Positions 1 to 40,882 of a stretch of DNA of 40,882 nucleotides are shown piece after piece. The translations under genes and the position numbers were made by a program. Source of the DNA: Bacillota bacterium (GTDB lineage: Bacteria > Bacillota > Clostridia > DSM-8532); assembly GCA_022702935.2 (NCBI GenBank), contig JAKIML020000102.1:1-40882 (forward strand), in the 5' to 3' direction. Numbering within the stretch: the first letter of the stretch is position 1; every line of letters begins with the position of its first letter. Below the pieces are notes generated by a model, which saw only the letters and a list, made by a program, of their open reading frames with translations, did no database searches and was not told where the DNA came from.

Positions 1-1353
1 CGAGTTGCCGGTTTCAACTCCATATTTGCTGCTGCATCCATCCCAATGGCAATCAAATACTATAATGAGTTTAAGAAGCAGATAGAGGAAAAGAACCGTA
101 ATCTTACCATAGCAACTATTTTCAGTTTTAGTGCAAATGAGGAGGAGCCAGATGGACTGCTGCCTGAAGAGGACTTTAATATGGAAAACCTTGACCAGAG
201 CTCCAGAGATTTTCTTGATGCGGCTATCCGAGATTACAATTCCACATTTAGCACAAATTACGACACTTCCTCGGACAAGTTCCAGAATTATTATAAAGAC
301 CTCTCTCTTCGTGTAAAGAATCGGGAGATTGATATATTGATTGTTGTTAATATGTTCCTTACTGGCTTTGATGCAACAACCCTAAATACGCTATGGGTAG
401 ATAAAAATCTGCGGCAACATGGACTTATTCAGGCTTTTTCAAGAACTAACCGCATCCTAAACAGCGTTAAGACATATGGTAATATCGTTTGCTTTAGAGA
501 TTTGAAAGAAGAAACAGACAAAGCTATTGCACTATTCGGCAATAAGGATGCAGGCGGTATTGTACTGCTAAAAACATTCGATGAATATTATAAGGGATAT
601 GATGAAAAAGGTGAACACAAGCCGGGCTATGCTGAACTGATTGCAACCCTTACAACACAGTATCCCCTTGGACAACCTATTCTGGGAGAAGAAGCTGAAA
701 AAGACTTTATACGGCTATATGGAGCAATACTTCGACTCAGAAATATTCTTACTTCCTTCGATGACTTTGAAGGAAACGAGATTTTATCTGAAAGGGATTT
801 TCAGGACTATCAGAGCATTTATATTGACTTGTATCAGGAATATAGAAAAGGTGCTGATGGTGATAAGGAGACTATTAATGATGACATAGTTTTCGAGATT
901 GAACTGGTCAAACAGATAGAGGTAAATATTGACTACATCCTTATGCTTGTAGCCAAATATCAACAATCCAACTGCAAGGATAAAACCATTCTTACGACCA
1001 TTGATAAGGCTATCAATTCGAGTATTGAACTTCGAAGTAAGAAAGAACTTATCGAGCGTTTTATTGAGCAAGTCAATGTATCGACCAAAGTGGATGAGGA
1101 TTGGCGTAAATTCCTCCATGAGCGTAAGGAAGCGGATATTACAGCAATTATAGAAGAAGAAAGATTAAAGCCTGAAGAAACCCGCCGTTTCATCGACAAT
1201 GCTTTCCGAGATGGGATACTTAAAACGACCGGTACAGCTATTGATAAAATCATGCCACCTGTATCTCGCTTTGGCGGAGGCAGAGCCGCGAAAAAGCAAG
1301 GAATTATCGAAAAACTGATGATATTCTTTGAAAAGTATTTAGGATTGATATAG
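1..1353 (+). CDS. hsdR: Type I restriction enzyme R subunit, C-terminal part (5' truncated by window)
   Basis: The reading frame is open from base 1, so this is the 3' part of a longer gene; the ATG at 46 is internal. HsdR is the ATP-dependent DNA-translocating and cleaving subunit of type I restriction-modification systems. What remains is the end of the second RecA-like helicase domain: motif V-like ILIVVNMFLTGFDA, motif VI-like IQAFSRTNR, and before them the HsdR-typical stretch FNSIFAAASIPMAIKYY. A charged, helical C-terminal region follows, as expected for the part that contacts the methylase core. The nuclease and first helicase domains, and hsdM/hsdS, lie outside the window. Base composition is clearly AT-richer than the genes from 1932 on, which fits horizontal acquisition. 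The family call is strong. Confidence 0.9.
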   Translation, partial: RVAGFNSIFAAASIPMAIKYYNEFKKQIEEKNRNLTIATIFSFSANEEEPDGLLPEEDFNMENLDQSSRDFLDAAIRDYNSTFSTNYDTSSDKFQNYYKDLSLRVKNREIDILIVVNMFLTGFDATTLNTLWVDKNLRQHGLIQAFSRTNRILNSVKTYGNIVCFRDLKEETDKAIALFGNKDAGGIVLLKTFDEYYKGYDEKGEHKPGYAELIATLTTQYPLGQPILGEEAEKDFIRLYGAILRLRNILTSFDDFEGNEILSERDFQDYQSIYIDLYQEYRKGADGDKETINDDIVFEIELVKQIEVNIDYILMLVAKYQQSNCKDKTILTTIDKAINSSIELRSKKELIERFIEQVNVSTKVDEDWRKFLHERKEADITAIIEEERLKPEETRRFIDNAFRDGILKTTGTAIDKIMPPVSRFGGGRAAKKQGIIEKLMIFFEKYLGLI

Positions 1354-1391
1354 ATTAATATCAATCGCTAATTCAGTAATAATATCTTTAT

Positions 1392-1445
1392 AAAAGACCA
1401 GTCACTTCAAGCATTCATGCCTGATTGTGACTGATCTTTTTTTCC
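1392..1445 (+). terminator. Intrinsic terminator after hsdR
   Basis: A 14-position stem (1392-1405 with 1427-1440, one mismatch) encloses a loop that itself contains GCAT/ATGC. The 3' arm runs into a T tract at 1437-1443. It lies about 40 bp downstream of the hsdR stop codon. Confidence 0.75.
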
Positions 1446-1455
1446 GCTTGAAGCT

Positions 1456-1548
1456 GTTCACTTTAGTTTTTTCTTCAATCCCTAAGTGAACGCTTCCTTC
1501 GGGCTCTTTTTTTTATGGGCTGCTCTGCCCGGCCAGGTTTGAGCAGCC
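1456..1548. repeat. Two further inverted repeats in a gene-free stretch
   Basis: Between 1446 and 1578 I see no gene. There are two hairpins: GTTCACTTTAG at 1456-1466 against CTAAGTGAAC at 1482-1491 (one bulged base), followed by a run of eight T at 1507-1514; and a perfect 8-bp pair GGCTGCTC at 1518-1525 against GAGCAGCC at 1541-1548. The first could be a second terminator. The second has no T tract and no clear role. Confidence 0.4.
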
Positions 1549-1578
1549 TCACTGAAGGCTATGGTACAGGATGGGTAA

Positions 1579-1886
1579 GGGATATGTCCCACTGACCTGT
1601 TTATATTTGTTGTGCTGTATTATCCTGATAAGGAGACGAAAGAGTATGCTCAGGACACGATATGACCATAGAACTTTAACCAGTTCGATGAGGGCGATTC
1701 AAAGACGATGATATTTTCGAAAGACCAGCCCGATCTTTTTCTTGGACATAAGAACCCTATAGCAGTGAAGATATAAAAGAGGCCAGTCTATATAAGTATG
1801 CCAAGTCCATAAAGGCAGATAAAAAAGCCATGGTGCTCTCATTGGATAAACATAAGCAGGAGGATGAGAACACCATGGCCAATTAA
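1579..1886 (+). pseudogene. Decayed reading frame of unknown function
   Basis: Reading frame 1 from about 1579 gives protein-like sequence (FVVLYYPDKETKEYAQDTI), then an in-frame TGA near 1660 and a TAG at 1669, then protein-like sequence again (SKDQPDLFLGHKNP). A one-base frame change near 1757 leads to YSSEDIKEASLYKYAKSIKA and on to a TAA at 1884-1886. Spliced together, the pieces give roughly 100 residues that look coding in composition. I do not recognise the family. The pieces could instead be chance, but their continuity argues for a gene inactivated by two stops and a frameshift beside the restriction locus. Confidence 0.35.
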
Positions 1887-1931
1887 ATTATACAGGCAAC
1901 TAATTCTTGATTAAAATCAATAGGATAAGCC

Positions 1932-2840
1932 TTATTTCTGCCTTGAAGCCTTAAGAACTGGGGCCACCGTTCTGGAGAACTGATAATCGAAGGTGGCGTC
2001 CCAGTTGATGGACCAGGTCATGAGTCCCCGGAGGGTGGGGTAAGTGCGGGGAGGTAGGTAGGTGCCTTTTACAACACCCTGGGTGAGGCAGGTATAAGCA
2101 TCCAGAACCACTGACGGGTCCACATAGCCGCTGCCGGCTGCCTTGATGCAGGAGGGGAAGCCCAGACCAACCTGATCAGGCCTTAACCCGCTTTCAAGCT
2201 GAAGAGCGGCCTGAGCGGTAATAAAGTCCACACTTCCCTGTTTATAGGACTTTCCGTCCAGGCCCAGCATGGCGCCTGAATTGTAGAACTGGGTATTGAC
2301 AACGGTCAGGATATCCTTAATATTCAAAGCCAGCTTAAAATAGCTTTGGTTTGCATCCTGCATGTCCAGGGTCTGGGGTGCCATGGCAATGATGAGCTCG
2401 GGGCCTGCCAGGGCATGGAGTCGGCGGAGGGCCAATTCCAACAGTTTCTCAGGGATGCCATGTTCCAGGTCAATGTCCACACCCTCAAACCCGTATTCGT
2501 TCATAAGATCATAGAAGCTCTCCGCAAAACGGACGGCATGGGATTCCTGGGTCATTTCAATATTGCCCAATTCGCCGCCCACCGACAGAATGACCTTTTG
2601 ACCCCGTGCTTTTACCCATTGAATATCCTCAATGAACTCCTGCCTGCTATAGCCGTTGAGTTTCTCTGAAACCTCAGAATTCAGGGCAAAGGTTACAGCA
2701 CCCGGTACAGGGGTGCTGTCGGCGAAGGAGACAACGATCATATCGTAATCAAGGGGGATATCACGGATTCTGAGGCATTTGGCGCCATTATAAAAGTTGT
2801 GCCAATAACCGGTCAGCATATGTTGGGGCAAATGTGCCAT
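1932..2840 (-). CDS. Intracellular GH18 chitinase-like glycoside hydrolase
   Basis: A 302-residue GH18-family protein, a family that hydrolyses beta-1,4-GlcNAc linkages by substrate-assisted catalysis. The family's SxGG strand motif is present as ILSVGG (residues 84-89) and the catalytic DxxDxDxE strand as GVDIDLE, with E126 the predicted proton donor and D122/D124 before it. A late GLMTWSINWD segment supplies the usual barrel tryptophan. The ATG at 2840 is chosen because AGGTGAGGT lies 8 bases upstream; a GTG at 2849 is possible. No signal peptide or membrane segment is visible, so it should act in the cytoplasm on imported chito-oligosaccharides. It is the last gene of the leftward phosphorylase-mutase-GH18 group, 16 bp after the mutase stop. 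An endo-N-acetylglucosaminidase activity cannot be excluded. Confidence 0.85.
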   Translation of the reverse strand: MAHLPQHMLTGYWHNFYNGAKCLRIRDIPLDYDMIVVSFADSTPVPGAVTFALNSEVSEKLNGYSRQEFIEDIQWVKARGQKVILSVGGELGNIEMTQESHAVRFAESFYDLMNEYGFEGVDIDLEHGIPEKLLELALRRLHALAGPELIIAMAPQTLDMQDANQSYFKLALNIKDILTVVNTQFYNSGAMLGLDGKSYKQGSVDFITAQAALQLESGLRPDQVGLGFPSCIKAAGSGYVDPSVVLDAYTCLTQGVVKGTYLPPRTYPTLRGLMTWSINWDATFDYQFSRTVAPVLKASRQK

Positions 2841-2856
2841 GATTATCACCTCACCT

Positions 2857-4272
2857 TTATTTTACACCCAGGAAACGCTTCATGGTGCCTACCACATCAT
2901 CGGCGTCAACCTGGGAGCTCATTTCAGAGAAGATGCGAAGAAGGGGCTCGGTTCCTGAGAATCTGGCCAGAATCCAGCCGCCGTTCTTAAAGTAGATCTT
3001 TAATCCGTCCATATAGCTGATATGGTCGATTTCAAAGTCATAGGGAGGGATTTCCTTATCCTCAAACAGCTTTTTAGTCAGGCGCGGCTTATCCTCGGGC
3101 TCGAATTTGAAATCGCCTTCATGGGTATAGAAATAGCCGAACTGCTGATTAATCTCATCCAAAAGACTGGAGAGGCTCTTTCCGGTAACGCTGATCATCT
3201 CGATGAGAAGGCTAGCGGCAAAGATGCCGTCCTTGCCCCGGATATGGCCCCGGATGGTTAAACCGCCGCTGCTCTCGCCGCCAATCAAGGCGTTCTTTTC
3301 CTCCATCTTGGAGCTGATATGCTTAAAGCCCACAGGCACCTCATAGCATTCCTGGTCAAAGGCCTGGGCGATTCTGTCCAGCAGATGGGTGGTGCCAAGG
3401 TTGCGAACCACGCCGCCCTTCCAGCCTTTATATTTCAACAGGTAGTAGTAGAGCAGGGCCAGAATCTCGTTGGGATGGATGAACCGGCCATTGCTGTCGA
3501 TGATGCCTAAGCGGTCGGCATCTCCGTCGGTACCGATACCCAGATCATACTTCTTTTCAACCACCAAATCCCGAAGCCGCTGCAAAGTATGGGAGCTGGG
3601 GGAGGGGAGCCTTCCGCCAAAGAGCGTATCGTGGCGGTCATTGATGGTGTCCACCTCACATCGGGCGGTGATGAGAATGGTGGATAGGGAGGTCTTGGAC
3701 ACTCCGAACATGGGATCCAGAAGGATGCGGAGATTGGCCTTTTTGATGGCCTCCACATCCACCATCTCAAGGATGGTATCGATGTACACATTGAAGGGAT
3801 CGATAATCTGAATCCGTGATGCCTTGACCCCGGCATTGAAGTCCATGACCTGAATGCTTTCGGGAGTAACCAGGGCTATCTTTTCCTCGATAAGGTCGGT
3901 GACTTCCTGGGTGGCATCCCGACCGCCCTGGGTAAAGATTTTGATGCCGTTGTAATCGGCAGGGTTATGGCTTGCTGTTACTGCCGCTCCATAGCCAGTT
4001 TCCATGCGGTTTACAGTGAACATGACCAGGGGTGTGGGGGCGACCTTCTCAATAAAATAAACCGTTATACCATTGCCTGCCAGAACCTCAGCCATCCAGC
4101 GGGCTGCCTTGTCCGACAGAAAACGTCTGTCATAGCCAATGACAAAGCCTTTGTTGTCCAGGTTCTGCTCCTTCATGAGAAGGGCCACAGCCTGGGATAA
4201 TATCTGAACATTGGCCTTGGTGAACTCATCACCAATGATAGCACGCCAGCCACCTGTTCCAAATTTAATCAT
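2857..4272 (-). CDS. Phosphohexomutase (phosphoglucomutase/phosphomannomutase family), likely GlcNAc-1-P mutase by context
   Basis: A 471-residue alpha-D-phosphohexomutase, complete for the family. The phosphoserine loop is TASHNPADYNGIKIF (S101), the metal loop is GTDGDADR (D249, D251, D253), the sugar-binding loop is GGESSGGLTIRG, and the C-terminal phosphate-binding loop is RFSGTEPLLRIF. Such enzymes move phosphate between C1 and C6 of hexose phosphates. It starts 17 bp after the phosphorylase stop with an excellent AAGGAGG, so it is co-transcribed. Since the phosphorylase next door is of the diacetylchitobiose type, the likely substrate is GlcNAc-1-P, giving GlcNAc-6-P for deacetylation and glycolysis. 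Sequence alone does not separate glucose, mannose and N-acetylglucosamine phosphate specificity, so that part is inference. Confidence 0.9.
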   Translation of the reverse strand: MIKFGTGGWRAIIGDEFTKANVQILSQAVALLMKEQNLDNKGFVIGYDRRFLSDKAARWMAEVLAGNGITVYFIEKVAPTPLVMFTVNRMETGYGAAVTASHNPADYNGIKIFTQGGRDATQEVTDLIEEKIALVTPESIQVMDFNAGVKASRIQIIDPFNVYIDTILEMVDVEAIKKANLRILLDPMFGVSKTSLSTILITARCEVDTINDRHDTLFGGRLPSPSSHTLQRLRDLVVEKKYDLGIGTDGDADRLGIIDSNGRFIHPNEILALLYYYLLKYKGWKGGVVRNLGTTHLLDRIAQAFDQECYEVPVGFKHISSKMEEKNALIGGESSGGLTIRGHIRGKDGIFAASLLIEMISVTGKSLSSLLDEINQQFGYFYTHEGDFKFEPEDKPRLTKKLFEDKEIPPYDFEIDHISYMDGLKIYFKNGGWILARFSGTEPLLRIFSEMSSQVDADDVVGTMKRFLGVK

Positions 4273-4289
4273 AATGCGAACCTCCTTCT

Positions 4290-6683
4290 TTATCCCATTA
4301 TAACCTTCACATGGTTCACACTGCCCGCCTGCTGGGGAGGAATGGGACCACTGACAGGTACACCGTTAAGGATTATGGTCTTAATCCCCTTGGACACATG
4401 CTGGGGATTTTCAACTTCAATATGATACAGTGCATTCCGCCATCTGCGGGTGACCTTGAAGCCATCCCAGTCCTGGGGGATGCAGGGGTCGATGATAAGG
4501 CCCTCTAAATCCAAGCGAATACCCAGCATATAGTGGGTGGCTGCGAAATAAGCCCATCCGGCGCTTCCCGTCAGCCAGGGATGTCTGGCGCGGCCATGCC
4601 TGGAATGATCCCGGCCCATAATGAACTGGCAGTAGGAGTAGGGCTCGGCCTGGCGGATTTCTATCATATCGTTCTGATTATAGGGCAGAAGAGCATTATA
4701 GAACTTCATAGCCCTGTCGCCCCGGCCCAGCTTGCATTCGGCCACCCAGGCCCAGGGATTGGGATGGCTGAAGATGGCGCCATTTTCCTTGACCCCCCTA
4801 TAGACCCTGGTGACAAAGCCAATGTCATCATTGGGCTGAGTATAAGAGGGCGCATTCAGATGGAGCCCAAAGTCGGAGTAAAGGTACTGATCCACAGCGT
4901 CCATGCAGGATATGCCCCGCTGGCCGGACACACAGCCCGAAACAACGGCCCAGGTATTGGACTCCAGGTGAACCTTTCCTTCCTTATCCTTTTGGGTGCC
5001 TATTTTCTCGCCCTTGGCAGTGATGCCGCGAATATACCATTGACCGTCCCACAGAACCTCTTCGCAGGTCTTCTGAATCTGCCTGGCCAGCTCTGTATAT
5101 CGCACTTCGTCCTCATGGTTGCCCATGAACCGGGCAATCCGCACAAAGGCCTCGGTGGCCCAATAATGAAGGAAGGAGACCATGGCGCTTTCGCCGCCGC
5201 CTAAATTGAGGCAGTCGTTCCAGTCGGCGCGCAGGCCCTTGCAGATGCCATGGGGCCCTATCTGTTCTGCCGAGAAATCAATAATACGCTTTAAGTGCTC
5301 ATAGACCGTGGCTTCACCGCCATCGGCAAAGGGGACAATTTCGTTAAAAAGCTCCACTTCTCCAGTCTCAGCCACATATTCAAGCACCGAGGAGACCAGC
5401 CATAAGGCATCATCGGAGCAGGCATCCTTAAGGCCATGAATGATATCCTTGGCATCGGGGGTGGGAACCACCGTGGGAGACTTGAAGGTGCTCACCGGCT
5501 TGTCAGGGTTAAACCATTCGGGCTCAAAGAGATGGAGCCCATAACCTTGCCGTACCTGACCGTTGAGAAGCTCAATGATTCTCTGACGGCATTTCTGAGG
5601 ATTGGAATGGGGAACACACATCACGTCCTGGGCAGTGTCCCGATAGCCCAGCCCGGTACGGCCGCCCACCTCGATGAAGGAAGCGAAGCGGGACCAAACC
5701 ACATTGGTCTCAGCCTGATAAAGGTTCCAGATGTTGAGCATGGTGTTCATGCCCTCATGGGGCGTCTGGCACTGGAAGGCACCAAGCTTGTTCTCCCAGT
5801 ATTTTGCCAGGGCTTTGAAGGCCTCATCCACCTTAGCCGGATCAGAGTATTTCTGGCGCATGGCCTTGCCGACCTGCTTGCTGCCGGGGCCAAGAAGGTA
5901 GATGATGCGGGTCTCCTGACCGGGTTCCAGGGTAATTCGATGATGGAGGGCGCCGCAGTGGTTGTTGCCCAGCTCAGTGCTGCAGGAGAGGAAGCCCTTT
6001 TCCACGCCCAGAGGATTGGTCTCAGTGCGGTAAACGCCGATAAAGCAGTCCCTTACGGCATCAAAGCTATCGGGGGTCCTGCTGCTGGTTATGTATGTAA
6101 AGGAATCGGGGCTGTAAAACTGGTCGCATTCAATAACCCCGTCGTCAAAGCTGGAACCGCTGCAGTAAAGGCTCATCTGGAAGTTCTGATTGTCGATATC
6201 TATGTGGTTAAAGGAGAATTCTACATAGGAAAAGGTGCTGATATAGCGAGTCTTTGAGTCGTTGTTCCTGATTTTGACATCCCAGATCTCCACATCATCA
6301 TCCACGGGAATAAAAAGCGTCTGCTCGGCGGATATCTTCGCGTAATCACAGATAAATCGGCTGTAGGAAAGGCCGTGATGGCAGCGATAGCTGGCCTGAT
6401 CCAGGGGCTTTCCCACCGGCTGCCAGGAGATGGACCAATAGTCCGAGGTCTCATCATCCCGAAGATACACATAATGCCCCGGTCTGTCCAAGGGGACACC
6501 GTTGGGCCTAAACCTTGTCAATCGGTTATACTGGGGTGATTTGTAGAAGGTATAGCCCCCCGCATTGTGGGAGATGACCGTGCATAAATCTTTTACCCCC
6601 AGATAATTGGTCCAGGATACCGGCACATCGGGTCTTTCGATAATATATTCCCTGCTCTCGTTACAAAAATAACCGTACCTCAT
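4290..6683 (-). CDS. chbP: GH94 phosphorylase, N,N'-diacetylchitobiose phosphorylase type
   Basis: A 797-residue GH94 enzyme. GH94 phosphorylases cleave beta-glucosides with inorganic phosphate, saving one ATP per disaccharide. The family's catalytic acid lies in RADWNDCLNL (D490). The sequence follows the Vibrio diacetylchitobiose phosphorylase as I remember it, including the N-terminal CTVISHNAGGYTFY and RPGHYVYLRDDETSDYW, and GGGESAMVSFLH directly after the catalytic loop. Cellobiose phosphorylases, as I recall them, have SLISNTAGGY and CLNLNCFSTVPDESFQT at those places. The expected reaction is (GlcNAc)2 + Pi to GlcNAc-1-P + GlcNAc. No signal peptide is present, so it acts in the cytoplasm. 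It leads the operon with the mutase and the GH18 enzyme. An AAAGGGTGG lies about 6 bases before the ATG. Cellobiose phosphorylase remains the main alternative. Confidence 0.85.
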   Translation of the reverse strand: MRYGYFCNESREYIIERPDVPVSWTNYLGVKDLCTVISHNAGGYTFYKSPQYNRLTRFRPNGVPLDRPGHYVYLRDDETSDYWSISWQPVGKPLDQASYRCHHGLSYSRFICDYAKISAEQTLFIPVDDDVEIWDVKIRNNDSKTRYISTFSYVEFSFNHIDIDNQNFQMSLYCSGSSFDDGVIECDQFYSPDSFTYITSSRTPDSFDAVRDCFIGVYRTETNPLGVEKGFLSCSTELGNNHCGALHHRITLEPGQETRIIYLLGPGSKQVGKAMRQKYSDPAKVDEAFKALAKYWENKLGAFQCQTPHEGMNTMLNIWNLYQAETNVVWSRFASFIEVGGRTGLGYRDTAQDVMCVPHSNPQKCRQRIIELLNGQVRQGYGLHLFEPEWFNPDKPVSTFKSPTVVPTPDAKDIIHGLKDACSDDALWLVSSVLEYVAETGEVELFNEIVPFADGGEATVYEHLKRIIDFSAEQIGPHGICKGLRADWNDCLNLGGGESAMVSFLHYWATEAFVRIARFMGNHEDEVRYTELARQIQKTCEEVLWDGQWYIRGITAKGEKIGTQKDKEGKVHLESNTWAVVSGCVSGQRGISCMDAVDQYLYSDFGLHLNAPSYTQPNDDIGFVTRVYRGVKENGAIFSHPNPWAWVAECKLGRGDRAMKFYNALLPYNQNDMIEIRQAEPYSYCQFIMGRDHSRHGRARHPWLTGSAGWAYFAATHYMLGIRLDLEGLIIDPCIPQDWDGFKVTRRWRNALYHIEVENPQHVSKGIKTIILNGVPVSGPIPPQQAGSVNHVKVIMG

Positions 6684-6739
6684 AGGTCCACCCTTTCTTA
6701 AAATAAAGGTTAAGCATAGGCATAAATCTCTACACTTTT

Positions 6740-6767
6740 ATTATAGAGGTGGGGCATGAGATGACAT
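6740..6767 (-). promoter_or_regulatory. Candidate sigma-A promoter of the chbP operon
   Basis: On the minus strand a perfect TATAAT (complement of 6740-6745) is preceded, with a 16-bp spacer, by ATGTCA (complement of 6762-6767; 4 of 6 matches to TTGACA). Transcription would start near 6733, giving a leader of about 50 nt before the ATG at 6683. The weak -35 is what one expects of an activator-dependent promoter. Confidence 0.5.
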
Positions 6768-6797
6768 ATCCTATAGAATTGGCATATGTTGCAGAAT
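6765..6797. promoter_or_regulatory. Direct repeat, candidate activator site upstream of chbP
   Basis: Two 15-bp copies, CATATCCTATAGAAT (6765-6779) and CATATGTTGCAGAAT (6783-6797), share the pattern CATATnnTnnAGAAT and are spaced 18 bp apart. They lie directly upstream of, and just touch, the candidate -35 of the leftward chbP promoter. That is where AraC-type activators usually bind direct repeats. The response regulator at 10121-10888 is the natural candidate protein. The assignment is inferred from position and repeat structure only. Confidence 0.4.
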
Positions 6798-6890
6798 ATT
6801 GATAACTTACTTTTTTGACGAATAATCTATGCTATACTTAAGAAAAAGACCCGTTTATGCTTCTAGGATGACCTTTTGGGGGGTATGCCT

Positions 6891-8651
6891 GTGATCAAGT
6901 GGATACGGCAAAGGATCTTAAATACGACCATTCGCCAGAAGCTTACCCTGATGATCAGCATCTTTGTCTTGTACCCGGTTCTAATCGTGGCCTTCTTCGG
7001 CTATTTTATCTATGCCCAGGGCATCCGAAGCGAGGTGCTCCACTCCTTGAATCAGACCATTGAACAGGTGAACTCCCTTACTTTGGAGCGCTTTGAGCAG
7101 ACCAAGCGCTTTGCTATGATGATCCCCTATGACGGAACCCTCAATGAGATTTATATCCAGAAGAAGAAAGGGGAGCTCAGCCACTACAATCTCAATCGGG
7201 ACATTACCAACTACCTGTATTCCAAGTTCTATTCCAAACAGGAGATCAAGGCCGTATCCTTCTGCTATACCTCTGACAGCAAGGATATCTTCATGGTTCA
7301 GTCCGACAACTCCTATAACCGTTATGTAACGTCGGTCCATCCCCTGGTACTGGCCGAGGCCCAAAAGACCGAGGAACAGTTTGGTTACTATATCTCCGAC
7401 GACGGAGAAATCTATGCCTTCAGAAAAATGATGGATCGCTATAGCTTTGAGCAATATGGACTCATCACCCTTAAGATAGACAAAGCGTTCATGCTCAGCG
7501 ATTTTGAGCAGCGTTTCGCCAACCAGTCAGGCTTTCTTTTGACCTACAACGGGAATATCCTGTATGAAAAAGGTCAGATTCCCGAGGAAGAGCGGGACAA
7601 TGTACTTCGTTCAATCAAAGAGGAAGCTGTTTCTGATAAGACGGAGTCCCGGTTCAGAATTAAGCCCTATGAGGTGGTAACAAGCCACATTACACTGGAC
7701 AATATCTCGTTTGAATACGGAGTGGTCATGCCCACCAGGGCCTTCATGGACAAATATTACAGCGCGTTGAGACTGTTATTGATTATGACCGCCCTGGTGA
7801 CCGGGACCATGCTCCTGGCGGCCATCCCGCTGTACAAGGCCGTATGGTCCCCCATTCGGGAGCTTGTGGGGTTAATGAAGATCCTGGAGGAGGGCAATTT
7901 CGGTGTTCAATCCAAACGTAAGCGCAATGATGAGTTCAAGTTTATCTTCGATTCCTTTAATGCCATGTCCAATGAGATCAAGTATCTCTTTGATGTAGCC
8001 TATAAAGAGGAGCTGGCACGGAAGGAGGCCCAGTTGGCCGCCCTTCAGGCCCGCATCAACCCCCATTTTCTGTACAATACCCTGGAGATTATGAACTGGA
8101 AGGCCAGGATTGCAGGGAATACCGAGCTGTCCGACATGATTGAGGCCTTGGGCACCTTATTGGATGCCGGTATGAACAGGGATGAACGGAAGGTGACCAC
8201 CCTTCGGGAGGAGATAAAGCTGGTGGACTCCTATATGTTCATCATGGACAAGCGGTTTGGAAAGCGTCTTGAGTTTATTCGTGAGATTGATGAATCCCTT
8301 CTCGACGGTACCATTCCTAGCCTCCTCATTCAACCGCTTCTGGAGAATGCCGTTATTCACGGTCTGGAGCCCCATGGCGGAGGAAAGCTGAAGCTCTCAA
8401 TCTTCCGGGAGGAGCGGGGCATGACCATATCGGTGGAGGATAATGGGGCGGGTATCTCCGATGAGGATTTGGTGGAGTTTGAAAAACTCTTTATGGAACA
8501 GCCCAGCCGCATTAAAAACAGCACAGGCATTGGTGTCCGCAATGTACATAGTCGTATTCGAATCCTTTATGGCAGCGAATATGGCCTCAGCCTCAGAAAA
8601 GGTGCTGATGGCGGAACCGTCGCCTCGTTCACTATTCCTTATATGGTCTGA
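6891..8651 (+). CDS. YesM/LytS-type sensor histidine kinase
   Basis: A 586-residue membrane sensor kinase. The GTG at 6891 is chosen because a GGGGGG run ends 7 bases before it; the ATG at 6885 lies too close to that run. Order: transmembrane segment about residues 19-42, an extracellular sensor region of about 250 residues, a second transmembrane segment around 290-315, a HAMP linker, a His_kinase region with INPHFLYNTLEIMNW (phosphoacceptor H392), and a HATPase domain with IQPLLENAVIHG and VEDNGAGI. This is the YesM class that pairs with AraC-type response regulators to sense extracellular sugars. It is divergent from the chbP operon and leads an operon with a sugar-binding protein and a response regulator. 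A TATACT at 6833-6838 could be its -10, but no good -35 is seen. Confidence 0.9.
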   Translation: MIKWIRQRILNTTIRQKLTLMISIFVLYPVLIVAFFGYFIYAQGIRSEVLHSLNQTIEQVNSLTLERFEQTKRFAMMIPYDGTLNEIYIQKKKGELSHYNLNRDITNYLYSKFYSKQEIKAVSFCYTSDSKDIFMVQSDNSYNRYVTSVHPLVLAEAQKTEEQFGYYISDDGEIYAFRKMMDRYSFEQYGLITLKIDKAFMLSDFEQRFANQSGFLLTYNGNILYEKGQIPEEERDNVLRSIKEEAVSDKTESRFRIKPYEVVTSHITLDNISFEYGVVMPTRAFMDKYYSALRLLLIMTALVTGTMLLAAIPLYKAVWSPIRELVGLMKILEEGNFGVQSKRKRNDEFKFIFDSFNAMSNEIKYLFDVAYKEELARKEAQLAALQARINPHFLYNTLEIMNWKARIAGNTELSDMIEALGTLLDAGMNRDERKVTTLREEIKLVDSYMFIMDKRFGKRLEFIREIDESLLDGTIPSLLIQPLLENAVIHGLEPHGGGKLKLSIFREERGMTISVEDNGAGISDEDLVEFEKLFMEQPSRIKNSTGIGVRNVHSRIRILYGSEYGLSLRKGADGGTVASFTIPYMV

Positions 8652-8731
8652 TAGACGCTTGAATTGTTTCATAGCAAAAAAGTACAAAATTCACCAAGCC
8701 AAGCTATACCTTGTGAAGGGGGACCAGGAGT

Positions 8732-10069
8732 ATGATGGAGGAGAAAAATGCACCGGGAGGAAAGGGAAGATTGATACGATGGACTGCCTTTTTCGCGGCG
8801 CTTCTAGTGACCATTGGACTTGTCATCCTATGGGCGGCCAATAACCAGGATATGTCGCGGGGAAAGGAACACCAGCAGGCCACTCCTGCGCCAGAGACCA
8901 TCAAACTGAATACCGTGAGCATGTTTGGCGGCACCGATCCCTCGGCCTCTGACTATCAGCGCCTGATTAAGAGCTTTATGGAACAGAACCCCCAAATACT
9001 TATCATGGATGAGTCCTCATCCGCCGATGAAACCTGGAAGGCGAAGGTGACCATCGATTTTGCCTCGGGCAATGACCCGGATGTAGCCTTTTATTTCACC
9101 GGTCCCGATGCCAGACAGATTATCGAGAATGGCAAGGTGGTTTCCATTGACGAGATAAAGGCCCTGTATCCCGACTATGCCAAAGAGATTTCTCCAAACG
9201 CCATGCGTTTTATGGAGGAGTTTGACGGCAAGACCTATGCGGTTCCCATCCGGGGGTATTACGAAGGCTTGTTCTGTAATAAGGACCTCTTTGACCAGTA
9301 CGGCCTGGAGCTTCCCACCGATTGGGACAAGCTTGAAAAGGCCATCGCCAGATTCAGCAAGGCCGGCATTGTTCCTATCGCCGCCAGCTTTTCGGATGTT
9401 CCCCATTACTGGATTGAGCATTTGATCTTAGCCCAGGGCGGCATAGAGGAGCACCGGGTTAATCCCATAGCGACCTATCCTGAAAGCTGGGTTAAGGGTC
9501 TGAGCTATTTTAAATACCTGAGGGACATGGGGGCTTTTTCGTCCGATGTCAATATCACAAAGAATGATATTGCCTCCAACCTCTTTATTGAAAAGAAGGC
9601 GGCCATGATTATCGAGGGTTCCTGGTTCATAGGGGGCCTTAAGGATCCCGAGACCACGGTGATCCTGCCCATGCCTGCCACGCCCGACGGTAAAAAGAAC
9701 CCGTCCGATATTATCGGAGGCTATTCATCAGGCTTTTATATCTCGACCAAGGCTTGGAACAACCCGGAGAAACGGGATGCCGCCGTAAAGTTTGTGATGC
9801 ACATGACCAGCAGGGAAGCCATTGCTGCCTTTGCCAAGGTGGCAGGCCCTCCGGCTGCCGATATTCAGTCCAATGCCAATATCAGCAGGGTTATGCAATC
9901 AGGAATCACCATGAGCAGCAATGCTCAGCATGTGGAAACGCCCATTGATTCGCGACTGACCAAGGAAGCCTGGAATTACTTTGTTTCTCAGATAGGGGCC
10001 CTCACCGATGGAGTCATCACGCCTGAGGAACTGCTGGATGAAGTGATAATCAGAAATAGAGGCCAGTGA
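8732..10069 (+). CDS. Membrane-anchored extracellular sugar-binding protein (SBP family 1)
   Basis: A 445-residue solute-binding protein of the carbohydrate ABC transporter type. Supporting segments are DFASGNDPDVAFYF, the core VPIRGYYEGLFCNKDLF, and FIEKKAAMIIEGSWF in the second lobe. The N-terminus (about residues 14-36) is one long hydrophobic helix after positive charges. No lipobox cysteine follows it, so it looks like an uncleaved membrane anchor, unlike the lipoprotein form normal in this phylum. No permease or ATPase genes accompany it. Instead it sits between the histidine kinase and the response regulator (80 and 51 bp gaps), which suggests a ligand-sensing partner of the kinase, as described for XylFII-LytS and AraP-AraS. 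The ligand is unknown; chitobiose or chito-oligosaccharide is inferred from the divergent operon. Confidence 0.85.
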   Translation: MMEEKNAPGGKGRLIRWTAFFAALLVTIGLVILWAANNQDMSRGKEHQQATPAPETIKLNTVSMFGGTDPSASDYQRLIKSFMEQNPQILIMDESSSADETWKAKVTIDFASGNDPDVAFYFTGPDARQIIENGKVVSIDEIKALYPDYAKEISPNAMRFMEEFDGKTYAVPIRGYYEGLFCNKDLFDQYGLELPTDWDKLEKAIARFSKAGIVPIAASFSDVPHYWIEHLILAQGGIEEHRVNPIATYPESWVKGLSYFKYLRDMGAFSSDVNITKNDIASNLFIEKKAAMIIEGSWFIGGLKDPETTVILPMPATPDGKKNPSDIIGGYSSGFYISTKAWNNPEKRDAAVKFVMHMTSREAIAAFAKVAGPPAADIQSNANISRVMQSGITMSSNAQHVETPIDSRLTKEAWNYFVSQIGALTDGVITPEELLDEVIIRNRGQ

Positions 10070-10120
10070 CCTGACGGGGTTAGACAAAAAACCCAAGTAC
10101 AGGTCAAAGGGGGTATTACA

Positions 10121-10888
10121 GTGTTTAAAGTGATTCTTTTGGATGATGAGGATACCATTATTGAGGGTCTCCAGACCACTGTAGCCTGGGAAAAGTATCG
10201 GTGCAAGGTGGTGGCCACAGCCACCAACGGCAAGGACGGCCTGGAGCTGATCCGCAAGCATCGTCCCGACATTCTGTTTACCGATATCCGGATGCCCTAT
10301 TTAAACGGGCTGGAGATGCTTAAGGAACTCACCGGAGAGTTTCCCCGCATGCAGATAATTGTACTGTCGGGCTATCGGGACTTCTCCTATGCCCAAACTG
10401 CGCTCCATTTGGGGGTGCTTCGGTTCTTATTAAAGCCTTCCAAGATGGAGGAGATCTACGAGGCCCTGAATGCGGCCATGCTCAAGCTCTCAGGCGTTCC
10501 CCAGGAAGTGAATACCCGTGCTGCGCTCAACGACAAAAAGGAAGAGGACAATGAGGGGAATTTCATTGTTTCTAGAACCATGAAATACATTAACGAGCAT
10601 TACGCCGAGAAGCTGACTTTGCAGCAGGTGGCCGATTATCTGTTCATCAGTACATGGCATCTTTGCCGTGTTTTAAAAAAGCACTCCGACACCAACTTTG
10701 TAGATATTCTGAACCATGTGAGAATAGAGCACGCCAAAAAATTCCTGAGGGAGACCAATCTCAAGGTTTATGAGATATCGGAAAGGGTGGGTTATAGTGA
10801 TATTGCCTATTTCTCCAAGGTCTTCCGAGCCCTGACCGGCCTGTCCCCCAAGCAGTTCCGTGAAGGCAGCGCCAAGGAAGAAGCGTAG
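10121..10888 (+). CDS. AraC-family response regulator (YesN type)
   Basis: A 255-residue two-component response regulator. The receiver domain has the acidic pair D8/D9, phosphoacceptor D55 in ILFTDIRMP, and K105 in FLLKPS. A linker of about 50 residues leads to a C-terminal AraC-type double helix-turn-helix (LTLQQVADYLFISTWHLCRV and KVYEISERVGYSDIAYFSKV), ending with the family's GLSPKQFRE. The start is a GTG with AAAGGGGG about 8 bases upstream. As third gene of the kinase/binding-protein operon it should receive phosphate from the adjacent kinase and activate sugar-use genes. The closest target is the chbP operon, whose promoter carries a fitting direct repeat. Confidence 0.92.
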   Translation: MFKVILLDDEDTIIEGLQTTVAWEKYRCKVVATATNGKDGLELIRKHRPDILFTDIRMPYLNGLEMLKELTGEFPRMQIIVLSGYRDFSYAQTALHLGVLRFLLKPSKMEEIYEALNAAMLKLSGVPQEVNTRAALNDKKEEDNEGNFIVSRTMKYINEHYAEKLTLQQVADYLFISTWHLCRVLKKHSDTNFVDILNHVRIEHAKKFLRETNLKVYEISERVGYSDIAYFSKVFRALTGLSPKQFREGSAKEEA

Positions 10889-10910
10889 GCTCACCTTTCG
10901 GAGAACCTAC
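10885..10910. terminator. Short hairpin between convergent genes
   Basis: GTAGGCTC at 10885-10892 can pair with GAG-AA-CCTAC at 10901-10910 with two bulged bases. It overlaps the stop codons of both the response regulator and csoR. The T tract is poor, so terminator function is uncertain. Confidence 0.3.
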
Positions 10911-11242
10911 ATCATCTTTCCTATGGTATTTAAGAGCTCATCCACCACCTCGGTGTCACCGGCCTGGATCCTGTCAATGAGACAGCTTTTCATGTGCCCT
11001 TCAAGAATGAGTTTACTGACCGATTTTAAGGCAGACTGAACGGCCGAGATCTGATTGAGGATATCATCGCAGTAGATATCCTTTTCCACCATGCCCCTGA
11101 TGCCTCTGACCTGGCCCTCCACGCGGTTGAGCCGGGCGATAAGGTCCTTCTTTTGCTTTTCTGTTCTGTTCTTGATTCTCACATTGCCCTCGGCATCCAT
11201 GGTACCCTGACAATGGGGGCAATCCTTTTTTGCTTCGCTCAT
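10907..11242 (-). CDS. csoR: CsoR-family copper-sensing repressor with N-terminal CxxC extension
   Basis: A 111-residue metal-sensitive repressor of the CsoR/FrmR/RcnR family. The ligand set fits Cu(I) CsoR: C58, H83 and C87 (YCDDILNQ and EGHMKSCL) in the four-helix fold, with basic RLNRVEGQVRGIRGM as the DNA-binding surface. An extra N-terminal segment of about 25 residues carries CPHC (C8, C11); the well-studied CsoR proteins I know lack it. The start has a clear GGAGGT 5 bases upstream. It is the last gene of the leftward copA - lipoprotein - copZ - csoR group and should repress that operon through the GC-rich palindrome at 14807-14823. Confidence 0.9.
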   Translation of the reverse strand: MSEAKKDCPHCQGTMDAEGNVRIKNRTEKQKKDLIARLNRVEGQVRGIRGMVEKDIYCDDILNQISAVQSALKSVSKLILEGHMKSCLIDRIQAGDTEVVDELLNTIGKMM

Positions 11243-11268
11243 TTTGACCTCCGTATACTTTTAACAAG

Positions 11269-11484
11269 CTAAACGTTTACTATGGAGACCACGTCGTAAC
11301 CGGCGTCCTCAATGGCATTTTTGAGGGCGGAATCCTCCACGTCGCCATTAAGGTGTACCAGAGCGTGCTTTTCATTAAGATTGACACTGACCTCCTTGAC
11401 AGCCGAAAGCTCCTGAAGGGCCTCCTGAACATGGCGCACGCAATGGTTGCAGCTCATGCCTTCAATAAAAATCTTCTTGGTCAT
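11269..11484 (-). CDS. copZ: Copper chaperone CopZ-like HMA protein
   Basis: A 71-residue single heavy-metal-associated domain with the metal-binding loop GMSCNHC and the ferredoxin-like fold pattern ending in AIEDAGYDVVSI. Such proteins carry Cu(I) in the cytoplasm to the N-terminal domains of CopA or to CsoR. It lies 26 bp upstream of csoR and downstream of copA and the lipoprotein gene. A GGAGAA precedes the ATG. Confidence 0.92.
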   Translation of the reverse strand: MTKKIFIEGMSCNHCVRHVQEALQELSAVKEVSVNLNEKHALVHLNGDVEDSALKNAIEDAGYDVVSIVNV

Positions 11485-11543
11485 TTTAACTTCTCCTTCC
11501 GTTGTTATGGGCCTGGTTTATATATTCTGTCCATGCCCCAACC

Positions 11544-12218
11544 TTATTCTATATTAAAAGGTTTTAAGAATTTATCCACTTTCAGGGTTCTTCCGTTGTC
11601 CTCCATGATCTCCACCTGATCAAAGACCCAGCCCTCCACCATGGTAGGATCAACCCCGGCGTCCAAAAAGGGTTGTGGGTTCAGCACAAAGACCATGTCC
11701 TTGTCGTTGGCCTTAAGGTCCTTGGCCCATTCAAACATGTTTCCCTGGCCCAGGGCGATGCCGAAATGATCCATGGCATGATGATAGCCGAGAATTTCCT
11801 TGTTGGCATTGATGATTGCATTAAAGGCGGTCAATGGTGCAGCGTTCTCGGTGGTGGTAAAGTCATCTTGCCCAAGGCTGGCTTTAAATTGCAGTTTGCT
11901 TCCTTCCTCTACCGTCCATGGCTCCGGAAGCTTGGCTGTATCCAGCCCCGCATCGATAAAGGGTTTGGCGTTTATTTCAAGCATCACATAGGCAGCGCTA
12001 AAGCTCGCATCACTGCTCCATACAAAGCGTTCACCAGTGGGGGAGGTAAGTGCCCAGCCGTTGCCGGCCTCCTGGGCCTGAACCTTGTCAGGCATGCTTT
12101 GGATGAGGGCTTCAAAGGATGATGAGGCATATCTGGCCACCACATCAGTGGTCACACAGGCGCTTAAGGTCAGGAGTACAGCCGCTGAAAGAGCGGCTAA
12201 GAATAATCTATGCTTCAT
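11544..12218 (-). CDS. Lipoprotein of unknown function in the copper operon
   Basis: A 224-residue secreted lipoprotein. The signal peptide (MKHRLFLAALSAAVLLTLSA) ends in a lipobox with C21. The mature protein shows an internal repeat: KPFIDAGLDTAKLPEPW in the first half and QPFLDAGVDPTMVEGW near the end, each preceded by a beta strand (VMLEINA, MVFVLNP). This suggests two related half-domains. It has no Met- or His-rich copper motif, so a direct copper role is not evident. It lies between copA (37 bp) and copZ (59 bp) on the same strand with a strong GAGGAGG, so it should be induced by copper with them. I do not recognise the family. Confidence 0.75.
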   Translation of the reverse strand: MKHRLFLAALSAAVLLTLSACVTTDVVARYASSSFEALIQSMPDKVQAQEAGNGWALTSPTGERFVWSSDASFSAAYVMLEINAKPFIDAGLDTAKLPEPWTVEEGSKLQFKASLGQDDFTTTENAAPLTAFNAIINANKEILGYHHAMDHFGIALGQGNMFEWAKDLKANDKDMVFVLNPQPFLDAGVDPTMVEGWVFDQVEIMEDNGRTLKVDKFLKPFNIE

Positions 12219-12255
12219 GGGTCAGCCTCCTCTTGGTCATGATGAGTCCATTACC

Positions 12256-14721
12256 TTAATGATGGGGTTTAAAGCCCTTAAGCCGTAGGGCATTGGTCAG
12301 CACCGATACCGAGCTTAAGGACATGGCGGCTGCGGCAATCATGGGATTGAGCAGGGGGCCGCCGAACACATGGAGCAGGCCTGCTGCAATGGGGATACCG
12401 GCCACATTATAGCCAAAGGCCCAGAACAGGTTCTGCTTGATGGTGCGTATGGTGCTCTTGCTCAACTGAATGGCCGTAGGGACATCCATCAAATCATTAC
12501 GCATGAGCACAATGTCCGCCGATTCCATGGCCACATCGGTACCCGAGCCGATGGCAATACCGATATCGGCCTGGGCCAGGGCCGGGGCGTCATTGATACC
12601 GTCGCCCACCATGGCCACCTTATGCCCTTCCTGCTGCAGCTTCTTGACCTCGGCGGCCTTGTCCTGGGGCAGAACCTCAGCCAGAACGCGATCTATCCCA
12701 ACCTGCCTGGCAATGGCCTCGGCCGTCCTTCGATTGTCCCCGGTGATCATGGCCACCATAATGCCCATGTCGTGGAGCCGCTTAATGGCCCTGGCACTGC
12801 TTTCCTTCACCACATCAGCAACGGCGATGATACCGGCAAGGGCACCATCTACTGACACATACATGGGGGTTTTGCCCTCGGAGGCCAGCCGATCCGACTC
12901 GCTTTCCAGGGGGCTTAGGATGATTCCCCGATCAATCATGAGTTTGCGGTTTCCCAGAAGAACCGAAAGCCCCTCAATGACTACCTCAATACCATGGCCC
13001 GGAATGGCTTTAAATCGTTCCACCGGAAGAAGCCCGATGCCTTCCTTCTCGGCACCCCGCACAATGGCCTCGCCCAAGGGATGCTCCGAACCCTTTTCGG
13101 CCGATGCGGCCAACTGGAGAAGCCGGGTTCTTTCCATGGCCTCGGTTGGGATAATATCGGTAATCTCAGGCTTGCCAACGGTGAGGGTTCCCGTCTTGTC
13201 AAAAATAATGGCATTAATCTTATGGGTGATCTCCAGGGCTTCGCCGCCCTTAATCAGAATGCCATATTCAGCGCCCTTTCCTGTCCCCACCATAATGGCG
13301 GTGGGAGTGGCCAGCCCCAGAGCGCAGGGACAGGCAATGACCAGCACAGAGATGAATATGGTCAGGGAGAAGACCACCGACTCCCCTGACAGAAACCAGG
13401 CCAGACCGGCCAGCAGGGCAATGGCCATGACAATGGGCACAAAGTACCCTGAAACGATGTCGGCCATTTTGGCAATGGGGGCTTTGGAGCCCTGGGCATC
13501 CTCCACCAGCTTGATGATCCGGGCAAGGGCAGTGTCGCTGCCCACCTGGGTGGCTTTGAACTTAATAACCCCGTTCTTGTTGAGGCTGGCGCCTATGACC
13601 TTGTCACCGGGCTGCTTCTCCACGGGAATGCTCTCGCCGGTCAGCATGGACTCGTCAACTGAGGTAAGGCCCTCAATGACCTCACCGTCCACGGGGATCT
13701 TCTCTCCGGGCTTTACCAGAAGAATATCGCCCACCTCTACCTCATCAATGGGAATCTCCATTTCCTTGCCATCCTGAATTACTGTGGCGGTTTTGGGGGC
13801 CAGGCCCATGAGCTTCTTGATAGCCTCCGAGGTCTTGCCCTTGGATACGGCCTCCAGGGACTTGCCCAGGAGAATAAGGGTGATAATCACCCCGGCCGAT
13901 TCAAAATACAGGCCATCCATGGCCATAAAATCCCCCATCCAGATCTTATAGGTGGAATAAAGGCTGTAGATGACGGCGGCAGAGGTACCTATGGCTATCA
14001 GCGAATCCATGGTGGGACTGCGGTGAAGGAGAGCCTTGAATCCCACCGAGTAGAACTTGTTGCCGGCTATGAGAATGGGGATGACCAGCCCAATCTGAAC
14101 CAGTGCGAACTGGAAAGGATAGCGCATGGGGTTAAGCCATTTGGGAATGGGAAGGCTCAGCCACCAGATCATGGAGCCCATGGCGATATACAGAAGGGGT
14201 ACGGCAAAGACGGCCGAGACGATGAACTTGGTCCACAGGGTCCGAATCTCCTTATCCTTGCGCACCTTATCCTCATCGACGGCCTTATTGTTCTCTATTT
14301 CCAGCGGGGTATAGCCCGCCTTGACAATGGCCTGCTTGATTTCCGACAGACGCACCAGGGAGGGGCTGTAGGTCAGGGTGGCCCTTTCGGTGGCCAGATT
14401 GACGGTGACACGCTCTATGCCTGCCATTTTGCCAAGTATCCTTTCAATGCGGCTGGCGCAGGCGGCGCAGGTCATTCCTTGAATGGGGAGGGTCACTTCC
14501 TTGGCCTGTATCTCATCCTGGGCCTGATACCCGGCCTTTTCGACAGCAGCTTTGATGGCGTCCTTTGACAGAACCGATTCATCAAAGGCGACCTCCATTT
14601 TCTCGGTGGCAAGATTGACGTTGACCTCAATGATACCTTCCAGCTTCTTTACGGCCCGTTCCACGGCCCTGGCACAGGCGGCGCAGGTCATACCGAGAAT
14701 CTTCATGTTTGCTTTCATCAT
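12256..14721 (-). CDS. copA: Cu(I)-exporting P1B-type ATPase CopA
   Basis: An 821-residue copper ATPase, complete. Two N-terminal HMA domains carry GMTCAAC (C13/C16 and C85/C88). Eight membrane segments are expected. The actuator domain has TGES (361-364), the transport site CPC lies at 464-466, the phosphorylation site DKTGTLT starts at D508, and the hinge is [15 protein letters not shown]. The last two helices carry GYNVAG and MSLSSVSV, the Cu(I)-type (P1B-1) signature. It pumps cytoplasmic copper out. It is the first gene of the operon that ends with csoR, downstream of a CsoR-like operator. Two adjacent ATGs exist; both lie within reach of GAGGGATGG. Confidence 0.97.
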
Positions 14722-14803
14722 AAGACCATCCCTCTTTTATAACAAATTCTACCACTTAAGTGTTACCGCACAGGCTTCATTCCATAACCGGTATTTGCTT
14801 GAT

Positions 14804-14832
14804 ACTATACCCCCCTAGGGTATATTTTTATC
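14804..14832 (-). promoter_or_regulatory. CsoR-like operator in the copA promoter
   Basis: ATACCCCCCTAGGGTAT at 14807-14823 is a GC-centred inverted repeat with AT-rich flanks, the usual form of CsoR operators. On the minus strand a possible -10 TATAGT (complement of 14804-14809) and a weak -35 GATAAA (complement of 14827-14832) bracket it with a 17-bp spacer, so a bound repressor would block polymerase. Confidence 0.6.
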
Positions 14833-14919
14833 ATAACCCCCATGCACCTTACTGTCAATACCCTGGGCCTAGGCGTTGTTTTCACTGGAATTCGGGATCA
14901 TAAATCTTCAAATGGACTA

Positions 14920-14948
14920 TTGACAACCAATCATGGCAACAGTATACT
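14920..14948 (+). promoter_or_regulatory. Sigma-A promoter of the sulfur amino acid gene pair
   Basis: TTGACA (14920-14925), a 17-bp spacer and TATACT (14943-14948) form a near-consensus promoter. Transcription would start near 14955, leaving a leader of about 57 nt, too short for a SAM riboswitch or a T-box. Confidence 0.75.
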
Positions 14949-14973
14949 CTAATAAAATTTATAAGAATACTAT

Positions 14974-14994
14974 GGATTAATGAACCTATTAACC
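14974..14994. promoter_or_regulatory. Inverted repeat in the 5' leader, possible operator
   Basis: GGATTAAT and ATTAACC pair over seven positions with one bulged A around a 6-nt centre. It lies about 20-40 nt after the predicted start of transcription and ahead of the ribosome binding site. It could be a repressor site; no regulator is evident nearby. Confidence 0.25.
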
Positions 14995-15011
14995 CAATAG
15001 AGGTGATGCGC

Positions 15012-16148
15012 ATGGATATTTCAACCCTATGCATTCATGGAAGCAAGGATCATACCCATAATACGGGGGCTGTTTCGGTGCCCATTTACCAGTCGGCCAC
15101 CTTTGTTCACCCTGCTGTGGGCATGAGCACAGGCTATGATTATTCCAGGCTCCAGAACCCGACCCGGGAGCAGCTTGAGCGTATTGTGGCAAGACTGGAG
15201 AACGGCATTGACGCCATGGCCTTTTCAACAGGCATGGCCGCGGTTGCAGCCATGATGGAGCTCTTTAAGCCCGGGGATCACCTTTTGGTCTCCGATGATC
15301 TCTATGGGGGAACCCATAGGCTCTTTGCACATATTTCCATGAAAAACGGACTCACCTTTGATTATGTGGATACCTCTGACAGAGAGGCCATCCTTAAGCA
15401 TATTCGGAAGGAAACCAAGGCTCTGTTCATCGAAACGCCCACCAATCCTATGATGAAGGTGACCGATATCCAGGAAGCGGCGGCCATTGCCAGAGAACAT
15501 GGGCTCCTTCTGGCGGTGGACAATACCTTTTTAACACCCTATCTGCAGAATCCTCTGGATTTGGGGGCTGATATTGTGCTGCACAGCGGCACCAAATATC
15601 TTTCAGGTCATAATGATACCCTGGCAGGCTTTTTGGTGGTGGCCTCCCAGGAGCTCAGTGAAAAGCTTCGGTTTATCTATAAGACGACGGGAGCCTGCTT
15701 GGCGCCCATGGACAGTTGGCTCATGATCAGGGGCATCAAAACCCTGGCCATCCGCATGGAAAAGCATCAGGAAAATGCTATGGCCCTGGCCCAGTGGCTA
15801 TTGACCCACCCTAAAGTTAAGGATGTCTATTATGTGGGGCTTCCGAACCATCCCTCCTATGAAGTCAGCAAGAAGCAAGCCAGAGGCTTTGGCGGCATGC
15901 TTTCCTTCAAGGTGGACAGCGAGGCTACCGCCAAGCGATTGCTGGAAAAAGTAGAATTGGTCATGTACGCCGAGAGCCTGGGGGGTGTGGAGACCCTGAT
16001 TACCTATCCCATGCTCCAGACCCATGCCGATGTCCCCCAGGAGGTCCGTCAGGCCATGGGCATTGATGAAAGGCTGCTGCGCCTGTCGGTGGGCATAGAA
16101 AGCGTGGATGACATTATCGCCGATCTCGATCAGGCCCTGGCCGATTGA
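15012..16148 (+). CDS. Cys/Met metabolism PLP enzyme (cystathionine gamma-synthase/gamma-lyase-like)
   Basis: A 378-residue gamma-type PLP enzyme. Family features: YDYSRLQNPTREQLE near the N-terminus, FSTGMAAVAA for PLP phosphate binding, ETPTNPMMKV and AVDNTFLTPY (PLP-binding Asp at 170), and the Schiff-base lysine K195 in HSGTKYLSGH. Members carry out cystathionine gamma-synthase, gamma-lyase, beta-lyase or O-acetylhomoserine sulfhydrylase reactions, which motifs do not separate. The ATG at 15012 is chosen because AGAGGTG lies 6 bases upstream. It is followed after 31 bp by a C-S lyase gene, so a transsulfuration pair (homoserine ester plus cysteine to cystathionine to homocysteine) is likely. 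Confidence 0.9.
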   Translation: MDISTLCIHGSKDHTHNTGAVSVPIYQSATFVHPAVGMSTGYDYSRLQNPTREQLERIVARLENGIDAMAFSTGMAAVAAMMELFKPGDHLLVSDDLYGGTHRLFAHISMKNGLTFDYVDTSDREAILKHIRKETKALFIETPTNPMMKVTDIQEAAAIAREHGLLLAVDNTFLTPYLQNPLDLGADIVLHSGTKYLSGHNDTLAGFLVVASQELSEKLRFIYKTTGACLAPMDSWLMIRGIKTLAIRMEKHQENAMALAQWLLTHPKVKDVYYVGLPNHPSYEVSKKQARGFGGMLSFKVDSEATAKRLLEKVELVMYAESLGGVETLITYPMLQTHADVPQEVRQAMGIDERLLRLSVGIESVDDIIADLDQALAD

Positions 16149-16179
16149 GATGGACCCTTCAAAGGAGGACGAATCACCA

Positions 16180-17361
16180 ATGAACCGATTTGACGAAGTG
16201 ATAGACAGAAAGGGCACCCTTTCTTTGAAATATGATTTTGCTCGGGAGCGGGGCATGCCCGAGGATGTTCTTCCCCTCTGGGTGGCCGATATGGACTTTA
16301 AAACCCCGCCCGAGGTCATAGATGCCCTGGTTAAGGCCTCTCAACATGGTATCTTTGGCTATACCGAAAGCAAACAGGAGTATTTTGATGCGCTGTATCA
16401 TTGGTTTAAATCCCGATTCGGTTGGGAGGTGGACCGGCGCTGGCTTGTCAAGACTCCCGGCGTCGTCTTTGCTGTGGCTGCAGCCGTCCGGGCATTGACC
16501 CAGAAGGGGGATGGGGTTATGATCCAGCAGCCCGTCTATTACCCCTTCTTTCATGTGGTGGAGGACAACGGCCGGCGGCTTGTCAATAATGCGCTGGTTT
16601 ATGAAAACGGCAGCTATCGTATTGACTTTGAGGACTTTGAGGAGAAAATCGTCACTCAGAAGGTAAAGCTGTTCATCCTGTGCAGTCCCCACAATCCCGT
16701 GGGCAGGGTCTGGACCAGGGAGGAGCTTACCCGCATGGGCGATATCTGCGTCAAGCATGGCGTCATTGTTGTTTCTGACGAGATTCACGCCGATTTCATC
16801 TATCCCGGCCATACCCATACCCTGTTTCCAGCCATAAAGCCCGAGTTTCTGGACAATACCATTCTCTGCACAGCCCCCAGTAAAACCTTCAACCTGGCAG
16901 GACTGCAGGTGTCCAATCTCTTCATTGCCAACCAGGAGCTTAAAAAGAAGGTGAAGCAGGAGATTGCCCGCACCGGCTACAGCCAGCTCAATACCCTTGG
17001 GCTTATCGCCTGTCAGGCCGCCTATACCCATGGAGCGCCCTGGCTGGAGGAGCTGATACAGTACTTAAGCGGAAATCTGGCATTTATCAGGGAGTTTGTG
17101 GCTACCAGGCTTCCCGGGGTTAAGCTGGTAGAACCCCAGGGGACTTATCTGGTGTGGCTGGACTTTAAGCAGCTTGGGTTGTCCCAGAAAGCACTGGACG
17201 ACTTAATCATCCATGGGGCCAAGCTTTGGCTGGATGGGGGCACCATGTTCGGGCCTGAAGGCGAGGGCTTCCAGAGGATCAATATTGCCTGCCCCAGGTC
17301 CCTGCTTGAAAAGGCCTTTCTCAATCTTGAAAAGGCCCTGAAGGAGTATATACCAGGATGA
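16180..17361 (+). CDS. patB: PatB/MalY-type cystathionine beta-lyase (C-S lyase)
   Basis: A 393-residue fold-type I PLP enzyme of the aminotransferase class I/II family, MalY/PatB branch. Evidence: LPLWVADMDFKTPPEV near the N-terminus, CSPHNPVGRVW, VSDEIHADF (D200), and the Schiff-base lysine K235 in TAPSKTFNLAGLQ. These enzymes split cystathionine to homocysteine, pyruvate and ammonia. The start at 16180 follows AAAGGAGG, 11 bases away; 24 further upstream codons are open but overlap the previous gene. It is the second gene of the pair driven from 14920-14948. Confidence 0.92.
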   Translation: MNRFDEVIDRKGTLSLKYDFARERGMPEDVLPLWVADMDFKTPPEVIDALVKASQHGIFGYTESKQEYFDALYHWFKSRFGWEVDRRWLVKTPGVVFAVAAAVRALTQKGDGVMIQQPVYYPFFHVVEDNGRRLVNNALVYENGSYRIDFEDFEEKIVTQKVKLFILCSPHNPVGRVWTREELTRMGDICVKHGVIVVSDEIHADFIYPGHTHTLFPAIKPEFLDNTILCTAPSKTFNLAGLQVSNLFIANQELKKKVKQEIARTGYSQLNTLGLIACQAAYTHGAPWLEELIQYLSGNLAFIREFVATRLPGVKLVEPQGTYLVWLDFKQLGLSQKALDDLIIHGAKLWLDGGTMFGPEGEGFQRINIACPRSLLEKAFLNLEKALKEYIPG

Positions 17362-17418
17362 CTCCAGGAATTCCCGTTCTTTTTCATGGTATATTCCTTG
17401 AATTTTACATGGATAAAA

Positions 17419-17447
17419 TTGACATGTTGCCTTAATCTGTGTCTAAG
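17419..17447 (+). promoter_or_regulatory. Possible promoter of the receiver gene
   Basis: TTGACA at 17419-17424 is a perfect -35, but at 17-bp spacing the -10 is only TCTAAG (17442-17447; 4 of 6). It lies 30 bp before the start codon. Confidence 0.35.
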
Positions 17448-17476
17448 TGTATCACATGGGATGAAGGGGATCCACT

Positions 17477-17866
17477 ATGAGACCGATTCGGGTACTTGTT
17501 GTCGAAGACTCTCGCTATGCGGCGGATTTGAACATCCGTCAGCTTAAGAAAAGCGGATTTGATGTGGAACATCAGATGGCCACAGATGAAACATCCATGG
17601 AATCAGCCCTGGTTAACCAACCATGGGATCTCATCCTCAGCGATAACTGCATGCCGACCTTTACGGCGCTGGGGGCATTGGCTGTTCGGAATCGTCTGAG
17701 CCCTCATACACCGTTTATCATTGTCACCGAGCATATGATGGAGCATGAGATCAATCATGCCTATTCCCAGGGCTTAACGGCCTTTGTTTCAAAGGCCGAT
17801 CTCTCAGACCTGGGCCTTTTCGCTCAGAAAATACTGTCGGAATACCGGATTCCGATCTATAAATAA
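17477..17866 (+). CDS. Stand-alone response regulator receiver (CheY-like)
   Basis: A 129-residue single receiver domain: acidic pair E10/D11 in VVEDSRY, phosphoacceptor D56 in LILSDNCMP, a Thr in FIIVTEH and K106 in AFVSKADL. There is no output domain. The kinase and target are not in the immediate neighbourhood. It starts with ATG after GAAGGGG, appears to be transcribed alone, and is closed by a strong terminator that begins within its last codons. Its role cannot be assigned. Confidence 0.85.
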   Translation: MRPIRVLVVEDSRYAADLNIRQLKKSGFDVEHQMATDETSMESALVNQPWDLILSDNCMPTFTALGALAVRNRLSPHTPFIIVTEHMMEHEINHAYSQGLTAFVSKADLSDLGLFAQKILSEYRIPIYK

Positions 17867-17890
17867 AAGGCTCGAGAGAGCCTTTTATTT
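17865..17890. terminator. Bidirectional intrinsic terminator
   Basis: A perfect 9-bp stem AAAAGGCTC (17865-17873) / GAGCCTTTT (17878-17886) with a GAGA loop, flanked by A-rich sequence on the left and a T tract on the right. It can end both the rightward receiver gene and the leftward cupin gene. Confidence 0.85.
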
Positions 17891-17909
17891 TAAGCCTTTT
17901 ATCCATTTG

Positions 17910-18260
17910 TCAGTTGAACAGGAGCACGGCGGCTATGAAGATTAAGGGCTCATTGCCGTTATTGGTAATGGAGTGGAACTCGCCGCCCCCGGTTTTCACC
18001 GCATCTCCCGGGCCTATCTCACGAACCTGTCCATTGTCATCCACAAGGCCTTTTCCACTTAAAACGTAGTAAATCTCTTCTTCCTGATCATGCTCATGCC
18101 TGCCAATGGAGCAGCCGGGCTCAAGAATGATACGGCTGAACATGCGGCATCGTCCTTTAAGCTCCTGGGGCGTGAAGATGCTTTCCAAAACTACCGAGCC
18201 CTGTCCGCCCCGCATATTTTCTCTCACTTCGGTAACCATATCGGCTTGCTTTTTAAACAT
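17910..18260 (-). CDS. Small cupin-domain protein
   Basis: A 116-residue single-domain cupin. Motif 1 is GRHEHDQEEEIYYVLSGKG with the two metal His and a Glu, motif 2 is GPGDAVKTGGGEFHSITN with the third His. Metal binding is therefore intact. Small cupins of this kind may be isomerases, dioxygenases or sensors; nothing here decides. It follows the MFS gene by 17 bp, so both are likely one transcript and may handle the same compound. Confidence 0.85.
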   Translation of the reverse strand: MFKKQADMVTEVRENMRGGQGSVVLESIFTPQELKGRCRMFSRIILEPGCSIGRHEHDQEEEIYYVLSGKGLVDDNGQVREIGPGDAVKTGGGEFHSITNNGNEPLIFIAAVLLFN

Positions 18261-18277
18261 ATTCTATCAACCTCCGT

Positions 18278-19585
18278 TTATGATGAGTGTGCTTTATTCT
18301 TTTTAGGTCTCATGAACAGGCTTATGTACAGGGAGCAAAAGGCCAGAAGTATGGCCGACACGATAAAGAGGATTTGCTTAATGTCATAGGCTGTTCCCAG
18401 CAGGGTAATCTTATCTTTTCCAAAATGACTGACCAACTGAGAGCCCACCATGGCTGCAAAATAACCAATAATGCCGCTGGTGGCCGCATTGAAGCCTATG
18501 TACACCGTTCTTTTCTCATCGGGGGTAAAGTCGAATTGAAGATTGAACAGGGCCACGTTAATGCCCGACCAGGCAATGCCCCCAATGATATGAGTGGCCG
18601 TCAGAAGCAGCAGAACAAGGGGGCTTCCCTTGGCGATTAGAAACCACAGGGCATGGCAGATGGCCAGGATCCCGATGGTGACCCGGGTGGTATTGGCCCA
18701 TCCTGTTTTGTCGGCGAATCGTCCCCATACCCGGGCGCTGAGGACATAGAAAACCGAGTTGACCATGGACAGGACAGTAATGGTGGTATAATTCATGCCC
18801 AGATCGGATTTCAGATAAACGCTGAAGTAGGCGCTGGCAATCTGAATGGCAATGTTCCACAGAATGGACATGACAAAGTAGTTGATGAACACCTTATTCT
18901 TAAAGGGCAGGGTAAAGATTTCCCCGATTCGAAGACGCTCATGGCTGTGGGTGAGGGGAACCTCCTTCATCTTCATATAGGACAGGATGTTGATAAGCGC
19001 CAATACAAAGATGACCCCATAGACAATAATATATCCCACCAGTTCCCTGCCGGCTTCGGTGTAGATATCCAGAATCTTACCCACAATCAGGGTAATGACT
19101 GTGGCTGAGAGGAGGATATAGGATTCCCGGCTGCCAAAGTATTTACCCCGCATATTTTGGGGGACAAAGCTCACATAGAAATTGGAGATGGCCGGGTTAA
19201 CAAAGCTTACGGCCAGATAGGAGATAAAAAAGATTATGCCCGTGGACCATAGCTTAATGCCCCTGTCCAGGGGGAGAAAGGGGATAATGATCAGTATGGC
19301 CAGAAGCAAGCGGTGCAACATCGAGCCCATGAGGATGATGCGTTTTTTTGAGGGAAGGCTCTCTAAAACAATGGGGGACAAGAACTGGATGACTGCGGCC
19401 AGGACAGGGATGGCGAGGATATAGCCACACACTGCGTCGCTGGCACCCATAGCCTTCAGCAAACCAACCAGATAGGCGCCGCTGGTCAGATTGAAGATGG
19501 TTCTGGCCGTGGCGCCCTCTGGAATTCCCCAAAAACGGTTCCGCTCAAGGTCTTTCTCTGAAGGGTATTTTAACGGTAATGACAT
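18278..19585 (-). CDS. MFS transporter
   Basis: A 435-residue polytopic membrane protein with about 12 hydrophobic segments in two halves. The first cytoplasmic loop after segment 2 carries SLPSKKRIILMG, and the second half has WGRFADKTGWANT at the matching place, the MFS loop pattern. The substrate is not predictable. A GAGGT lies 7 bases before the ATG. It is transcribed leftward after darA (39 bp gap) and before the cupin gene. Confidence 0.85.
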   Translation of the reverse strand: MSLPLKYPSEKDLERNRFWGIPEGATARTIFNLTSGAYLVGLLKAMGASDAVCGYILAIPVLAAVIQFLSPIVLESLPSKKRIILMGSMLHRLLLAILIIIPFLPLDRGIKLWSTGIIFFISYLAVSFVNPAISNFYVSFVPQNMRGKYFGSRESYILLSATVITLIVGKILDIYTEAGRELVGYIIVYGVIFVLALINILSYMKMKEVPLTHSHERLRIGEIFTLPFKNKVFINYFVMSILWNIAIQIASAYFSVYLKSDLGMNYTTITVLSMVNSVFYVLSARVWGRFADKTGWANTTRVTIGILAICHALWFLIAKGSPLVLLLLTATHIIGGIAWSGINVALFNLQFDFTPDEKRTVYIGFNAATSGIIGYFAAMVGSQLVSHFGKDKITLLGTAYDIKQILFIVSAILLAFCSLYISLFMRPKKNKAHSS

Positions 19586-19624
19586 GTGATAAACCTCATG
19601 TTAGCCAGTCCACGGCTTGTCGCG

Positions 19625-19954
19625 CTAAAGCTTAAGGAACTGCTCAATATTAATAATGAACACTGTGGCTCCGCCCACATTGACCTCGATGGGCATGGCC
19701 ATGTTAAATGCGCCGAAGCTGCCTGGAAGCTTTTCAGGAGCTATCATGCGACGTCTGGACTTACAGGTGTCTCTGATGATGGAAAGGGCCTGTTCAACCT
19801 TGTCGTCATCGGTGGCGATGAGGAAGGTTGTGTTTCCGCTTTTCAGAAAGCCGCCGCTGGAGCAGAGCTTGGTTGCACCAAAGCCTTCTCGATTAAGATT
19901 GTCGGCCAGGATATTGCTGTCTTCATCACTGACAATGGCAAATAATAGCTTCAT
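19625..19954 (-). CDS. darA: Cyclic-di-AMP receptor DarA/PstA (PII-like)
   Basis: A 109-residue PII-like protein of the DarA/PstA (YaaQ, DUF970) family, at the family's usual length. It begins MKLLFAIVSDEDSN and contains the typical GFGATKLCSSGGFLKSGNTT segment of the c-di-AMP pocket. It binds the second messenger c-di-AMP; downstream partners are poorly known. The start at 19954 is set by AAGGAGG 9 bases upstream; longer open frame upstream is not used. It lies between the pseudouridine synthase and the MFS gene on the same strand. Confidence 0.93.
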   Translation of the reverse strand: MKLLFAIVSDEDSNILADNLNREGFGATKLCSSGGFLKSGNTTFLIATDDDKVEQALSIIRDTCKSRRRMIAPEKLPGSFGAFNMAMPIEVNVGGATVFIINIEQFLKL

Positions 19955-20048
19955 ACGATACATCCTCCTTGGCTTCATAGTCCATCCGTTCACCTTTATT
20001 ATAAGGGATACGGCGGTACTCTTCAATGAATTAAATCTTAAGACGGGT

Positions 20049-20987
20049 CTATGAAAAAAGCTGTTTCAGGCTCTCTTCCCAGGGGATTTGGGGGTGCTCG
20101 ATGGTCACATTGTTCAGGTAATTCAAATGTCCAGCATCGCTGGTAAAGCGGAAGCTTAGCCGGACAGCCCAAAGGGCCTGCCACTTGACCTTCAGGGCCT
20201 TATTGACTGCGTTGATGCCGTACTTGCCGTCCCCCACCAGAGGATGCCCTTCAAAGGCCAGATGGGCCCGGATCTGATGGGTCTTTCCCGTGACCAGCTC
20301 TACCTCCAGCAAAGAAAAGTCCCCCAGCGCTTTAAGTACACGATAGCGGGTGACAATACGCTCGGCGCCCTTAAACGGCGTGGCCGAGACCAGGACTCGG
20401 CTTTCTTTGCTGTCCTTCTTAAGATATCCTACAAGCTCCCTGTCCGGCGCTTTGGGAACGCCCACCACAATGCAATGATAGATTTTCGTAAGCTCATGCT
20501 TCTTAAACTTATCCAGTAAAATCTCAAGGGTATCAGGTTCCTTGGCCAATACCACCAGGCCTCCGGTGTTACGATCAAGTCGGTGGCACAGAGCGGGGAA
20601 CCCATCCCTATAAAGGTTTCCATCCCGTTGGCGCACCAAGGCCTGAACCATGCGATCCAGAATCTGCTCCTCCTGGTTCCTGTCCTGATGAACGGGTATA
20701 CCCTGGGGCTTGGACACCACCAGAAGGTAATCATCCTCATAAACAATAGGGACAATGCTCTCGGTGTCTTTCTCAACAGGGGGAAGATAGGCCTCGGGGA
20801 TAAAGATATCCACTGTTTGGCCCGAGGCCAGGCAAAAGGATTCCTTGACCCGCTGGCCGTCCACCTTGATGCTTCTTTTTCGGAAGGCTTTATAGAGGAC
20901 CGAGGCAGGAATGCCCGGCAGTTCATTGAAAAGAAAGGTATCCACCCTTTGTCCATGGTGGCTTGATGTCACCTTGTATTGTCTCAT
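20049..20987 (-). CDS. RluA/RluD-family 23S rRNA pseudouridine synthase
   Basis: A 312-residue enzyme that isomerises uridine to pseudouridine in RNA. An N-terminal S4-like RNA-binding domain (RVDTFLFNELPG to KVDGQRVKE, residues 14-50) is followed by the catalytic domain with the signature CHRLDRNTGGL (catalytic D138), then KIYHCIVVG and GKTHQIRAHLAFEGHPLVGD. The exact rRNA position modified cannot be read from the sequence. The start lies 8 bp after the vanW gene stop, indicating one transcript. Confidence 0.93.
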   Translation of the reverse strand: MRQYKVTSSHHGQRVDTFLFNELPGIPASVLYKAFRKRSIKVDGQRVKESFCLASGQTVDIFIPEAYLPPVEKDTESIVPIVYEDDYLLVVSKPQGIPVHQDRNQEEQILDRMVQALVRQRDGNLYRDGFPALCHRLDRNTGGLVVLAKEPDTLEILLDKFKKHELTKIYHCIVVGVPKAPDRELVGYLKKDSKESRVLVSATPFKGAERIVTRYRVLKALGDFSLLEVELVTGKTHQIRAHLAFEGHPLVGDGKYGINAVNKALKVKWQALWAVRLSFRFTSDAGHLNYLNNVTIEHPQIPWEESLKQLFS

Positions 20988-20995
20988 TTCTCACC

Positions 20996-22639
20996 TCAGG
21001 GCATGATGCTGTCCATGACGGGTGCAGTGCCCCGGATTATTTTTCTTGGAAGCATCTGATAATAGCTTTTATGTATTTTTTCCTCACGAATCAGCACGTC
21101 ACCCATAAAAATCTTAATATAGGTTTCCACCTCGTAGCCGTCCATGCCCTGATCCACCACCTGCACCGTTCCCGAAGGCAGGGAGGGGTCATCGATGATT
21201 TGCTCCTTGATGGGGATTTTTCTAAGGGTTTTGGTGGCAATTTTAACCTTCATGTCGGGGTAATCATTGGTGGAAAGCAATCTGACAGTCAGTTGATTTC
21301 CGGTAACCTTGATGCTGATCATCAGCGGGTGGGCCGTGGTATTTTGAAAAACCAGATCCGCATAGCCGTAGGACACTGCCGCATCGGTGCCCAGGGGGAC
21401 ATACCCCACCGTGAACATGTGATTATGGCGCTCGGTTACCGCCAGATTGGCCCGGAGCACAGCGTTATACAGTGTGGTGGAGACCTGGCAGATGCCTCCG
21501 CCCGTACCGTCCCGAATTTCACCGGCCACATAGACATGGGCGATCTTATAGCCCTTATCGGGAGTCCGGGGCCCCACCACCTGATTAAATGAGAATTCCT
21601 CACCCGGCATAAGAATGGTTCCGTCTATACTCTGTGCAGCAAGACCGATATTGATACCGCGATTAATGTTATTCTGGGTGTCAGTTTGAAAATAGGTGGT
21701 ATAGGCAGCCAGGGTATCCCTGAAGGTCTGCGCCTTAAGCTGTTCGTCAGTCACCTTGGGGGCAATGAACTCCACGGGAAGAAGAATTTCTTCATAATCG
21801 TTGGTTTCACGGGTTTCCAGGTAATTCATCACTTCAAGAAGCTGGGCCCGGCTGATCTTGCGGCCATTCTGGTGGGGCTTAATTTCATAGGTGGTTCTTG
21901 AGGTCTTGACGAATTCGGCGTCTATGGGGTCCTGGTTAAGGGTTTTTAAGGTAGTATCAAAGTCAATGGGGGCGGGAAGTCTTTGAGTAACCGCAATCCT
22001 GACGGTGCGAGGCCCCGTGCCCATCACAGCCTGTATAATATCGCTTTTCAGTTTTTCCCGATCGGCCTCCTGTCCCGGCATACCGGTATGAAGCACGGCC
22101 TTGTCCTCATAAATGACAATATTAGTGGGGACAACCTCCCGGAAAACCTGTTGACAGACAGTGTCCAGTAAGCTGTTGAAGGCCTGGGTTTCAAAATCTA
22201 TGACAAGATCCAGGGTTTGGGGCCTGGCTTTTAACCGAAGAATTTGTGTGATCCGCTGATAGAGGGTTCCTGTGCGTCCAAGGGCATAGGCCTTATCGCA
22301 CATGGCGCCAATATCAAGGCGGAACCCCATCTCGGAAAAGGTAATGTTTCTTTCAAAGCGATCCGAAGAAAGAGTTAGGGAGTTTTCCTGGAAAGCGTCG
22401 GCATAATGCTCCTCCAGATAGGCAAAAAGCTCCTCCCTGGTAAGTCCCCCCATGTCCTTGCCATCCACCAGGATGCCCCTGTACAGGGTGGTGCGATTAA
22501 GGAGGCTATTGGTGAAAATGAGGGCCAGGACGAAAAGAAGACACGCCAGGAATAACAGGATAAACAGGGCTAGCTTGCGCTTCCCCGGTTGTGGACCGGT
22601 CTTCATTTGGGGCATCTTGTCGATCTGTCCTGCATCCAT
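20996..22639 (-). CDS. VanW-family protein with peptidoglycan-binding-like and G5 domains
   Basis: A 547-residue protein, membrane-anchored by one N-terminal helix (LALFILLFLACLLFVLALIF). The extracellular part has YoaR-like peptidoglycan-binding repeats around GVLVDGKDMGGLT-type sequence (here GILVDGKDMGGLTREEL). Next comes a VanW domain (GEEFSFNQVVGPRT, GGGICQVSTTLYNAVL, RHNHMF), and last a C-terminal G5-like domain. VanW proteins are widespread in clostridia; their biochemical role is unknown, but a cell-wall function is likely. The ATG at 22639 has GAAGGGA 6 bases upstream; the frame is open 32 codons further without a ribosome site. Confidence 0.88.
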   Translation of the reverse strand: MDAGQIDKMPQMKTGPQPGKRKLALFILLFLACLLFVLALIFTNSLLNRTTLYRGILVDGKDMGGLTREELFAYLEEHYADAFQENSLTLSSDRFERNITFSEMGFRLDIGAMCDKAYALGRTGTLYQRITQILRLKARPQTLDLVIDFETQAFNSLLDTVCQQVFREVVPTNIVIYEDKAVLHTGMPGQEADREKLKSDIIQAVMGTGPRTVRIAVTQRLPAPIDFDTTLKTLNQDPIDAEFVKTSRTTYEIKPHQNGRKISRAQLLEVMNYLETRETNDYEEILLPVEFIAPKVTDEQLKAQTFRDTLAAYTTYFQTDTQNNINRGINIGLAAQSIDGTILMPGEEFSFNQVVGPRTPDKGYKIAHVYVAGEIRDGTGGGICQVSTTLYNAVLRANLAVTERHNHMFTVGYVPLGTDAAVSYGYADLVFQNTTAHPLMISIKVTGNQLTVRLLSTNDYPDMKVKIATKTLRKIPIKEQIIDDPSLPSGTVQVVDQGMDGYEVETYIKIFMGDVLIREEKIHKSYYQMLPRKIIRGTAPVMDSIMP

Positions 22640-22673
22640 GGTGTATCCCTTCATCAAGAAAGTATTTGATTCT

Positions 22674-22702
22674 ATTATGGCAGGTTTGAAATGGGTTGAC
22701 AA
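22674..22702 (-). promoter_or_regulatory. Promoter of the vanW operon
   Basis: On the minus strand TTGTCA (complement of 22697-22702), a 17-bp spacer and CATAAT (complement of 22674-22679), each 5 of 6 to consensus. The leader would be about 30 nt. The divergent Nudix gene may use a TATACT at 22741-22746 as its -10. Confidence 0.65.
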
Positions 22703-22777
22703 CAAGTGGCCTCGGTGTTTTTGCCAGCCATCCATTATGTTATACTAAAGAGGTAGTTGTTTTAGAAGGTGTTTTTT

Positions 22778-23368
22778 ATGGAAGTTTTTAATCAAATCGA
22801 CACAAGTGCGATTTTGCAGCGATTGGGTCCCGACGCATGGGTTAAGGACATAGATTTTGCCTTTGCACAGAAGCGCTTTTTTTATAGAACCAGGGAGCTT
22901 GTCAAACATGACAGGATGGGCGAAGTGGTCTTTGCTGTTGAGCGTCCCAATGGGCGATTCATCTGCGTCAGAAGCAAGGAGTATCCCGAAGGGGTCTTTC
23001 GCATTCCCACCGGCGGTGTGGGCCACAGAGAGGATATCCTTGAAGCCGTTACCCGGGAGGTGGGCGAGGAGCTTGGCCTTACGGCCTCTGTAGAGCGGTT
23101 TCTGGGCATCAACCGGGTGCGCATGACCTATGGCAATGAAGCCCTTTTCTTCTACTCTTTCTTTTTCCATCTCAAGGAGAGAGGCGGCAATCTGCTGGTG
23201 GACGCCACCGATCAGGAGGTTTCCGAGGTCTGCGAGGCCGGGGAGGAGGAACTCCATGGCTTTGCCCATACCCTGCTTGGCCTGGATGCCGAATGGCGGG
23301 ATTGGGGCCATTTTCGATATCTGACAACTTATCCTGTGGCTGCTTACGTCAAGGCGCTTGATAGATAG
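22778..23368 (+). CDS. Nudix hydrolase
   Basis: A 196-residue Nudix hydrolase. The full Nudix box is present (G-x5-E-x7-REVGEELGL within residues around 75-97), so metal-dependent cleavage of a nucleoside-diphosphate-linked substrate is expected. The N-terminal 40 residues are outside the core and not recognised. The ATG at 22778 is chosen because AGAAGG ends 8 bases upstream; a GTG at 22769 is an alternative. It begins a rightward group of closely spaced genes (Nudix, coiled-coil protein, Nnr, Alr). The substrate is unknown; the nearby NAD(P)HX repair gene makes a metabolite-repair role attractive but unproven. Confidence 0.88.
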   Translation: MEVFNQIDTSAILQRLGPDAWVKDIDFAFAQKRFFYRTRELVKHDRMGEVVFAVERPNGRFICVRSKEYPEGVFRIPTGGVGHREDILEAVTREVGEELGLTASVERFLGINRVRMTYGNEALFFYSFFFHLKERGGNLLVDATDQEVSEVCEAGEEELHGFAHTLLGLDAEWRDWGHFRYLTTYPVAAYVKALDR

Positions 23369-23390
23369 TCTATCATGAGGAGGTGTTTCC

Positions 23391-24101
23391 ATGTGGCCTT
23401 TCAAACGCAAAAATAATGATGAATCCTCAGCAATGATACCTCAGAGCGATGGAACGCCATCAGTGCTCTTTGATCCATCGGTATTAAAGCAGAATAATAT
23501 CACCCGGCTTTCCATTGACGAGCGGTGGACCAAACTGTTCGTTAAGATAAAAAGGAGTCCGGAAATTGAAAAGGCCGAGATGGAGATGAATGAGCTCATT
23601 AAAAAGGAGGCCATGCTCAAGAATGAGCAGGAAAACCTTGAGCCCACCAAAAGAAGATGCATGAATGAGATCATCAGCCTGACCAAGGAGGCCTTCGAGA
23701 GCAATAATGAAGAAGCCAAGCAAAGGTTGAAGGTCTGCAAGAAGGAGATTGAGAAGATCAATGCCAGGATGGAACATATTCTGGAGGATATTGAGAAGCT
23801 GGATGATACGCTGAAGGCTGCCAACCAAAAGCTTCTTGAGGACTCCACCGCTTACATATTCTCCACCCTCAAGGCCTATAAGGACAGGACATCTGAGATC
23901 CTTGCCGAGCTGGCCGAATTAGAGCAGAGACAAAAGGCACTCAGGGAGGAATTAGAGGGCCTATCGGTGGATTGGACCCAGTATGCCACCGACTTAACCG
24001 AGCTCATTGGCACCAACGAGGTCAAGAGGCTGGAGAAAGAATTTGGGTTGGAGGATTGGGAGCATGAAACTGCTGACACCCCTACAGATGAAGACCATTG
24101 A
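23391..24101 (+). CDS. Coiled-coil protein of unknown function
   Basis: A 236-residue soluble protein. After a short basic start (MWPFKRKNN) comes a globular stretch, then from about residue 60 to 200 long heptad-rich helices typical of a coiled coil, and a short acidic tail. There is no signal peptide and no membrane segment. It starts with AGGAGG before the ATG, 22 bp after the Nudix gene, and its last 38 bases overlap the start of the Nnr gene in another frame, so the two are translationally close. I do not recognise the family. Confidence 0.8.
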   Translation: MWPFKRKNNDESSAMIPQSDGTPSVLFDPSVLKQNNITRLSIDERWTKLFVKIKRSPEIEKAEMEMNELIKKEAMLKNEQENLEPTKRRCMNEIISLTKEAFESNNEEAKQRLKVCKKEIEKINARMEHILEDIEKLDDTLKAANQKLLEDSTAYIFSTLKAYKDRTSEILAELAELEQRQKALREELEGLSVDWTQYATDLTELIGTNEVKRLEKEFGLEDWEHETADTPTDEDH

Positions 24102-25593
24102 CCAAACCGCCATTGAAAGGATTGGTATCCCCGGCATTGTGCTCATGGAGAACGCCGCGCTGCAGGTGGTGGCCAAGGCCACCAGCATGCTTAAGGGCAG
24201 GGGCAATCCTATCACTGTCATTGCCGGAGCGGGCAATAATGGCGGTGATGCCTTCGCCGTAACAAGGCATCTGCTCTCCCTGGGCTATTCCATCTCCTGC
24301 TATGGGATGATCCCCCTGGAACAGTATACCGGAGATGCCTATACCAATGGGATGATTCTTAAGAATATGGGGCTTCATATCCCCGTCATCTCCGATGACC
24401 AGGCTTTGGAACGTCTGGCCCAATCCTGCCGCCAGAGTGATCTTGTCATAGACGGTCTTTTTGGCACGGGCCTCAATCGTGAGGTGGAGGGCTTATGGTC
24501 CAGGGTTATTGATGTGGTCAATGAGAACGCACCTCTTGTGCTGTCCATCGATATTGCATCAGGTGTGGACGGACTTACCGGAAAAATCATGGGAAACTGT
24601 ATCCGGGCCGATGCGACCGTGACCTTTTTCCTTCCCAAGCTGGGCATGGCCCAATATCCCGGCGCCGCCTGCATGGGTGAAGTGACGGTTGCCGATATCG
24701 GTATACCCTATGCTCTGGCCGAGGGTCTGGACACCCCTGTTTTATTGGAAAAGGAAGAAATGGCCCAGCTTTTGCCCTTTAGACCCCGGGACGGCCATAA
24801 AGGTACCTTTGGCAGAATCCTCATGCTGGCGGGCTCGGCAGGCATGACAGGGGCGGCCTATCTTAGCGCCTCTGCTGCCTATAGAATGGGCACGGGACTG
24901 GTAAAGCTGGCCCTGCCCCAGAGCTGCATGGGCACCCTTGCCCAGTTGATTCCCGAGGCCGTCCTTGCAGGGCTGCCCGAGCGGGATGGGCACAGCACAC
25001 TTATGGATGGGGAAGTCTTAAAGGAACTCATTGATAAATCCGATGCCCTTCTCATTGGGCCGGGACTCTCCTGCAACGACGATACCCATGCGCTGGTCAA
25101 ACAGGTTGTGGAATGCTGTGAAAAGCCCGTGGTCTTTGATGCGGATGCCTTGAATATTTTAGCTCAGGACAAAACCCTTCTGGACAATCTTCGCTGTGAA
25201 GCCATTATCACGCCCCACCCTGCCGAAATGGCCCGTCTGGCCGGTATGACCGCGGCAGAGGTACAGGCTGACAGGCTTAAAATTGCTCGGCAGTTTGCCG
25301 ATGAATACGGCCTGACGGTGGTGCTCAAGGGAGCCGGTACTGTCATTGCAGCCAACGATGGCCGGGTATCCATCAATTCCACAGGAAATGAGGGCATGGC
25401 CACGGCCGGTTCAGGAGATGTTCTGGCAGGCATGGTGGTGTCCTTGTTAGGCCAGGGTTTGCTGCCCTATGATGCCGCCCGGGCAGGGGCCTTTTATCAT
25501 GGTCTTGCCGGGGATCTGGCTGCAGGGGAGATGGGCACGTCCAGCCTTATGGCCACCGATATTCTGGCCCATATTGCTGCCGCCCTGAAATAG
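24064..25593 (+). CDS. nnr: Bifunctional NAD(P)H-hydrate epimerase / ADP-dependent dehydratase
   Basis: A 509-residue fusion of the YjeF_N epimerase and the ribokinase-like YjeF_C dehydratase, together repairing hydrated NADH and NADPH. The N-terminal half has GAGNNGGDAFAVTRHL and DGLFGTGLNREVEG. The C-terminal half has RDGHKGTFGRILMLAGSAGM, ITPHPAEMARL and GMATAGSGDVLAGMV, the nucleotide-binding end. The ATG at 24064 is preferred because GGAGG lies 9 bases upstream, overlapping the coiled-coil gene by 38 bp. It is followed by alanine racemase after 40 bp, an order seen in several Bacillota. Confidence 0.95.
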   Translation: MKLLTPLQMKTIDQTAIERIGIPGIVLMENAALQVVAKATSMLKGRGNPITVIAGAGNNGGDAFAVTRHLLSLGYSISCYGMIPLEQYTGDAYTNGMILKNMGLHIPVISDDQALERLAQSCRQSDLVIDGLFGTGLNREVEGLWSRVIDVVNENAPLVLSIDIASGVDGLTGKIMGNCIRADATVTFFLPKLGMAQYPGAACMGEVTVADIGIPYALAEGLDTPVLLEKEEMAQLLPFRPRDGHKGTFGRILMLAGSAGMTGAAYLSASAAYRMGTGLVKLALPQSCMGTLAQLIPEAVLAGLPERDGHSTLMDGEVLKELIDKSDALLIGPGLSCNDDTHALVKQVVECCEKPVVFDADALNILAQDKTLLDNLRCEAIITPHPAEMARLAGMTAAEVQADRLKIARQFADEYGLTVVLKGAGTVIAANDGRVSINSTGNEGMATAGSGDVLAGMVVSLLGQGLLPYDAARAGAFYHGLAGDLAAGEMGTSSLMATDILAHIAAALK

Positions 25594-25633
25594 GGATGGC
25601 TTATTGCTTAGCTTCCATACTGAGGTGAAACCA

Positions 25634-26803
25634 ATGGATTATAAATTGACACGGGCGTGGGCCGAGATCAATCTAGACCATATTGCCCATAATGTCCGGG
25701 AGATCAGACGCCTAGTGGGAAAGCACACCGAGATTATGGCAGTGGTCAAGGCCGACGCCTATGGCCATGGGGTTCTGGAAACTGTCCAGACCATGATCGA
25801 AAACGGAGTGACGCGTATTGCCGTCTCCATGCTGGATGAAGCCATACAGCTCAGAAAGATTGGCATTGATATTCCCATTTTGGTCTTAAGCTATACCAGC
25901 CCTTTAAGGGCTGATGAAATCCTTCGCTATCAAATTACCCAGACAGTCTACAGCCATGAGCTTGCCGCCGCTCTATCGGAGGAAGCAGTAAGGCAGGGCA
26001 CCAAGGCCCGCATTCATATCAAGATTGACACGGGCATGAGCCGGGTCGGCTTTATCCCCGGCTACAGTGCTGTCAAGGATGTTGTGGCCATTCATAAGCT
26101 TCCGGGTATCATTGTGGAGGGTATCTTTTCCCATTTCGCCACTGCCGACGAAAAGGAAAGAACCTATACCCTTCAGCAAATGGAGCTTTTTGAGAGTATT
26201 CTGGCAGAGCTTCACCGCATCGGTATCCTCATCCCCATCCGCCATATCGCCAACAGCGCCGCCATTCTGCAATATCCTGAAACCCATCTGGATCTTGTCC
26301 GGCCGGGCATTATTCTTTATGGCATCTATCCCTCCCGGGAGGTGGATCCTTCAGTCATTGACCTTAAGCCGGCCATGACCTTCAAAGCCAGCATTACCCT
26401 GGTCAAATGGATTGACCCGGGCACATCGGTGAGCTATGGCAGGAAGTTTACCTCAACTAGGAAGACCAGGATTGCCACTCTGCCCGTGGGATATGCTGAC
26501 GGCTATTCACGGCTGCTGACGGGGAAGGGCCGTGTGCTCATCAACGGGCAATATGCCCCTGTGGTGGGAAGCATCTGCATGGATCAGTGCATGGTGGATA
26601 TCACCGACATTGAGGGCGAGGTTTCGGTGGGGGATGAGGTGGTGCTGCTGGGGCGCCAGGGCAATGCCGAAATTACCGCCGATGAAATTGCATCCCTGAT
26701 GGGGACAATACCCTATGAGATTGTCTGCATCATTGGCAAACGCATTCCGCGGGTTTATTACAAAAACGGAAAGATGGTCAATGTGCTCAACTATTTGGTA
26801 TAA
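25634..26803 (+). CDS. alr: Alanine racemase
   Basis: A 389-residue fold-type III PLP enzyme that makes D-alanine for peptidoglycan. The PLP lysine is K39 in VVKADAYGHG, the second catalytic base is Y268 in SVSYGRKFTS, and the C-terminal domain has PVGYADGYSR and SICMDQCMVDIT. The start at 25634 has GAGGTGA 6 bases upstream. It ends the Nudix-to-Alr group. A promoter follows for the MazF-type gene. Confidence 0.96.
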   Translation: MDYKLTRAWAEINLDHIAHNVREIRRLVGKHTEIMAVVKADAYGHGVLETVQTMIENGVTRIAVSMLDEAIQLRKIGIDIPILVLSYTSPLRADEILRYQITQTVYSHELAAALSEEAVRQGTKARIHIKIDTGMSRVGFIPGYSAVKDVVAIHKLPGIIVEGIFSHFATADEKERTYTLQQMELFESILAELHRIGILIPIRHIANSAAILQYPETHLDLVRPGIILYGIYPSREVDPSVIDLKPAMTFKASITLVKWIDPGTSVSYGRKFTSTRKTRIATLPVGYADGYSRLLTGKGRVLINGQYAPVVGSICMDQCMVDITDIEGEVSVGDEVVLLGRQGNAEITADEIASLMGTIPYEIVCIIGKRIPRVYYKNGKMVNVLNYLV

Positions 26804-26873
26804 AAGGCTTAAACATGTATAGGGCTATTAAAAATGTGTAATAATATGGATACATGATTAACATAATTTTAAT

Positions 26874-26902
26874 TTGAGCTCTGGAACCAATTTCTTTATA
26901 AT
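26874..26902 (+). promoter_or_regulatory. Promoter upstream of the MazF-type gene
   Basis: TTGAGC (26874-26879), a 17-bp spacer and perfect TATAAT (26897-26902). Transcription would start near 26909, about 60 nt before the toxin start, so the toxin gene need not depend on read-through from alr. Confidence 0.65.
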
Positions 26903-26934
26903 TAAAGACAAGAATATTTTTAAAAGGGGTCATA

Positions 26935-26964
26935 ATGGGTGGTCAATACTTTTTACAGGAGTGA
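26935..26964 (+). other. Nine-codon upstream ORF before the MazF-type gene
   Basis: ATG at 26935 with AAAAGGGG a few bases upstream opens a nine-codon frame (MGGQYFLQE) that ends in TGA at 26962-26964, 5 bases before the TTG start of the toxin. The toxin's ribosome site AGGAG lies in its last codons. It could couple translation or be chance. Confidence 0.25.
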
Positions 26965-26969
26965 TTGGT

Positions 26970-27329
26970 TTGCTGGTAAAAAGAGGAGACATCTATTATG
27001 CGGATTTAAGCCCTGTTGTGGGCTCCGAACAGGGGGGCATTCGGCCCGTTCTGGTTATTCAGAATGATATTGGCAACAAATACAGCCCCACCATTATTGT
27101 TTCGGCCATAACATCACAATTGGACAAAGCTCGGCTCCCAACTCATATTGAGATTGCCGGGGAGCGTTACGGCCTGAGCAAGAACTCCATTGTCCTTCTG
27201 GAACAGGTGAGAACCATCGATAAAAGAAGGCTCCGGGAAAAGGCCGGGCACCTGGACGACTATATCATGCGGCGAGTCGATCATGCACTTCGTACAAGCT
27301 TTGGTCTGAGCGTTACATACGTGCAGTAA
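26970..27329 (+). CDS. ndoA: MazF/NdoA-type mRNA interferase without a visible antitoxin gene
   Basis: A 119-residue PemK/MazF-family endoribonuclease. It begins [20 protein letters not shown] and has the conserved [21 protein letters not shown] and [13 protein letters not shown] segments. MazF-type enzymes cleave mRNA at short sequences. The start is taken as TTG 26970, with AGGAG 8 bases upstream; GTG 26961 is possible. In Bacillus the order is alr - antitoxin - ndoA; here only 166 bp separate alr and the toxin, and they hold a promoter but no antitoxin-sized frame. The antitoxin may be encoded elsewhere or absent. Confidence 0.92.
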
Positions 27330-27362
27330 GGCTTCTACGAAGAACCCTCAAGGAGGAAGAAG

Positions 27363-27950
27363 ATGAGATTCAAAAGAAAAAGCAGAGCTGCCTTGATTCT
27401 GGTAGCTGTCATAAGTTGTTTGACACTGATAATCTCTTCCGCTGCAGGTGCGGGACAACCGGGAAGCGATACCGATCCGCTGGTGACCAAAAGCTATGTG
27501 GATCAGCAGATTGCCAGTGTATTAAGTAAAATCGCCAGCTCGGGCTCCGGCACGGGTACGGGCAGCACCATTGATGCAGCGGTGATTGCTCAGCTTCAGA
27601 CCGACGTAGGGGATCTTACCAAGTTCATTATTGACGCACTGACCGAGATTGAAACCTTGAAGGCAAAGATCAATAGCCTGGAGACAGGTTTTGTGGTGGT
27701 AGAGCTGAAGGCAGGTCAGAAGCTCTTGCTTTCGGGAGGCAGCGAGGCCATTTTGAGAAACGGCTCGGCTACAGCCCTTAAGGGTGCCAACGGCGATCTT
27801 CTGATTGATGCCAGCGGCGGCAAGGATTTGGCCCAGGGTGCGGCTATTCCGCTGCAGCATATTCTGATTGCCTCCAGAACCGATGGACGTGGCCTCTTGG
27901 CCAAGACCAACTGCTTTGTTCTGGTCCGCGGCGCTTATACCATCCAATAG
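27363..27950 (+). CDS. Exported protein of unknown function
   Basis: A 195-residue protein with a typical signal peptide (basic MRFKRKSRAA, then a hydrophobic core ending near SSAAGA). The mature part starts DPLVTKSYVDQQI, then a Gly/Ser-rich linker and a heptad-like helix (residues about 70-105). The C-terminal beta-rich domain, VVVELKAGQKLLLSGGSEAI to GRGLLAKTNCFVLVRGAYTI, ends at the last residue. I recall similar short exported proteins in clostridia but no known function. AAGGAGG precedes the ATG. A strong hairpin follows the gene. Confidence 0.8.
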   Translation: MRFKRKSRAALILVAVISCLTLIISSAAGAGQPGSDTDPLVTKSYVDQQIASVLSKIASSGSGTGTGSTIDAAVIAQLQTDVGDLTKFIIDALTEIETLKAKINSLETGFVVVELKAGQKLLLSGGSEAILRNGSATALKGANGDLLIDASGGKDLAQGAAIPLQHILIASRTDGRGLLAKTNCFVLVRGAYTIQ

Positions 27951-27974
27951 ACAGTTTTTTGTAACGGCTTCAAC

Positions 27975-28010
27975 AAAGGGTGTATTCAAAAAGTTTTGGA
28001 TACACCCTTT
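27975..28010 (+). terminator. Hairpin terminator after the exported protein gene
   Basis: AAAGGGTGTA (27975-27984) pairs with TACACCCTTT (28001-28010), with further TCAAAA/TTTTGG pairing inside. The T-rich stretch after it (TCAATTTTC) is short, so termination may be partial. Confidence 0.7.
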
Positions 28011-28072
28011 CAATTTTCATGTTTTATTACGATATACATAATATAACAACGAATAAATGAGTGATTGATGCA

Positions 28073-29932
28073 ATGAGTACAATAAAGCGTTTCTTATATG
28101 GATTTATAGCCGGTGCCACTATCTTTTTCACCCTGTGGTTTGGGATAAGGCCCATTTTTACAGGGTTCACCAATAATAAGTATCCAAAGGTCAGCCGGCA
28201 GAATATGAAGTTTGCAGATAATGAGTACGGGACCATTGTCATAGGCTCGGAACCCGAGGGCTTGGCTTCTGCTCTGTCCAGCGCCAGAACGGGGCTTAAA
28301 ACCCTGCTGATTACCAAGGACCCCGATCCCGGCAGCTACATAACCCGTACCATGATCTCGAAAATGGACCCCCAACAGGCCATCATCAACAAGAAAAAGA
28401 TTCTCATTAATGGGGGCGTCTATCAGGAGCTGTTTGGAAAGTTCAATATCGGATTCAGTGCTTCCGATTACGAGGAATCGACGAAGAAACTTTTGAATAA
28501 GGAAAAAAGTCTGGAGGTCCTCTATAATACCTCGGTGACTGAGGTTATAATGGAAGGCCCGGTGCTTAAGAGCATCAAGGTCAAGGGCCCCGACGGGGAG
28601 CGCACGCTTAAGGCTCATCAGTTCATTGATGCCAGTCAGAACGGGGATCTTTTGCTCCTTTGCAATACGCCTTATATTACAGGCTCGGCCGATGTGGGCA
28701 TGCCCAACACCTATGAGGCTCTGGCATTTAATTTCAGAATCTCGGGCGTGGATGTGGAGAGCCTGAAAAAAAGCCAGAAAACCAGTGAAATTTCATGGTT
28801 CCATCAGGCCATTATGGTCTATGGCAAGGAAAATGAAAGAGTAAAGATAGTCTCTCCGTCCTTCATCACCCAGGGCGAGGACGAGCTTGTGGTGACAGGC
28901 TTGAAGGTTGTAGGTGTGAATGTGGAGGATGAAGCGGATGTGAAGGCTGCCTATAAGGAAGCCGAAGAGGAGGCCATTCTTTTGACGGCCTACCTTAAGA
29001 ATGTGCTGACGCCCTTTAAAAACTGTACCTACAAGGAAGGACCCAGGGAGCTTTTTATTCCCGAAAACAGGCATTTTGAGGGAAGGTATACCCTGACCGT
29101 CACCGATATTCTGGAAAACCGCAATTTTGCTGATAAAATCGCCCTGTGCTCCGCTGCTGTCGATGCCGGCAGGTTTGTCAATCAGAATGTGGAATATATT
29201 GTGACCAAGCCCAATGTCTATGCCATTCCCTTGGGCTGCATCGTTCCCACTAATCTGGATAATGTGATGATGACCGGCTCTAAGGCTTCCTTCTCCTCGC
29301 TGGCTTCCACCAGTGCTTCCAGCCTGCCCACCCGCATGACGGTGGGGGAATCGGCAGGTCTCATTGCCGCGTACAGCTTCATCAATCAGACCAATCCCGG
29401 AAAGCTGACCCAGGCCGATCCGAAAGAGATCAAGGCCCTGGTGAGCTTTTTAAAGCGCGGGGGGATTGTTCTCCAGGATTTTGAGGAGAGCCTTTTGATT
29501 CCCAATACCGAGGAAAGGCTCATGGATCACTGGGCCTATCCCTATGTGAGAACCTTGGCCGAGTATGGGATTATAGCAGGCAATACAGAGAATGACTTTA
29601 AACTGGATTTTAGGGCCAGCCAGGAGCTGTTCACGGTTCTTATGCGCAATACCATGCTTAAGCTGGCGCCTGACCAGTTCAGCAAGGAGATAGATGCCCG
29701 CATCAAGGCCTTTGAATCCAAGACCGAGCTGACGGGGGAGAGAGCAGGCGTGATTATCCTGAAAGCCCTGGATCTTCCTTATGAGCAAGGAAAGGCTCTG
29801 GACGCACTCAAGGCCAAAAAGATTCTGCCCGAGGCACTGACCAGCCGGCTGTCAGCCAATGACCCTGTGACCCTGGATGTGGTCTTCGGCCTGGCCGTTG
29901 AAACCGTCGATTACTTAAAGGCACAGAAGTAA
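28073..29932 (+). CDS. Exported FAD-dependent oxidoreductase-like protein with SLH-like motif
   Basis: About 619 residues. An N-terminal membrane anchor (LYGFIAGATIFFTLWFGI) is followed by an FAD_oxidored-type domain: Rossmann start GTIVIGSEPEGLASALSSAR, FIDASQNGDLLLL, and late IPLGCIVPTNLDNVMMTG and MTVGESAGLIAAY. The dinucleotide motif is G-S-E-P-E-G, lacking the middle glycine of GxGxxG. Near the C-terminus DHWAYPYVRTLAEYGIIAGN matches one SLH module, the surface-layer domain that binds pyruvylated wall polymer; only one copy is seen, where three are usual. The gene is convergent with csaB/tagA genes whose products make that polymer. Start uncertain: ATG 28073 or GTG 28061, both with weak ribosome sites. 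Confidence 0.75.
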   Translation: MSTIKRFLYGFIAGATIFFTLWFGIRPIFTGFTNNKYPKVSRQNMKFADNEYGTIVIGSEPEGLASALSSARTGLKTLLITKDPDPGSYITRTMISKMDPQQAIINKKKILINGGVYQELFGKFNIGFSASDYEESTKKLLNKEKSLEVLYNTSVTEVIMEGPVLKSIKVKGPDGERTLKAHQFIDASQNGDLLLLCNTPYITGSADVGMPNTYEALAFNFRISGVDVESLKKSQKTSEISWFHQAIMVYGKENERVKIVSPSFITQGEDELVVTGLKVVGVNVEDEADVKAAYKEAEEEAILLTAYLKNVLTPFKNCTYKEGPRELFIPENRHFEGRYTLTVTDILENRNFADKIALCSAAVDAGRFVNQNVEYIVTKPNVYAIPLGCIVPTNLDNVMMTGSKASFSSLASTSASSLPTRMTVGESAGLIAAYSFINQTNPGKLTQADPKEIKALVSFLKRGGIVLQDFEESLLIPNTEERLMDHWAYPYVRTLAEYGIIAGNTENDFKLDFRASQELFTVLMRNTMLKLAPDQFSKEIDARIKAFESKTELTGERAGVIILKALDLPYEQGKALDALKAKKILPEALTSRLSANDPVTLDVVFGLAVETVDYLKAQK

Positions 29933-30142
29933 AAGGGCTTCTTCGATGACTTTGAGGGTCTGGTATCCCTTATCATCAGTGATAATGGCACCAAACAGAC
30001 TGCCGTCATCCCTGGTGAGAACGAGTGCATTGTTTTGCCAGGAACCATTGAGCTGGAAGACTTCAAGTTGGCTTTTTCGACGGTGTGGCAATGTTTGTCC
30101 GGCAGATGAAAAAAGGCACTCCTCCGGTGCATCCTGCTTCAA
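29915..30142 (-). CDS. Possible small protein gene after tagA, start unclear
   Basis: The minus strand holds a frame whose product looks real (LEVFQLNGSWQNNALVLTRD, then AAIITDDKGYQ-like FGAIITDDKGYQTLKVIEEA) with G/C-rich third codon positions. The only usual start is TTG at 30142, with no well-spaced ribosome site. The protein-like sequence continues upstream (KNSDGRIGTLGGL) to the tagA stop at 30192 in the +1 frame, without ATG or GTG. It may start at a rare codon just after the tagA stop, be a remnant, or reflect a base error. It ends overlapping the convergent oxidoreductase gene by 18 bp. Family not recognised. Confidence 0.4.
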   Translation of the reverse strand: MKQDAPEECLFSSAGQTLPHRRKSQLEVFQLNGSWQNNALVLTRDDGSLFGAIITDDKGYQTLKVIEEALLLLCL

Positions 30143-30191
30143 GCCACCGAGAGTGCCGATTCTCCCATCAGAATTCTTTATTATCAGCCTG

Positions 30192-30935
30192 TCAGGCCTG
30201 TTTTCCTTTCCTGAACCGGGTTTTGAAGGTCAGGTTCATAAAACGCGGCAAGTCCATCATGCGCTTGTAACGATAGGGCTCCTTGATAAGCCTGTAGAGC
30301 CATTCCAGACCCGCCTTGCGCATGAACTCGGGCGCCAGGCTGGCGGTTCCTGCCAGTACGTCGATGGTGCCGCCCACGCCCATGACCACCTTGCATTTGA
30401 GCTCATGGATATGAGCATCTATCCATTTCTCCTGCTTGGGCGCTCCCAGCCCCACCAGGAGGACTTCGGCCTTGGAGGCATTAATCTGCCGAATAATATC
30501 GGGGCATTCCTCCTCAGTAAAATAGCCGTTCTGGAAGCCCACCACATTGGCTCGGGGGAATTCGGACAGAATATTAATCGAAGCCTGTTCGGCTACGCCC
30601 GGCTTTCCGCCGAGAATAAAGAAACTGGTCATGCGCCGATCGGTATTGATTAGCAGCCTTTTAACCAAATCGACGCCCGATACCTTTTCTTTGAGCCTGC
30701 GGCCAAGAATCATTGAAGCCAGAACCACACCGGCGCCGTCAGCCACCAGAAGATCAGCACTGTTCAAGAGCTGCTTAAGCGACTCGTCCCGTTGGGCCTG
30801 CATAATGATCTCGGCATTGGGCGTAAATATCTTGTGGGGTGTGTTCTCGTTAAGCATTTGAAGGACAATATCCAGCGCTTCGTCCATGGTGACATTGTCC
30901 AGCTTAACACCGTGTATGTCAATTTTCTCAGGCAT
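30192..30935 (-). CDS. tagA: WecG/TagA/CpsF-family glycosyltransferase
   Basis: A 247-residue GT26-family enzyme, which adds N-acetylmannosamine-type sugars to a lipid-linked precursor in wall polymer synthesis. Signature parts: HKIFTPNAEIIMQAQRD, DLLVADGAGVVLASMI, VSGVDLV, and the C-terminal GVGGTIDVLAGTASLAPEFM followed by WLYRLIKEPYRYKRM. The ATG at 30935 has GGGAGGG 6 bases upstream; the longer open frame to 31025 is not needed. It follows the GT4-CsaB fusion gene on the same strand and has its own candidate promoter at 31005-31033. Confidence 0.92.
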   Translation of the reverse strand: MPEKIDIHGVKLDNVTMDEALDIVLQMLNENTPHKIFTPNAEIIMQAQRDESLKQLLNSADLLVADGAGVVLASMILGRRLKEKVSGVDLVKRLLINTDRRMTSFFILGGKPGVAEQASINILSEFPRANVVGFQNGYFTEEECPDIIRQINASKAEVLLVGLGAPKQEKWIDAHIHELKCKVVMGVGGTIDVLAGTASLAPEFMRKAGLEWLYRLIKEPYRYKRMMDLPRFMNLTFKTRFRKGKQA

Positions 30936-31004
30936 CCCTAGCCCTCCCATGAAAGCCTTTTTCGATGTTAACCAGCGTTTTGCGCGCTTTGGTGAAACAC
31001 AATG

Positions 31005-31033
31005 ATTATACAAGAACCTTTGCACTTTGAAAA
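31005..31033 (-). promoter_or_regulatory. Candidate promoter of tagA
   Basis: On the minus strand TTTTCA (complement of 31028-31033; 4 of 6), a 17-bp spacer and perfect TATAAT (complement of 31005-31010). It sits in the 138-bp gap between the GT4-CsaB gene and tagA. Confidence 0.5.
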
Positions 31034-31073
31034 GACGGGGTTGAACGGAAGCATCATCGGCATTGAGCGGGTA

Positions 31074-33308
31074 TTATCCGATCTCCTTAAGCAGGTGATA
31101 GGCCGAAAGAACATTGCTGTGGGCCATAATCCGCTGACGCTCAATGGAATTTGTGAGGTCCTGACAGATCTTTTCCCTGTCAGCCCAAATCTGTTCCAAT
31201 TGCCCACAGACCCTGGGGCCGTCCAGACTGTCCAGAGTGCCTGCTGAGGGCTGCCCAATCTCTTTGAGGAAAGATTCTACCTTGGGCTCATAAACCAGGC
31301 CCAGCATGGGTACACATTGGCTTGCCGCATATATCAGGGAGTGAAGCCGCATACCCACCATGAGATGGAGCCGCCCTGTAAAGCCCAGCATGACCTCGGG
31401 ACGGTACATATGCTCAATGACCGAGGCGGGATGCTTCATATAGCCCATGATGGCCTTGGAAATCTCAAAGTCGCCCGGATACTGCATGGGCATGAAAACC
31501 GGATAAGCACCCAGGCACTCCACGCAGTGATCAGCCAGGCTGGCGATCTTTTCCAAATAGCCATTGCTGGACCACTTTCTTATGGAGAAGCCCACCAGGG
31601 GCTTGTCGGTGGGAATGCCTTCTCTTGCAATCAGCGCATCGATTTCCTCTTTTGGTGCCGCTTCCAATAGCACCGCCGGGTCGGAGGTGACATAGATCCT
31701 GGGTTTATGAATACCCAGAACCTTGACCTCGTTATAGGACTCGGAATCCCTGAGACTGATGGCATCGAGCTCATTGAGAATTTTGGCAGCATAGTCCCGG
31801 TTCACAGAGCGCTTGATGGGACCAATCCCGTTGGCAAAGAGCATGGTTTTGGCCCCCGACTTTTTGGCCAGTCTCAGCACCGTCAGATAATAAAGAATGG
31901 AACGGGTACTGGTGTTATCCTGAATCAGGCTGCCGCCGCCGGCCAAAAACAGACGGGTTTTCTTGAGCTTGCGGGATACCTTGAGAAGATTAAAGCGGTA
32001 GATGGAATCCACCCGATAGCTCTGCATGGTCTCTCTGGGGTTTTTGGAAAGCACCAGATAATTCAGGTCCGGGTCCAGCTTTCTGAAAGTTTCAAGGGTT
32101 GAGCTTAAGATGGCCTCGTCCCCGCTGTTCTTATAGCCGTAATAGCCCAGAATGGCGATATCGTAGATCTTGCCATCCTTTTTGACCGTCTTTTCGGTGC
32201 TGAGGATTTTATCGTAGATAGAGAGCTGGGTCTGGCACATATTCCGGATGGAGAACTCACGCTCGGCCTTTTCCTTAAGCTGGTTCCCCATTAGCAGCCG
32301 CTTTTCTTCGTCCAGGGACAGCTCGGTCAAATGGCTGCCCAGGCGCTTCCAGTCCCGGGGTTGTACCAGGTAGCCGTTGAACCCAGATTCAATGAGATCC
32401 CCCAAACCGCCCACATGGGTGCTGACGGTGGCCCGGGCAAAGCGCGCCCCTTCCAGAATAACATAGGGGAAGCTTTCGCTGATGGAGGTCAGCACATTGA
32501 TGTCAATGGTCTGAAAAAAGTCATAGGGCCTGTCCACCATGCCTGTAAAGTAGACATAGGACGAGATGCCCAGCTTTTCAGCAAATTGTTTGAGCTGGGG
32601 CATCATATCATCCCCCGGTCCGCTGATTAAAAAGCGGGCCCTGGGGTTGACCTTGACCACTTCGGCTGCCGCCCTCAGAAAGGTCTCATGATCCTTGACC
32701 GGATGGAGCCTGGCCATAATGCCGATGAGGACACAATCCAGAGGAAAGGGCACCTTAAAACGCTCAAAGAACGCTTCCCGGGTGCAGGGTGGGATCTCAT
32801 TATCGAACGGGATACCGTTATACACCGAATAGATGCGCTGTGGATTAAAGCCCCGGCTGATGAGCATTTCCTTAAAATTGTTGGAGACGCTTACATGGTA
32901 TTCAATGCGCCGAAGGGCAATGGCATTGATGACACCAAAAGAGAACCGCTTTAAAAGACTGTGCATATAGTCAAGGCGGTAGTCGCTGTGTACGGTGGTC
33001 ACAACGGGAATGCCTGTAATGCCCTTGATGATGGCCGCCATCATATTGGCCTTGGCGCCGTGGGAATGAATAATATCATACTTCCCTGATCTAACAAGCT
33101 CCAGGGTTCTTTTAAGATCCAGAATAATATTGCCGGTTCTGATAATGCGGGCATCGATGCCCATGGCCACCGCATCATTGTGGAAGGGGCCTTTTCTATA
33201 ACTGACAAGGGTTACCTCGATGGTTTTTCCCAGTTCCTTGATGAGCTGAAGAACATGGCTCTTGGCTCCGCCCTCATCTCCACCGCCGATTAGGTGTATT
33301 ACTTTCAT
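31074..33308 (-). CDS. csaB: Fusion of GT4 glycosyltransferase and CsaB polysaccharide pyruvyl transferase
   Basis: A 744-residue two-domain protein. Residues 1 to about 372 form a GT-B glycosyltransferase of family 4: N-terminal GGGDEGGAKSHVLQL, HSHGAKANMMAA, GIMARLHPVKDHETFL, and the SESFPYVILEGARFARA donor site (E278 and E286). A short charged linker (about 371-381) leads to a CsaB-type pyruvyl transferase: IAILGYYGYKNSGDEAIL, LFLAGGGSLIQDNTS, and the late GMRLHSLIYAAS. CsaB adds pyruvate ketals to the secondary wall polymer that anchors SLH proteins. The fusion would couple a sugar transfer and pyruvylation. AAAGGAAG precedes the ATG. It sits between the PHP phosphatase gene (21 bp) and tagA. 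Confidence 0.92.
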   Translation of the reverse strand: MKVIHLIGGGDEGGAKSHVLQLIKELGKTIEVTLVSYRKGPFHNDAVAMGIDARIIRTGNIILDLKRTLELVRSGKYDIIHSHGAKANMMAAIIKGITGIPVVTTVHSDYRLDYMHSLLKRFSFGVINAIALRRIEYHVSVSNNFKEMLISRGFNPQRIYSVYNGIPFDNEIPPCTREAFFERFKVPFPLDCVLIGIMARLHPVKDHETFLRAAAEVVKVNPRARFLISGPGDDMMPQLKQFAEKLGISSYVYFTGMVDRPYDFFQTIDINVLTSISESFPYVILEGARFARATVSTHVGGLGDLIESGFNGYLVQPRDWKRLGSHLTELSLDEEKRLLMGNQLKEKAEREFSIRNMCQTQLSIYDKILSTEKTVKKDGKIYDIAILGYYGYKNSGDEAILSSTLETFRKLDPDLNYLVLSKNPRETMQSYRVDSIYRFNLLKVSRKLKKTRLFLAGGGSLIQDNTSTRSILYYLTVLRLAKKSGAKTMLFANGIGPIKRSVNRDYAAKILNELDAISLRDSESYNEVKVLGIHKPRIYVTSDPAVLLEAAPKEEIDALIAREGIPTDKPLVGFSIRKWSSNGYLEKIASLADHCVECLGAYPVFMPMQYPGDFEISKAIMGYMKHPASVIEHMYRPEVMLGFTGRLHLMVGMRLHSLIYAASQCVPMLGLVYEPKVESFLKEIGQPSAGTLDSLDGPRVCGQLEQIWADREKICQDLTNSIERQRIMAHSNVLSAYHLLKEIG

Positions 33309-33329
33309 ACTGGTCTTCCTTTCAAGGGG

Positions 33330-34160
33330 CTAAAGATCAATATCGCGCCATTCATCGCCGAAAAGAACGCGTTGATGGCGAAAGCCAATGCTCTTTAGGA
33401 GCGCGCAGGCCTCTGGGTAATAGAAGTCAATGGTCTCGGGGTGATGGGTATCCGAGTTGATCATGACGGGAATGCCCATATCATGGCATGCCTCGAGAAT
33501 CCAACGGCTGGGATAGGGCTCAGTGACATATCCCCGGGATATACCTCCGGTGTTGACCTCTATAATAACCTGGCTCTGTTTGATGATCTCCAGCGTTTTT
33601 ATGACCTCAGCCCGGTACCAGGCATCATCCTCATGAAAATACTTATTGCCTTTGTTGTTCTTTCGGAAAACATCCATATGGCCCAAAATGGAAGGGGGCA
33701 TGGTGCAAAGCATTTTACGGAGTTCACCGTAGTAGGCTCTGCCAAAGGCCTGGATATCTCCGTTAAAGCCCTTGTGAAGGGAATACTCAAAATCCTCCGG
33801 GCTTCCGTCCACCGACAGAAACTCTCCGCTTTCCTCATGCTTAAGAAAATGCACCGAGCCAATGGTGTAGTCAATGCCCGGAACAGCCCTGAAATCAATA
33901 CATTGTGGGTAAAAGTCGGTCTCCAGGCCTGTGTATATTTCAATAACGTCCTTGTATTTCTCCTTCAAGGCCTTGGTGGTCGCCATGTATTCATCGAAAC
34001 TCTCCTGGCGCATGTTCCATATGCTGTCAAAGAGAACGGGGGCATGGGCTGAAAAACCGAAAACCTGAAAGCCCCTATTAATGGCTTCCTTAATATAGTC
34101 CTCAAGTTCCTCCCGGCCGTCGTCAAAACGGCTATGGGAATGGAAGGTGCTCTTAAACAT
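33330..34160 (-). CDS. PHP-domain phosphatase, histidinol-phosphatase-like (HisK type)
   Basis: A 276-residue PHP-domain metal-dependent phosphoesterase. Metal ligands are visible in order: FHSHSRFDDG, FGFSAHAPV, TGLETDFY, TIGSVHFL, LGHMDVFRK and MINSDTHHPE. The layout matches HisJ/HisK histidinol-phosphate phosphatase of histidine synthesis. No other his genes are nearby. It lies between an acyl-CoA synthetase gene and the GT4-CsaB gene, so the substrate may be another phosphoester, for instance one related to wall polymer synthesis. The histidinol-phosphatase label is by family resemblance only. Confidence 0.85.
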   Translation of the reverse strand: MFKSTFHSHSRFDDGREELEDYIKEAINRGFQVFGFSAHAPVLFDSIWNMRQESFDEYMATTKALKEKYKDVIEIYTGLETDFYPQCIDFRAVPGIDYTIGSVHFLKHEESGEFLSVDGSPEDFEYSLHKGFNGDIQAFGRAYYGELRKMLCTMPPSILGHMDVFRKNNKGNKYFHEDDAWYRAEVIKTLEIIKQSQVIIEVNTGGISRGYVTEPYPSRWILEACHDMGIPVMINSDTHHPETIDFYYPEACALLKSIGFRHQRVLFGDEWRDIDL

Positions 34161-34183
34161 GAATTTCTCCTTTGCTCTGGAGG

Positions 34184-35941
34184 TTACTTTTTCATATTAA
34201 AGACCTTGAACATATCCCCGATGGTCTTTAAGGAGACCAATTCCACCTGGCGCTTAATCTTCTTGGTGGTGGTTTTCTCAAACTCACCCTCGCGGAGTTC
34301 AAAATGCTTGATCTTCTTGTAGGAGGAAAGCTTCTTATTGGCCTTGAGGACCTCCTGTTTGATGAGCTTGTAGAGCTCGTCATGGACAGGGACCTGGCCG
34401 AACTTCTCCACGATGACCTCCATGTTGGGAACAATCTTGGCGCAGACAATGGTGTCCTCGTCTCCGTCTGGGTTGACACCGTACACCAGGGATTCCTTGA
34501 TGTACTCGCTTTGGTTCAGATAAAGCTCAACGTCCTCTGGATATATATTCTTACCATTTTTGGTGACTATAACATTCTTCTTGCGCCCCGAAATATAGAG
34601 GAAGCCATGCTTGTCAATATAGCCATAGTCCCCGGTATAGAGCCAGCCGTCTTTCAGGACCTGGGCAGTGGCCTCGGGGTTGTTGTAATAGCCCAGCATG
34701 ACAATGGGACCCTTGACCTTGATCTCGCCAATACCGTCAGGCCCCGGATTGTCAATGGCCACTTCTATGCCTGCAACGGGGAGACCCGCCGAGTCATCCC
34801 GATAATAATCCATGCGATTGACTGAAACAATGGGCGAGCATTCGGTGAGCCCATAGCCCTGCATAATATTAAAGCCCATAGCCCTTAAGTCCCTGGCAGC
34901 CTTGGGGTTCAGCGGTGCGGCACCGGAGATAATGAGTCTTAAGTTGCCGCCCAGATTGTCCAACACCTCACTGAACAACTGACGACGGACATCAATACCC
35001 ATCTTGAACAATAATCTTGAAGCCAGGAGGCCAAACTTGAGGGCTCCCAGACGTTTTTCCTTCTGTGCCTTCTTAATGACCTTGGTATAGACGTTTTCCA
35101 GAATCAAAGGCACGCTCATGAGCATGGAGGGCTTGTATTCCTGAAGGTTCCTGGTGATATGGCGCAGGCCTTCGCAGAAGCATATGGTAACGCCTAAGTA
35201 AACCATGGTCAAAAAGCCCGCCGTGCATTCATAGGTATGGTGAAGGGGAAGGATGGACATGATCAGGTCGTTATTGTCGGCATAGAGCAGGGTGGAAACC
35301 GCCATTATATCGCTGGCAATGCTCTTGTGGCTCAACATAACCCCTTTGCTTTGCTCGGTGGTTCCCGAGGTAAAGATGAGCATGTTCATGGCCTCTCTGT
35401 CGATTTGGGCATCGATAAAGCTGCGATCCCCTTTATTGACAAGGATTTTTCCTTTATGCAGCAATTCACTGAAGGAAAGGAGACGACCTTCATTCTTGTC
35501 ATGGTCAAAGGAGATGATTTTCTTGACCCGGGGAATGCTGGATTTTTTAGCCAGGAGATTTTCGGCATAATCCTTTGAACAGAGTACGGCTGAGCAATCG
35601 CTTCTTTCAAGAAGGGAGAAGAGCTCATGATCAGGAAGCTCTTTATCCATGGGTACGACTACACCCGTACCATTGACCACGGCCAGGTAGGAGAGGCACC
35701 ATTCATACCGATTCTCACTGATAATGGCAATCTTTTGACCCTTAAGCCCCAGATGGAGAAGGGCGGTCCCCAGATAGTTGATCTCTGCCTGAAACTGCCT
35801 GAAGGAGATATTACGGAGCTGTCCTGAGGGATTTTTCACAAGAAAACAGTCCAGGTCCCCATAGATGTCAACACTTTGCTGGAGCATATCCTTAAGATCG
35901 GTAATCTTTCTTACATCATAAAGCTTGCGTGGTGCTCCCAC
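34184..35941 (-). CDS. AMP-forming long-chain acyl-CoA synthetase
   Basis: About 585 residues of the ANL adenylating superfamily. Motifs: the phosphate loop FTSGTTEQSKGVMLSHKS, A5-type GYGLTECSPIVS, A7 YTGDYGYIDKHGFLYISGRK, and the C-terminal KNGKNIYPEDVE with the catalytic-lysine region at the end (KIKRQVE). It should activate a fatty acid to acyl-AMP and then acyl-CoA. The GTG at 35941 is proposed because AGGGGG lies 9 bases upstream; TTG 35968 and TTG 35950 are alternatives. A very good promoter lies directly upstream. It heads the leftward PHP, GT4-CsaB, TagA group. Confidence 0.9.
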   Translation of the reverse strand: MGAPRKLYDVRKITDLKDMLQQSVDIYGDLDCFLVKNPSGQLRNISFRQFQAEINYLGTALLHLGLKGQKIAIISENRYEWCLSYLAVVNGTGVVVPMDKELPDHELFSLLERSDCSAVLCSKDYAENLLAKKSSIPRVKKIISFDHDKNEGRLLSFSELLHKGKILVNKGDRSFIDAQIDREAMNMLIFTSGTTEQSKGVMLSHKSIASDIMAVSTLLYADNNDLIMSILPLHHTYECTAGFLTMVYLGVTICFCEGLRHITRNLQEYKPSMLMSVPLILENVYTKVIKKAQKEKRLGALKFGLLASRLLFKMGIDVRRQLFSEVLDNLGGNLRLIISGAAPLNPKAARDLRAMGFNIMQGYGLTECSPIVSVNRMDYYRDDSAGLPVAGIEVAIDNPGPDGIGEIKVKGPIVMLGYYNNPEATAQVLKDGWLYTGDYGYIDKHGFLYISGRKKNVIVTKNGKNIYPEDVELYLNQSEYIKESLVYGVNPDGDEDTIVCAKIVPNMEVIVEKFGQVPVHDELYKLIKQEVLKANKKLSSYKKIKHFELREGEFEKTTTKKIKRQVELVSLKTIGDMFKVFNMKK

Positions 35942-35994
35942 TTCATTCAACCCCCTGCGATAGTTCAATTTAAACTAATGCTATTACCGAAATA

Positions 35995-36023
35995 ATTATA
36001 CTTGATAGCAGGGGCTGTGACAA
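35995..36023 (-). promoter_or_regulatory. Sigma-A promoter of the acyl-CoA synthetase group
   Basis: On the minus strand TTGTCA (complement of 36018-36023), a 17-bp spacer and perfect TATAAT (complement of 35995-36000). The start of transcription would be near 35988, about 47 nt before the proposed GTG. Confidence 0.8.
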
Positions 36024-36068
36024 CAAGACAAAAAGGATCCTGCCTTAAGGGTGACGCATAGGCGCTGA

Positions 36069-36809
36069 TTATGCTGGATGGGGCTGTTCCCCTTTAGAGA
36101 GCCTTGCCATAAATTCTTCCGAGGGCGGTTCCACCGAGGACAGCTTGTAGGGAAGGTTCAGGGCCTTCCATTTGTATTCGCCCATTTTATGAAAGGGAAG
36201 AAATTCGATGTTTTGTACATTGGACAGAGAAGCAGCCAATTCTTTAAATGCACTGACAGCCGCTTCGTCGTCGGTATAGCCCGGAACCACCACGTATCTG
36301 AGCCATACGGGAATGGACCTTTGCTTAAGGAGCCTTGCAAAGACCGGGGCCGGTATGTCGCTCCTGCCTGTCAGCACTCTATGCTTATGGGGCTTAGTAT
36401 GCTTTATGTCCAGGAGAACCAGATCGGTCACCTGTAAAAGCTGATCCAAAAGGGAGCTTTCCAGAAAAGTATAGTCCCCGGCTGTGTCCAGGCAGGTATG
36501 AATACCTGCATCCTTTAAGCCTCTGAAGAGCTCGGTCACAAAAGCGGCCTGCAGCAGCGGCTCACCGCCCGACACAGTGACGCCTCCCCCCGAAGGCATA
36601 AAATAGGGTTTGTAACGCAAAAGCCGTTCCAAAAGTGCGTCTACGGTCATCAAAGTGCCGCCGTCCTCCGGCCAGGTGTCGGGGTTATGACAATAAAGGC
36701 ATCGGAATCTGCAGCCCTGAAGAAAGACCACGGCGCGTATGCCGGGACCGTCATGGGTGCCCATGGATTCGATGGAATGAATCTTGCCCAAAAGACCAGT
36801 GCTGTTCAT
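36069..36809 (-). CDS. pflA: Pyruvate formate-lyase activating enzyme
   Basis: A 246-residue radical-SAM enzyme. The 4Fe-4S motif is CRFRCLYCHNPDTW (C33, C37, C40), preceded by GTHDGPGIRAVVFLQG, the usual PflA N-terminus, and followed by VTVSGGEPLLQ and LLDIKHT. It installs the glycyl radical on PflB. It starts 35 bp after the pflB stop, so both are expressed from the riboswitch-controlled promoter upstream of pflB. Confidence 0.96.
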   Translation of the reverse strand: MNSTGLLGKIHSIESMGTHDGPGIRAVVFLQGCRFRCLYCHNPDTWPEDGGTLMTVDALLERLLRYKPYFMPSGGGVTVSGGEPLLQAAFVTELFRGLKDAGIHTCLDTAGDYTFLESSLLDQLLQVTDLVLLDIKHTKPHKHRVLTGRSDIPAPVFARLLKQRSIPVWLRYVVVPGYTDDEAAVSAFKELAASLSNVQNIEFLPFHKMGEYKWKALNLPYKLSSVEPPSEEFMARLSKGEQPHPA

Positions 36810-36844
36810 GGGAAGCCTCCTTTGCCTTTTTCTTTACAATGGTG

Positions 36845-39079
36845 TTAAATAGCCCTGTGGAAGGTGCGGGAAATGACCTCCTCCTGCTGCTTTCGGGTCA
36901 GCCGGTTAAAATTCACCGCATAACCCGATACACGCACCGTCAACTGCGGATATTTTGAGGGGTTCTCCATGGCATCCACCAGCATCTCCCTGCTGAGCAC
37001 ATTGATATTGATGTGATGCCCGCCCTGAGCAAAATAGCCGTCCAGCATGGCCATGAAATTCTTAAGGCTGATATGCTCATTCATGCCCAGCGCGTTGGGG
37101 GTAAGGGAGAGGGTCAGACTGACCCCATCCTTGCAGGCTGAATAGGGGATTTTGGCCAGTGAATTCAATACGGCCAGGGCTCCCATAATATCACGGCCAT
37201 GCATGGGGTTGGCACCGGGAGCAAAGGGTTCTCCGGCCTTTCGGCCATCGGGCGTAGCCCCTGTTTTTTTGCCGTAAACCACGTTGGAGGTAATGGTGAG
37301 AATGGACAGGGTGTGCTCTGCATCCCGATAAGTCGGGTGCTTTTTAAGATCGGTGATAAAGCCCTTGACAAGCTCGGTGGCCATAGTGTCCACCCGATCA
37401 TCGTCGTTGCCAAACTGAGGGTATTCCCCCTCAATATCAAAGCCTACAATAAGCCCCTGCGCATTCCTTCTGGTCTTCACATAGGTATAGCGCATGGCGC
37501 TTAAGGAATCGGCCACCACGCTCAAGCCCGCAATGCCGAAGGCCATAAACCTGTGGACGAATGTATCGTGAAGAGCCATCATCAGCCGCTCATAGGCGTA
37601 CTTGTCATGCATGTAATGGATGATGTTCATGGTATTGACATAGAGGCCCGTCAGCCATTTCTGATAGGTTTTAAACCGAGTGAGAACCTTGTTGTAATCC
37701 AGATATTCATCGGGGTAGGGCTCCATGGGGGGCGCAACCTGTTCGCCCGTAAGCTCATCCCGTCCGCCGTTGAGGGCCAATAGAAGGAGCTTGGGCAGGT
37801 TGCAGCGGGCACCGAAGAACTGCATATCCTGCCCAAGCCGCATAGCCGATACACAGCAGGATATGCCATAATCGTCCCCGAAGAGAGGACGCATGAGATC
37901 ATCATTTTCATATTGAATGGCGCTAGTTGCCATGGAGATCCGGCCGCAGAAGGCCTTAAAGGCCTCGGGGAGCCGCACCGACCATAGAACGGTGAGATTG
38001 GGCTCGGGAGCAGGGCCCAGATTGATGAGGGTCTGCAAAAAGCGGTAAGCGGTTTTTGTCACCTTATGCCGCCCGTCTTCGCCCATACCGCCCAGGGCCT
38101 CGGTGATCCAAACCGGATCCCCGGCAAAGAGCTCGTTATATTCAGGGGTTCTCAGATGCCGAATGAGCCTGAGCTTGATAACCAACTGATCAATGAGCTC
38201 CTGGGCTTCCTCCTCGGTGATAAGGCCTGCACTGAGGTCCCGTTCGATATAGATGTCCAAAAAGGTGTTCAAACGGCCAATGGAATTGGCTGCGCCATTG
38301 GTCTCCTTAACCGCCCCCAGGAAGGCCAGATAGGTCCACTGAACAGCCTCAGGGGCATTTTCGGCAGGCCTTCTGAGATCAAAGCCATAGGCATCGCCAA
38401 GCCGGGCCAGCTCATCAAGGGCATGGATCTGCTCCCTGACCTCCTCACGCAGCCGTATGGTTTCCTCGTTCATATCCCGATCCAAAAGGGTTGCCAAGTC
38501 CTTTTCCTTTTCTGCCATGAGTCTGTTTATCCCATAAAGGGCCACTCTTCTGTAGTCACCGATAATTCTGCCCCTGCCATAGGCATCGGGCAGACCTGTA
38601 ATGACCCCGCAGCTTCGGGCTTTTTTCATCTCGGGGGTATAGGCGTCGAAAACACCGTCATTATGCGTTTTGCGATAGTGGGTGAAGGTCTCATCCAAAG
38701 CGGGGGCCAGGTGGTATCCATAGGCCTCGCAGGCCTTTCGGGCAAGTCGAATGCCCCCATAGGGATTGACCATTCTTTTTAAGGGCACATCGGTCTGGAG
38801 CCCTAAAATCACTTCGTTTTCAGGATCAATAAATCCAGGCTTGAAGCTTAGGATACCCGATACCGTCTGGGTGTCGATATCCAGTACGCCATGATGGGCC
38901 ATCTCCTCTTTTAAAAGCGCCTGACAGCGCTCCCACAGCCTTTGGGTTTTTGGAGAAGGTCCTGAGAGAAAGCTCCCGTCCCCGTCATAGGGGGTATAGT
39001 TTTTATTGATGAAATCCTTCACATCAATGGAATTGAGCCAATCACCTGGACGAAAAGCTTGTTCGGATTTGTTCGCCAT
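36845..39079 (-). CDS. pflB: Formate C-acetyltransferase (pyruvate formate-lyase)
   Basis: A 744-residue glycyl-radical enzyme: pyruvate + CoA to acetyl-CoA + formate. The active-site cysteine pair is C408/C409 in [11 protein letters not shown], and the glycyl-radical loop near the end is [11 protein letters not shown] (G719). Length and both motifs are complete. A strong AAAGGAGG precedes the ATG. The leader of about 240 nt carries a ZTP riboswitch and a terminator, so expression should rise when 10-formyl-tetrahydrofolate is short. This fits the enzyme's second role as formate source for one-carbon metabolism. The presence of pflB and pflA points to anaerobic fermentation. Confidence 0.97.
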
Positions 39080-39196
39080 AATCTTTCCTCCTTTAAAAGA
39101 AGAAAATGTCCTGAGAAAGAAACCTAAACCATCTAATCACACAGGGGTGACGTGAGCTGATGGTGAACATACACTTAAAACAATGCAGCAATATGT

Positions 39197-39243
39197 AATA
39201 AAAAACGCCTGGGCATCACATTCTCTGTGAATCTGCCCAGGCG
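39197..39243 (-). terminator. Intrinsic terminator, expression platform of the ZTP riboswitch
   Basis: On the minus strand CGCCTGGGCA (complement of 39234-39243) pairs perfectly with TGCCCAGGCG (complement of 39206-39215). An inner TCACA/TGTGA stem extends it, and TTTTTTATTA follows (complement of 39196-39205). The 5' arm is the conserved CCGCCTGGGC strand of the riboswitch, so aptamer and terminator exclude each other. Confidence 0.9.
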
Positions 39244-39306
39244 GTCGACGCATTCCAACATTATACTCCCCCAGGGTTATCCCTATCCGCCAGTTGTATA
39301 ATGCCT
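39234..39306 (-). promoter_or_regulatory. ZTP (pfl motif) riboswitch upstream of pflB
   Basis: On the minus strand a perfect P1 stem CATTATAC (complement of 39296-39303) / GTATAATG (complement of 39259-39266) encloses AACTGGCGG, a small AGGG/CCCT hairpin and TGGGGGA. After a 15-nt linker comes the hallmark CCGCCTGGGCA (complement of 39234-39244). This order matches the pfl motif, known to bind ZTP/AICAR and named for its place before pfl genes. Binding is expected to hold CCGCCTGGGC in the aptamer and prevent the overlapping terminator, switching pflB on. Confidence 0.9.
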
Positions 39307-39326
39307 TACATTCAGCTTATACTGTG

Positions 39327-39355
39327 AGTATACAACCTGTTCCAGGCTTTGTCAA
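39327..39355 (-). promoter_or_regulatory. Sigma-A promoter of the pflB-pflA operon
   Basis: On the minus strand TTGACA (complement of 39350-39355), a 17-bp spacer and TATACT (complement of 39327-39332), nearly consensus. Transcription would start near 39320, about 17 nt before the riboswitch P1 stem, which strongly supports the riboswitch reading. The 39080-39196 part of the leader shows no further structure I can name. Confidence 0.85.
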
Positions 39356-39382
39356 TTCGGCTCGGGTTATTTGGTCAAGATG

Positions 39383-39411
39383 TTGAAAGAAACCTTTAAT
39401 TATGATATTAT
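39383..39411 (+). promoter_or_regulatory. Promoter of the PP2C-like/LysM gene
   Basis: TTGAAA (39383-39388), a 17-bp spacer and TATTAT (39406-39411), divergent from the pflB promoter 28 bp away. The leader would be about 55 nt. Confidence 0.6.
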
Positions 39412-39473
39412 TGTTGAATAATATGCAATAATTTTATTTAGGGCATAAATCATGTCGAAAAGAGGAGAATCCA

Positions 39474-40805
39474 ATGAGTAGCGTGATCAAGGTAAATGCG
39501 AGCGTTTACTCCCGTATCGGATACGGCAGGACCAGCAACACCAGTTCCTTCTACATGAACGGAAAATTTACCTCCGAGCATCACATCGATAATGTGCAGG
39601 CATCCATGGAAAATCGGAGTTCCGAATATCTTTTCGCTATTGCTGACAATATGGACAGCGGTGACGAGCTGGATACGCAGGTATCCCTGTTAAAGGAAAT
39701 CAGCAGATTTCATGAGAAATTGTCAGTCAACGGCGGTGACATCCAATTCAAGACCAAAGAGTTGGAATCCCGTATCAACGATACAGAACGCTTAATTACA
39801 AGCTTTCTTGAGATGAATCGGGTTCCCGATACCGATCCGCGCTGGAATCTTGGATTTTCCGGGCTGCTCTTAGCCGAAGGAAAGTTTGTGGCCCTAACCG
39901 GAGGAAGCGGCCGTGCGTTTATGATGCGCGATGGCATGTTCAAACCTCTGGCCAATGAAACCACCCGGGCAAAGCGGGCCATTGATGCCCTCACCGACGC
40001 TTCGGAGCCCGGTGAACTGGATGAGGTGGATGTTCCAGGCGATGAAAAGACCGGAAATCTGATTGTTTCGGATATATATGACCTGGAGGAAGGGGATGCC
40101 TTTGTACTCGTCACCGAGGGCATTATGGAAGCCCTGGGTGAGGAGAAGATAGAGGATCTTCTGGCCCTTCGCAGTGACAGTTCCTTCATTGCCTACCGGC
40201 TGGTGGATGAGGCCATGAAAAGAAAGCACACCGGCGATTTAACGGCTCTGGTGGTGCAGGTGGAAAAAGTCATTGATGGACCCGGACCCAAGAGAAGCGC
40301 ATCCCGGATTCAGCCCCAGCAGAATATGAAGGACAGGGTGGAGAAGCTTAATAAAGCCCCAGCCGTCACCTATAAATACAACAGGCGCAACAGCAATAAA
40401 TACCAGGGTGTTGTATTTATAACCCTTGTTATATTAACGGTAGCCGTGCTCATAGGTATTCTGGTGCTGATCATCAGCTCACTGATGAACGCCGGCAAGA
40501 ATAATTACCCAACCACGAGCCCCACCACAACAGCCACGGCAACGCCGACGGCCACACCCCTTGAGAGTGAAGAGCCTACCGACGAGCCCACCGAAACCCC
40601 TGAACCTACGCCCACACCCACACCCGAGATCATTGAGCACAAGGTGAAGTCAGGGGAGAGCATCAGCGCTATCACCCGGAAATATTACGGTGATACATCC
40701 CTGGCCGATAAGCTGTGCAAGTACAATAATATCTCGGATCCCAACAAGATAAAGGTGGATCAGATTATCAAGATACCTCCTAAGGAAGTGCTGATGGAGC
40801 AATAA
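39474..40805 (+). CDS. PP2C-like (degenerate) phosphatase domain - membrane segment - LysM protein
   Basis: A 443-residue protein. Residues 1 to about 265 follow the PPM/PP2C outline: SRIGYGRTSNTSSFYMNG, LFAIADNMDSGDELD (D58), LTGGSGRAFMMRDG, FVLVTEGIMEAL and TGDLTALVVQVE. Several metal-site positions differ from active enzymes: NED becomes NTS, DG becomes DN, SDG becomes TEG. A basic stretch precedes one membrane helix (about 314-338, VVFITLVILTVAVLIGILVL). A Pro/Thr-rich spacer and a C-terminal LysM domain (EHKVKSGESISAITRKYYGD) follow, outside the cell. It may be a wall-sensing regulator with a non-catalytic phosphatase fold. GAGGAGAA precedes the ATG. Confidence 0.8.
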   Translation: MSSVIKVNASVYSRIGYGRTSNTSSFYMNGKFTSEHHIDNVQASMENRSSEYLFAIADNMDSGDELDTQVSLLKEISRFHEKLSVNGGDIQFKTKELESRINDTERLITSFLEMNRVPDTDPRWNLGFSGLLLAEGKFVALTGGSGRAFMMRDGMFKPLANETTRAKRAIDALTDASEPGELDEVDVPGDEKTGNLIVSDIYDLEEGDAFVLVTEGIMEALGEEKIEDLLALRSDSSFIAYRLVDEAMKRKHTGDLTALVVQVEKVIDGPGPKRSASRIQPQQNMKDRVEKLNKAPAVTYKYNRRNSNKYQGVVFITLVILTVAVLIGILVLIISSLMNAGKNNYPTTSPTTTATATPTATPLESEEPTDEPTETPEPTPTPTPEIIEHKVKSGESISAITRKYYGDTSLADKLCKYNNISDPNKIKVDQIIKIPPKEVLMEQ

Positions 40806-40829
40806 AGAAATGACCAAAGCACCGCTATA

Positions 40830-40882
40830 TGATATGCTCCCCTTAAAGTAGACAGTGGAAAAAACAAAACCACTGAAACAGA
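40830..40882. mobile_element. Possible insertion-sequence end at the window edge
   Basis: TGATATGCTCCCCTTAAAG then TAGACA at 40830-40854 resembles the terminal inverted repeats of IS3-family elements (TG at the tip, C-run, then GTnGACA). It is followed by CAGTGG/CCACTG (40853-40858 and 40870-40875). No transposase is visible before the window ends. The call is from memory of terminal patterns. Confidence 0.3.

Follow-up and report, generated by a model that had tools for sequence, protein, structure and literature searches.

The forward-strand gene at 39474..40805 of the window (the whole stretch of DNA analysed, 40,882 nucleotides, and the whole of contig C41 of a 3.17-Mb assembly) encodes a protein in which a degenerate PPM/PP2C-fold domain is joined, through a predicted transmembrane segment, to a LysM domain. 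We consider it fairly probable that this protein of anaerobic clostridia is a single-pass, wall-tethered membrane pseudophosphatase acting as a scaffold or sensor. Since most of its metal-binding residues are lost, it probably works by binding partners and not by removing phosphate.

Domain layout and fold

The gene and its upstream region carry the following features, with the basis of each given in brackets:

39383..39411, + strand: sigma-A-like promoter, TTGAAA-17-TATTAT with TG before the -10 (conserved upstream in 23/23 regions)
39453..39467, + strand: conserved leader TGTCGAAAAGAGGAG with likely ribosome-binding site (conservation upstream of the start)
39474..40805, + strand: whole gene, PPM-like domain, transmembrane segment, linker and LysM (ORF, ATG start, 443 aa)
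39474..40277, + strand: PPM/PP2C-fold domain, residues 1-268 (profile to PDB, predicted structure)
39543..39545, + strand: S24, replacing the Asp of NED (N22-T23-S24) (alignment)
39645..39650, + strand: D58-N59, Asp kept and the Gly of DG changed to Asn (alignment)
39906..39908, + strand: S145, replacing the Asp of GDSR (alignment)
40116..40118, + strand: E215, replacing the Asp of SDG (T214-E215-G216) (alignment)
40233..40238, + strand: G254-D255, replacing DN, with Gly in the Asp slot and Asp in the Asn slot (alignments)
40353..40379, + strand: juxtamembrane motif KAPAVTYKY (pattern P-[AP]-x-[ST]-[YF]-K-[YF])
40407..40484, + strand: predicted transmembrane segment, about residues 312-337 (hydropathy, model helix, charge bias)
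40485..40634, + strand: Thr/Pro-rich linker (translation; pLDDT below 50 over 344-382)
40638..40778, + strand: LysM domain (PF01476 match; block pLDDT 81-90 over 391-440)

Searched against Pfam at E up to 0.1, the full protein returns LysM (PF01476, residues 389-435) as the single family over its cut-off, with 36.7 bits against 20.9. Neither a kinase nor PASTA is among the four families returned, and the protein is thus no PASTA kinase by this measure. Nothing from PP2C exceeds its Pfam cut-off when this single sequence is used: SpoIIE (PF07228) scores 13.8 bits against 25, and in NCBIfam the Stp1/IreP/PrpC equivalog (NF033484) scores 18 bits against 230, which places the protein in neither family.

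The PPM fold outline, which a first, sequence-only reading had called recognisable, becomes clear with a family profile. Built from 18 relatives (A1) and compared with the PDB, this profile matches PppA (6jkv) at E 6.5e-14, tPphA at about 1e-12 and PstP (1txo) at 1.1e-9. Structure prediction of the PPM domain from six sequences yielded a best model with mean pLDDT 69.9 and pTM 0.73, of moderate overall confidence, the other four models having mean pLDDT values of 50.7, 46.9, 45.3 and 39.5. Foldseek places PP2C phosphatases at the top of the matches to this model (E 4.1e-12), with TM-scores to the top PP2Cs of about 0.5-0.6 (query TM about 0.6) and rmsd of 7-9, while VIA-align superimposes it on PppA 6jkv over 210 aligned residues with Z 22.1 and rmsd 4.0. 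The overlay on PstP that had been suggested as a check gives similar values (1txo; Z 21.6, rmsd 4.2, 206 aligned). Profile and predicted structure together reveal that the N-terminal domain is a PPM domain with the fold of the PPM/PP2C superfamily.

The predicted transmembrane segment is hydrophobic, with a best 19-residue hydropathy mean of 3.31 starting at residue 316, and is covered by a helix at 308-342 in the full-length model. We note that the PPM part of that model is poor (mean pLDDT 54.8), and we used it for the transmembrane helix, linker and LysM only. Four K/R residues lie in the 15 residues on the N-terminal side of the segment and one in the 15 after it, a bias that fits a predicted topology with PPM in the cytosol and LysM outside. 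The anatomy put forward from the letters, a degenerate PPM domain followed by a membrane segment and LysM, is upheld by the LysM score, the predicted segment and the fold matches. The juxtamembrane pattern recurs in 24/28 rows tested and is a possible docking or modification site. The 3' end of the gene lies 77 bases from the contig end, and the downstream side falls outside the window.

Metal-site residues in the protein and its relatives

The four core Asp positions, 24 (NED), 58 (DG), 215 (SDG) and 254 (DN) in window numbering, are occupied by S, D, E and G, respectively. Only one core metal Asp in four (D58) is therefore kept, and the residue set of an active PPM/PP2C enzyme is incomplete. 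Three motif changes had been described before: NED to NTS and SDG to TEG stand as described, and DG to DN holds for the Gly only, the Asp being retained. Alignment adds two further losses, those of the DN Asp (G254) and the GDSR Asp (S145). The S145 position is one that we take to be a third-metal ligand. The bacterial PP2C survey PMC12088040 places two Mn at the Asp residues of motifs 2, 8 and 11 and a third metal at motif 5; in one PP2C group this third site has Ser, and the survey regards the requirement for a third metal as unclear, so S145 alone is little proof of inactivity.

Of 33 genomes searched in the order, 29 have a full-length PPM match (E below 1e-100). Among them is G004, whose copy (L011) is interrupted by an in-frame TAA within the PPM domain, which may be a true break or an assembly error. 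No full-length match is present in G024, which is 99% complete, or in G008, G010 and G017, which are 81-86% complete. Across the class, matches at E <= 1e-18 occur in 55/391 genomes, canonical phosphatases being among them; in the phylum sample, at the stricter E <= 1e-25, the one match in 398 is the window's own genome. Seven other matches to the full-length query in that genome all lie within query residues 286-426 (transmembrane segment, linker and start of LysM). We do not treat them as paralogues; L002, the one inspected, reads as a different protein.

A LysM model built from the family matches 36/37 rows (37 of the 40 clade rows were tabulated), the miss being L066, which runs off its contig; L043 is cut off inside LysM. 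As the model was built largely from these same rows, the fair test is given by the 11 independent rows, of which 10 match, L066 again being the miss. One independent row (L112) is over the Pfam cut-off for both PP2C (30.9 bits) and LysM (49.7 bits). The PPM-TM-LysM clade is present in several Clostridia families.

To place the metal-site changes on a phylogeny, we use a second tree, built without the metal-site columns, in which several forks and long branches are unsure. L069, L130 and L127 were dropped from this tree and from the counts for their long branches (L069 had attached to the family group by a branch of 3.02 in the first tree), and L016, L028 and L031 were added; the partial L070 and L071 are in neither tree, and G004 was left out for its in-frame stop. 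Ten canonical rows, assigned by us, serve as outgroup. Seventeen rows from g1 (11), g7 (4) and g3 (2), which are the genus of the window and two nearby genera, fall on one side of a branch whose support is 92/76 and not starred; the window protein is one of the 17.

Among these window-side rows, the NED Asp is kept in 0/17 (9 N, 5 S, 2 C, 1 A) and the DN Asp position is Gly in all 17, while position 58 is D in 16 and E in one. The SDG position varies, with D in 8/17, N in 4, Q in 2 and E, R and H in one each, the Glu occurring in the window protein only. The homologue from Thermoclostridium caenicola DSM 19027 (L040) has N, D, D and G at the four core positions. In the sister genera g2 (4), g4 (3) and g6 (3), all four Asp are present in 9/10 rows, the exception having Glu at DN. 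In the wider clade all four Asp are present in 14/40 rows, against 10/10 in the canonical outgroup, and the minimum numbers of Asp/not-Asp changes on the tree are 2, 3, 5 and 5 for the four core positions, from which we conclude that core Asp losses recur. The GDSR Asp is present in 1/40 LysM-clade rows against 10/10 canonical ones, and the Gly of DG shows the same counts; even the Asp-complete clade members are therefore unusual and may be weak enzymes.

The window protein and its nearest relatives thus combine a PPM fold with a conserved loss of ligands, as expected of a pseudophosphatase. On the conservation of the altered residues in orthologues, raised earlier as a test, loss of the Asp is shared throughout at the NED and DN positions and is not shared throughout at SDG. 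The anticipated loss of catalysis likewise agrees with the contrast between the 17 window-side rows and the sister rows, and the PPM domain is probably catalytically inactive, given the ligand loss and a statement in PMC12002173 that the M1 and M2 metals are the minimum for all known PPM phosphatases. The same paper reports PHLPP2, with altered ligands, as inactive, and both TAB1 and PHLPP2 as able to bind one metal. Binding of one metal could similarly persist here, as D58 is kept and D255 is invariant in 27 rows of family f1.

Promoter, neighbours and selection

All 23 family-f1 upstream regions compared contain a promoter consensus in which TTGAA[A/T] and TATNAT are separated by 16-18 bases, with TG ahead of the -10, and shuffled upstream regions give 0.07 matches on average and at most 1. 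These related, non-independent regions come from the 27 f1 rows, with L057, L016, L028 and L031 outside the set. A generic promoter scan of the window finds 3 sites against an average of 2.6 in shuffles, near the shuffle level, and it is consequently conservation that makes the case for the promoter. The element suggests vegetative expression. A sporulation-specific role was considered and set aside, the conserved upstream element reading as an extended -10 sigma-A promoter instead. Downstream of it, a GTCGAAA leader core stands 20-22 bases before the start in 21/23 regions and is conserved beyond the likely ribosome-binding site. The full leader has one exact copy in the genome and 2 matches at up to 1 mismatch; a reversed control also has 2, so its rarity means little and its conservation is what counts.

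No shared (clustered) same-strand gene lies directly beside the gene in the f1 layouts, which offers no operon partner. Small unclustered same-strand ORFs adjoin it in L047, L048, L050, L052, L058 and L061 and are possible ORF-caller artefacts. Flanking genes are mostly divergent or convergent, for example with an AMP-binding or pyruvate formate-lyase-like enzyme on the upstream side and, in L062, a phosphoglycerate mutase on the downstream side; neighbours in other families were judged mostly from translations, with Pfam searches for one in L064 and two in L068. The upstream neighbour differs between relatives. In the window, the stretch at 36069-39079 (- strand), divergent to the gene, encodes a glycyl-radical enzyme resembling pyruvate formate-lyase, together with a radical SAM protein that is probably the activase of this enzyme. 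Farther away, one ORF at 31074-33308 (- strand) combines Glycos_transf_1 and Glyco_transf_4 domains with a polysaccharide pyruvyl transferase domain.

Elsewhere in the genome there is a canonical PrpC with NED, DGMGG, GDCR, TDG and DN intact (PP2C_2, 53.7 bits), adjoined on that other contig by a PASTA kinase (Pkinase 197.8 bits, PASTA in 3 stretches). The PPM-TM-LysM protein is therefore present in addition to this standard pair. A canonical PP2C with a transmembrane segment and no LysM match occurs in another Clostridia family (G040, L068 9490-13648, - strand), where it comes after an FHA protein (83 bits) and a kinase carrying bacterial Ig-like domains.

For the PPM domain, five window-side pairs give omega values of 0.050-0.121, and two Asp-complete pairs from g6 give 0.056 and 0.076; all are rough, coming from simple pairwise counting in which dS is often close to 1 or higher. 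In the four window-side pairs with values for both domains, the omega values of PPM and LysM, in that order, are 0.121/0.056, 0.072/0.062, 0.050/0.079 and 0.110/0.076 (L059-L060 yields no value and L046-L047 none for LysM). In the PPM domain, 40/268 positions are invariant in the 27 f1 rows. Positions 24 and 215 are invariant in the 10 sister rows; when the 268 positions are ranked by variability in the 17 window-side rows, they come 59th and 31st. A fold that is kept while two metal positions vary is what one would expect of a pseudoenzyme. In the same 17 rows G254 and N59 are invariant, and their fixation could reflect selected change and not mere release.

Alternative explanations, proposed role and known systems

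We reject decay of the gene, which we regard as highly improbable. The in-frame stop in G004 and the lack of a full-length match in the nearly complete G024 could be read that way, but the match persists in most genomes of the order (the interrupted copy included), the promoter is shared by every upstream region compared, and the low omega values indicate purifying selection. The lineage-wide pattern, omega and promoter together argue for a maintained gene. It is also improbable, though less so, that the domain remains an active phosphatase, perhaps slow or using another metal, whose metal centre has been rebuilt from D58, E215, D255 or other residues. Retention of D58 in nearly all window-side rows and the invariance of D255 would suit such a centre, as would the four Asp of the sister rows, from which we conclude that the ancestor was probably metal-binding. 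Asp at the SDG position in eight window-side rows counts against the pseudophosphatase reading. Against a rebuilt centre, however, the NED and DN Asp are both gone throughout the window-side rows, the GDSR Asp is gone, and Glu at 215 is peculiar to the window protein.

Somewhat less improbable, but still unlikely, is that the PPM domain serves as an inert or structural plug in the cytosol and that the LysM anchor is the working part, with no signal crossing the membrane. The absence of a shared same-strand neighbour in the f1 layouts and the free variation of two core catalytic positions are in keeping with a plug. However, the omega values of PPM and LysM are of similar magnitude in the four window-side pairs with both, and the invariant PPM positions likewise speak for constraint on the domain itself.

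We return to the wall-tethered pseudophosphatase as the preferred explanation. The gene would be expressed during vegetative growth, and the PPM domain would sit in the cytosol without hydrolysing phosphoproteins, binding instead a partner such as a phosphoprotein, a kinase or a wall-synthesis protein. Outside, LysM would hold the protein to peptidoglycan glycans, and the LysM-PPM pair could then anchor the cytosolic partner to the wall or report wall state to it. The protein would stand beside the PASTA-kinase/PrpC system as its non-catalytic counterpart and not serve as the phosphatase of that system. A more specific version, to which we give only tentative credence, is a wall receptor on a dead phosphatase, in which LysM reads peptidoglycan and phosphoproteins, or a partner from the PASTA-kinase/PrpC system, are caught in the metal-poor PPM pocket. 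If this receptor reading is true, the clade series from Asp-complete to Asp-poor would record a change from enzyme to receptor, and wall phospho-signalling, so far described in terms of PASTA kinases and PrpC-type phosphatases, would gain a non-enzymatic class of partner. Related genera differ in Asp completeness, and loss of catalysis and gain of binding can thus be compared between neighbours of similar sequence.

In the open-access literature, we found no report of a PPM phosphatase with LysM, nor of a PP2C or other phosphatase with LysM in Clostridia or Thermoclostridium; a search for LysM domain with PP2C and PASTA led, at title level, to vancomycin-intermediate S. aureus. By title, none of the matches listed concerns a bacterial PPM pseudophosphatase, the PPM pseudophosphatases described among them being eukaryotic. 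In PMC12599244 the word pseudophosphatase occurs in the reference list only. The main text of PMC12088040, as far as it was covered, contains neither 'LysM' nor 'inactive'; it details 8 of 119 domain types, and the rarer ones could include LysM.

Compared with known systems, the window protein shares its fold over about residues 2-265 with PppA, PstP, Stp1 and tPphA (VIA-align Z 20.5-22.1, rmsd 3.8-4.6) and is homologous, by profile only, to the PrpC of its own genome; it differs from these bacterial PPM phosphatases in lacking three of the four core Asp and the GDSR Asp. Like the eukaryotic pseudophosphatases TAB1 and PHLPP2, it combines a PPM fold with lost metal ligands, and TAB1 (2pop) aligns with the PPM model at Z 17.8 and rmsd 5.6 over 229 residues. 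In contrast to both, it belongs to a bacterial membrane and wall setting, with an unrelated domain context and another set of lost residues. PHLPP2, too, is described in PMC12002173 as descending from an Asp-complete, active ancestor.

Fusion of PP2C with LysM also occurs in L115 (G223), from another Clostridia family, which has the same domain order with two LysM (PP2C PF00481 62.9 bits, LysM 76.5 bits, both over cut-off). Unlike the window protein, L115 has all four Asp, DGMGG and GDSR intact and groups with the canonical PP2C outgroup, and the LysM fusion may therefore have arisen independently, more than once. The PP2C-PASTA proteins, found mainly in Chloroflexota, likewise join PP2C to a wall-associated domain; this domain is PASTA and not LysM, and the survey section of PMC12088040 that covers them does not mention lost metal ligands. 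Finally, PASTA kinases of the PrkC/PknB type follow the same single-pass plan of a cytosolic phospho-signalling domain, a transmembrane segment and an outside wall-binding domain, the window protein having a PPM-like domain in place of the kinase and LysM in place of PASTA. The role as a wall sensor or scaffold mirroring PASTA kinases, proposed when the gene was first read, is plausible.
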